In this document: positions 1 to 34,738 of the stretch, one piece after another
Position numbering within the stretch: the first letter of the stretch is position 1
Layout: every line of letters begins with the position of its first letter
Assembly: GCA_030593165.1 (NCBI GenBank)
Contig: JAUVHR010000005.1
Span: forward strand, 1 to 34,738
Source of the DNA: Candidatus Thorarchaeota archaeon
Lineage (GTDB): Archaea; Asgardarchaeota; Thorarchaeia; Thorarchaeales; Thorarchaeaceae
Direction of reading: 5' to 3'
Length of the DNA: 34,738 nucleotides
Program-made: the position numbers and the translations under genes
The notes under the pieces: generated by a model
Seen by the model: only the letters and a program-made list of their open reading frames with translations
Told to the model about the DNA's origin: nothing
The model's database searches: none

Positions 1-77
1 AGAGTGTTTACGGATATGAGAGCTGGCTGAAAGTACAAATAAGAAATCAAATAGTACCAGAAATTCAGGTGAAACCA

Positions 78-494
78 ATGCCAAAGGATTTACATTTTGA
101 AGTCGCTCTATCATTTGCAGGCGAACAGAGACCCTATGTAAAACAAGTCGCATTAACATTACGAAACAGGAGAGTGCGAGTTTTCTTTGACGAGTTTTAT
201 GAAACCGAAATGTGGGGAGAGAACCTTCCTGAATTTCTAAATTCTATTTACGAAAAGAAATGTGATTACTGCGTAATGTTCATCTCAAAAGAATATGCCA
301 CAAAATACTATCCGACTCACGAAAAAAGATCAGCTCTCTCCGACCAAATTAAAGTTCTTGAAGGTAGAATATTACCGGTAAAATTCGATGACACAGATTT
401 ACCCGGAGTTCCTAGCAGTACTATGCACCTCTCAGCAGAAAGGGATACACCTGAACAAATCGCAGAGAAAATAATCAAGAAAATACGGGGATGA
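78..494 (+). CDS. TIR-domain protein (TIR_2-like), possible NADase
   Basis: The protein is 138 residues and essentially one TIR domain. It has the N-terminal strand motif VALSFAGE, a BB-loop-like region around FFDEFYE and WGENL, the strand CVMFIS, and then HEKRSA. The Glu of HEKRSA (about residue 82) aligns with the position I expect for the catalytic Glu of NAD-cleaving TIR domains. The segment ILPVKFDDTDLPG is typical of the bacterial and archaeal TIR_2 type. An SD-like AGGTGA lies 5 nt before the ATG at 78, which decides this start; GTG at 69 is an alternative. The same frame stays open to the left window edge with 23 further sense codons, so a longer protein with a C-terminal TIR cannot be excluded. 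It converges with the next gene, 2 nt apart. A role in NAD depletion during immunity or signalling is inference from the family. Confidence 0.85.
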   Translation: MPKDLHFEVALSFAGEQRPYVKQVALTLRNRRVRVFFDEFYETEMWGENLPEFLNSIYEKKCDYCVMFISKEYATKYYPTHEKRSALSDQIKVLEGRILPVKFDDTDLPGVPSSTMHLSAERDTPEQIAEKIIKKIRG

Positions 495-496
495 AA

Positions 497-1237
497 TCAA
501 ATATCATTTTGGCCCGTTAAAATTCGTGCGGTACAGATGAATCCTCGCTCCCTCAAATCTCGAATGTAGTCCTCATGTGTAACATTATGTCTAGGATAAC
601 AATGTACAATTTTGGGGAAGCGATAGATAACTAATGCCATCACAACATCACATGTCTGAATGTGCATTTTTGAGGATACGATAAATTCTTGTGGAACATA
701 TTCTACAAGAATTCTACGGGTTCTAACTTCTTTCTCGATAAGCTCTCTCGATGGATGGACATATTCGTTGAGATACTTATACAGTGCTATCATTTTCGCA
801 TTCAAGAAATGGGGAAGTTTAATGTTCTTCCTGAACTTTCCGAATCCCCAATGATTATCCCTAAGTTCTGACAGTTTCTTGAGCTTTACATCAATAATAG
901 CTTCACACAACTGTTCATCCAAGTAGATAGCTTGAGTAATATCTTCGAGCATGGATCTCATTGCCCAAGCCACTACCTCGTAAACACCTGCATATGCAGC
1001 GATTGAAGACCAATAAATGGACCTTTGCCATATTGGAATACGATGGTAAACGAGGCTGGTTATTGACTCAGTTTCATTCTCCTTGTAATTCTCATGAATG
1101 CATCCAAAGATGTTCTGAAATAAGAAGATAGAATATTGCCACTCTTCATACTCATTGCTGTGGTTCTTAAAGGACTTATTTAGCGCATTTTTAATAGGTA
1201 TAAGAGCATTGTTCATTATTTTATTCCATTCTGTCAT
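497..1237 (-). CDS. Hypothetical protein, helical, possibly HEPN/DUF5677-like
   Basis: The 246-residue product is not confidently recognised. It appears mostly alpha-helical, with no signal peptide and no clear transmembrane helix. The segment LYKYLNEYVHPS near residue 155 resembles the Y-x2-L-x2-YVHPS motif I associate with DUF5677 and related HEPN-like helical proteins, but that link is weak. The ATG is well placed: GGAGGT lies about 5 nt upstream. It stops 2 nt from the stop of the TIR gene in convergent orientation, and it lies on the 3' side of tRNA-Leu. The stretch is AT-richer by eye than the housekeeping genes to the right, which fits recent acquisition. A partnership with the TIR protein in defence is possible but unproven. 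Confidence 0.6.
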   Translation of the reverse strand: MTEWNKIMNNALIPIKNALNKSFKNHSNEYEEWQYSIFLFQNIFGCIHENYKENETESITSLVYHRIPIWQRSIYWSSIAAYAGVYEVVAWAMRSMLEDITQAIYLDEQLCEAIIDVKLKKLSELRDNHWGFGKFRKNIKLPHFLNAKMIALYKYLNEYVHPSRELIEKEVRTRRILVEYVPQEFIVSSKMHIQTCDVVMALVIYRFPKIVHCYPRHNVTHEDYIRDLRERGFICTARILTGQNDI

Positions 1238-1295
1238 ACTAAACCTCCAAACATTCTAAATGCATAAGCAATTCCCCCTATGTCAAAAGTTAGTA

Positions 1296-1310
1296 GTTCT
1301 TCAAAAGAAC
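1296..1310. repeat. Short perfect inverted repeat beside tRNA-Leu
   Basis: GTTCTT and AAGAAC are separated by CAA, giving a 6-bp hairpin in the short gap between the hypothetical protein and the 3' end of tRNA-Leu. It lies 24 nt beyond the discriminator base. It may help 3'-end formation of the tRNA transcript or mark an island boundary, but it is short enough to be chance. Confidence 0.3.
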
Positions 1311-1333
1311 AATGAATGTATTAAAAGCGATGG

Positions 1334-1418
1334 TGCGGAGGACGAGATTTGAACTCGTGAACCCCTACGAGACAGGATCCTAAGTCCTGCGCCTTTAACC
1401 TGGCTTGGCTACCTCCGC
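1334..1418 (-). tRNA. tRNA-Leu, anticodon TAG
   Basis: The minus strand folds into a class II tRNA. The acceptor stem GCGGAGG pairs with CCTCCGC. The anticodon stem CAGGA/TCCTG encloses the loop CTTAGGA, so the anticodon is TAG. The variable arm is long (about 14 nt), as expected for Leu. The T stem ACGAG/CTCGT encloses TTCAAAT. The discriminator is A, and CCA follows directly in the genome (1331-1333). There is no intron. A TATA-like box sits about 30 nt upstream of the 5' end. The 3' end faces the AT-rich TIR region. Confidence 0.95.
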
Positions 1419-1444
1419 GTTGAAGTCGCATGGAACTCGGATGT

Positions 1445-1452
1445 GATATAAT
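1445..1452 (-). promoter_or_regulatory. TATA-like box for tRNA-Leu
   Basis: On the minus strand the sequence reads ATTATATC and is centred about 30 nt before the first base of the tRNA, the usual archaeal spacing for a transcript beginning at or very near the tRNA 5' end. Confidence 0.55.
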
Positions 1453-1544
1453 GGTTTTGTCTTTGCATAGAGAATTCCGAGATAACTTCATGACGTAGAA
1501 CTTCTTCAATGTAAGGCATTCTGAATGATAACAATCTACACCAA

Positions 1545-1940
1545 TCATTCTTTGTTTTTGGTGGTGTTTTCAGGATAGAATGTGTCCTTTCTGAAATCCT
1601 CCTTGTATCTATTGAGTTCAAGGAGTACAATGTCGGTTAGCGCATGGACCTCATGATAAACCCAAGCTGGTATTTCGATTAGTGTATCTTCCCCTAAAGT
1701 GTGCTCCTCAGATATGCCGCTCCGCATATCGTGTGCCACTATTCGTGCAGTACCTGAAACAAGATAGAATACTTCTGGATTTTTCGAGGAACAGAGCCCT
1801 TTATGATAATGTAATCCACTCACAGTTCCCTTTTTTCTACGAAGTACTACGAGATATTCAGATGAATGAATCTCAATACCTAGTGCAGGACCCCTGTCAT
1901 CAGGTCTAAGGGGCTTAATCTGTCGGACTCGTATCAGCAA
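1545..1940 (-). CDS. Cupin-domain protein (FdtA/WxcM-like or related)
   Basis: The 131-residue product has a single cupin barrel. The first motif is GLHYHKG followed about 12 residues later by EVFYLVSGTARIV, and the second is around IPAWVYHEVHAL. These are the usual metal- or ligand-binding strands of the RmlC-like cupin fold. Size and motif layout resemble small cupins linked to nucleotide-sugar 3,4-ketoisomerases and polysaccharide synthesis, but no sugar gene lies nearby, so the substrate is unknown. The upstream end of the frame is TTG at 1940. I see no strong SD and no in-frame ATG near it, so the start is uncertain. It lies upstream of tRNA-Leu on the same strand. Confidence 0.75.
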   Translation of the reverse strand: MLIRVRQIKPLRPDDRGPALGIEIHSSEYLVVLRRKKGTVSGLHYHKGLCSSKNPEVFYLVSGTARIVAHDMRSGISEEHTLGEDTLIEIPAWVYHEVHALTDIVLLELNRYKEDFRKDTFYPENTTKNKE

Positions 1941-2017
1941 AGGAGTTCATCTCATCTAGGTAATGGATTGGGCAAGTCGGCCACCCCACGAAATTGATTT
2001 GGGATTACCATTTGTAA

Positions 2018-2152
2018 TTAGCCTGCTGATTGCCAGGTGTGACTGCACCTTGGACAACGAAGGTGTCTTCTGTAGCCGCCCCCACCAAGCATCTCCTTCT
2101 TCACAAGGGCAATTTCACTGTATCCACAACGGGGACAATTTGTTTCAGCCAT
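2018..2152 (-). CDS. 44-residue zinc-ribbon protein
   Basis: ATG at 2152 opens a 44-codon frame ending in TAA. The protein has two CxxC knuckles, CPRC near residue 6 and CPRC near residue 33, followed by SHTW. This is the spacing of a TFIIS-like C-terminal zinc ribbon, such as the archaeal transcription factor S and RPB9 family. It is much shorter than transcription factor S (about 100 residues) and lacks the acidic hairpin that stimulates transcript cleavage: its loop is Gly-rich (LGGGGY). It may be a free zinc-ribbon domain binding nucleic acid or RNA polymerase. The four Cys at correct spacing make it very likely to be a real gene. Confidence 0.8.
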   Translation of the reverse strand: MAETNCPRCGYSEIALVKKEMLGGGGYRRHLRCPRCSHTWQSAG

Positions 2153-2255
2153 TGTCTTCTACACCAGTACTAACACTTGAATAGGGTAGCAATATTTAGT
2201 TTGTTGTGAGATTGTAGTTCCACTCGTCAATCCATACTGTTCACCATGTCACAAC

Positions 2256-2264
2256 GTTTTTATT
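2256..2264 (+). promoter_or_regulatory. TATA-like box upstream of the eS1 gene
   Basis: The sequence GTTTTTATT lies about 100 nt before the eS1 ATG. A start about 25 nt downstream would place the transcript 5' end near 2285, just before the first leader hairpin. Confidence 0.4.
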
Positions 2265-2287
2265 CCAACTTCTTAGACGTTCGGCCA

Positions 2288-2330
2288 ACTCTCTCTGGTA
2301 GAGAGTGGATTATGATTCTCTGGATAATCC
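2288..2330 (+). promoter_or_regulatory. Two tandem hairpins in the eS1 leader
   Basis: Two perfect 7-bp inverted repeats sit side by side. ACTCTCT/AGAGAGT at 2288-2306 has a 5-nt loop, and GGATTAT/ATAATCC at 2307-2330 has a 10-nt loop. The loop of the second contains another TCTCT (2317-2321), which could pair with AGAGA (2300-2304) in place of the first hairpin, so two exclusive folds are possible. They lie 32 nt before the eS1 ATG. Autoregulation of a ribosomal protein leader is a plausible inference. Confidence 0.45.
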
Positions 2331-2361
2331 CTGATTGATCCAGTACGAGCGTGATAATCAG

Positions 2362-3015
2362 ATGTCCTCAAGAAGTAGACAAGCAGCGGCAAGGACTCGG
2401 GACAAATGGAGAGAGAAGGTCTGGTTTCAAATTCTTGCACCAGATTACTTCGATGGTAAGGAGATTGGAAAGACTCCGGCTAGTAATCCCGAATTGCTCA
2501 TCGGACGAACAGTCCAACCTACACTCTATGATCTCACAGGAGATTTTGATCAGATTCATGTGAAACTACGATTCAAGATTCTTGAGGTAACGGGACAGCA
2601 GGCAAAGACCGTCTTCCATGGTCATGAATGGAGCTCAGACTATCTTAGAGGTCTTGTGAAAAGAGGAACATCACGAATCGACTGGATAGGTCCAATTCTT
2701 ACTAGAGACGACTACTTGATGCGAATCTCCGTAATTGTCTTCACGAACACCCGATCGAAGACAAGTCAGGAACATGCCGTAAGAAAAGGAATCGAGAAGG
2801 TAATTGTAGCCCACGCAAAGAAACACGTCTTTGATGACCTCGTACAGAAGGTGGTTCTCGGTGAACTTGCCTCCGAGGTTCGAGAAGAAGTGAGAACGAT
2901 AGTTCCAATCAGAGAATGTGAGATTCGAAAGAGCAAGGTACTCAAGGGTCCTGAGGAAGTAAAGGCAAGAAGAGTCCGTCTTCGGAGAGGTACTCAGAAG
3001 GAAACAAAGAGCTAG
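2362..3015 (+). CDS. rps3ae: Ribosomal protein eS1 (S3Ae)
   Basis: This is a 30S subunit protein found in archaea and eukaryotes. The 217-residue product opens with the basic region SRSRQAAARTRDKWREKVWF. It then shows the family segment ILAPDYFDGKEIGKTPAS, followed by IGRTV, the DLTGDF strand, and the Lys/Arg-rich central part with LRGLVKRGTSRIDW. Length matches archaeal S3Ae. I chose ATG at 2362 because an SD-like GTGAT lies about 7 nt upstream; TTG at 2335 would add nine residues. It has its own TATA-like box and a structured leader. The next gene is convergent, 16 nt away. Confidence 0.92.
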   Translation: MSSRSRQAAARTRDKWREKVWFQILAPDYFDGKEIGKTPASNPELLIGRTVQPTLYDLTGDFDQIHVKLRFKILEVTGQQAKTVFHGHEWSSDYLRGLVKRGTSRIDWIGPILTRDDYLMRISVIVFTNTRSKTSQEHAVRKGIEKVIVAHAKKHVFDDLVQKVVLGELASEVREEVRTIVPIRECEIRKSKVLKGPEEVKARRVRLRRGTQKETKS

Positions 3016-3031
3016 GATGAACAAACGAGGA

Positions 3032-3397
3032 CTAGTGACTGCTTCCAAATCCATCGAGTTTCTCAAGAGCCTGTAGAAGTAATACCATTAAGTTTGCAAT
3101 CTTTGTCAGCTCTTCCGTACGCTCCTCAGTTTCAATCATTTCGCTCAGCTTCTTCAGTCTTGTGAGAAGGGGTTCTCGAAGCTCGGGAAGAATAGCCTTG
3201 ACTGTATGGGATTCGGCCTCCTCTTCGGATCCAATTATAACAATACGACGATCACAGGATGCACAGTAGATATCATCTCCTACCTTCATCAGAGGTGATC
3301 CACACTGAGGACATGCCTGTGCAAGCATGGTTGCCCCACTTCTGAGTAGTTCGGCCATCTTCTTAATTGAAGTGTCATCTCCGTCAGTCATATTCAA
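3032..3397 (-). CDS. UPF0148 / autoantigen p27-like zinc-binding protein
   Basis: The 121-residue protein begins with a helix containing MAELLRSGATMLAQ, then a zinc ribbon with CPQC (residues about 29-32) and CASC (about 46-49). The C-terminal half is helical. This is the UPF0148 family, whose eukaryotic relative is SSSCA1/ZNRD2. Molecular function is not established. Two ATGs, at 3397 and 3391, are possible. A TATA-like sequence at 3423-3430 would place transcription near 3400, so the mRNA would be almost leaderless. It converges with the eS1 gene. Confidence 0.85.
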   Translation of the reverse strand: MNMTDGDDTSIKKMAELLRSGATMLAQACPQCGSPLMKVGDDIYCASCDRRIVIIGSEEEAESHTVKAILPELREPLLTRLKKLSEMIETEERTEELTKIANLMVLLLQALEKLDGFGSSH

Positions 3398-3557
3398 CTC
3401 ACAGGTGCAGAGAACTCAGACCAATATAAGGGATGTTGGATGTCACTCACATCTCGTACGAAGTCCTAGGGAAACTTTGATATGTTAAGATTAGGTCAGT
3501 GTGTTTGTTGTTCGCACTTCATCTGTGCGCAAAAGACCATTTTATGAGGTGAGTCCA

Positions 3558-3821
3558 TTGGACCCCGAAACAGACAGAGCTATAGAACAGAGTAAGCATC
3601 TGCTAAAGCAGATTAGCGAGGATTCTTCAGTACCCCGGAACATAAGACGAGCTGCTAACGAGGCAATATCTGCGCTTGAGAATGAGGAAGATTCTCCAGC
3701 CGTTAGAGCTCAGAACGCAATCTCAATTATTGATGAGCCAAGTCAGGACCCCAACTGTCCAAACCACGCCCGAACCAAAATCTGGCATGTGTCGAGTCTG
3801 TTGGAGCCAATTCGCGACTAG
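3558..3821 (+). CDS. UPF0147 family protein
   Basis: The product carries the UPF0147 signature: a helix ending in DSSVPRNIRRAANEA, then SPAVRAQNAISIIDE, then HARTKIWHVSSLLE. It is a short all-helical archaeal protein of unknown function. I place the start at TTG 3558, giving 87 residues, close to the usual family length. A strong SD, GAGGTGAG at 3546-3553, lies just before it. The frame is open further upstream to GTG at 3501, adding 19 residues that do not resemble the family. No partner is evident nearby; FAU-1 follows on the same strand after about 90 nt. Confidence 0.88.
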   Translation: MDPETDRAIEQSKHLLKQISEDSSVPRNIRRAANEAISALENEEDSPAVRAQNAISIIDEPSQDPNCPNHARTKIWHVSSLLEPIRD

Positions 3822-3909
3822 CTCTTGAGAATGCCCATAGAAGACGCACACTGTAAATCTTCACCATTACGTGAGGACTGGCATCTAATACCCGGGCAAG
3901 TGTTTGGAT

Positions 3910-5361
3910 ATGATTAAGACAAGAATTCGAGGAATCTACTCACAGTCACTGACACAGATTCTATTGCAGAATCATTTTGATATTGTGCAGCCTAACCCAG
4001 AAGTTGCAAGAAGATTCGGACTTCCATTTCGACAGGACATTCCTGATGTGGACATCTGGGACCGTAGTGACTTGCAGGGTATTGTAGCCATAGCATACGA
4101 GTCCGACCTTATTCGTTTGAATGACGTCTTACGCAGACGCCTTGGATGGGTCATCACTCGTACTCCTAGAGTTGCTAAGAGCTCAATATACAAAGGATGT
4201 GTGCTTGGAATGGATGACAAGACGGGCCAGACTAGAGTGGACTTGGGGGAGATTTCGGGACTCCTTCCGGATAGGGGATTACAGTGCGGATCATATGTCA
4301 TGGTTCAAGTTAGAGCTCATGACTATGGCAGAAAAGCCCCAGTTCTCTCATCAAGTATTACCATACCTGGAAGAGCTGCTGTGCTCTTGCCAGAACCAGT
4401 CGTACGACTCAGTACCAAAATCAAGAGTCAAGATTCACGTAGAGACTTGTTGCAGCTTGGAAGGAAGATACGAGAACACACTGGCAGATGGGGAGTACTC
4501 TGGAGAACTGCAGCAAGGAATCTTACCGAGGAAACGCTCCGTGATGAAGTGGACGACCTCCTTGATACCGCCCAGCGGGTTTACTCTGTATATGATGATT
4601 TGGATAGCATTGAACTTCTCTTTGAGGGTACTAGTAATGCGGATATCGAATTTCCTGCAGAAGTGAAAGAAGCTCTTGACAAGACTAGAGGGAAAATAAG
4701 GCCGACAATTCAACGACATCACTTCTACAAGAGTGCAGGGTATGCATCTCTTGTTGACTTTGCGGAGATGATAATCGAAGAACGTGCAAGTGAGAAGGGT
4801 TATATCGCTTCGAAGTTGGAGAAGATATTCAGCCGCGATTTGCCCAAAGTGGACGATCCGATCAACATCGAACATGTGAAACTTGATGGAAGAGCTATCC
4901 TTTTGGGCAGGGGAAGAATTATTGAACTGAACGCACGAGGACTGGTCCTTCGGAGACAATTCCGATACACTAGTAGGAAGTTGAAGATATCACAGCATCA
5001 TCTGAATGGTGTTGAAGTTCAAAGTGATGAGGGCGATTACGCGTTAACAGAAGTCATACCGGGCTCACGTAGGTTGGTTACAAATTACTATTCTCGCGAA
5101 GGGCAACCGAAGGGAACATACGTCAACATCAACACGGGAATCGAGATATATCCGAGTAACGGTACAAGCCCCAGTAGAATCAGGTATATTGACCTAGAGA
5201 TTGATGTGGTTGCACCCACTGACGGGGAAATCCGAATAATAGACCAACACCTCTTGAAACGTGCAGCTCAGCGCGGGTTTATTACAAATGAAATGGCAAA
5301 GCAGGCACATAGTGAAGCACGAATAGTACTCGACGAAATGAGTGTTGCTGCCCTGAGCTAA
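3910..5361 (+). CDS. FAU-1, RNase E/G-like RNA-binding protein
   Basis: The 483-residue product matches archaeal FAU-1 (AU-1). The N-terminal part is RNase E/G-like, starting IKTRIRGIYSQSLTQILL and including the region FGLPFRQDIPDVDIWDR. The S1-like region follows around residues 90-150 (SSIYKGCVLGMDDKTGQTRVDLGEISG). The C-terminal part from about residue 310 looks like a DUF402 beta domain, with the acidic motif IDLEIDVV and the helix ending RAAQRGFI. The family binds AU-rich RNA and has been linked to 5S rRNA maturation by endonucleolytic cleavage. ATG at 3910 is preferred over TTG at 3904. It stands alone on the plus strand and converges with pcc1. Confidence 0.9.
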   Translation: MIKTRIRGIYSQSLTQILLQNHFDIVQPNPEVARRFGLPFRQDIPDVDIWDRSDLQGIVAIAYESDLIRLNDVLRRRLGWVITRTPRVAKSSIYKGCVLGMDDKTGQTRVDLGEISGLLPDRGLQCGSYVMVQVRAHDYGRKAPVLSSSITIPGRAAVLLPEPVVRLSTKIKSQDSRRDLLQLGRKIREHTGRWGVLWRTAARNLTEETLRDEVDDLLDTAQRVYSVYDDLDSIELLFEGTSNADIEFPAEVKEALDKTRGKIRPTIQRHHFYKSAGYASLVDFAEMIIEERASEKGYIASKLEKIFSRDLPKVDDPINIEHVKLDGRAILLGRGRIIELNARGLVLRRQFRYTSRKLKISQHHLNGVEVQSDEGDYALTEVIPGSRRLVTNYYSREGQPKGTYVNINTGIEIYPSNGTSPSRIRYIDLEIDVVAPTDGEIRIIDQHLLKRAAQRGFITNEMAKQAHSEARIVLDEMSVAALS

Positions 5362-5372
5362 TTTGTAGTAAT

Positions 5373-5618
5373 CTACTCGATAGAATCTGCGGTTCTTAAT
5401 GACAAGCTAATGGCACTCATCAAATCCTCTAGTGTTGCACGAAAACTGTCTACTCCTCGCGTACACTTTATGCTGATTAGGATTCGATTGTCATCCAGTT
5501 GGGTTTCAATGTGGAGCCCCTGCGGCAGAGGTACATTATCAGGAGAAACTGATTGTAGGGTCCTTGCTGCAATGGGTGAATCGTTAAATGATAAGATAAT
5601 TTCAGCGGAAAACATCAA
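5373..5618 (-). CDS. pcc1: KEOPS complex subunit Pcc1
   Basis: The 81-residue product matches Pcc1 in size and pattern: an N-terminal strand, the ARTLQSVSPDN motif, a central strand (IETQLDDNRILISIKC) and a C-terminal amphipathic helix with SFRATLEDLMSAISL. Pcc1 is the dimerisation subunit of KEOPS, which with Kae1 and Bud32 makes N6-threonylcarbamoyladenosine (t6A37) in ANN-decoding tRNAs. Its ATG overlaps the stop of the upstream DHH-like gene by 4 nt (ATGA), so it is probably translationally coupled as the third gene of an rps15-DHH-pcc1 operon. Kae1 and Bud32 lie 2-3.6 kb away on the same strand. Confidence 0.88.
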   Translation of the reverse strand: MMFSAEIILSFNDSPIAARTLQSVSPDNVPLPQGLHIETQLDDNRILISIKCTRGVDSFRATLEDLMSAISLSLRTADSIE

Positions 5619-6964
5619 TTGACCGCCCCTCGGATGTCACTTATAGCTTTCAAGATAGTTTCTGATATCTCCGAGTATGGACTGGAAATTTGAACTGATT
5701 TCGCGGAACTGGAATGTGGATTGAGACCAAGCTCTTTCAATCTACGTAAAACCGTGTTCAAGCCAACTTCGCTCTTATACCAAGAGATATTCATGCAGTT
5801 CTTGGTGTGAAATATTGTCAAATGTTCGCGGTCTGAAACTCCAATTTCAAAAAGTACACGTGCGACATCAGCTAGCGTTTCGTTCTTCGTACCTGACGGG
5901 CATGGGTGGACTGCGAATTCTTCATCTGTATTGTCATTATCAACTGTTAGTAGAAGTTGCCTTACAACCGATATTACAGCTTCACTGTGATTCTTGTGGA
6001 TGTTGACCAGATTCTCCATGAGTTTGGAACGGTCACCCATTAGGACTCCAGTTGTGAGTCCTAGTATCCATCTACTCCATGCTGTTAATGCAAGCGGCCT
6101 AATTCCAGACAATAGACGTAGCGGACTCTTTCTATTCTCATGTACAAGAACGTAGTCACGTCCCAAGGCCATCTGGAGTATAGATGTTTTGAGCTTGGAA
6201 TCAATCTGAACGAGTTGGCCGCTTAGTCGAGGCATCTCGTGTTCATCCAAAGAAGTTAGTGGCATACCTCTTTTGGTGAGAGGTATATCAGCGTCATCCA
6301 AAATTTTTTCACATAATTGTGGTTCGCCACTTATTCCAGGCAGAAATGGGTATGTACTGTGCAATAGTGATTGTTTAAGAGCCATGAAGTTAGTTCCAAA
6401 AATCTTGAGCCCTTTACGTTTTTCGAGAACTCCCTCCTTTATTGCAAGACTAATGAGTTCCTCTGATGTCTTGCTTGGAGAACGATCAGTCCCATCTTGT
6501 ATCAGTGCTCCTGCGGCTGCAATCTGCAAGTCACCTTGGTTCACAGAGAATTTCTCTTTGGCAAAGGCATATGCTGCAGCTGCTATTGAACTGGTACCAC
6601 CTACGACACTTATCTTATCTTGCTTGGGTTCCAGAGAACCGCCAATTATAGTTGGATATCTCCTTCCTTTTCGTAAGTTTTTCTTCCCAATAATCTCAGT
6701 TCCCACGACTAAGGTAATTGAATCAGAATGGATTTTTCGGAGATTGTTGATAGATTCGCTGTCAAGTAACACATCAACGAATGTGATATGAAAGAGTGAA
6801 CCAAATCTCTGAATTGCTCTACTCAGTAATGCTGTGGCTAATGTTGCCTCTGGTTGAGGAGATGAGATAAGAAGAAATCGGTTGTCGGGCTTCACCTCAA
6901 TCGTACTGCACTGCTTGATTAGCTGCTTGAAACTGGTGGAACGTTTTGACTTCTGTCTTGTCAC
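5615..6964 (-). CDS. DHH/RecJ-like protein, apparently catalytically dead
   Basis: This 449-residue protein occupies the place, next to rps15, where many archaea carry a RecJ-like (GAN/Cdc45-related) DHH protein. The fold signature is visible: an N-terminal strand with LLISSPQPEATLATALLSRAI, and a later DHHA1-like region. However, motif I, usually SHxDxDGxxSA, reads SSPQPEATLAT (residues 34-44), and I find no DHH triad; the expected strand reads LVVGTEII. All expected metal-binding Asp and His residues therefore look absent, which suggests a structural role, perhaps binding GINS-MCM as Cdc45 does. It starts 37 nt after rps15 and overlaps pcc1 by 4 nt. Nuclease activity is unlikely; the replication role is inference. 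Confidence 0.72.
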   Translation of the reverse strand: MTRQKSKRSTSFKQLIKQCSTIEVKPDNRFLLISSPQPEATLATALLSRAIQRFGSLFHITFVDVLLDSESINNLRKIHSDSITLVVGTEIIGKKNLRKGRRYPTIIGGSLEPKQDKISVVGGTSSIAAAAYAFAKEKFSVNQGDLQIAAAGALIQDGTDRSPSKTSEELISLAIKEGVLEKRKGLKIFGTNFMALKQSLLHSTYPFLPGISGEPQLCEKILDDADIPLTKRGMPLTSLDEHEMPRLSGQLVQIDSKLKTSILQMALGRDYVLVHENRKSPLRLLSGIRPLALTAWSRWILGLTTGVLMGDRSKLMENLVNIHKNHSEAVISVVRQLLLTVDNDNTDEEFAVHPCPSGTKNETLADVARVLFEIGVSDREHLTIFHTKNCMNISWYKSEVGLNTVLRRLKELGLNPHSSSAKSVQISSPYSEISETILKAISDIRGAVN

Positions 6965-7001
6965 AGATGTGACAGATGGGTGCCATTATGATAAAACTAT
7001 C

Positions 7002-7463
7002 TCAACGCAGATATGCAGCCACTTGGTCAGGCGAGTATTTCCAATCGGCAGACAAAACTCTCGTGCGTCTGTAGTATTTTGAAAGCCGGTGTATCTTGCT
7101 CTCTACTAGCTGGAGAGCACGCTTGGAAACGAAGTCCTTCTTGTTCTCTTCAAGATGACGACGAAGTTTTGCTGCTGATGCAATCATGTTTCGTAGGTCT
7201 TCGGGAAGTTGTCTTTGTAAATCATTATCTCGGAGGATATCCATGATTCGTCGTCCAGTTATTACACGTGCAAGTGGGACACCAAATTGGTCTCGAAGAA
7301 TCAATCCAATCATAGAAGGACTATTCCCTGCCTTGCCAAGTTCAACAACTTTCTCTTCGACCCACTGAGCATTCTTCTCTGACTCCATCCATTCTGGGAC
7401 TCTCAATGTAGAAGGGCGTTTGCTTCCAGACTGACCTTTGCGCCTTGTGTGCATTCTTGCCAT
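7002..7463 (-). CDS. rps15: Ribosomal protein uS15
   Basis: The 153-residue protein is an archaeal/eukaryotic-type uS15 with the N-terminal extension MARMHTRRKGQSGSKRP, the W-based region VEEKVVELGKAGNSPSMIG, and the core helices with LRRHLEENKKDFVSKRAL and HRLSKYYRR. It binds 16S rRNA in the platform of the 30S subunit. SD-like GAGG lies about 8 nt before the ATG, and a TATA-like box lies about 65 nt upstream. It is the first gene of the rps15-DHH-pcc1 operon. Confidence 0.95.
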   Translation of the reverse strand: MARMHTRRKGQSGSKRPSTLRVPEWMESEKNAQWVEEKVVELGKAGNSPSMIGLILRDQFGVPLARVITGRRIMDILRDNDLQRQLPEDLRNMIASAAKLRRHLEENKKDFVSKRALQLVESKIHRLSKYYRRTRVLSADWKYSPDQVAAYLR

Positions 7464-7527
7464 TTTTCTGCCTCATTGATCAGGATGTCCCGAGAATCGG
7501 CTATTTTCCCTCGACCCTTGAGTAATG

Positions 7528-7537
7528 ATATAAAGAT
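7528..7537 (-). promoter_or_regulatory. TATA-like box for the rps15 operon
   Basis: On the minus strand the sequence is TCTTTATATC, a close match to an archaeal TATA box. Transcription would start near 7505, leaving a leader of about 40 nt that contains the SD. Confidence 0.55.
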
Positions 7538-7589
7538 TACCGTGTGACCGGTGAGTAGTGTGTCCACTGTAGAAAGATAGCCACAGTCC

Positions 7590-8219
7590 CTAATGATATC
7601 GTCCGCGTTCCCTTATCTCTTCCATTCTTGCGATTATCCTGTCTGCCGACTCCACTAGACTGTTGGTATAGCCCTCTATAGTGCTTTCGAGCATAATGTC
7701 TTGTATGTCCCAGTGTGTGGTTTCGAAGGCACGCCTTATGAGATGTAGGTCAACACCCTTCATCTCTTCAGTTGCATTCCATTCTGCAAGACCGAAGTCC
7801 ACCATCCAGAGCTTGGAAGTGGGGTCGACAATGACATTACTAGTAGTCGGGTCTCCATGAACTACATTCTTGTTGTGCAGTAGTGCAATCAACCGACCAA
7901 ATGATTTAGACAGTCTCTGCAACTCCTCTCTTGATACTTCCGTGACTAACTGTTTGAGTTGCTTGCCAGGAATGAAATCCATCATGATAGTATGCCTACT
8001 GAGATCAACTGAATATACTGAAGGTGTAGGTACACCAGCGATTCGAACAAAATTCAGCATCTTGCATTCCTTACTGGTCCTTGTGATTCTCAACAGTCTA
8101 TCAATCTCGCCGAGTAGATACGGCTTTGGTTGGCGCCATTTGACAACGAAATCACGACCCCATTGTTCGATTTGAAATATGGTTGACTCGGCTCCTAGAA
8201 ACAATACTTGATGGTTCAT
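7590..8219 (-). CDS. bud32: KEOPS kinase/ATPase subunit Bud32
   Basis: The 209-residue protein is a minimal RIO-like kinase. VVKW carries the ATP-anchoring Lys, RTSKECKML contains the alpha-C-like Glu, HGDPTTSNVIVD is the catalytic loop with its Asp, and MVDFGLAEW holds the metal-binding DFG. Bud32 acts as an ATPase driving Kae1 in tRNA t6A synthesis. I chose ATG at 8219 because it overlaps the kae1 stop as ATGA; an ATG at 8234 would add five residues. Bud32 is a separate gene here, not fused to Kae1 as in some euryarchaea. Downstream is rps15 with its own promoter. Confidence 0.93.
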   Translation of the reverse strand: MNHQVLFLGAESTIFQIEQWGRDFVVKWRQPKPYLLGEIDRLLRITRTSKECKMLNFVRIAGVPTPSVYSVDLSRHTIMMDFIPGKQLKQLVTEVSREELQRLSKSFGRLIALLHNKNVVHGDPTTSNVIVDPTSKLWMVDFGLAEWNATEEMKGVDLHLIRRAFETTHWDIQDIMLESTIEGYTNSLVESADRIIARMEEIRERGRYH

Positions 8220-9211
8220 TGTTGGGTCCTCCACACGATGTCTTGTTCATCAGTCCGCCATTTTGGCCAAATATGGGAATCAGCAGTGTTGAGTCGGTCA
8301 CCAGCCTGGAATTGAAGGATGCCAGTCCAAGCAATCATAGCTCCCTGATCGCCCGCCAAGCTTGGAGTGACTCTGTGGAATCTAATACCATGTCGTGTGG
8401 CTACACCCTGCAAGATTTCGGTTAACCGGGCGTTTTTTGCTACACCCCCTGTCAGAAGAAGCTCTTTCTTCTTTGTGTGGGCCAGTGCGCGTTCTGCTAT
8501 CTCTGCAAGCATCCCAAAGGCAGTTTCCTGAATACTGAAACATGTATCAGCGACTGAAACGCCTTCGGAGATCAGTTTTCGAGCTGCTGTGAGCATTCCT
8601 GAGTACGAGAGATCCATTCCTTTTACTGAATAGGGTAGACTATGGTACTTGTGACCACTCTTTGCCTCTCGCTCTACAATCGGACCAGCTGGAAAGGGCA
8701 TATGTATGCTGCGACCAAATGTGTCTAGCATATTGCCAATCGCAATATCAAGCGTTTCACCGAATGTGCGAAAGCGATTCCCAGCAAAGGCAATGATTTG
8801 TGTGTTTCCGCCAGATACATATACAGTCACTGGATTAGTGAATCCTGAATCAAGGCAACCAATTTCTATATGGGCAACGCAGTGATTGACTCCAATCAAT
8901 GGTACTGAAAGCTTCAATGCAATTGTACGGGCCATTGTTGCAGTTGTTCTCAAACAAGGTCCAAGGCCCGGGCCTCTAGAGAAGGCTACCAAATCAATGT
9001 CATCGGGAGTGATCCCTGCTTGATCAATTGCCTTCTTAATTATACTAGGACCGATCTCGGTATGATGGCGACTTGCTTCTCTAGGGTGAATACCTCCTTC
9101 ATCAGGAGATAGCATGTCCCATATGTTAGAATGGACTTGGCCATCAGCGGAAACAATCCCCGCACCAAATGAGTGAGCAGTACCCTCGAGACCTAAACAC
9201 ATTGCTGGCAT
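8216..9211 (-). CDS. kae1: KEOPS catalytic subunit Kae1 (t6A synthase)
   Basis: Kae1 transfers the threonylcarbamoyl group to A37 of tRNA. The 331-residue protein has the ASKHA fold motifs: GLEGTAHSFGAGIV at the N-terminus, FSRGPGLGPCLR near residue 78, the iron-binding pair H110 and H114 in NHCVAH, SGGNTQ near residue 133, and AGDQGAMIA close to the end supplying the C-terminal Asp. ATG at 9211 is used; ATG at 9202 is possible. It overlaps bud32 by 4 nt, so the two are probably translationally coupled. A weak TATA-like sequence lies near 9250. It is divergent from the LSm gene. Confidence 0.95.
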   Translation of the reverse strand: MPAMCLGLEGTAHSFGAGIVSADGQVHSNIWDMLSPDEGGIHPREASRHHTEIGPSIIKKAIDQAGITPDDIDLVAFSRGPGLGPCLRTTATMARTIALKLSVPLIGVNHCVAHIEIGCLDSGFTNPVTVYVSGGNTQIIAFAGNRFRTFGETLDIAIGNMLDTFGRSIHMPFPAGPIVEREAKSGHKYHSLPYSVKGMDLSYSGMLTAARKLISEGVSVADTCFSIQETAFGMLAEIAERALAHTKKKELLLTGGVAKNARLTEILQGVATRHGIRFHRVTPSLAGDQGAMIAWTGILQFQAGDRLNTADSHIWPKWRTDEQDIVWRTQQ

Positions 9212-9318
9212 AGTATCTCATGTTCCTTCGGAATCTGAATCTAAGAAGAGATAAAGCGAAGTCCTGAGAGTTCCCCTTTTTCTGTTTCTTCTTGTTAGAC
9301 AGCCTCTGCAACAAAGGC

Positions 9319-9327
9319 CTTATAAAG
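9319..9327 (+). promoter_or_regulatory. TATA-like box for the LSm gene
   Basis: CTTATAAAG is a strong archaeal TATA match 39 nt before the LSm ATG. It predicts a leader of about 20 nt that includes the purine-rich GAGGCGAGG. Confidence 0.6.
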
Positions 9328-9365
9328 CACTCAATGGGCCTCTCGAGGCGAGGTTGTATTTAGAG

Positions 9366-9593
9366 ATGTCCCAGAACCTACCAATAAAGGCCCTTGAGAA
9401 CTCAATCAATGATGTAGTTTCAATCAAGCTAAAGGACCAACGAGTATTCCGAGGACGTCTCACTAGATGTGATGTATACATGAACCTTACATTGGCTGAT
9501 GCTGAAGAAATCGAAGATGATCAGACAAAGGCCAAGTATGGTGAGGTGCTCATTCGTGGTAACAATATACTTTGGATTCAGATTCCAGACTGA
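9366..9593 (+). CDS. LSm/Sm-like RNA-binding protein
   Basis: The 75-residue product is a complete Sm fold. An N-terminal helix (LPIKALENSIND) is followed by Sm1 (SIKLKDQRVFRGRLTRCDVYMN) and Sm2, with the signature IRGNNILWI near the end. Archaeal LSm proteins form six- or seven-membered rings that bind U-rich RNA, including tRNA and sRNA precursors. ATG at 9366 is preferred over an upstream TTG. The gene is monocistronic and converges with the DUF460 gene after about 20 nt. Confidence 0.93.
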   Translation: MSQNLPIKALENSINDVVSIKLKDQRVFRGRLTRCDVYMNLTLADAEEIEDDQTKAKYGEVLIRGNNILWIQIPD

Positions 9594-9614
9594 GAACTGC
9601 AATTTGTTGTATAC

Positions 9615-11651
9615 TTATCGCTCAATCTCCCGCCGATAGCGCTCTACAATTTCAACTAATTGGTCTTCCCCCTTCTTTCTCGCTTTTTCGCGGACCTCTT
9701 TTAGGAAAGCCTGAAGATGTACTTGGAATTTCTTGCGACTAATGAACGCAAACTCATCGACTCTTTGTAACTCCACCTTATCCGAAGTGATGACAGGAAT
9801 TAATGCCTTTACAAGGACTTCTTCGGCGAGATGTGACAGGGGTGTATCGATTAGAACCGCGCGTATTTCGCGTTCGACTAATAGAATAGCAGTGTGAGGG
9901 CCACCGCCAGATGCATCCTCGAAAAGTACAATATCACCACGTTTCAGTGTTGAGAATTTTTGTATGTACTCTTCGATACTCTCCTGAGTGAACTTCTCCA
10001 CAGTTTTAACTGCTAGCATGTCGCCACGCATCTCTAGGCGTTTCACACCTCGTAGGAGATCTAACCGCTCTTCCAGAGCTTTGAGTTGTTTGTGGAGCTT
10101 GTGCGTTTCTTTGTCCTTTCGTCTTATCTCAGTGTCCTTCTTAGCAAGTTCCCTATCACGCTTAATCTTCCAGTAGTTTTCTCGACTCACTATCTCTAGA
10201 CTCTCTTCTAGTTCACTCTCACGAAACTCGAGGTACTCAATCATCCGCTTGAGGTCTTCAGCCTTCTCCAAGAGAATCTGATGTTCCGTTTCTAATTCTA
10301 TACGTTTCTTCTCAAGTGCGTCGTACCGTTCTTGCGTGAGGGGTTCCTCAACTGGTATGGCTTCGGTTTCAACCTCTACGCACTCCAAGTCTTCCTGCAT
10401 AAGACTTGCAATTGCCTCGTTGATTGGAGTGCCTTTTATGACTAGGGCCTTGAGATGAGTTCTGTCGATGACCAGCTGCTCATCGCGTATTTTGCGATCA
10501 ATCTGACGAAGTTTGGGTTCAATGCTTCTGTAAGCGTACACAGCCGCAGTTAGTGCATCACGTTCATGTGCATTGCGTATTCGGGTTTTTTCGGAGAACT
10601 CTCGTGCAATTTCCTGCTTGTCTGCCACAGGAATTGGACGTTTTGGAGCAAATATCTCTGTATTGATTGAACTTGCAATCTTTTCCACTAGTTGAGGTGG
10701 TTGGGGCACATCAGTAGCAACTATCACTGGGATGCCATGCTCGTAGACCAATCTTATGATATCAGCCCTTGTCAGACCTTTTCTGCTCTTCAATAGGTGT
10801 ATCTGACCACTGAGCGACAGAAGACAGATGGCAGCCGTGGTACCTGGATCAACCCCCAGAATGAAGAATCTAGGACGCATTTGCGTTGGAACAGGCTTCG
10901 GTTCAAGAAGCAAGAACTCGACTCGTTTCCTTACTGGAGAGATTAAGATATTGAAATCTCCACCACGTTTGGGTTCTATCAGCCCACGTATGACTGGTAG
11001 CGGAGCGTATGCAACAATGCGCGAACTTGCATATCCAAAATCTGAAGCTCTTATATCAATATCAAAGTCAATCTCCGCTGTCTTTAACTCTCCTTCGATA
11101 TGGCGAGTCATCTGTTGTATCTGTGAATGAAGCTTACGACGATAGCGGTTAGCACTCTGACCGCCCCGCCCCATTTTTCGACCACGCGTGACTTTGATTT
11201 CTGTCTGAGCACTAAAACACTCGACACTGTGTCCTACACCCATAGATGCAAGTTGTGCAGCTATTATAGCGGATTCAAGCGGCGAAGGTTTTCCACGGAC
11301 TCTAATGTTGTGCCGTCTAGCTAGTGCCTTCAATGGAATTTGACGAGGGGGTACACCTGTCACTTGCACCAATTTGGTTTCAGTCGGAATTCGACCAACA
11401 AAATGAAAGATAGACTTGCTGTCTGGGACTATCTCGAATATGTTGTCAGTACACAACCATTTTGGGCGAATCTGATTCACGAGAGCGATTAATGAACGAC
11501 GACTAATCTCTGGATATTCATTTAGAATAACACTATCTCTCATTATGACACAAGAGAACTTGGGAGCTTTCCTAGATTGTGGACTATGAGAAGGTAAAAT
11601 ATCAAATCCCATTATGAACTCGGTAACATCGGCCATAGACACATGTCTCAT
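9615..11651 (-). CDS. DUF460 protein, RNase H-like fold with coiled coil
   Basis: The 678-residue protein matches DUF460, an archaeal family predicted to have an RNase H-like nuclease fold. Clear landmarks are FILGVDPGTTAAICLL (GVDPG at 266-270, like the first acidic motif of RuvC/YqgF-type folds), a second strand around VIVATDVPQPP, and the helix NAHERDALTAAVYAY with conserved acidic residues. Residues about 430-540 form a long charged coiled coil with many Glu and Lys, followed by a C-terminal alpha/beta region. The biological role is not established. The start may be ATG 11651 or 11636; a TATA-like sequence near 11676-11684 would make 11651 nearly leaderless. It is divergent from the ArsR-like gene. 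Confidence 0.85.
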   Translation of the reverse strand: MRHVSMADVTEFIMGFDILPSHSPQSRKAPKFSCVIMRDSVILNEYPEISRRSLIALVNQIRPKWLCTDNIFEIVPDSKSIFHFVGRIPTETKLVQVTGVPPRQIPLKALARRHNIRVRGKPSPLESAIIAAQLASMGVGHSVECFSAQTEIKVTRGRKMGRGGQSANRYRRKLHSQIQQMTRHIEGELKTAEIDFDIDIRASDFGYASSRIVAYAPLPVIRGLIEPKRGGDFNILISPVRKRVEFLLLEPKPVPTQMRPRFFILGVDPGTTAAICLLSLSGQIHLLKSRKGLTRADIIRLVYEHGIPVIVATDVPQPPQLVEKIASSINTEIFAPKRPIPVADKQEIAREFSEKTRIRNAHERDALTAAVYAYRSIEPKLRQIDRKIRDEQLVIDRTHLKALVIKGTPINEAIASLMQEDLECVEVETEAIPVEEPLTQERYDALEKKRIELETEHQILLEKAEDLKRMIEYLEFRESELEESLEIVSRENYWKIKRDRELAKKDTEIRRKDKETHKLHKQLKALEERLDLLRGVKRLEMRGDMLAVKTVEKFTQESIEEYIQKFSTLKRGDIVLFEDASGGGPHTAILLVEREIRAVLIDTPLSHLAEEVLVKALIPVITSDKVELQRVDEFAFISRKKFQVHLQAFLKEVREKARKKGEDQLVEIVERYRREIER

Positions 11652-11714
11652 TCAAAACTCTCTAAGTCGTGCTATAAGCGTTGAGTTGGGGAATCAACAC
11701 ATTCCCAAACAGGA

Positions 11715-11726
11715 AGTATAATAAAG
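11715..11726 (+). promoter_or_regulatory. TATA-like box for the ArsR-like gene
   Basis: AGTATAATAAAG lies about 50 nt before the proposed CTG start. Transcription near 11746 would give a leader of about 24 nt containing the SD GAGGTG. Confidence 0.5.
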
Positions 11727-11769
11727 ACAGGCTTGAACAACGAGCGCACACTTGAGCGAGGTGTAACAA

Positions 11770-12051
11770 CTGTCAGAAACACTTACAATCAGCGACGACG
11801 ATACTATTCTGAAAGTTGGTCGTGCCCTGTCATCGGGCACCCGACTGAAGATATTGCAGCTTTTACTAAAAGGAGAGATGGACGTTACTCGAGTAGCAAA
11901 ACACCTTGAAGGGACCGAAGCTAATGCCAGTGCTCAGATTAAGATTCTCTTTGAATCCAATCTGTTGGAGTGTCGTTACGAGCCCGGTCAACACGGTCTC
12001 AAGAAAATCTCTAGGACGAAAGTCAAGCGAATCATTATTGATTTGGAGTAA
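11770..12051 (+). CDS. ArsR-like winged-helix regulator, probable CTG start
   Basis: The 93-residue frame is a typical ArsR-family winged helix: ISDDDTILKVGRALSS, then TRLKILQLLLKG, a recognition region VTRVAKHLEGTEANASAQIKIL, and the wing. There is no ATG, GTG or TTG before the helix containing TRLKIL; the first TTG, at 11854, would cut off its first helix. A strong SD, GAGGTG at 11758-11763, is followed after 6 nt by CTG at 11770, in frame with the whole domain, and an in-frame TAA lies just upstream. CTG is therefore the likeliest start, unless a base error changed an ATG. It has no Cys pair typical of metal sensors. Targets are unknown; the divergent DUF460 gene is a candidate. Confidence 0.75.
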   Translation: MSETLTISDDDTILKVGRALSSGTRLKILQLLLKGEMDVTRVAKHLEGTEANASAQIKILFESNLLECRYEPGQHGLKKISRTKVKRIIIDLE

Positions 12052-12057
12052 TTCAAG

Positions 12058-12105
12058 TGCAAGCTCATCCCGAGTTCGGGCGGGCTTGCAGTTGACCTTC
12101 TTTTT
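12058..12105 (+). terminator. Hairpin plus T-tract terminator
   Basis: Seven nt after the stop of the ArsR-like gene, TGCAAGC pairs with GCTTGCA (12058-12090). Inside it a second stem, CCCGA/TCGGG, forms. A T-rich stretch, CTTCTTTTTA, follows at about 12097-12105. The T-run is only on the plus-strand side, so this is likely the terminator of the ArsR-like transcript. Confidence 0.6.
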
Positions 12106-12178
12106 ACATCATTCAGGCACTTTTTACCAGAATAGACCATTATTGATCCATGTATGGGATTTTGGTGTGATTTGATGG

Positions 12179-12802
12179 CTATTTCAGATGGACCTTCCAG
12201 CGCTTGATTCTCTTCAGAATATTCTCCCGTTCCTCAGAACGAATACCCCGCTTTCCTCGGGCCCTCAAGAAGTTGAGAACGATATCCATATCGTGGGCTA
12301 CTCTATCATTAGGCTTCTGTTTGGTGATTAAGTCATCCTTTGCAGTCTGTAAATACTCTGCAATTACATCCGCGGTAGCGTCCCCAGTTTCTAGCTCACG
12401 AGAGATTGGATCAAGAAGCCTGCTGACTCGGGCCATGCTACTTGTAGGCCGTGAATCCGTTACAGGGTTGGGAGTGGTTGTTTCTGTGGATTCAATCGGT
12501 GATGTTTCTGGTTGTACACTTGAAACGAGAACCTCGGTTTCAGTGTGTGAGATACTAGTTGAATCAGTTGTGCTCTCTACCTGTCCTGAATCGGATTGTA
12601 GTCTTACATGTCCTCTGGCAGATTCGATTTCTTCAATTGTTGTATGGTGTGACTTGTCAGCAGATTCTGATACGCTAGTGAAAAGTGGCACAACTCTGGA
12701 CACTGTATCCACAGGAATATTCCCTTCAGCAAGATCTAGCCGTCGTCTAAGCTCCCGAAGCTGATTGAACATCTCCACTAATGAAGACTGCATCTGGTCC
12801 AT
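12179..12802 (-). CDS. Unknown protein downstream of herA, Ser/Thr-rich linker
   Basis: I do not recognise this 207-residue protein. An N-terminal segment rich in Leu and charged residues (MFNQLRELRRRLDLAEGN) looks like a coiled coil. Residues about 45-120 are low-complexity and rich in Ser, Thr, Glu and Pro. The C-terminal 85 residues form a basic helical domain ending in RKxKxW-like sequence (ILKRIKRWKVHLK). It follows nurA and herA on the same strand and may be an accessory factor of that DNA-end-processing pair. The start is uncertain: the frame is open 28 codons upstream of ATG 12802, to a TGA at 12887-12889, with coding-like sequence but no ATG, GTG or TTG. Confidence 0.6.
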   Translation of the reverse strand: MDQMQSSLVEMFNQLRELRRRLDLAEGNIPVDTVSRVVPLFTSVSESADKSHHTTIEEIESARGHVRLQSDSGQVESTTDSTSISHTETEVLVSSVQPETSPIESTETTTPNPVTDSRPTSSMARVSRLLDPISRELETGDATADVIAEYLQTAKDDLITKQKPNDRVAHDMDIVLNFLRARGKRGIRSEERENILKRIKRWKVHLK

Positions 12803-12923
12803 CAGACGTTTGATTTCATGTAAGTTCTCATCGGATGTCAGGCTGACGCCCCCAAAGAATTGATTGATCTGTTCACGGAAGCAAGTTCATAGTTTTGACT
12901 TATCAGGATTGTGGGCAGAGACC

Positions 12924-14441
12924 TCAGTTCTGCCTATCAGCCTTCTTGATTGCCTCTAATAGACCTCCTGTACCATCACAGGGCTCTACTCTGCGTCTAC
13001 GAATCTTGGCGAAGGTGGGAACCGATACGGCCTCACCAACAAAAAGTGCCTCGCCTACTTCTAGTGTGGTTATCATATCCAGAGATGCTCTGTCAATGCC
13101 TTCACTGCTTCTGCCGATATGATCCAAGTCGTACGGATTTGTGCATCTTAGGATTGCCTGATTGCTACATTGACTCAAAACTGTGGTTGATAGCTTCACA
13201 GGCCTCTGGGAAACTAGACATAACAACGCATAGAACTTGCGACCTTCTCGAGCAATAGTTTCAATTCGGGTCTTTGGAAGAGCTATTTCATGTCTGCTCT
13301 CGGGACAGAACTGATGTGCCTCTTCGAGTACAAACAAAAAGGGCGGGATTAATCCTTGCCTTCGCTTATACAGGAGTTCACTGGCCAAATTCGAAACCAC
13401 AATTTGTTTCTTCTTCAATGAGATGAAGCCGCTTAAATCAATCAGAGTTAGCTTTCCAGGACGGACTATGTTCTCAATTTTGGGGGTGCCTTCCTTCCCA
13501 AAAAGATGTGTGTTCTCTAGGTTAATGAGCCATCCCACAAGAGCTTCGCGTGTGTTCTTACTGATAGTTTCATCAAGTCGTACAGTGTCCATTATGTCGG
13601 TAAGTGTATATCCGTTCTTTGATTTCTGTTTCATCTCAATCATTACGCGACGCAAATCTCGAAGCTGAATGGAACTCATGTCTGCTGAGAGCGCGCCTAA
13701 TGCATCTGCTGATAGTGTGTCTACTGCAATCTGGAAGTGTGATCCTCGGATATGCTCTACCTCAAATGCATCTTCTTCAAGTCCCAGTTCTGAGGGGTTG
13801 ATATCTTTTAGGTAGCTGTATTCACCATGAACGTCAACTACAACAACCCCCAATCGACCCTGGTCTTTTGGTCGTGACAGAATTTCCTCAAGAAGAACCG
13901 AAACGAAGTAAGACTTGCCAGCGCCGCTCATCGCGAGAATTGCCAGATGTTTTGAAAGAAGTCGTGCGAGGTTTGGCTGGAATGAAAGGTCGTGATAGGC
14001 TAGCTGACCTAGATTCAGTCCATTCTTCTCGTCAAGTTTAAGAAACGCAGATAGGATGGATTCATCGACTCTGCGTACCACGGCTCCGGGTGACACCGTG
14101 AAATATGGACGAATTGTCTTGTCGTTCTTCCAGAGTCCAAGTACACGTGATTTTGCAACGGTGTATTGCCAACGGTCTGTTGGAAAAATGGACCTTAGTG
14201 GTTCGCCTTTCGACTGATATTCACGGACAGCCTCAGCATGTTCGTAGTAACGATTACTGCGAATTAGGTCTTGAACGCGAGCGATGATTATACCTTCATC
14301 TGTAACTACTGAAACGAACTCACCACGTCGAGTTGTGACATCGTTGCCAGTACCCTCGGTCACAAATGAAAACTCCATTACACTAGGACCTTGGTCAGTG
14401 CAAATCACTGTTCCCAGTCTACTTGGCCGTATAGTTTCCAA
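12924..14441 (-). CDS. herA: HerA bipolar DNA helicase/translocase
   Basis: HerA is a hexameric FtsK/VirB4-like ATPase that acts with the nuclease NurA in resecting double-strand DNA ends. The 505-residue protein has an N-terminal HAS-barrel-like beta domain (about 1-100), Walker A MSGAGKS (171-177), the strand VVVVDVHGEYSYL, and Walker B FLFVLEEAHQF. The sensor and arginine-finger region is around IAREGRKFYALLCLVSQRP. It starts with TTG at 14441, supported by GGAGG within the last codons of nurA. The gap to nurA is only 6 nt, so the two are coupled. No mre11 or rad50 lies in the window. Confidence 0.95.
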   Translation of the reverse strand: METIRPSRLGTVICTDQGPSVMEFSFVTEGTGNDVTTRRGEFVSVVTDEGIIIARVQDLIRSNRYYEHAEAVREYQSKGEPLRSIFPTDRWQYTVAKSRVLGLWKNDKTIRPYFTVSPGAVVRRVDESILSAFLKLDEKNGLNLGQLAYHDLSFQPNLARLLSKHLAILAMSGAGKSYFVSVLLEEILSRPKDQGRLGVVVVDVHGEYSYLKDINPSELGLEEDAFEVEHIRGSHFQIAVDTLSADALGALSADMSSIQLRDLRRVMIEMKQKSKNGYTLTDIMDTVRLDETISKNTREALVGWLINLENTHLFGKEGTPKIENIVRPGKLTLIDLSGFISLKKKQIVVSNLASELLYKRRQGLIPPFLFVLEEAHQFCPESRHEIALPKTRIETIAREGRKFYALLCLVSQRPVKLSTTVLSQCSNQAILRCTNPYDLDHIGRSSEGIDRASLDMITTLEVGEALFVGEAVSVPTFAKIRRRRVEPCDGTGGLLEAIKKADRQN

Positions 14442-14447
14442 TTTATT

Positions 14448-15611
14448 TTAGCCTCCAAATGGATTTCTTGAACGCCTTTTTTCAAGTGATGAGTATGTGA
14501 GACCAGACAACGCTAGTAGCCGATCCATGATTAGGCGAGTTTCGGTGTTACTGATTCGTGCTCTTGTGTCAGCCTCTACAATTGGTGTCGGAAGACCATA
14601 CTCTGCATGTTGGCAAGATATCGGCAGAATCGCAGATAGAGTCTTGTCGAGATGTTTGATTGGTTCATCATCGTTTTTCCTGCCGAGGATTTCTATTCTA
14701 AGAGGAGTGTCGTCGCGAGCAGTCTTGAGGTAAGTCACCCAGATTGAGGATGCCCATGCCGCAAGATTATCAGCTAAGGAGTTGGGACTCTGTAAGATTT
14801 CCGAAGAATACCTGAATGCGAAAGTCCGTTCACCCTCCTCCAAGAAGGTGTTTAGTAGGTCACAATCACGTGATATCTTCAATAGCCACCGATAGTCAAC
14901 ACCCTGCATCATCTCAAATGCCGTGGGGTCACGAATTATATGCGGGAGTATTTCACCTAAAATGTTGACTACTCTAGTCGAACGGCTATCCTTTACAATA
15001 CCCACCAGTGTGGTCCTTTTCTTTTGTGTCGTATTGTAAAGCTGGCGATACAGTGCCATTGTTTCTTGAAACTTCTCATGCACTTCTGACCCGCGCGGGG
15101 GCCGGTCTCGGGGATGGTGAAATAGACTTCCATCCAAGAGGATTATATCTGGTTCAAACTCGTCCAGTACGGATATTGTGACTCTCAGCTCAGTTGCGAT
15201 TCGTTCAAGTGATGCTAGCTGGTCGAGTTCGATACTGGATAATGGGGATATTACAGGTTGTATAGCAGGTTCTGGGAAGGCATCAGGGAAAAAATCAACT
15301 GTAGGACCCGCTTTCGGTCCGAATTGAAACACAACTGCTATGCCACGAGTGAGTATAAGGTCCATCGACCGGAACTGTCTTCGTACTAGGCCGCCATCCA
15401 CTCCAGCAATTCGGAGACCGGATAGACTTGTTGGCACAATTCTCTTTGAGAAAGTTGTTTCGAGAAGATTTGCGGCAACCGAGGGGAATTTTCCAAGGTT
15501 GATGGAAGTTTTGAGTCGACTCATCACCCCGCCGAATTGGGTTCGTGTTACCTCGACTCTCTCTATCTCCTCAACTAGTAGGGATAGCATTTTGTCAAGG
15601 TGTCTGTCCAC
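14448..15611 (-). CDS. nurA: NurA 5'-3' nuclease
   Basis: NurA is the nuclease partner of HerA, with an RNase H-like fold and Mn-dependent activity. The 387-residue product shows the first catalytic motif IAGVDGG (Asp72), the second acidic motif IILLDGSLF (Asp160), LVGIVKDSRS near residue 205, and a late Asp in PIVEADTRARI near residue 355. The start is GTG, overlapping the TAG stop of pyrG by one base. It is followed by herA. Together pyrG-nurA-herA-orf appear to be one transcript. Confidence 0.93.
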   Translation of the reverse strand: MDRHLDKMLSLLVEEIERVEVTRTQFGGVMSRLKTSINLGKFPSVAANLLETTFSKRIVPTSLSGLRIAGVDGGLVRRQFRSMDLILTRGIAVVFQFGPKAGPTVDFFPDAFPEPAIQPVISPLSSIELDQLASLERIATELRVTISVLDEFEPDIILLDGSLFHHPRDRPPRGSEVHEKFQETMALYRQLYNTTQKKRTTLVGIVKDSRSTRVVNILGEILPHIIRDPTAFEMMQGVDYRWLLKISRDCDLLNTFLEEGERTFAFRYSSEILQSPNSLADNLAAWASSIWVTYLKTARDDTPLRIEILGRKNDDEPIKHLDKTLSAILPISCQHAEYGLPTPIVEADTRARISNTETRLIMDRLLALSGLTYSSLEKRRSRNPFGG

Positions 15612-17287
15612 TATTTGCCCCTCGCCTTCTTGTGTTCCATAGCCGCCCTTAGAAAGGCAACGTATAATGGATGAGCATTGCCTGGTCTTGATGTGAATTC
15701 AGGATGATACTGTACACCAATCCAGAATGGGTGGTTGACCAGCTCTATTGCATTGATTATCTTCTCTGTCGTATCGTAAGCAGAAACAATCATCCCCTTC
15801 GTTTCCATTCTGTTGATGTAGCGTTCGATTAGATGAAACCTGTGTCTGAACCGCTCTCTTATTATGCTTGAACCATAGATTCTATGAAGACGTGTTCCTT
15901 CTACGATTCTAACCTCTTGTGCACCTAGTCGCATCGTGCCACCTTTGTCTTCTATCATCTTCTGGTCGTCCATCAAATCGATTACAGGGTATAGACTGTC
16001 GGAATCAACCTCAGTAGTGTGAGCCCCTTGCCAGTTCATTACAGTCCTTGCAAATGCAACTGTTCCAAGCTGGCCACCATAACATATGCCCAAGAAGGGT
16101 ATTTTCTTGGTCAGAGAGATCTCGGCTGCATAAATCATTCCCTCTACTCCCCTCTCGCCAAAGCCGGGAGTGAGAAGAATACCATGAACTTCATTGAGAT
16201 CCTCTTGAAGGCACTCTCTATCACAACGCTCTTCGGTCTTGACCCATTCAATTCTAACTTGTACCCCACATTCCGCCCCAGCATGTCCCAGTGCTTCATT
16301 GATGCTCTTGTATGAGTCGCTCAATGTTGTATACTTGCCCGGCATAGCAATAACAATTTCCTCAGAGATATTTTCGAATGATTGTACTGTTTCCTGCCAA
16401 GATTCTATTTCAGGTTCCTTGTCTTTCATCTCTAGTCGCTTAATCAAAATGGTGCCAAGGTCTTGATTCTCGAAGGATAGCGGGAGCTGGTAAATCAGGG
16501 GTATGTCCGGGTTGGATATGACTTGTTCTTTGGGTATGTTGCAGAAGAGTGCTATCTTCTCTTTCGCTGCTGTTGATAACTCGGTTTCGGTACGACAGAT
16601 GATTATGTCTGGTTGGAGACCTAGTCCTTGCAGTGTTCGGGCACTGTGCTGAGTGGGTTTTGTTTTGAATTCTCCAACTGATTGCATATAAGGAACAAGA
16701 GTTACGTGCACAAACGCAGTAAGTGCGCGGTCAACCTCTCTAGCTAGTTGTCGTACTGCCTCCAGAAATGGCATTGCTTCAATGTCACCCACAGTACCAC
16801 CTATTTCCACTAGGAGGACATCTGGTCTTGGTTCCTTCTCGACAACCTCATAGATTCGTTGCTTGATTCGATTTGTGATGTGGGGTATTATCTGTACAGT
16901 GTGTCCAAGAAAACCCCCCTTTCGTTCTTCCATTATCACTGATATATAGATTTGACCGGATGTGATATTTTGTGATGGGTGTGCATCGATATCCGTGAAC
17001 CGTTCATAAGTACCAAAGTCGAGATCGATCTCAGAGATTTTGAACTCGAAGTCATCCACAGGCCTGAATGTCCATGTTTGGTCAGTGACAAAGACCTCAC
17101 CATGTTCAATTGGATTTAGAGTGCCAGGGTCAATATTCAGATACGGGTCGATTTTGATGATTCGGATGGTGTATCCACGAAACTGAAATATCTTCGCTAT
17201 CGCGGCAGTTGTGACTCCTTTCCCAATGCCTGACAGGACACCCCCTGTTACGAATACAAATCGTGTTCTATTTTGATTAGATTTCAA
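15611..17287 (-). CDS. pyrG: CTP synthase with an atypical insertion
   Basis: This enzyme converts UTP, ATP and glutamine to CTP. The 558-residue product has the N-terminal amidoligase domain with P-loop GGVLSGIGKGVT (15-26), DPYLNIDPGT, EIGGTVGDIE (161-170) and FKTKPTQHSA. The C-terminal class I glutaminase domain has the nucleophile Cys in GICYGGQ and the YHPEF His/Glu pair. Between VTD (residue 69) and DLDFG (88), where most family members have about five residues beginning DGAE, there are 18 residues, and the usual second Asp of TDDG is Gln70. The start is TTG at 17287 with GAGGT about 8 nt upstream. It is the first gene of the nurA-herA operon. Confidence 0.95.
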   Translation of the reverse strand: MKSNQNRTRFVFVTGGVLSGIGKGVTTAAIAKIFQFRGYTIRIIKIDPYLNIDPGTLNPIEHGEVFVTDQTWTFRPVDDFEFKISEIDLDFGTYERFTDIDAHPSQNITSGQIYISVIMEERKGGFLGHTVQIIPHITNRIKQRIYEVVEKEPRPDVLLVEIGGTVGDIEAMPFLEAVRQLAREVDRALTAFVHVTLVPYMQSVGEFKTKPTQHSARTLQGLGLQPDIIICRTETELSTAAKEKIALFCNIPKEQVISNPDIPLIYQLPLSFENQDLGTILIKRLEMKDKEPEIESWQETVQSFENISEEIVIAMPGKYTTLSDSYKSINEALGHAGAECGVQVRIEWVKTEERCDRECLQEDLNEVHGILLTPGFGERGVEGMIYAAEISLTKKIPFLGICYGGQLGTVAFARTVMNWQGAHTTEVDSDSLYPVIDLMDDQKMIEDKGGTMRLGAQEVRIVEGTRLHRIYGSSIIRERFRHRFHLIERYINRMETKGMIVSAYDTTEKIINAIELVNHPFWIGVQYHPEFTSRPGNAHPLYVAFLRAAMEHKKARGK

Positions 17288-17360
17288 TATGCTAAACCTC
17301 AGGAGTGATAAGTTGAAGTAGAATAGCCACGACGACTGTTAAGACACCGCCGCGCTGCTC

Positions 17361-17369
17361 GTATAAATC
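17361..17369 (-). promoter_or_regulatory. TATA-like box for the pyrG operon
   Basis: On the minus strand the sequence is GATTTATAC, 75-80 nt before the pyrG TTG. The predicted leader is about 48 nt and includes the SD. Confidence 0.5.
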
Positions 17370-17398
17370 TAACTCCTCCAATCGAGAATGAATTGTTC

Positions 17399-17980
17399 TC
17401 AAGACACCGATTGAGCTACTATGCTCGCCCGCATTGCATCCTGAAAAAGTAATTGAAATGCCTCCGTGATATTGAATCCTTGGCAGGCGATGCTCTTGAA
17501 GACAGGAATAGAATTGGGAATCCTAAGGTATGTTCTAATTTTGTCTTCACCAACTGTATTAGGAAGGTCTTGTTTGTTTAGGCACACCACAACTGGTAGA
17601 AAGCGTTCTTCGTCCGCGATTACAGACATCAGTTCATTCCAGCTAGCTCTATTCTCTTCAAGTAGGTGTTCTTGAGAGTCTGCAATGAATATTACACCAT
17701 CAGTACCAACAAGAACTACTTCCCGGGTTGATCGGTAGAAGTCCTGTCCCGTCGCGGACCAGATATGGGCATTTATTCTCCAACTGTCAGAAAGCTGGAA
17801 TGGTATGGTGCCAAAATCACAAAACATAGTTCTGCCCACAGTATTTTCAATTGAAGTTAACTTGTCTGCAATATCCATTGATGAGAATAGCCACCTGATT
17901 GCGGTTGTTTTGCCGCCCATTGCGGGTCCAAAGAAGACTATTTTTACGCTGACTGTTCGGTTACCATAGTCGATTATCAA
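17399..17980 (-). CDS. Small Ras/MglA-like GTPase
   Basis: The 193-residue protein has the small-GTPase motifs. G1 is GPAMGGKT (18-25) and a Thr in NTVGRT near 48-51 is the likely G2. G3 reads SATGQ (75-79) without the usual Asp, as in the MglA-type TxPGQ. G4 is NKQD (135-138) and G5 is SIACQG (163-168). There is no C-terminal Cys prenylation motif. It is the last gene of an operon with a protein of unknown function (13-nt gap) and a tandem LC7 protein. MglA GTPases pair with roadblock/LC7 proteins as their regulators, so the three probably form a GTPase circuit. Confidence 0.88.
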   Translation of the reverse strand: MIIDYGNRTVSVKIVFFGPAMGGKTTAIRWLFSSMDIADKLTSIENTVGRTMFCDFGTIPFQLSDSWRINAHIWSATGQDFYRSTREVVLVGTDGVIFIADSQEHLLEENRASWNELMSVIADEERFLPVVVCLNKQDLPNTVGEDKIRTYLRIPNSIPVFKSIACQGFNITEAFQLLFQDAMRASIVAQSVS

Positions 17981-17993
17981 TCTACGACTCCTC

Positions 17994-18914
17994 CTATGTT
18001 CCCCACATGCTATCTACCCAAGCTCCCAGACCTGAGAGTGCTCCTCCTTTAACACAGTCTGAGAAGTCCTCATGCCATTCGGCTCTAATGAAGGATATTA
18101 GCTCTGGCAGACTTCCCCCTTCCCACCCAACAGCCTCATACAGATTCCTTTCAGTGAGTGTGGTTGAAGCCCCCAGTTCTCTTGCAAGTCTTATCCTTGA
18201 TAGAAGAGTAACAGCCCTGCGTGCTGCATGTACATAGTTGCTTATCTCTTCAATAAACATGTCATGAGTAATCTTCTCTGATTCATCGTCAAGCTTTAGT
18301 ATGGCATTCAAGATATGGTCAGGAACTTTCACACCACGTAGCGACTTCTGTAGTAGTCTTCGTATTCGCTCAAGTGACTGCCTCTTTCTAGTGAGTATCT
18401 TACTAACAATTCGTTTCTCTACATCAAGACTGCTCTGACATTCCTTTGCAAGTGAGAAAGTCACTGTTGATGGTGAGGTGACTCTGAGGATTCCACAATT
18501 TGGAGAGCACTGCAGAACCTTTGTGAGTACTTCCTGAAGTGTCTGGATATTGAGGTTTGTTCCAAGAACCTTGCGTCCAAGTGGGGCTGCAATTATCCAG
18601 CCCGAAAAATGGTTGATTCTCTCTAGGGCTAGACCTAAGTTCGAAGAAAGGCAACAGACAACTGTTCGACTAACTTCGTAGTTGTGTTTTTCTTCCTCCC
18701 AGACAGAGAGAAGTTCACTTTCAGCAGTAAAATCCCTCCAGAAAACAATCTTGTGTCTATGTGAACTGAGAACAGTCACACTCTCGGTGATGTCTTCCAC
18801 AAGCTCAATGTCTTCTCCCGTCACAAGAATTGGCTGTCTGCCAAGTACAGAATTAAGGAGTAATGGGAACTGATCGTCCATCAATTCGATTAGTTGTAGA
18901 ATCGAGTATGTCAT
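17994..18914 (-). CDS. Unknown protein between LC7 protein and GTPase
   Basis: I do not recognise this 306-residue protein. The first half (about 1-150) is alpha/beta, with strands such as QPILVTGEDIEL, HKIVFWRDF, RTVVCCLSS and SGWIIAAPLG. Its spacing resembles a degenerate P-loop or receiver-like fold, but there is no GxxxxGKT. The second half is helical and basic (RIVSKILTRKRQSLERIRRL), with a helical stretch containing NYVHAARRAVTLLSRIRLA that could be a lid or winged-helix-like region. Its ATG overlaps the stop of the LC7 gene by 4 nt (ATGA) and it is followed after 13 nt by the GTPase. This context makes a GTPase regulator, effector or adaptor the leading idea. Confidence 0.65.
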   Translation of the reverse strand: MTYSILQLIELMDDQFPLLLNSVLGRQPILVTGEDIELVEDITESVTVLSSHRHKIVFWRDFTAESELLSVWEEEKHNYEVSRTVVCCLSSNLGLALERINHFSGWIIAAPLGRKVLGTNLNIQTLQEVLTKVLQCSPNCGILRVTSPSTVTFSLAKECQSSLDVEKRIVSKILTRKRQSLERIRRLLQKSLRGVKVPDHILNAILKLDDESEKITHDMFIEEISNYVHAARRAVTLLSRIRLARELGASTTLTERNLYEAVGWEGGSLPELISFIRAEWHEDFSDCVKGGALSGLGAWVDSMWGT

Positions 18915-19858
18915 GGTTTTCTCCTCGCCAAAATGAGGCCACCTTCAGAGCTCGCGGAAAGCAGTAACTCCTGTAGGTCCTTTGGAACTGCGGGTTTGGT
19001 TACTGATGCGGAATGGAGAACTCTTCGAATCTCGTCAATATAGTGTTTCAGAAGAAGTCTCATCAGACCAAGCTTTTGACTATTTTTATCGACCCAGAGA
19101 CTGAAGACACCATTTGGTACTGCGTAAATAATATGCCGTGTCTTCTCTGTTTCGCACATAACTGTCTGGAGCGAACTGTTACGAAGTGTTCTAACAACAC
19201 GCTCGGAGGAGTCATGGAGAGCAAATGACATGGCGGCTAGTCTATCGTTCGTGAACCCTTCTAGAGATACTCTAACACCTCCACTCAGAGCAAGAAACAC
19301 CGAGTCGATACTTGGAATGCTGTCATGTATCTGCTTCAGAAGCGTTCTAAGAGTCAATGATTGAGAACGGTCAAGTGATATTAATGATCGAGTAAGTGTA
19401 TAGTGATTTTCCTCGCCATCTGAAACTGTGAAGCCACTCAGTACTCTTTGGGTTTCATCATGACTATAAGAGCGTAGAGGAGGCAGTCTTCCATCTATGT
19501 GCTGCCTCAGAAGAAATGATATCCTTGAGAGATTATCCTTCATTTCTATGAAAAGGGCGGCTAGATTGACTCGCGGGGCTGTGGTGATAGCAAGGAAGTA
19601 ACTGGGATCATTGGGGAGTGATGCAAGAAAGACCTTTGATGTATTAGATTCCATCAAGAGAAACTTGAAGGTGCCATGTATCAGTCGAGCAACACCGAAT
19701 ATTGCACAAGTAGCTGAAGCGACTGCAAAGACCTCATCCTTACTGAACCAGACACCAGCACTGGCAACAGGCAGTCCATCTTTCTGGACTAGGATTACAT
19801 TCTCCACCCCTGTAATCATCTTGATGTTTTGTAGTGTATCATGGAGGTCTTCTGTCAC
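18911..19858 (-). CDS. Tandem roadblock/LC7-domain protein
   Basis: The 315-residue protein contains two roadblock/LC7 folds. The first (about 5-115) is clear: GVENVILVQKDGLPVASAG, AVASATCAIFGVARLI, a strand with KVFLASLPND, FLAITT, and a helix LAALFIEMKDNLSRI. The second (about 175-285) repeats the layout, with IDSVFLALSGGVRVSL, RLAAMSFALHDSSERVV and FSLWVDKNSQKLGLMRLLLKHYIDEIRR. A charged linker joins them. Roadblock proteins dimerise and bind small GTPases such as MglA, Rag or Rab. It starts with GTG and leads the operon with the 306-residue protein and the GTPase; a TATA-like TTAAATA lies 40-50 nt upstream. Two copies in one chain could act as a built-in pseudo-dimer. Confidence 0.82.
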   Translation of the reverse strand: MTEDLHDTLQNIKMITGVENVILVQKDGLPVASAGVWFSKDEVFAVASATCAIFGVARLIHGTFKFLLMESNTSKVFLASLPNDPSYFLAITTAPRVNLAALFIEMKDNLSRISFLLRQHIDGRLPPLRSYSHDETQRVLSGFTVSDGEENHYTLTRSLISLDRSQSLTLRTLLKQIHDSIPSIDSVFLALSGGVRVSLEGFTNDRLAAMSFALHDSSERVVRTLRNSSLQTVMCETEKTRHIIYAVPNGVFSLWVDKNSQKLGLMRLLLKHYIDEIRRVLHSASVTKPAVPKDLQELLLSASSEGGLILARRKP

Positions 19859-19954
19859 ATCGCCAACCCCAGTTTGAGTTCAATTAACAATCCCCGAGTT
19901 GGCTATTTAACCACCACACAGTCTTGTACCTGTCCTAGGTTAGACTGAGATAGC

Positions 19955-21250
19955 TTACATGTGTATTAAAGCAGCATCAGGAACCTCTTGGAATATCTCT
20001 CGTGCAGCTCGACCAACCTTCCTTCTATGTTGTTCGAAAGTATATACACGGATAACGTCAAAGTAGACCTTCATCGTTTCGGCAATATTTGAGTAGTATG
20101 ATAGGTTGCGGGGTACTTTCTTCCCGTCTATCATTTCGAATACACGAATCTCCATGGGATTATGTTGATATGGGTTATAGGGAACCGATGGAAGAGTGGG
20201 AACATCAACCATTACATCCTCTGCTGGAACATTGGCCTTTGCAGCAATCTCCTCTTCTATGCTCTGCCGTACTTTCTGTTTTGTTAGAATCTTGGATACA
20301 AAGCGGTCTTCCGTATGGAGCACTTTCTCAAAAGCAGACTTGTAGAGCTTCCGAGAATCTAGAAGTTGAACCATGTTAAGAGCTTCTTTTGCCTCATTTG
20401 ACTCGGTGGGATCCATTCGTCTGATTCTCGAAATCAGTGAGTTGTCATCCAAAGCGAGAAACTCTTCAGGTTCGGAGAAGGTTGTCAGGCCTAGTGCTTC
20501 ATCAGCTGCCGTCATCAACTTGACCAGCATGACCTCAACACTTCTGACTGTCTTGTGATAGTAGACATTAAGAAACATCTCGTATCTAGCTACAAGGAAC
20601 GATTCTAATGCGCCTCTTGCTGCCAAATCGAACTCCATCTCAAAATCTCTTGAAACCTCTAGGCTGCTGATTAAACGATGGATATCCACCAAACCATAGT
20701 TGACTCCACAATAGAACGAATCACGAATTAGGTAGTCCATTTTATCCGCATCTACCTGTCCAGCAACGATACCACTACAAACCGCATCAGTTTTGGCCTT
20801 TCTCCGGCCTCTGACAAGGTTGGCAATTCGATCCTTCGATATACTACCATCCTCTAGAAGCTCGCCAAGTTCGCTTTTGCGGATTATCCACTCTGTGACA
20901 TCTTCGTGGTTCATTCCCCTCTTCTCGACCAGAATTTCTTCATATACGTGACTAAAAGGTCCATGTCCGATGTCATGCAGAAGTGCGGCGAGTCTAATTT
21001 CTTGTAGAGCGTCCTCTTTTAGACCAATCTTACTAAGCAATCGCTTCCCTATGAGTCCCGCAAGAAAAAGCGCGCCAATACAATGACCAAATCGTGTATG
21101 TTCTGCAGTAGGATAGACAAAATGCCCACCAGAGAGCTGCTTTATTCGTCGAAGCCGTTGGTACGGCTCAGAATCGATTATCTTGGACTCGATCTCTGTC
21201 AGACCAATAAATCCATGAACGGGATCATTTATTTCCATAGTGTATTGCAT
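19955..21250 (-). CDS. HD-domain phosphohydrolase, SAMHD1/dNTPase-like
   Basis: The 431-residue protein has the full HD metal set: His in EHTRFGHCIG, HD in LLHDIGHGPFSH, and Asp in QVDADKMDYLIRD. It begins EINDPVHGFIGLTEIE, the usual opening of the archaeal and bacterial SAMHD1-like family, whose members often hydrolyse dNTPs to nucleosides. The C-terminal part ends with IRVYTFEQHRRKVGRAARE. The ATG at 21250 is preferred (GGAGTG 8 nt upstream); the frame continues 30 codons further into the preceding gene. It is 20 nt after the Xre-type regulator and likely co-transcribed with it. Confidence 0.85.
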   Translation of the reverse strand: MQYTMEINDPVHGFIGLTEIESKIIDSEPYQRLRRIKQLSGGHFVYPTAEHTRFGHCIGALFLAGLIGKRLLSKIGLKEDALQEIRLAALLHDIGHGPFSHVYEEILVEKRGMNHEDVTEWIIRKSELGELLEDGSISKDRIANLVRGRRKAKTDAVCSGIVAGQVDADKMDYLIRDSFYCGVNYGLVDIHRLISSLEVSRDFEMEFDLAARGALESFLVARYEMFLNVYYHKTVRSVEVMLVKLMTAADEALGLTTFSEPEEFLALDDNSLISRIRRMDPTESNEAKEALNMVQLLDSRKLYKSAFEKVLHTEDRFVSKILTKQKVRQSIEEEIAAKANVPAEDVMVDVPTLPSVPYNPYQHNPMEIRVFEMIDGKKVPRNLSYYSNIAETMKVYFDVIRVYTFEQHRRKVGRAAREIFQEVPDAALIHM

Positions 21251-21270
21251 CTGATAACACTCCGATAGTA

Positions 21271-22014
21271 CTATACTTGAGGTTCGAATGCCCTTATTGC
21301 ACGTATGAGAGCCTCTTCGCTCTCCAACTCTGAAACACATAGTGGTAAATGAATATTGTTAGCAATCTTGATAGCAAGTGGGTCAAGGTCCTTTACGCCC
21401 TGAAGGATTACTACTGCAGGTTTTACTGCAGCTGATGTGCCAATTTGACTTGCCTTGATTGCTACCATAGGAGAACGTCCAGACGTGACATTAGTAAGAA
21501 CTGCTGCTCTTTGAGTGGTGCCGCCGTACAGACGAAGAAGCTGCTGAGGAGTGAGGGAAACAATGGCCTTAACACTATCTAGTACTGTGTATCCATAGAT
21601 ATCACGTGATAGCAAACTTCTATGTGTGAGAGTCTTACATTCAAGGTGTTCTACAAGTAGGGTGGCAGTAACAGGGACTTCAAACTCTCGACTGTCAAGT
21701 ATGGCATCAGAAGTGATTTCTGGTGAGATGAGCTTCTCAAGTGAAATTGCGACCCTGCCACCTGTGGCGGCATCCAGTTCAATCAGTCCCTTAACGAATC
21801 GCTTAATCGTTTCTACACGAGGTGATTTTCGTCTACCACTCTCGTAGTCACTTATGACTGAGGGGGAAACTTTAAGATATCTTGCCAGATCTTTCTGCGA
21901 AATTTGAAATCTCTCGCGCCATCGCTTCATGATAGCACCTGGATCATTTTCAGCAAGACAAATTTCACCAGCCATTGTTTCGGCAAGCCTTTGAAGTGAT
22001 ATGCTTTGATCCAT
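21271..22014 (-). CDS. Xre-family transcriptional regulator with C-terminal ligand-like domain
   Basis: The 247-residue protein has a helix-turn-helix near residues 28-75: FQISQKDLARYLKVSPSVIS followed by DYESGRRKSP. The C-terminal part contains the strand-rich segment VAISLEKLISPEI and a later alpha/beta domain, as in the archaeal predicted-regulator family of COG1709 type. ATG at 22014 is chosen because a TATA-like TCTTATCA sits about 28 nt upstream, implying a leaderless mRNA, and because the extra 34 upstream codons do not look like the family. It precedes the HD phosphohydrolase and is divergent from the GPN GTPase. Confidence 0.78.
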   Translation of the reverse strand: MDQSISLQRLAETMAGEICLAENDPGAIMKRWRERFQISQKDLARYLKVSPSVISDYESGRRKSPRVETIKRFVKGLIELDAATGGRVAISLEKLISPEITSDAILDSREFEVPVTATLLVEHLECKTLTHRSLLSRDIYGYTVLDSVKAIVSLTPQQLLRLYGGTTQRAAVLTNVTSGRSPMVAIKASQIGTSAAVKPAVVILQGVKDLDPLAIKIANNIHLPLCVSELESEEALIRAIRAFEPQV

Positions 22015-22160
22015 AAGTGAACTCGGCGGATAACGCTGATAAGATTTGTTGCCGATATGAATTTCGTTGACTGTCGATGTTGTGTATTTCCTGCAATTGA
22101 AAAAGGATGATACCAAAGGACCTAAAGGAGAAATTGCTGTGGCTCATTCTGGATGATTTG

Positions 22161-22931
22161 ATGTTCTGGGTGTTTCTTGTTGGTACAGCTGGTTCAGGAA
22201 AGTCACTTTTGACGGCATCCCTTGAGAATTGGCTCAACGGTTCAGAGTTGAGTACGACTGTGGTGAATCTGGACCCAGGAGTGGAAACTCCTCCATATAC
22301 TAGTGATGTTGACATCCGAGAGTATGTTAACTATGGAGAAATCATGGAGAAGTTTGGTCTAGGACCCAATGGGGCGCTCGTGGCGTCATTAGATATGGCG
22401 ATAAGTCATATTGATGATTTGAAGGGTGAGGTTGTAGATTTAGGTAGGGACTACGTATTGGTCGACTGTCCAGGACAGATGGAACTGTTTGCATACAGAA
22501 ATTCGGGACCACTAATAGTTTCTAGTCTAACAGGAAAAGATGTTGCGCTCTCATTGTATCTTCTGGACTCCAATATCTCGCGGACCCCAGCCGGATATGT
22601 AGCATCAATGTTACTGGGATTTTCCATCAACATTCGATTCGGTCTGCCGCAGCTATACATTCTAAGCAAACAGGACATTCTGACAGAGGATGAAGTAGAG
22701 CAGATAGTTCAGTGGGGTGAGGAATCATACCTTTTGGAGGAGGCTCTAGACAGCTCGGCTGCGGGTCTAGTGAGAGAGTATTCCATCTCGGCTCTAAGAA
22801 TGCTTGACGATTTGGGTGGTGTCACATCTGTGATACCTGTTTCTGCAAAACAGATGACTGGAATCGAACCGTTGTATGGGGAACTTCAGCGAATCTTCTC
22901 AGGTGGGGATAATATATACGGCGAACTCTAG
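22161..22931 (+). CDS. GPN-loop GTPase
   Basis: The 256-residue protein has the P-loop GTAGSGKS (8-15), NLDPG, the diagnostic Gly-Pro-Asn loop in LGPNGA (68-70), the Walker B/G3 motif VDCPGQMELF, and SKQD as the G4 equivalent. GPN GTPases are dimeric; eukaryotic members assemble and import RNA polymerase II, and the role in archaea is unclear. ATG at 22161 fits the usual N-terminus and has GGATGAT upstream; an ATG at 22107 would add an extension. The TrmG10-like gene follows after 56 nt on the same strand. Confidence 0.92.
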   Translation: MFWVFLVGTAGSGKSLLTASLENWLNGSELSTTVVNLDPGVETPPYTSDVDIREYVNYGEIMEKFGLGPNGALVASLDMAISHIDDLKGEVVDLGRDYVLVDCPGQMELFAYRNSGPLIVSSLTGKDVALSLYLLDSNISRTPAGYVASMLLGFSINIRFGLPQLYILSKQDILTEDEVEQIVQWGEESYLLEEALDSSAAGLVREYSISALRMLDDLGGVTSVIPVSAKQMTGIEPLYGELQRIFSGGDNIYGEL

Positions 22932-22987
22932 TTTCTACACCTTAGAAGCACTTGATTTAGTAAAACAGATTGGAGAAGAAAGGATAG

Positions 22988-24010
22988 TTGAATAGATATT
23001 TTGTCCTCATTTCAGGTGAATATCCACTTCTTGCAAGGGCAGAAATCGAAACCCTACTTGATTTGTGCTGTCCTCAGATACAAGTCGCTTGGTCCCAGCA
23101 GCTTGCAATTTACGCATCCATGGTTAATCCGACTTCGTTCTTAGTTTCGAGAGCGGCCCTGTTAAGAGAAGCAGGCACCATTATTTTCGAAGCGGAGTCT
23201 ATTGAAGGCTTATCTATGATTTCTGACATGCAGTTGATGCAGATAGTTGGACCAAGTGAAACCTTTGCAGTCAGGACGATCTCATTATCGAATGAAGTGG
23301 ATAGTCGGGTTCTCAGAGAGATTCCATCACAAATGGGTGCAAGAATCAGACGAGTGACAGGAGCCCGTGTGGACTTGGAGAAACCCGATGTTAGGGTGAT
23401 TGTGATAGTGATGTTTGAATGCATTCTTGTCTGTAAATCGATGCAATCTTGGTTGCGTAGAAGAATCAGGGAACGGAAACCAAGTAAGAAGAAGTGGTTT
23501 CATCCTTCAATGATGAATGCAGAGCTTGCTAGAGTAATGTGCAACCTTGCAGGTGTATTGCCGGGGAAGAATGTTCTTGACCCGTTCTGTGGAGGAGGAG
23601 GTATTCTATGTGAGGTTGCTACAATTGGTGCTAGACCAATAGGTATGGATCTGAGTTGGCGCTTTCTGGCAGGAGCAAGGCAGAATCTCGAAAGTATTGT
23701 GGGCACAGACTTTTCACTTGTCCAGGGAGATGTGCGATGCTTGCCCATACATGAATGTGATCATATAGTCACTGATCCACCGTATGGGAGAACAAGCTCA
23801 ACAAGAGGTTCTGAATCACGCACTCTTGTTGCATCACTTCTAACGCAGTTACATCACATTCTTGTAAATGGTGGTACCTTGTGTGTATGTGGTAGTGCTC
23901 AAATGGACCTGCCGGATATGATTCATGATGCAGGTTTGAAACTGGAAAAACATCTTAGAATCCGGGTGCACAGTGGACTTGTTCGCGAGATTGTTACTGC
24001 AAGGATTTAG
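22988..24010 (+). CDS. tRNA (guanine-10-N2)-methyltransferase, Trm-G10-like
   Basis: The 340-residue protein has an N-terminal THUMP-type RNA-binding half (about 1-165) and a C-terminal Rossmann methyltransferase. In the latter, LDPFCGGGGILCEVATIGA is SAM motif I, IGMDL follows, and VTDPPYGRT is the catalytic N-methyltransferase motif. This is the layout of archaeal Trm-G10 (Trm11-related), which makes m2G or m2,2G at position 10 of tRNA. The start is TTG at 22988 with AGGAT just upstream. Its stop overlaps the convergent UPF0201 stop by 4 nt. Confidence 0.9.
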   Translation: MNRYFVLISGEYPLLARAEIETLLDLCCPQIQVAWSQQLAIYASMVNPTSFLVSRAALLREAGTIIFEAESIEGLSMISDMQLMQIVGPSETFAVRTISLSNEVDSRVLREIPSQMGARIRRVTGARVDLEKPDVRVIVIVMFECILVCKSMQSWLRRRIRERKPSKKKWFHPSMMNAELARVMCNLAGVLPGKNVLDPFCGGGGILCEVATIGARPIGMDLSWRFLAGARQNLESIVGTDFSLVQGDVRCLPIHECDHIVTDPPYGRTSSTRGSESRTLVASLLTQLHHILVNGGTLCVCGSAQMDLPDMIHDAGLKLEKHLRIRVHSGLVREIVTARI

Positions 24011-24432
24011 CCCTCAATAATCCGCCCTTCTTTTGTACGTGGAGTGAACCAAGAGAGAAAATCCTCGAAGTCCGCATTTGATTTGAGCTTGATGGTGACT
24101 TGGATGCTTCCAAGGGGTGGGGCGTAATCATCCGAGTCAAGAAGTCTAATCTTTCCTTGGTATGCGGCCTGTTTGTCTAGTTGGATGTATGCTCTCTCTC
24201 CATCCCACCTTGAAATGAGGCCCGAATGAACTGCATCGATTATCCTGATAGAATGGATTTGGTTTCTAAGCCAACTCAACGAGCTTTGTCTATCTGAAGT
24301 AATAGAAAGGATAACCATCGCATCTTGATGTTTAGTCTGGATAACTGATTCGGGGAAGAAGTGTCTAAGAGAAACTTCTACACGTTGTTGGTCTTCTGTG
24401 GGATACACCGGGCATTGTACGGTAATCTCCAT
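24007..24432 (-). CDS. UPF0201 family protein, possible RNA-binding
   Basis: The 141-residue protein begins EITVQCPVYPTEDQQRVEVSL, the hallmark of UPF0201. It carries the middle region ISITSDRQSSLSWLRNQIHS and a C-terminal strand and helix ending FTPRTKEGR. The fold is thought to resemble ribosomal-protein-type RNA-binding domains, but function is not established. ATG at 24432 is used, one base after the stop of the UPF0200 gene (TAA then ATG), so the two form a tight operon. Confidence 0.85.
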   Translation of the reverse strand: MEITVQCPVYPTEDQQRVEVSLRHFFPESVIQTKHQDAMVILSITSDRQSSLSWLRNQIHSIRIIDAVHSGLISRWDGERAYIQLDKQAAYQGKIRLLDSDDYAPPLGSIQVTIKLKSNADFEDFLSWFTPRTKEGRIIEG

Positions 24433-24433
24433 G

Positions 24434-24973
24434 TTACGTAAGCCTCTTAGCAAGTTCTCTTGACTCTGTGAGGATTTCATCGACAGAACCTTCGTTAATC
24501 AACATCCAATCGGCCAGAGCAATGACTCCTCCGAGACCTACTGAAATCTCTCTCAAGTCACGTTCTCTGAAAGTAGTCCAGTCCAATGGATCATCATCAC
24601 GACCCCGATTTTGAAGTCTTGCAAATCTAATGGAGGGTGAAGAGTGAACACAGACTATGGTGACACCTGTTGCGTAATCATCAAACACATCTATCTCAGC
24701 AATACTTCGACAGCCTTCTATAACGATAATGTCTGATGTAATCTTCTCAAGTTCTTCGAGACAGCACTTGGCAACAGCACCTAGACCGTCACGTTCTCTG
24801 AGCTCAAGCATCACTTTTTTCGTATTAGCAGGTGTGGCAGCCATTCCACGCTTTTGGGTTTCTTCACGAATGATATCACCCATTACTATGATTGGAAAGT
24901 CCATCTCCCGAAAAGCATTAGCAATGATGCTCTTTCCAGCCCCAGGCATTCCAGCGATAATTACTAATCTCAT
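24434..24973 (-). CDS. UPF0200 family nucleotide kinase-like protein
   Basis: The 179-residue protein has the P-loop AGMPGAGKS (7-15). An NMP-kinase-like lid and LID-proximal helices follow (GDIIREETQKRG), then the strand DIIVIEGCRS and ARLQNRGRDDDP. It belongs to UPF0200, which resembles dephospho-CoA or adenylate kinases. The phosphate acceptor is unknown. It precedes UPF0201 with a one-base gap; this UPF0200-UPF0201 pairing recurs in archaea, suggesting a shared role in RNA or nucleotide metabolism. Confidence 0.85.
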   Translation of the reverse strand: MRLVIIAGMPGAGKSIIANAFREMDFPIIVMGDIIREETQKRGMAATPANTKKVMLELRERDGLGAVAKCCLEELEKITSDIIVIEGCRSIAEIDVFDDYATGVTIVCVHSSPSIRFARLQNRGRDDDPLDWTTFRERDLREISVGLGGVIALADWMLINEGSVDEILTESRELAKRLT

Positions 24974-25228
24974 ATTCCATCAGCACCGTTTCGGAGTGAC
25001 TATGACTGAACCTCTTCATGTTTTATGTTATCTTTGCTTACACCGCATAATCTACGGTTATTCTTGTTTTCATCCGTTTCAGAACTGGGAGAATTATCTC
25101 ACTGGAAACGGTAGTCAAGTCCTTTCGTCTTGTCGTCCCCCGTTCACCATCACGTCGTTCTTGGAATCTCCTTTAAGGCCATCGTTATGTATTATTGTGC
25201 TGTCGGACAGTTAGAAAGGTAGAGGTGT

Positions 25229-25801
25229 ATGATACTGGCGAAAATCATTAGGGTATTTCTGAGTGTGGATATTGATGATGAGAAGTTACTCTCCCGTATT
25301 ATTCATATCCAGTCAAAATTGAATCAGTCAGTTGCCAAAATGAAACTAGTCGAGAGAGAGAACATACATTTCACTTGGCGGTTTTTTGGGGACACATCTG
25401 TATCAGAGATAGATGTGATTCACAGCGCACTTGAAACATTATCATTTGCGCCCTTTGAAATTCGGATTAGTGGAGTAGGTGCATTCCCAAACAGCAAACG
25501 TCCCCGAATCATCTGGATTGGTGTGACAGATAACAGAGATGAGTTGTGTAGACTCAAGAGTGAAACTGATAAAGCGTTGAAAGAACTTGGATATCCTATA
25601 GAGAAGAAAAAGTTTGTTCCTCATGCTACAATAGCAAGAGTACGTTTTGTGAGAAACCGCCAAGAACTGTTTGAGAATCTTGAGATACTAGATGATGAAG
25701 ATGTAGGTAGTATGATTGTTTCGGGCATCAGGATGAAAAAAAGCACTCTCACTCCCAAGGGGCCAATATATGAAACTCTATGGGAGATTAAGGCTGAGTG
25801 A
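25229..25801 (+). CDS. thpR: RNA 2',3'-cyclic phosphodiesterase ThpR
   Basis: The 190-residue protein is a 2H phosphoesterase with both HxTx motifs: IHFTW (His47, Thr49) and PHATIARV (His132, Thr134). ThpR hydrolyses 2',3'-cyclic phosphate RNA ends and shows 2'-5' ligase activity in vitro. The start context is unusual: GAGGTG lies only one base before the ATG, while AAAGGTAG lies about 5 nt further upstream. Most family members start near IRVFLSVDI (residue 7), so a short N-terminal extension is possible. The gene ends about 20 nt before the 3' end of tRNA-Pro, in convergent orientation. Confidence 0.92.
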   Translation: MILAKIIRVFLSVDIDDEKLLSRIIHIQSKLNQSVAKMKLVERENIHFTWRFFGDTSVSEIDVIHSALETLSFAPFEIRISGVGAFPNSKRPRIIWIGVTDNRDELCRLKSETDKALKELGYPIEKKKFVPHATIARVRFVRNRQELFENLEILDDEDVGSMIVSGIRMKKSTLTPKGPIYETLWEIKAE

Positions 25802-25823
25802 CTTGCAGTTCTAAGAGAGATGG

Positions 25824-25929
25824 TGGGCCGGGGGAGAGTTGAACTCCCGATCTCTTGCATTCTGTGACTTGAGATATGATACTCTTAGTCGCCCCAAGCA
25901 AGAATCATACCAAGCTAGACTACCGACCC
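25824..25929 (-). tRNA. tRNA-Pro, anticodon GGG, with a 32-nt intron
   Basis: The minus strand folds as GGGTCGG/CCGGCCC acceptor (one G-T pair), D arm GTCTAGCTTGGTATGAT, anticodon stem CTTGC/GCAAG, and T stem GGGAG/CTCCC with loop TTCAACT. The loop is TTGGGG then T once the intron at 25860-25891 is removed, so the anticodon is GGG. The mature length is 74 nt. CCA follows directly in the genome (25821-25823). Confidence 0.93.
25860..25891 (-). other. tRNA intron at position 37/38
   Basis: The intron lies after position 37, the standard archaeal site. A bulge-helix-bulge can be drawn: 5' bulge GGC (36, 37 and the first intron base), inner helix GACT/AGTC, a central helix with TTGG against ACAG (three of four pairs), and 3' bulge AAT. 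Cleavage after GG and after AA gives this intron. The precise cut is inferred from this pairing. Confidence 0.75.
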
Positions 25930-25960
25930 ATTTTCATTAATGTTGATGAATCATGAACAC

Positions 25961-25969
25961 AAAATAAAC
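25961..25969 (-). promoter_or_regulatory. TATA-like box for tRNA-Pro
   Basis: On the minus strand the sequence is GTTTATTTT, about 36 nt before the tRNA 5' end. This is consistent with a short 5' leader removed by RNase P. Confidence 0.45.
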
Positions 25970-26096
25970 GTTACCTCAGTTACAAATCATTTTCTCATCA
26001 GAATATTCATTGGAACACGTGTTCTAAGTTTCCTCTTGTGGGTGAACGAATAATACAAGTATCTGAAACGTAACCTTGGGATGAGGTTTCTCGTTG

Positions 26097-27152
26097 ATGC
26101 CTACCGATTTGGTTTTTCATGATGTTTTCACACAACACATCTTGACGCCTGGACATCCAGAAGCGCCTGATCGACTCACAACAGCAATTGATTACATTAG
26201 GAATACGGAACTGATGGAAACCGGTAAGGTCCGTCTGTTCTCACCGAAGCCTGCGGATATTAGAGAGATTATACCATTGCATAGTCAGGATTATCTTGAG
26301 GAGCTACGGGTTAAGAGTCAAGCTGGAGGCGGGTTTTTCACACCGGATACAGCATCAAATGAATATACGTACAAGGCGGCCCTAACTGCGGCAGGAGGTG
26401 GAATTGCTGCAGTCGACCGTGTACTTAACAACTTGACAAAGAATGCATATGTGCTTTGTAGACCCCCGGGACACCATGCAGAACGTTCAAGGGCATTTGG
26501 TTTCTGTTTCATAAACAATATAGCGGTTGCTGCAAGACATCTAATCAAATATAGAGGGCTTGAGAGAGTCATGATTGTGGATTATGACGCGCATCATGGG
26601 AATGGAACCCAAAACGCATTCTACTCCACTAATCAGGTTCTCTACGTCGGCATTCACCAAGATGGTAGAACACTCTTCCCCGGCTCTGGGTTTCCAGATG
26701 AGCTGGGAACTGGAGAAGGGGAAGGGTACAATGTCAATCTCGCGATGTATCCTGGTGCTGGTGATGTGTCTTTTGGGATTGTGTATGATGAGATTATTTT
26801 ACCAATAGCTGATTCATTCAGACCCGAATTCATACTTGTGTCCGCAGGTTTTGATAGCCATTTCTCAGATCCTTTGACATCTCTAGGTTTGACCCATGAT
26901 GGATTGGCAAGCATGAATAGGAAACTCAACTCATTGGCCTCTAGTATATCGGATGAGAGAATCGTTTTCTTCCTTGAAGGTGGATATAACTTGGCCGCGG
27001 TAGGTGCTGGATCCCAGAATCTAGTTGAGGAATTGGCAGGAGCAGATGTAACTGATTTTGGGGAAACTAAGGGTGAAGACAATCGGACCATAGAATACAC
27101 TGAGTCGTTGGTGAGTTTCTTACGCGAGAATCTGGAAGGTGTATTCTTCTAG
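26097..27152 (+). CDS. Histone-deacetylase-fold amidohydrolase
   Basis: The 351-residue protein is a class II-like arginase/deacetylase fold enzyme. Key motifs are HPEAPDRL, the active-site His pair in RPPGHHA (residues 122-127), DYDAHHGNGTQ with zinc-binding Asp and His, SAGFDSH with the third zinc ligand, and FFLEGGYN with the transition-state Tyr. Family members deacetylate proteins, polyamines or small metabolites; the substrate here cannot be read from sequence. ATG at 26097 is used with GATGAGG about 12 nt upstream. Its stop overlaps the hel308 stop by 4 nt (convergent). Confidence 0.92.
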   Translation: MPTDLVFHDVFTQHILTPGHPEAPDRLTTAIDYIRNTELMETGKVRLFSPKPADIREIIPLHSQDYLEELRVKSQAGGGFFTPDTASNEYTYKAALTAAGGGIAAVDRVLNNLTKNAYVLCRPPGHHAERSRAFGFCFINNIAVAARHLIKYRGLERVMIVDYDAHHGNGTQNAFYSTNQVLYVGIHQDGRTLFPGSGFPDELGTGEGEGYNVNLAMYPGAGDVSFGIVYDEIILPIADSFRPEFILVSAGFDSHFSDPLTSLGLTHDGLASMNRKLNSLASSISDERIVFFLEGGYNLAAVGAGSQNLVEELAGADVTDFGETKGEDNRTIEYTESLVSFLRENLEGVFF

Positions 27153-29410
27153 CTGTCGAAGTCATCAAGTGACATTTGAAAAGACTCAGGAGATGATTCA
27201 TCGGATTGGGGTGATTCAATTCCAATGTCATCTATTTCATCAATATCGACACCTAGTTGTTGTTTGATTGATTTTGCGAGAGAGGTGCCAATTGTAGGTA
27301 TTCGTGCCAGTTCAATTATGTTCACTGTAAAGAGATCAGAAAGACTCTCTAAACCATAGCTGTACAGCATCCGTCCTCTAACACGTCCAATTCCCCTAAG
27401 ACCAACCAGTTCAAGGAGCTCCGATTTAACACCATATTTCATCCGTAACCTAAGTTTTCTCAGTTCTGGAAGTATCTGTCCGGCTCCTATGATTCGTGTA
27501 ATTTCGAATGCTGCATAGAGTAACCATTCGGCAGATTGTACGTATCGATGGATGTCACCCACTCCTACTCGGTAATTGTCTGTGAGATCTTTCTCAGTTT
27601 GTTCCGAAATCCAGTCATAGAGCATTTGTGCTGTCTTGATTTCACCGAGAAAAGTCATGTAGCCATCGGGATCAATCCAACTATCAGGTGAATCAACCAA
27701 GAAGTGTTCTTGTTCTGAATCTAGAAGTGCCTCGAAATCCTCAACCTCGGAACGAGTTACGTAGGTTACAGGTTGATCAGGTGTATGGCATATGAGATGC
27801 AAGATAGATGGAATGGAGGGGTTTTCGGATTCTGTGAATACATCACGGAACATCAGCGCTGTTTCGGGGTTGATGTATAGACGTGATGTTCTCTGTCCAA
27901 GAGGTGTGGCAGCAAATTCGCCTGAGTCTGATTTTATTAGTTCACCGGTTTCAAGGAAGGTTAGGGTTGACGATATATGGTCTTCAATTTCAATTGTATC
28001 ATATTGATGGGAGAAGAATGTGCCATCAATCAGCTTGTCAATTTCCTCTCGATTACTGGTCAAATCACTTGCTATCGCTGCGAGTAGATGGGAGCGTATT
28101 GCTCTAGGTGACGCTAGCTTTGAGGTGATTTCTTCGGGTTCTGAGAGAATGTAATGATCAACGAGAAAATCCAACTCCTGTTCAGTTCGTGCGATTAAAA
28201 CGGCCTCACCATATTTGTCATATTTCGGTCGACCAGCACGACCAGCCATCTGTTTATACTCAAGAACTGGGATTGGATAATTACCCCTGCCCTGTTCGAA
28301 TCTACGATAGTCGCGGATAATCACTCTTCGGGCTGGCAGATTGACACCTGCTGCAAGAGTTGGGGTGGCAACAATAAGTTTCAGCTGGTTCTTCTTGAAA
28401 CAGTCTTCAACAGCTGTTCGTTCAAGGTTTGATAGGCCAGCATGATGGAATGCTGCACCCATAGTCATAAGTTTCGCAAGAGTCTTGGATGTTTCCGGAA
28501 CTGACTGTCCACCGCCAATTCTAGTGGCAATAGTGTTTAGGCTGCTAAGTTCCTTTTCAGTGAGATATGGACGAATGAATTGAGCCACCTTCTTGGCAAC
28601 AGAAACTGTAGAACGACGACTTGAAACAAAGATTAGTACTTGACCATCCTCATCGAGAATGTCACAAACTATGTCTGCTATCTCTTCCTTTCTCGTCCGT
28701 CGTATAGACCTTGTTGACCTGTCTGTGAATGTCAGCTTAGCTTTGTGATAGACTCCTTCATTGAGTGGCACAGGTCTCCAACTGCTCTTGACCAGTTCAG
28801 CGTTTAGCCAATCTGCGATTACATCTGCATTGGAAATCGTAGCACTTAGCGCAATAACTTGTACATTTGGGATAGCTTGGATTAGCTTGGCAAGTACCAT
28901 TTCGAGAGTTGGACCTCTTGAAGGATCGTTTACTAGGTGGACCTCGTCAGCTACGATAACCCCGATTTGATCAATCCAATCGACCTTGTGACGGATAAGA
29001 GAATCTGCACGTTCTGTGGTGACTACTACTATGTCTGCATCTCTCAGATTCTTACCAGGGGAATCATAGTCACCCACAGACATTGTTGTTGTGATTCCCA
29101 AACTTTCATATTTCTTGAACTCGGTGTATTTTTCGTGGGCAAGAGATTTCAGAGGAACAAGATATAGTGCTGTTCCTCTTCCGCTGAGAATACTCTTGAG
29201 CATGCAAATCTCTGCAACTAGTGTCTTTCCTGAACTTGTTGGAACAGCTAATACAAGGTTCCTCCCATCAAGGACACCTGTATCGAATGCTTCTTTCTGG
29301 GTCGGAAACAGCTCGGTTATTCCTATAGACTGCAGAAAATCGATTACTTTCTGGTTGATGGTGATTTCTTTGAGCTGTGTCACGGTAAATCCCACTCTAG
29401 GATGTTTCAA
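27149..29410 (-). CDS. hel308: Hel308 superfamily 2 DNA helicase
   Basis: Hel308 unwinds lagging-strand branches at stalled forks and is related to Ski2 and Pol-theta helicases. The 753-residue product has Q-motif FPTQKEAF, Walker A AVPTSSGKT (55-63), DEVH in VADEVHLVND, SATISN, the motif IV-VI run ending QMAGRAGRP, then winged-helix, ratchet and C-terminal helix-hairpin-helix segments (LVGLRGIGRVRGRML and ARIPTIGTSLAKSIK). An acidic tail ends the protein. It starts 3 nt after the mcm stop, so the two are co-transcribed. Confidence 0.95.
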   Translation of the reverse strand: MKHPRVGFTVTQLKEITINQKVIDFLQSIGITELFPTQKEAFDTGVLDGRNLVLAVPTSSGKTLVAEICMLKSILSGRGTALYLVPLKSLAHEKYTEFKKYESLGITTTMSVGDYDSPGKNLRDADIVVVTTERADSLIRHKVDWIDQIGVIVADEVHLVNDPSRGPTLEMVLAKLIQAIPNVQVIALSATISNADVIADWLNAELVKSSWRPVPLNEGVYHKAKLTFTDRSTRSIRRTRKEEIADIVCDILDEDGQVLIFVSSRRSTVSVAKKVAQFIRPYLTEKELSSLNTIATRIGGGQSVPETSKTLAKLMTMGAAFHHAGLSNLERTAVEDCFKKNQLKLIVATPTLAAGVNLPARRVIIRDYRRFEQGRGNYPIPVLEYKQMAGRAGRPKYDKYGEAVLIARTEQELDFLVDHYILSEPEEITSKLASPRAIRSHLLAAIASDLTSNREEIDKLIDGTFFSHQYDTIEIEDHISSTLTFLETGELIKSDSGEFAATPLGQRTSRLYINPETALMFRDVFTESENPSIPSILHLICHTPDQPVTYVTRSEVEDFEALLDSEQEHFLVDSPDSWIDPDGYMTFLGEIKTAQMLYDWISEQTEKDLTDNYRVGVGDIHRYVQSAEWLLYAAFEITRIIGAGQILPELRKLRLRMKYGVKSELLELVGLRGIGRVRGRMLYSYGLESLSDLFTVNIIELARIPTIGTSLAKSIKQQLGVDIDEIDDIGIESPQSDESSPESFQMSLDDFDS

Positions 29411-29413
29411 GAC

Positions 29414-31504
29414 CTAGGCCCGTTTTACCTTGCCATCTTGTGGATTGAAGAGGATACCCTCTGTAACCAGTTTTCGTATTACAGCCTCTGCAGCCTCACG
29501 GCTCACACCCATCTCTGTGACACGTTTGATGAGAACTTCCTCATCCACGACTGAGGTGCCATCATCTTCTAGACTTTTCATAGATGAAATGACCTTGTCA
29601 GATAAGCTACGTTGTGCTGCACTCATCTTCGACACTACTTGATCGATGTCGATTTTTCCTGTAATTCTATCCAGTGCGACCATTCTCAGGGATTCTTCCA
29701 TGAGACGTACAGATGCTTGAGCATCCTCCTTGTTGACCTTCGGTCGAAGTGCCATTTTAGCCCTAGCTTCTGAAAGACGTACTAGCGACTCCAGCTGGCG
29801 AGCTGTAATTGGAATTGGTGCGGCTCCACCCTCCGCAGTCTTTCTTAGATCTACATAGAAGTTCTCGATGACTTCAGCTGCTTCTGCTGTTAGTTGTGGA
29901 ATGACATAACGATTTGCATACCCGATATACTTCTTCAAAAACGCGGCTGGTATCACTTCGACTTTTGTTGATGTCGGTGTCTGTTGATGTTGATGCATGC
30001 CAAGAATGAATTGTGCAAGTTCGCGGTCTCTTGTTGCTTCGATAGTATCGATGAGTATCCAGATTAGGTCAAATCTGGATAATATTGTGAATGGTAACTT
30101 AATGTTGTCTTGGACTGAAAGTGAGGATTCATAGCGTCCCAGAGAAGGGTTTGATGCAGCCAATATTGATGTTCGAGCATTCAATGTTGCTACAATCCCA
30201 GCCTTTGCTATGCTAATGGTGTGTTGTTCCATAGCCTCGTGAATTGCAGTTCGATCATTTGGATCCATCTTATCGAACTCGTCTATGCATGCAATTCCCT
30301 GATCAGCAAGTACTAGCGCTCCTGCTTCTAGGGTCATTGCTCCAGTGTCAGTATCATGAACTACTGCAGCTGTGAGACCTGCAGCTGTAGTTCCTTTTCC
30401 GGAGGTGTAAAGACCGCGCGATGCTAGTTGGGCAACGAACTTCAGAATCTGACTCTTACCTGTTCCAGGATCTCCAACTATCAGGATGTTTGAACGGCCT
30501 CTCAGGCGGGTGCCTCCAGGTAGTGTTTTTCCAACTCCACCAAAAACGAGAAGTGCAATTGATTCCTTGATGAGCTCGTGTCCCTGAATTGAGGGGGCAA
30601 TCGAAGCAAAGATTCTTTCATGGACATAGGGGTCTTCTGCAAGCTCCAAAATCTCTTTCTTTTCTTGGTCAGTTATCTCCAGTTGTTCATACTCTTTCTC
30701 TGCAACCTCCACACCATTTGCATCTATAAATACGTTAAACGTAGCAAGCTTTGCGCCACGACGACTGAAATCGGGGGTTGTCTGTAGAATCCCAGTGACC
30801 TTGACTAAGTCACCCGGTCGTGATGTATCGACAATGTCTCCACGAAATGTTACATCTACCGAACGCGGCATCTGTCCGGGCGGAAGCTCTTCTGGGGATT
30901 CCTGAATCCGAACCTTCTGCCAGTCGATAAAATGTGACTCCTCGGGAACTAGTCTTACTGGTGGACGTTGTTTCTCATAGTAGGAACAATTTTCATTGGT
31001 ACAGGAGTTTGGTAGTGTATATTGACCATCTTCTTGTTGCACTACTATGAGAGTCTTGCATTCCTTACATTGGAATGCCCCAACTTCCAGAAGTGGTTTG
31101 ACCTCACTTGCACGCATCAATATACCACCAATCTGGATCAATTTCCCTATGTGAATGGATCTTATTGCTCTGAGAGGAACATGCTGTTCCACATAGTTGA
31201 TAATGCGTACTAGAAGCTCTGAAGTCCGCTTCTGTAGTGACTCCACATAGTCAGGGTCCTCATTTCTTAGGATGGCCAAGAACGCTAATCTGGCAGCCTC
31301 TAGTAGGGTGCTAGGTTCATTTGTAGCATCAGTAGTAAATTGATTGTCATAGCTAGACAAGTCCTTAAAATCGACTGATAATGACCTTTCCTCATTCAGT
31401 GAAAGTTGGCGAATTTTCATAAGATACGTTAGATTTCCATGTTCATCCTTGTAGTTGCGCAGAAAATCGGTGAATCTGTCTGTCATCTCTTGAATGTCTG
31501 TCAT
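29414..31504 (-). CDS. mcm: MCM replicative helicase
   Basis: The replicative MCM is homohexameric. The 696-residue protein has the N-terminal helical domain, a zinc finger (CKEC and CTNENC), an OB fold with the beta-hairpin region, and the AAA+ core. The core has Walker A GDPGTGKSQ, Walker B ACIDEFDKM, sensor 1 NPSLGRY, arginine finger LSRFDLI, and a C-terminal winged helix ending LVTEGILFNPQDG. There is no intein. I prefer ATG 31504, with GAGGCAC about 7 nt upstream; ATG 31555 would be almost leaderless from the TATA-like box at 31583-31592. It lies between gins23 and hel308. Confidence 0.96.
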   Translation of the reverse strand: MTDIQEMTDRFTDFLRNYKDEHGNLTYLMKIRQLSLNEERSLSVDFKDLSSYDNQFTTDATNEPSTLLEAARLAFLAILRNEDPDYVESLQKRTSELLVRIINYVEQHVPLRAIRSIHIGKLIQIGGILMRASEVKPLLEVGAFQCKECKTLIVVQQEDGQYTLPNSCTNENCSYYEKQRPPVRLVPEESHFIDWQKVRIQESPEELPPGQMPRSVDVTFRGDIVDTSRPGDLVKVTGILQTTPDFSRRGAKLATFNVFIDANGVEVAEKEYEQLEITDQEKKEILELAEDPYVHERIFASIAPSIQGHELIKESIALLVFGGVGKTLPGGTRLRGRSNILIVGDPGTGKSQILKFVAQLASRGLYTSGKGTTAAGLTAAVVHDTDTGAMTLEAGALVLADQGIACIDEFDKMDPNDRTAIHEAMEQHTISIAKAGIVATLNARTSILAASNPSLGRYESSLSVQDNIKLPFTILSRFDLIWILIDTIEATRDRELAQFILGMHQHQQTPTSTKVEVIPAAFLKKYIGYANRYVIPQLTAEAAEVIENFYVDLRKTAEGGAAPIPITARQLESLVRLSEARAKMALRPKVNKEDAQASVRLMEESLRMVALDRITGKIDIDQVVSKMSAAQRSLSDKVISSMKSLEDDGTSVVDEEVLIKRVTEMGVSREAAEAVIRKLVTEGILFNPQDGKVKRA

Positions 31505-31582
31505 CGACGTGTGCCTCGAAGCCTGCTCCCTAAGTAGGCAAGTGACAAAAATCATCTTGCCCGACTAGTAATCGGGGTCTGA

Positions 31583-31592
31583 CATATTTAAG
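31583..31592 (-). promoter_or_regulatory. TATA-like box for mcm
   Basis: On the minus strand the sequence is CTTAAATATG, in the gap between gins23 and mcm. It would start transcription near 31560 and drive mcm and hel308 together. Confidence 0.45.
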
Positions 31593-31610
31593 CCCCTGTA
31601 TGGCATCAAT

Positions 31611-32171
31611 CTATTCTGTAATTTTCGTATGCCATTGCAGGAGTATTTCGGAGAGCCTGTTACATAACCATTTTTCTTCGTTAGTCATGTGAGATTGCCA
31701 TTTGAAACAGGACCGCGAAACAGCTGCGCGCATGATTTTAGGTTGACGCATTTCTATCAATGATTTGAGTCGACTATCCAACCTCTCAATATCATCAACG
31801 GACACTGGGTCCAGTGATGTTTTATCGCGTTGTAATCGTGCAATTTTCCTGTTGACAGCCACATAGAAGAACGGTGGAAAATCTTCTAGTGCGCTGTGTT
31901 TCTGTTTCTGCTCGCGGTTGTGTAGTATGTCTACATTACGAGTTGAATCATAGGCATTTTGTATATGGACTTGAACATAATCCCTCTCAGAAAGCTTCTC
32001 GATTGCCCAATTGGGTAGTGTCACACTATCACCAGTCTTGAACGGCCCGAGTATCTGCCCTCCTACATTTAGTGCGGGCAGGTCCCTCTTGAACTCACAG
32101 GTTCGTGTTTCATTTAAGAATCCTATTGTGGTTCGTTCAATCGCCTCATCTGAACTGACTTGGAACTTCAT
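31611..32171 (-). CDS. gins23: GINS subunit, Gins23-like (B-A domain order)
   Basis: GINS links MCM and a Cdc45/RecJ-like protein in the archaeal CMG-like replicative complex. The N-terminal part (DLPALNVGGQILGPFKTGDS, then VTLPNWAIEKL) is the small beta B domain. The C-terminal helical A domain includes RLDSRLKSLIEMRQPKIMRAA. B before A marks the Gins23 type; the Gins51 partner is not in the window. The start is uncertain: ATGs at 32216, 32186 and 32171 are all possible, and I give the shortest because family similarity starts there. It is upstream of mcm and divergent from rfcS. Confidence 0.8.
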   Translation of the reverse strand: MKFQVSSDEAIERTTIGFLNETRTCEFKRDLPALNVGGQILGPFKTGDSVTLPNWAIEKLSERDYVQVHIQNAYDSTRNVDILHNREQKQKHSALEDFPPFFYVAVNRKIARLQRDKTSLDPVSVDDIERLDSRLKSLIEMRQPKIMRAAVSRSCFKWQSHMTNEEKWLCNRLSEILLQWHTKITE

Positions 32172-32284
32172 TCTTGTACACATCATTTGATGTACTATGC
32201 AGTCTGATAAAGGCATAGTTTACCGTTCATTGTAACTTGTCAGTCAAACATACCTTAAGATGCAAAGTGTACATTAGGACATGT

Positions 32285-32299
32285 TTCTCTGCCAGAGAA
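32285..32299. promoter_or_regulatory. Palindrome between gins23 and rfcS
   Basis: TTCTCT, GCC and AGAGAA form a perfect 6-bp inverted repeat one base before the TATA-like box CTTTTAAGG (32301-32309) of rfcS. This position fits an operator controlling RFC, and perhaps the divergent GINS promoter. It resembles the eS1 leader hairpin (TCTCTGGTAGAGA). Confidence 0.35.
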
Positions 32300-32300
32300 T

Positions 32301-32309
32301 CTTTTAAGG
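32301..32309 (+). promoter_or_regulatory. TATA-like box for rfcS-rfcL
   Basis: CTTTTAAGG lies about 75 nt before the rfcS ATG and abuts the palindrome at 32285-32299. It predicts transcription near 32331. Confidence 0.4.
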
Positions 32310-32382
32310 TTGAAGAGAAGTTGTATGGTACCCTCTAGACAAAGGCTTCTGTATCTTAATCTACTATGGATGGGATAATCGA

Positions 32383-33330
32383 ATGGACATTGACCTCTGG
32401 ACTGAGAAGTACAGGCCACAGACTCTGAGTGGAATAGTTGGACAAGACTCAGTGATTGAGAAACTGGTCAAGTTTGTTAAGAATAAGACATTGCCCCATT
32501 GCCTTTTTGCTGGACCACCTGGAACTAGTAAAACTACAGCAGCAATGGCACTAGCAAGAGATCTTTTCGGTGACTCGTTTGACCGCAATTTTATGGAGCT
32601 CAATGCAAGTGATGAGAGAGGTATTGATGTCGTCCGGAATCAGATTAAGAACTTCGCCCGTGTGATGCCTTCAGGTGATGCGCCATTCAAGATACTAGTC
32701 CTTGACGAAGCAGACCACCTCACCGGAGATGCACAGCATGCTTTGCGACGGACGATGGAATCTTACGCTGTTTCTTGCAGGATGATTCTAATCTGTAACT
32801 ACTCTAGTAGGATAATCCCGCCAATTCAGTCAAGATGTGCGGTATTCAAGTTTTCAAGACTTGGAGATGATGCAATAGCCAGCCGGATTGAATACATTGC
32901 AAAAATGGAAATGGTCACACTTCAGTCGAAAGGACTAGAGAGTATTCTTTACTTGGCTCGGGGAGATATGAGAGCGGCCATAAACTTACTTCAGGCAGCT
33001 TCATCTACAGGTGAGAAGATAACCTCTGAAATCATCTTTGCGATATCGGGGCTTGCGGATCCTGAGAGAATCCGAAAGATGATTTCCTCTGCCAGAGAAG
33101 GAAAGTATGATGTGTCTTTGAAGATACTGGACGAGCTTGTATACCAGCAAGGTGTATCGCCAGTAGATCTTGTTAGGCAAATGCATAGAGAGATACTGAA
33201 TATTGAGATGACAGGTCAACAGATGATGAACATTCTCGAAAGAACAGCAGAAGCAGAGTTTCGAATATCAGAAGGCGCTAGTGGAGAAGTGCAATTGGCA
33301 GCACTTCTTGCGAACTTTAGACCTGAGTAG
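32383..33330 (+). CDS. rfcS: Replication factor C small subunit
   Basis: RfcS is the AAA+ motor of the clamp loader that places PCNA on primed DNA. The 315-residue protein has the opening LWTEKYRPQTLSGIVGQ, Walker A GPPGTSKT (44-51), ELNASDERGIDVVR, the Walker B DEADHL, the arginine-finger SRC motif (PPIQSRCAVFKF), and the helical collar. Walker A has Ser49 where almost all RFC proteins have Gly (GPPGTGKT or GPPGVGKT). There is no intein. rfcL follows after 10 nt. Confidence 0.95.
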   Translation: MDIDLWTEKYRPQTLSGIVGQDSVIEKLVKFVKNKTLPHCLFAGPPGTSKTTAAMALARDLFGDSFDRNFMELNASDERGIDVVRNQIKNFARVMPSGDAPFKILVLDEADHLTGDAQHALRRTMESYAVSCRMILICNYSSRIIPPIQSRCAVFKFSRLGDDAIASRIEYIAKMEMVTLQSKGLESILYLARGDMRAAINLLQAASSTGEKITSEIIFAISGLADPERIRKMISSAREGKYDVSLKILDELVYQQGVSPVDLVRQMHREILNIEMTGQQMMNILERTAEAEFRISEGASGEVQLAALLANFRPE

Positions 33331-33340
33331 GGGCAGTAGT

Positions 33341-34552
33341 ATGAATAGTCATAATCTTCCATGGCCAGAACAGTACAGGCCTTTGACCCTTAGGGAGATT
33401 GTGGGAAATCAGGATGCGATTGCTGGTATCAGAGCATGGATACTATCATGGAAGAATAATCTTCCTATCAAGCGCAGTGCATTGCTTGTTGGTCCACCGG
33501 GTGTCGGGAAGACTGCTACTGTGATAGCTCTCGCCAAAGATTTGGACGTGGAACTTGTTGAGTTCAATGCAAGTGATAAGCGTAACAAGGCGGCTATTGA
33601 AACACAGGTATGGAGAGCAGCCACTCAACAGACAATAGATGGCCGGATGCGAATCGTACTTCTTGACGAAGTGGACGGACTCTCTGGAGTTGGGGATAGA
33701 GGTGGTATTGGTGCCATTCTCAAAGTGATTGCGGAAACACTTCATCCAATAGTCATGACCGCAAATGACCCAGAAAGTCCTCGTCTGAAAGACCTGCTGA
33801 AAATCTGTCAAGTGTTTTCCTTTGGTCCTATTGAACCAGAGGACGTTTTGATTGTTCTTAGAAGAATAGTGGTTCATCAATCTAGTAGTATTACGGATCA
33901 TGAACTCTTAGAGATTGTAGAGAACTCTGGGGGTGACCTTCGTGCTGCAGTGTCTGATCTCGAAACGCATCTCAAGACAGGTATTCGCGAAGTACCCATG
34001 GAACTTGCTACGAGAGATGTGAAACTCGGAATTAGAAGGGCAATTCGGCGTCTGACGATGACCACCAATACAAGAACCGCCAGACGTGTTATTGATGAGT
34101 TTGACTTGGACCACGATCAACTACTACTGTGGCTTGAGGAGAATCTTCATCTACACCTAGTACACCCTGTAGAGCTGAGAGCAGGGTTTGAAGCGCTATC
34201 TCTTGCGGACCTTACACTTGGAAGAATCTTTAGAGAACAAAATTGGAAGCTGCTCGCTTATGCTTATGATTTTCTCTCTGTGGGAGTGGCAACCAGTAGA
34301 TCCAAGAGTCCTTTCAGGGATGTTGGATATTCTGCACCCTCATGGCCGCTTCTTGTATGGAAGGGTAATAGGAAACGCGATAAGAGAAGTGATCTTCTGG
34401 CGAAACTATCCAGTGTTGCAGGTGTAAGCAAGGCAAGAGTTCATCGTACTCACGTAGATACTATTGATAGGATTATTGAGAGATTCCCGAAATCTCGAAA
34501 CGATTTTGCAGTGTGGCTTGGTGTCAAGAAAGCAATCTTCGACCGGAGATGA
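33341..34552 (+). CDS. rfcL: Replication factor C large subunit
   Basis: The 403-residue protein has the RfcL opening LPWPEQYRPLTLREIVGNQ, a canonical Walker A GPPGVGKT (51-58), FNASDKRNKAAIE, Walker B LLDEVDGLSG, and sensor 1 MTANDP. The C-terminal helical region has no obvious PIP box at the very end (VKKAIFDRR), unlike many archaeal RfcL proteins that end QxxLxxFF. ATG at 33341 is used; longer starts would overlap rfcS. It completes the clamp loader with RfcS in one operon. Confidence 0.93.
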   Translation: MNSHNLPWPEQYRPLTLREIVGNQDAIAGIRAWILSWKNNLPIKRSALLVGPPGVGKTATVIALAKDLDVELVEFNASDKRNKAAIETQVWRAATQQTIDGRMRIVLLDEVDGLSGVGDRGGIGAILKVIAETLHPIVMTANDPESPRLKDLLKICQVFSFGPIEPEDVLIVLRRIVVHQSSSITDHELLEIVENSGGDLRAAVSDLETHLKTGIREVPMELATRDVKLGIRRAIRRLTMTTNTRTARRVIDEFDLDHDQLLLWLEENLHLHLVHPVELRAGFEALSLADLTLGRIFREQNWKLLAYAYDFLSVGVATSRSKSPFRDVGYSAPSWPLLVWKGNRKRDKRSDLLAKLSSVAGVSKARVHRTHVDTIDRIIERFPKSRNDFAVWLGVKKAIFDRR

Positions 34553-34738
34553 AGTCAGTAGTCAGTTTAGATAATGTGACAGATGTTCCATAGTAGACGA
34601 TTCTCTTTTCATGGAGTTGTTTCCTAATCCGTTTCAGAGCGTTCTTGCTCTGCTTCATTCTAATCGGTACTACAGCTTCAATAAGTATCAGACACTCTGG
34701 TGGTGCTGGACAGATACCCCCGGGGATTAGATTAATCC
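34524..34738 (-). CDS. Partial unknown protein at right edge
   Basis: From the right edge the minus strand is open for 71 codons to a TGA at 34524, overlapping the last 29 nt of rfcL in convergent orientation. The C-terminal fragment contains CPAPPEC, a hydrophobic strand CLILIEAVVPIRM, and a basic helix KNALKRIRKQL. It is truncated by the window, so family and length are unknown. Codon content looks coding, but confidence is moderate. Confidence 0.45.
   Translation of the reverse strand, partial: INLIPGGICPAPPECLILIEAVVPIRMKQSKNALKRIRKQLHEKRIVYYGTSVTLSKLTTDFISGRRLLS

What the first reader, a model, noticed from the sequence alone, without database searches (positions are those of the whole stretch)
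5615..6964. DHH/RecJ-like protein without metal-binding residues
Motif I reads SSPQPEATLAT in place of SHxDxDGxxSA and no DHH triad is seen. Loss of nuclease residues parallels Cdc45, a RecJ-derived protein that works in the CMG helicase. The same window encodes GINS and MCM, so this may be an Asgard Cdc45-like scaffold.
Basis: partly seen in the sequence, partly recalled or inferred. Interest (0 to 1): 0.6.

Follow-up and report, generated by a model that had tools for sequence, protein, structure and literature searches.

The report
Dead RecJ nuclease, probable archaeal Cdc45
This Thorarchaeota gene encodes a relative of a DNA-cutting enzyme that has lost every cutting residue but kept the part thought to dock onto the replication helicase, so it probably works as a structural helicase subunit, like Cdc45 in our own cells.

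Summary
ORF 5615-6964(-), 449 aa, is a RecJ/Cdc45-fold protein: AF2 pLDDT 91.7; best PDB match M. thermautotrophicus RecJ-Cdc45, then GAN and eukaryotic Cdc45. It has no catalytic residues left. It sits in the ancestral archaeal operon S15-RecJ-Pcc1, where GAN/Cdc45-type genes normally lie. Its family, f1, is Thorarchaeota. In 40 f1 operon copies only 29 of 320 catalytic positions keep the canonical residue; in 17 second RecJ copies elsewhere in f1 genomes, 136 of 136 do. Selection is purifying (dN/dS 0.11-0.33). The best-kept part is the CMG-interacting domain. The genome also has MCM, GINS23 (this window) and GINS51. Best explanation: a catalytically dead GAN/RecJ ortholog acting as the Cdc45-like subunit of CMG, with nuclease work left to the separate active RecJ, which may be horizontally acquired. 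CMG binding is inferred, not shown. This is a known kind (crenarchaeal RecJdbh, haloarchaeal arCOG00428, Cdc45) in a lineage where I found no earlier report. Catalytic loss also occurs in Heimdallarchaeota-type families f6 and f8 but not in Hodarchaeota, so Asgard inactivation looks lineage-specific, not a shared step towards eukaryotic Cdc45.

The parts
5615..6964 (-). Catalytically dead RecJ/GAN-type protein (449 aa), proposed Cdc45-like CMG subunit
6845..6865 (-). Former motif I: SSPQPEA (residues 34-40) in place of SHxDxDG
   Evidence: alignments
6635..6643 (-). Former motif III: GGS (residues 108-110) in place of DHH
   Evidence: alignments
6191..6403 (-). CMG-interacting domain (CID, residues about 188-258), the best-retained region; G190, P206, G213 and L239 invariant, E243 in 93% of f1 operon copies
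   Evidence: PF21763 match at 188-253; domain comparison
7002..7463 (-). Ribosomal protein uS15, upstream operon neighbour (37 bases away)
   Evidence: Pfam S13_N/S15; synteny
5373..5618 (-). Pcc1 (KEOPS), overlapping the RecJ stop codon, so probably translationally coupled
   Evidence: Pfam Pcc1; sequence
2335..3015 (+). Ribosomal protein S3Ae, usual member of the same archaeal neighbourhood (here inverted)
   Evidence: Pfam; synteny
29414..31555 (-). MCM helicase, presumed partner
   Evidence: Pfam MCM 7.7e-95
31611..32216 (-). GINS23, presumed partner
   Evidence: NCBIfam Gins23 63 bits, below its cut-off of 120; Sld5 domain C-terminal

Best explanation
The gene is the Thorarchaeota ortholog, by operon position, of archaeal GAN/RecJ, the archaeal counterpart of Cdc45. 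It has lost all metal-binding and catalytic residues and persists as a structural protein. Shown: the RecJ/Cdc45 fold over its full length (predicted), loss of the active site, conserved operon position, purifying selection, and preferential retention of the CMG-interacting domain. Inferred: it binds the GINS51 B domain through its DHH domain and the MCM N-tier through its CID, bracing and activating the helicase as Cdc45 and Sulfolobus RecJdbh do. Nuclease functions such as repair would be done by the separate intact RecJ, which the tree groups with Altiarchaeales/Hydrothermarchaeota proteins and which may have been acquired horizontally.
For: AF2 model with pLDDT 91.7, pTM 0.92. Foldseek matches it over the full length to M. 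thermautotrophicus RecJ-Cdc45 (TM 0.75-0.77), P. furiosus RecJ, T. kodakarensis GAN and eukaryotic Cdc45/CMG subunits. The S15-RecJ-Pcc1(-S3Ae) synteny is shared with many Asgard families and with Thermococcus, Bathyarchaeota and others; it is the GAN/Cdc45 neighbourhood described in PMC3307487. Canonical catalytic residues: 29 of 320 in operon copies, 136 of 136 in second copies. Identity to active proteins relative to active-active identity: CID 0.55 against 0.26-0.42 for other domains, higher than any of 217 other 71-residue windows; the second copy is even at 0.72-0.86. dN/dS 0.11-0.33. MCM, GINS23 and GINS51 are all in the genome. Precedents: S. solfataricus RecJdbh is nuclease-dead, forms CMG-like complexes and boosts MCM (PMC7776575); CID contacts MCM and the DHH domain contacts GINS (PMC5484177).
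Against: No interaction data; a complex could not be modelled here. The second, intact RecJ also keeps its CID and could fill the CMG slot. The tree groups operon copies of f1, f8 and f6 on very long branches, so orthology rests mainly on synteny. CID retention may partly reflect structural constraint in a conserved core.
Confidence: 0.72

Rival explanations
1. The separate, catalytically intact RecJ fills the Cdc45/GAN slot in Thorarchaeota, and the operon protein is a repurposed paralog with another role, such as ssDNA binding or regulation.
For: The second copy exceeds the RecJ_archaeal cut-off (414-436 bits), keeps all catalytic residues and its CID, and a second match is present in most f1 genomes. 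In Thermoplasma only one of two active RecJs joins CMG (PMC7776575).
Against: The operon copy holds the ancestral GAN position in f1, retains the CID selectively, and is under purifying selection. In the f6 and f8 genomes checked, the dead operon copy is the only clear full-length RecJ-family protein found, so a dead copy appears sufficient there.
Confidence: 0.17
2. The operon protein keeps a non-nuclease job tied to its operon (translation or KEOPS) rather than replication.
For: Neighbours are uS15, Pcc1, Bud32 and Kae1, and the gene overlaps Pcc1.
Against: The same neighbourhood surrounds experimentally characterised GAN, which is a replication factor (PMC3307487); the best-retained region is the CMG-interacting domain.
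Confidence: 0.06
3. A decaying pseudogene or annotation artefact.
For: Fast divergence: 25-41% identity of the window protein to other f1 copies.
Against: Intact frame in all 40 sampled f1 operon loci, dN/dS 0.11-0.33, confident fold, and invariant non-catalytic residues.
Confidence: 0.02

Closest known systems
Archaeal GAN / RecJ (arCOG00427; T. kodakarensis GAN, P. furiosus RecJ)
   Same: Fold, CID, operon S15-RecJ-Pcc1-S3Ae
   Different: GAN is an active 5'-3' ssDNA exonuclease with all motifs; here all are lost, and the score (69 bits) is far below the RecJ_archaeal cut-off of 360
Crenarchaeal RecJdbh/Cdc45 (SSO0295 family) and haloarchaeal arCOG00428
   Same: Inactivated RecJ derivatives; those in Halobacteria and Desulfurococcales lie in the same gene neighbourhood; Sulfolobus RecJdbh is a CMG component
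   Different: Sequence not specifically closer (SSO0295_fam only 18.8 bits); full-length DHH-DHHA1 fold rather than the truncated Sulfolobus form; Thorarchaeota also keep a separate active RecJ
Eukaryotic Cdc45
   Same: Dead DHH site, RecJ fold with CID, structural match (TM about 0.5-0.65)
   Different: Much shorter (449 aa against roughly 500-570 residues in the structures), no direct sequence match, and inactivation probably convergent because Hodarchaeota keep an intact site
M. thermautotrophicus RecJ-Cdc45 (7bih/7bhi)
   Same: Best structural match
   Different: Retains the catalytic residues

Membership tests
RecJ/DHH nuclease (active) | Motifs I-IV with DHH and metal-binding Asp/His | tested here: not met
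   All eight catalytic positions of the window protein are replaced; 29/320 kept across 40 f1 operon copies
Archaeal GAN/RecJ, Cdc45-type (broad, active or dead) | DHH-CID-stem-DHHA1 fold | tested here: met
   AF2 model and Foldseek; profile match
Archaeal GAN/RecJ, Cdc45-type (broad, active or dead) | Position in the S15-RecJ-Pcc1(-S3Ae) neighbourhood | tested here: met
   PMC3307487
Archaeal GAN/RecJ, Cdc45-type (broad, active or dead) | CMG-interacting domain present | tested here: met
   PF21763 at 188-253, E 1.3e-4 but below gathering cut-off; selective retention
Archaeal GAN/RecJ, Cdc45-type (broad, active or dead) | Binds GINS51 and/or MCM and stimulates the helicase | not testable with these tools
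   Single-chain prediction only; no interaction data
NCBIfam RecJ_archaeal (NF053576) and GAN_nuclease (NF053575) | Score above curated cut-off | tested here: not met
   69.1 of 360 and 25.2 of 850 bits
SSO0295 / RecJdbh family | Score above curated cut-off | tested here: not met
   18.8 of 350 bits
Eukaryotic Cdc45 | Specific sequence kinship to Cdc45 rather than archaeal RecJ | tested here: inconclusive
   No Cdc45 hit with the f1 profile A2; the mixed Asgard profile A3 gives one hit at E 0.0027 over 99 positions; structural match only

The most novel reading that the evidence does not exclude
Asgard archaea turned the replicative-helicase nuclease into a dead scaffold more than once (Thorarchaeota and Heimdallarchaeota-type families f6/f8, partly f16), with Thorarchaeota replacing the lost activity by a horizontally acquired active RecJ, while Hodarchaeota kept the active site. 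The inactive state of eukaryotic Cdc45 would then be one of several convergent events and would have arisen after the split from Hodarchaeota-like relatives.
Probability: 0.35. Interest if true: 0.6.

Novelty: new member of a known kind. Interest (0 to 1): 0.42.

Why it matters
Why Cdc45 lost the nuclease of its RecJ ancestor, and when, is an open question (PMC5484177). Asgard archaea are the closest prokaryotic relatives of eukaryotes, and here dead and active versions of the same operon gene occur in related lineages. This makes the question testable with paired proteins. Thorarchaeota also offer a natural split: a dead operon copy and an active copy in one genome.

Tried and rejected
A single inactivation shared by f1, f6 and f8 was considered: the tree groups them (94/95), but all have long branches, and a tree holding f6+f8+f9 together was not rejected (p-AU 0.18), so independent losses remain possible and neither is shown. 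Duplication within Thorarchaeota as origin of the second copy was tested: p-AU 0.06, not rejected at 0.05, so horizontal gain is tentative although the grouping with Altiarchaeales and Hydrothermarchaeota has 100/97 support. Conserved neighbours of the second copy gave no clear functional hint. Pseudogene rejected by dN/dS. The AF2 job on GINS23 was not finished when last asked; nothing rests on it.

Full report
OBSERVATION. The ORF 5615-6964 on the minus strand (449 aa, GTG start) is real. It overlaps the downstream Pcc1 gene and lies 37 bases from the upstream gene for ribosomal protein uS15. Sequence searches place it in the RecJ family: NCBIfam RecJ_archaeal 69 bits, Pfam DHH_CID E 1.3e-4 but below the gathering score, Pyrococcus RecJ and Thermococcus GAN in the PDB at about 2e-4. 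A profile of the 40 Thorarchaeota copies alone reaches P. furiosus RecJ at 1e-16. Every catalytic motif is gone. Motif I is SSPQPEA, motif II has Glu for Asp, DHH is GGS, motif IV has Gln for Asp, and the DHHA1 SxR and GGHxxAAG motifs are absent.

WHAT ORGANISM. The window is contig C249 of a 3.26 Mb genome, family f1. In the same way f9 matches Hodarchaeota (G048:C5, 4,804 bases = JAEOTC010000071.1), f8 Heimdallarchaeota (G039:C156, 50,604 bases = WAKA01000156.1), f3 and f4 Baldrarchaeota, f26 Odinarchaeia, f28 Sifarchaeum and f20 Lokiarchaeota. Family f6 was not directly named; calling it Heimdallarchaeota-type is my inference.

SURVEY. In 39 of the 40 sampled f1 genomes (window included) the RecJ-like gene lies directly beside S15; in the other (G188, L097) S15 is about 2.5 kb away with two genes between. 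Pcc1 was detected on the other side in nearly all. Only 29 of 320 canonical catalytic residues remain in these copies, most of them the motif II Asp. Seventeen second copies, elsewhere in f1 genomes and without S15 or Pcc1 beside them, keep 136 of 136. The window's own genome holds the C-terminal part of such a second copy at a contig end, with intact SGR and GGHPMAAG motifs (C354:4-444). Most other Asgard operon copies are intact (f2-f5, f9, f11-f15, f17, f24, f26-f29 and one f21), as are the named non-Asgard operon copies checked (Thermofilum, Bathyarchaeota, Altiarchaeales, Thermococcus, Thermoplasmata, Methanohalophilus and others). Operon copies in f6 and f8 have lost the site, and the f16 copy has partly lost it (NEDDDNDD in place of HDDDDHHD). 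A divergent f7 copy next to Pcc1 has also lost it. Lokiarchaeota have S15 directly beside S3Ae and carry RecJ elsewhere. In the f6 and f8 genomes checked no second full-length RecJ-family protein of the RecJ_archaeal type was found.

STRUCTURE AND SELECTION. The AF2 model is confident (mean pLDDT 91.7, pTM 0.92). Foldseek aligns it over its full length with M. thermautotrophicus RecJ-Cdc45 (TM 0.75-0.77), P. furiosus RecJ, T. kodakarensis GAN and Cdc45 of human, Xenopus, yeast and Entamoeba. dN/dS among close f1 relatives is 0.11-0.33. Compared with active proteins, the CMG-interacting domain is kept best: relative identity 0.55 against 0.26-0.42 elsewhere, higher than any of 217 other 71-residue windows. 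The intact second copy shows no such bias (0.72-0.86). Columns conserved in active proteins split cleanly: motif residues at or near 0% in f1 operon copies (the exceptions are the motif II Asp at 53% and a neighbouring Gly at 88%), while G190, P206, G213, L239 (CID), G268 and G310 are at 100% and E243 and D311 at 93-97%.

HOW IT LIKELY WORKS. CID contacts MCM and the DHH domain contacts GINS in CMG (PMC5484177); GINS51 B pairs with the first domain of RecJ/Cdc45 (PMC12035558). The genome encodes MCM and GINS23 in this window and GINS51 on another contig, beside an ORF that reads like the primase small subunit. In four other f1 genomes GINS51 lies about 15-19 kb from the operon RecJ. I infer that the protein is the Cdc45-like brace of a Thorarchaeota CMG. 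Precedent: Sulfolobus RecJdbh is nuclease-dead, forms CMG-like complexes and stimulates MCM (PMC7776575). Binding itself is not shown here.

EVOLUTION. A tree groups f1, f8 and f6 operon copies (94/95) on long branches and the f1 second copy with Hydrothermarchaeota and Altiarchaeales (100/97). Holding f6, f8 and f9 together is not rejected (p-AU 0.18), and a Thorarchaeota-internal duplication is not rejected at 0.05 (p-AU 0.06). So the number of inactivation events and the horizontal origin of the second copy are open. That Hodarchaeota, often placed nearest eukaryotes (general knowledge, not tested here), keep the site argues against inheritance of Cdc45's dead state from a common Asgard ancestor.

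KNOWN OR NEW. Dead RecJ derivatives in this same operon are known from Crenarchaeota and Halobacteria (PMC3307487). Literature searches found no report for Thorarchaeota or other Asgard archaea; the library is open-access only. I rate it a new member of a known kind.

Noticed in passing
window 3-494 (+): TIR-domain protein (PF13676, E 4e-13) at the contig end, next to an unannotated ORF (497-1237) and a tRNA-Leu; possible defence or mobile locus.
   Followed up: no
window 17399-19858 (-): Small GTPase (Arf/Ras-like) beside a roadblock/LC7 protein with an unknown ORF between them, a GTPase-roadblock pairing.
   Followed up: no
L001 1504-1779 (-): By eye, a second Pcc1-like protein in the same genome, near a prefoldin-like ORF and a DHH nanoRNase-like gene; possibly the archaeal Pcc1 paralog (Pcc2).
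   Followed up: no
L106 8719-10152 and L142 5632-7176: In f16 the operon RecJ is only partly degraded (NEDDDNDD for HDDDDHHD) while an intact copy lies elsewhere: a possible intermediate of the Thorarchaeota state.
   Followed up: partly
L213 6497-7528 (+): Caldivirga sp. MU80, the genus in which no RecJ was found in 2012 (PMC3307487), has a 344-aa ORF directly after S15; a candidate for the missing Cdc45-like protein.
   Followed up: no

Follow-up and report, generated by a model that had tools for sequence, protein, structure and literature searches.

A candidate GTPase-switch operon of Asgard archaea combining an MglA-family GTPase, a tandem roadblock protein and a DENN-like protein

Analysis of a Candidatus Thorarchaeota contig identified three consecutive genes that probably constitute an Asgard operon dedicated to a GTPase switch, in which an MglA-family GTPase is accompanied by a one-chain double-roadblock (LC7) regulator and a longin-less protein provisionally placed in the DENN superfamily. 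The window, which is the whole stretch of 34,738 nucleotides that was analysed, derives from a metagenome-assembled genome of 3.26 Mb, and the named relatives of this genome are nearly all Candidatus Thorarchaeota.

Gene layout and conservation of the module

All three open reading frames were found on the minus strand, with transcription running from the LC7 gene through the middle gene to the GTPase gene (Table 1), in the position and order given in the preliminary description of this DNA. The ATGA stop/start overlap reported there between the first two genes was likewise read from the sequence, and the same -4 overlap is present in nearly all Thorarchaeota loci, while 13 bases separate the middle gene from the GTPase gene.

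Table 1. Coordinates of the genes, domains and motifs of the module (window positions unless a locus is named)
Feature	Position	Strand	Remarks
Tandem roadblock/LC7 gene	18911..19858	-	315 aa, GTG start, first in operon
Roadblock domain 1	19499..19852	-	residues 3-120; complete with C-terminal helix
Roadblock domain 2	19013..19369	-	residues 164-282; complete with C-terminal helix
LC7/middle stop/start overlap ATGA	18911..18914	-	plus strand reads TCAT
Middle gene	17994..18914	-	306 aa; DENN superfamily (provisional) by profile and fold
cDENN-like alpha/beta domain	18450..18902	-	residues 5-155; without P-loop; AlphaFold model
All-helical C-terminal half	18075..18425	-	residues 164-280; d-DENN-like by position and helix content only
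Conserved C-terminal tail	17997..18041	-	residues 292-306, ends WVDSMWGT
MglA-family small GTPase gene	17399..17980	-	193 aa, TTG start
G1 P-loop GPAMGGKT	17906..17929	-	residues 18-25
G2 Arg50-Thr51	17828..17833	-	equivalent to MglA Arg53-Thr54; invariant in 28 sequences
G3 SATGQ	17744..17758	-	residues 75-79; without Asp, catalytic Gln retained
G4 NKQD	17567..17578	-	residues 135-138
Two-gene paralogues, one Asgard family	L181:3494-5033, L183:275-1798, L185:4137-5664		

The order of tandem LC7 protein, middle protein and GTPase was kept in every locus with both flanks readable (77/77), across 11 families of the Asgard phylum; of the 80 loci sampled, 77 had the genes consecutive on one strand and the other three were cut by contig ends. 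The module is thus not restricted to one genome; it is conserved, and the earlier proposal that the GTPase module has a third, fixed partner held. Middle proteins were detected in 66 of 99 relatives and, by profile search, in 115 of 228 Asgard genomes, with full-length members in 11 families and identity falling as low as 21%. As the same order was retained in many loci whose middle proteins are only 21–33% identical, the arrangement is not due to chance, and as the module is also found in chromosome-level records (e.g. CP070761 and CP070658), it is not an assembly artefact. The tandem LC7 profile matched 114 of 393 genomes, every one of them Asgard (approximately 228 Asgard genomes in the sample), and these were almost the same set as the genomes possessing the middle protein; outside the Asgard phylum, the sampling consisted of the non-Asgard relatives among these 393 genomes and concerned the LC7 profile only.

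Elsewhere in the window, adjacent genes for a HerA-type DUF87 helicase and a NurA nuclease (12924-15611) lie beside a CTP-synthase-like gene that was named by eye (15611-17287). A TsaD/Kae1 gene with a gene for a RIO/Bud32-like kinase after it (7590-9211) and a gene for a histone-deacetylase-family protein (26094-27152; Pfam 2.2e-90) were also observed.

The tandem roadblock protein and the GTPase

The claim that the first gene encodes two roadblocks was supported in three ways. Pfam Robl_LC7 matched the first half of the protein (1.6e-10), the halves proved homologous to one another when aligned with hhalign (P 3.3e-5), and the AlphaFold model (pLDDT 78) showed two complete roadblock folds. 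Foldseek searches with this model returned Thor-RB, MK-D1 Roadblock3, LAMTOR2/3 and MglB; the match of domain 1 was to Thor-RB (7f8m), while profile matches of domain 2 were to 9jue, cvnB5 and MglB. The tandem LC7 protein is effectively a one-chain counterpart of the MglB dimer. The MglB dimer binds MglA asymmetrically in a 2:1 ratio (PMC11016934), and two unlike roadblock domains in one chain would fix an MglB-like asymmetry covalently.

Judged from its sequence, the module GTPase is a member of the MglA family. Searches of its profile against solved structures placed MglA of Thermus and Myxococcus at the top (~1e-41 to 1e-42), with 8.8e-43 for Thermus thermophilus MglA in comparison to 2.8e-14 for the best Rab, and the beta-0 stretch at the N terminus also aligned with MglA. 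The guanine-binding motifs are conserved among module GTPases (G1 GxAMxGKT; G4 NKxD), and Arg50, Thr51 and Gln79 were invariant across 28 sequences; in the known system, MglB positions MglA Arg53 and Thr54 (PMC11016934). A phylogenetic tree of the GTPases set Rab-like genes clearly apart and gave bacterial MglA no settled place among the module GTPases. The C-terminal roadblock domain that is a trait of Rag/Gtr proteins was absent from the GTPase, which has a single domain in its 193 residues.

Wuichet and Sogaard-Andersen described Group 1 MglA as having a conserved Arg and the G3 motif TVPGQ, with Groups 2-5 lacking the Arg and having GTPGQ (PMC4316618). The G3 motif of module GTPases is mostly [ST]ATGQ, which is neither of these; the Asgard proteins keep the Arg but, judged by this G3, lie outside all five published MglA groups. 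The absence of the usual G3 Asp that had been noted earlier was correct (SATGQ), but it is not an oddity, as membership of the MglA family, of which it is a trait, explains it. A second, distinct GTPase with the G3 motif YTVAGQ was observed in one family near the 3' end of the module on the opposite strand (L084:2376-3035, L089:3896-4576 and L092:3700-4386; family f2).

The succession of a roadblock gene, a gene of unknown kind and one for an MglA-type GTPase recalls the Streptomyces conservons, where cvnB, cvnC and cvnD likewise stand in a row (PMC4316618), and cvnB5 is among the matches of the second roadblock half. That the module is a conservon-like signalling cluster whose middle protein stands in for DUF742 is nevertheless highly improbable, as no adjacent histidine kinase and no DUF742 match was found, and as the module Arg is a trait of MglA Group 1 whereas CvnD belongs to Group 2, which lacks it (PMC4316618).

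Variants of the module were found in two families. Second copies in family f9 (loci L181-L185) consist of tandem LC7 and GTPase genes 6–7 bases apart with no middle gene, and their GTPase branches with a module GTPase of the same family. The roadblock-GTPase pair is thus the core of the module, to which the DENN-like protein is an added arm. Second module copies were also observed in family f2 (L116:4254-6137 and L187:4561-5562), either as roadblock and GTPase genes with the middle gene down to an 89-residue match or as a roadblock gene alone, and look like decay after duplication.

Probable DENN-superfamily membership of the middle protein

The 306-residue middle protein could not be assigned in the preliminary description, and this agreed with our family searches, as no Pfam or NCBIfam family reached its curated cut-off. 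No clear unrelated function emerged from the searches run, and the middle-protein profile alone had no match in the PDB. Weak Pfam and NCBIfam matches of the window protein, including PI3/PI4-kinase and RecX, were discarded (E > 0.05, relatives without them).

The AlphaFold model of the middle protein (pLDDT 89, pTM 0.86) consists of an alpha/beta domain with main strands at residues 29-33, 53-58, 83-88, 106-111 and 141-147, followed by an extra strand (150-155) and a helical half, for which there was no d-DENN sequence match. The C-terminal tail, which comes after an invariant EW, was of low confidence in this single-chain model. In the description by Zhang and colleagues, DENN is an alpha/beta sandwich of five strands with a d-DENN domain after it, and has a minimal P-loop NTPase topology without a nucleotide site (PMC3521125); the middle-protein fold of five main strands and helices agrees with this description. 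Foldseek gave no match with E < 1e-3. Among the 50 matches listed, DENN chains had TM-scores of 0.30–0.39, with DENND1A (0.39) and DENND1B (0.35) the highest TM-scores of the list, and the C9orf72-complex chain 7mge_C (TM 0.34) had its highest probability (0.89).

An independent route to DENN that does not depend on the AlphaFold model came from Asgard proteins in which longin and DENN domains are joined. Weak matches of the middle-protein profile in other Asgard families proved to be proteins of 356–366 residues with a longin-like N-terminal and a DENN-like C-terminal part; longin-DENN proteins, mostly of 320–450 aa, were observed in several Asgard families (L097-L100, L149-L172 and L189-L194). 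Pfam Folliculin matched 8 of the 22 members of the longin-DENN family, with 27.7 bits against a cut-off of 23.3 for one listed member, and a C9orf72-like match was found in 6. In the PDB, the family matched 8yqg, a 'Longin domain' entry, and next SMCR8, where the match lay at the start of DENN (E 0.016). Over whole genomes, 39 of 224 Asgard genomes and no control genome (n=14) had a Pfam Folliculin match above cut-off. These Asgard longin-DENN proteins are related to folliculin, C9orf72 and SMCR8.

Alignment of the middle-protein profile to the longin-DENN profile (hhalign 93%, P 3.3e-7) fell exactly on the DENN start of the longin-DENN proteins and was strongest at middle-protein residues 6-67, the significant similarity spanning approximately 62 residues only. 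Its score of 57.6 compares with values of at most 16.9 for column-shuffled controls (n=30). The joint profile of both groups reached human DENND10 at the same boundary with an E-value of 0.43, which is suggestive only. Additionally, the second-best match of Pfam Folliculin_C over 224 Asgard genomes was a middle protein (G155, locus L105; E 5.4e-4), while none was found in the 14 control genomes. No Pfam DENN-family model was above cut-off on any middle protein, and Pfam DENN (PF02141) was above cut-off nowhere in the 224 Asgard genomes; its sub-threshold matches at the expected place were only those to longin-DENN locus L100 and to middle proteins G082 and G087, the other ORFs examined behind PF02141 matches being noise. 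The longin (u-DENN) domain is absent from the middle protein, whose chain starts at the DENN boundary. Taken together, the profile and fold comparisons make it very probable, though still provisional, that the middle protein belongs to the DENN superfamily.

Alternatively, the middle protein may descend from a P-loop NTPase of AAA+-like type, with a helical lid, and have degenerated to the loss of its nucleotide site; its resemblance to DENN would then be one of topology only. AAA+ ATPases did head the Foldseek list on E-value, and DENN itself has that minimal NTPase topology (PMC3521125). We consider this quite improbable, as the AAA+ chains superposed at TM ~0.2–0.3 with rmsd mostly 14–22 Å, below the range of the DENN chains, no P-loop motif was present in any of 40 middle-protein sequences, and the sequence matches were to Folliculin, SMCR8 and DENND10 rather than to AAA+ families. 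An outright AAA+/P-loop identity, which a reading of the C-terminal half and the Foldseek E-values had brought up, was rejected on the same poor superposition, missing P-loop and contrary sequence evidence.

Possible mechanism and comparison with known systems

In the mechanism that we propose, the MglA-family GTPase would be the switch, and the double roadblock would replace the MglB homodimer as its regulator. The roadblock protein would most likely act in an MglB-like manner, holding switch I and thereby placing Arg50, Thr51 and Gln79 for hydrolysis; the conservation of these catalytic residues suggests that the roadblock arm is an indirect GAP of MglB type. The DENN-like protein most likely binds the roadblock protein, the GTPase or both, so that the roadblock and DENN-like proteins may amount to a split DENN module with two longin-like roadblocks in one chain and DENN in another. 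All three would presumably assemble into one complex.

The DENN assignment fits a GAP, GEF or effector alike. Eukaryotic DENN proteins are either Rab GEFs or GAPs of Arf and Rag (FLCN-FNIP, C9orf72-SMCR8 and Avl9; PMC12803157), hence either sign is possible for the DENN-like arm. Exchange (GEF) is one possibility for this arm and a part as GAP helper or scaffold an equal one, with effector or localiser only slightly less likely. As a reading of the whole module, it is somewhat unlikely that the DENN-fold protein is an effector or localiser that reads the GTP state and links the MglA switch to a target at a membrane or on the cytoskeleton, the double roadblock alone supplying GAP and exchange activity. 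This would accord with the roadblock-GTPase pair persisting in one family where the middle gene is missing from it, and with the report that MglB alone is both GAP and GEF (PMC11016934), but the ATGA overlap of roadblock and middle genes and the invariant gene order suggest that the middle protein is a regulator and not a target downstream, and the DENN relationship points in the same direction.

The components of the module are known kinds of part. Tran and colleagues reported MglA-like GTPases and roadblocks in Asgards but stated that the GTPase genes of MK-D1 do not generally share operons with genes for roadblock or longin proteins (PMC10933270). In the open papers searched, we found no report of a DENN domain in Asgard archaea or of the combination of MglA GTPase, double roadblock and DENN-like protein. 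According to the account of DENN proteins published in 2012, longin domains descend from MglB-like roadblocks, and longin and DENN were joined in the eukaryotic stem (PMC3521125). We tentatively raise the possibility that the operon is a surviving split DENN precursor, in which DENN arose in Asgards as a partner of roadblock-MglA; if so, later fusion to a longin would have led to the Asgard longin-DENN proteins and then to the folliculin, C9orf72 and Rab-GEF types. Asgard DENN-like domains, whether fused to longin or beside an MglA-roadblock pair, would shift part of DENN assembly into archaea and make the assembly of DENN modules testable with small soluble proteins. No roadblock-MglA operon was found near longin-DENN genes in the loci read, and the module roadblock profile did not match the longin-DENN profile, so that direct descent of these longins from the module roadblocks is without support.

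In comparison to the MglA-MglB switch of Myxococcus and Thermus, the Asgard module has in common the intrinsic Arg finger beside the G2 Thr, the catalytic Gln, the beta-0 strand and a GTPase working with a roadblock partner. It differs in that its roadblocks are fused in one chain while MglB is a homodimer of single-domain chains, in its G3 motif (mostly [ST]ATGQ as opposed to TVPGQ), and in being archaeal with a third, DENN-like gene. Streptomyces conservons (cvnA-D) similarly cluster a roadblock gene with those for an unknown protein and an MglA-family GTPase but include a histidine kinase and DUF742, which the Asgard module lacks. The Asgard longin-DENN proteins and the middle protein have the motif at the DENN start in common (P 3e-7), but the former, unlike this longin-less protein, carry longin and DENN in one chain. 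Like eukaryotic DENN modules (DENND1, DENND10, folliculin-FNIP, C9orf72-SMCR8 and Avl9), in which the combination regulates Ras-superfamily GTPases, the Asgard module would bring together longin/roadblock-fold and DENN alpha/beta domains; unlike them, it has its DENN-like domain in a separate longin-less chain beside a tandem roadblock, and its GTPase is of MglA type and not Rab, Rag or Arf.
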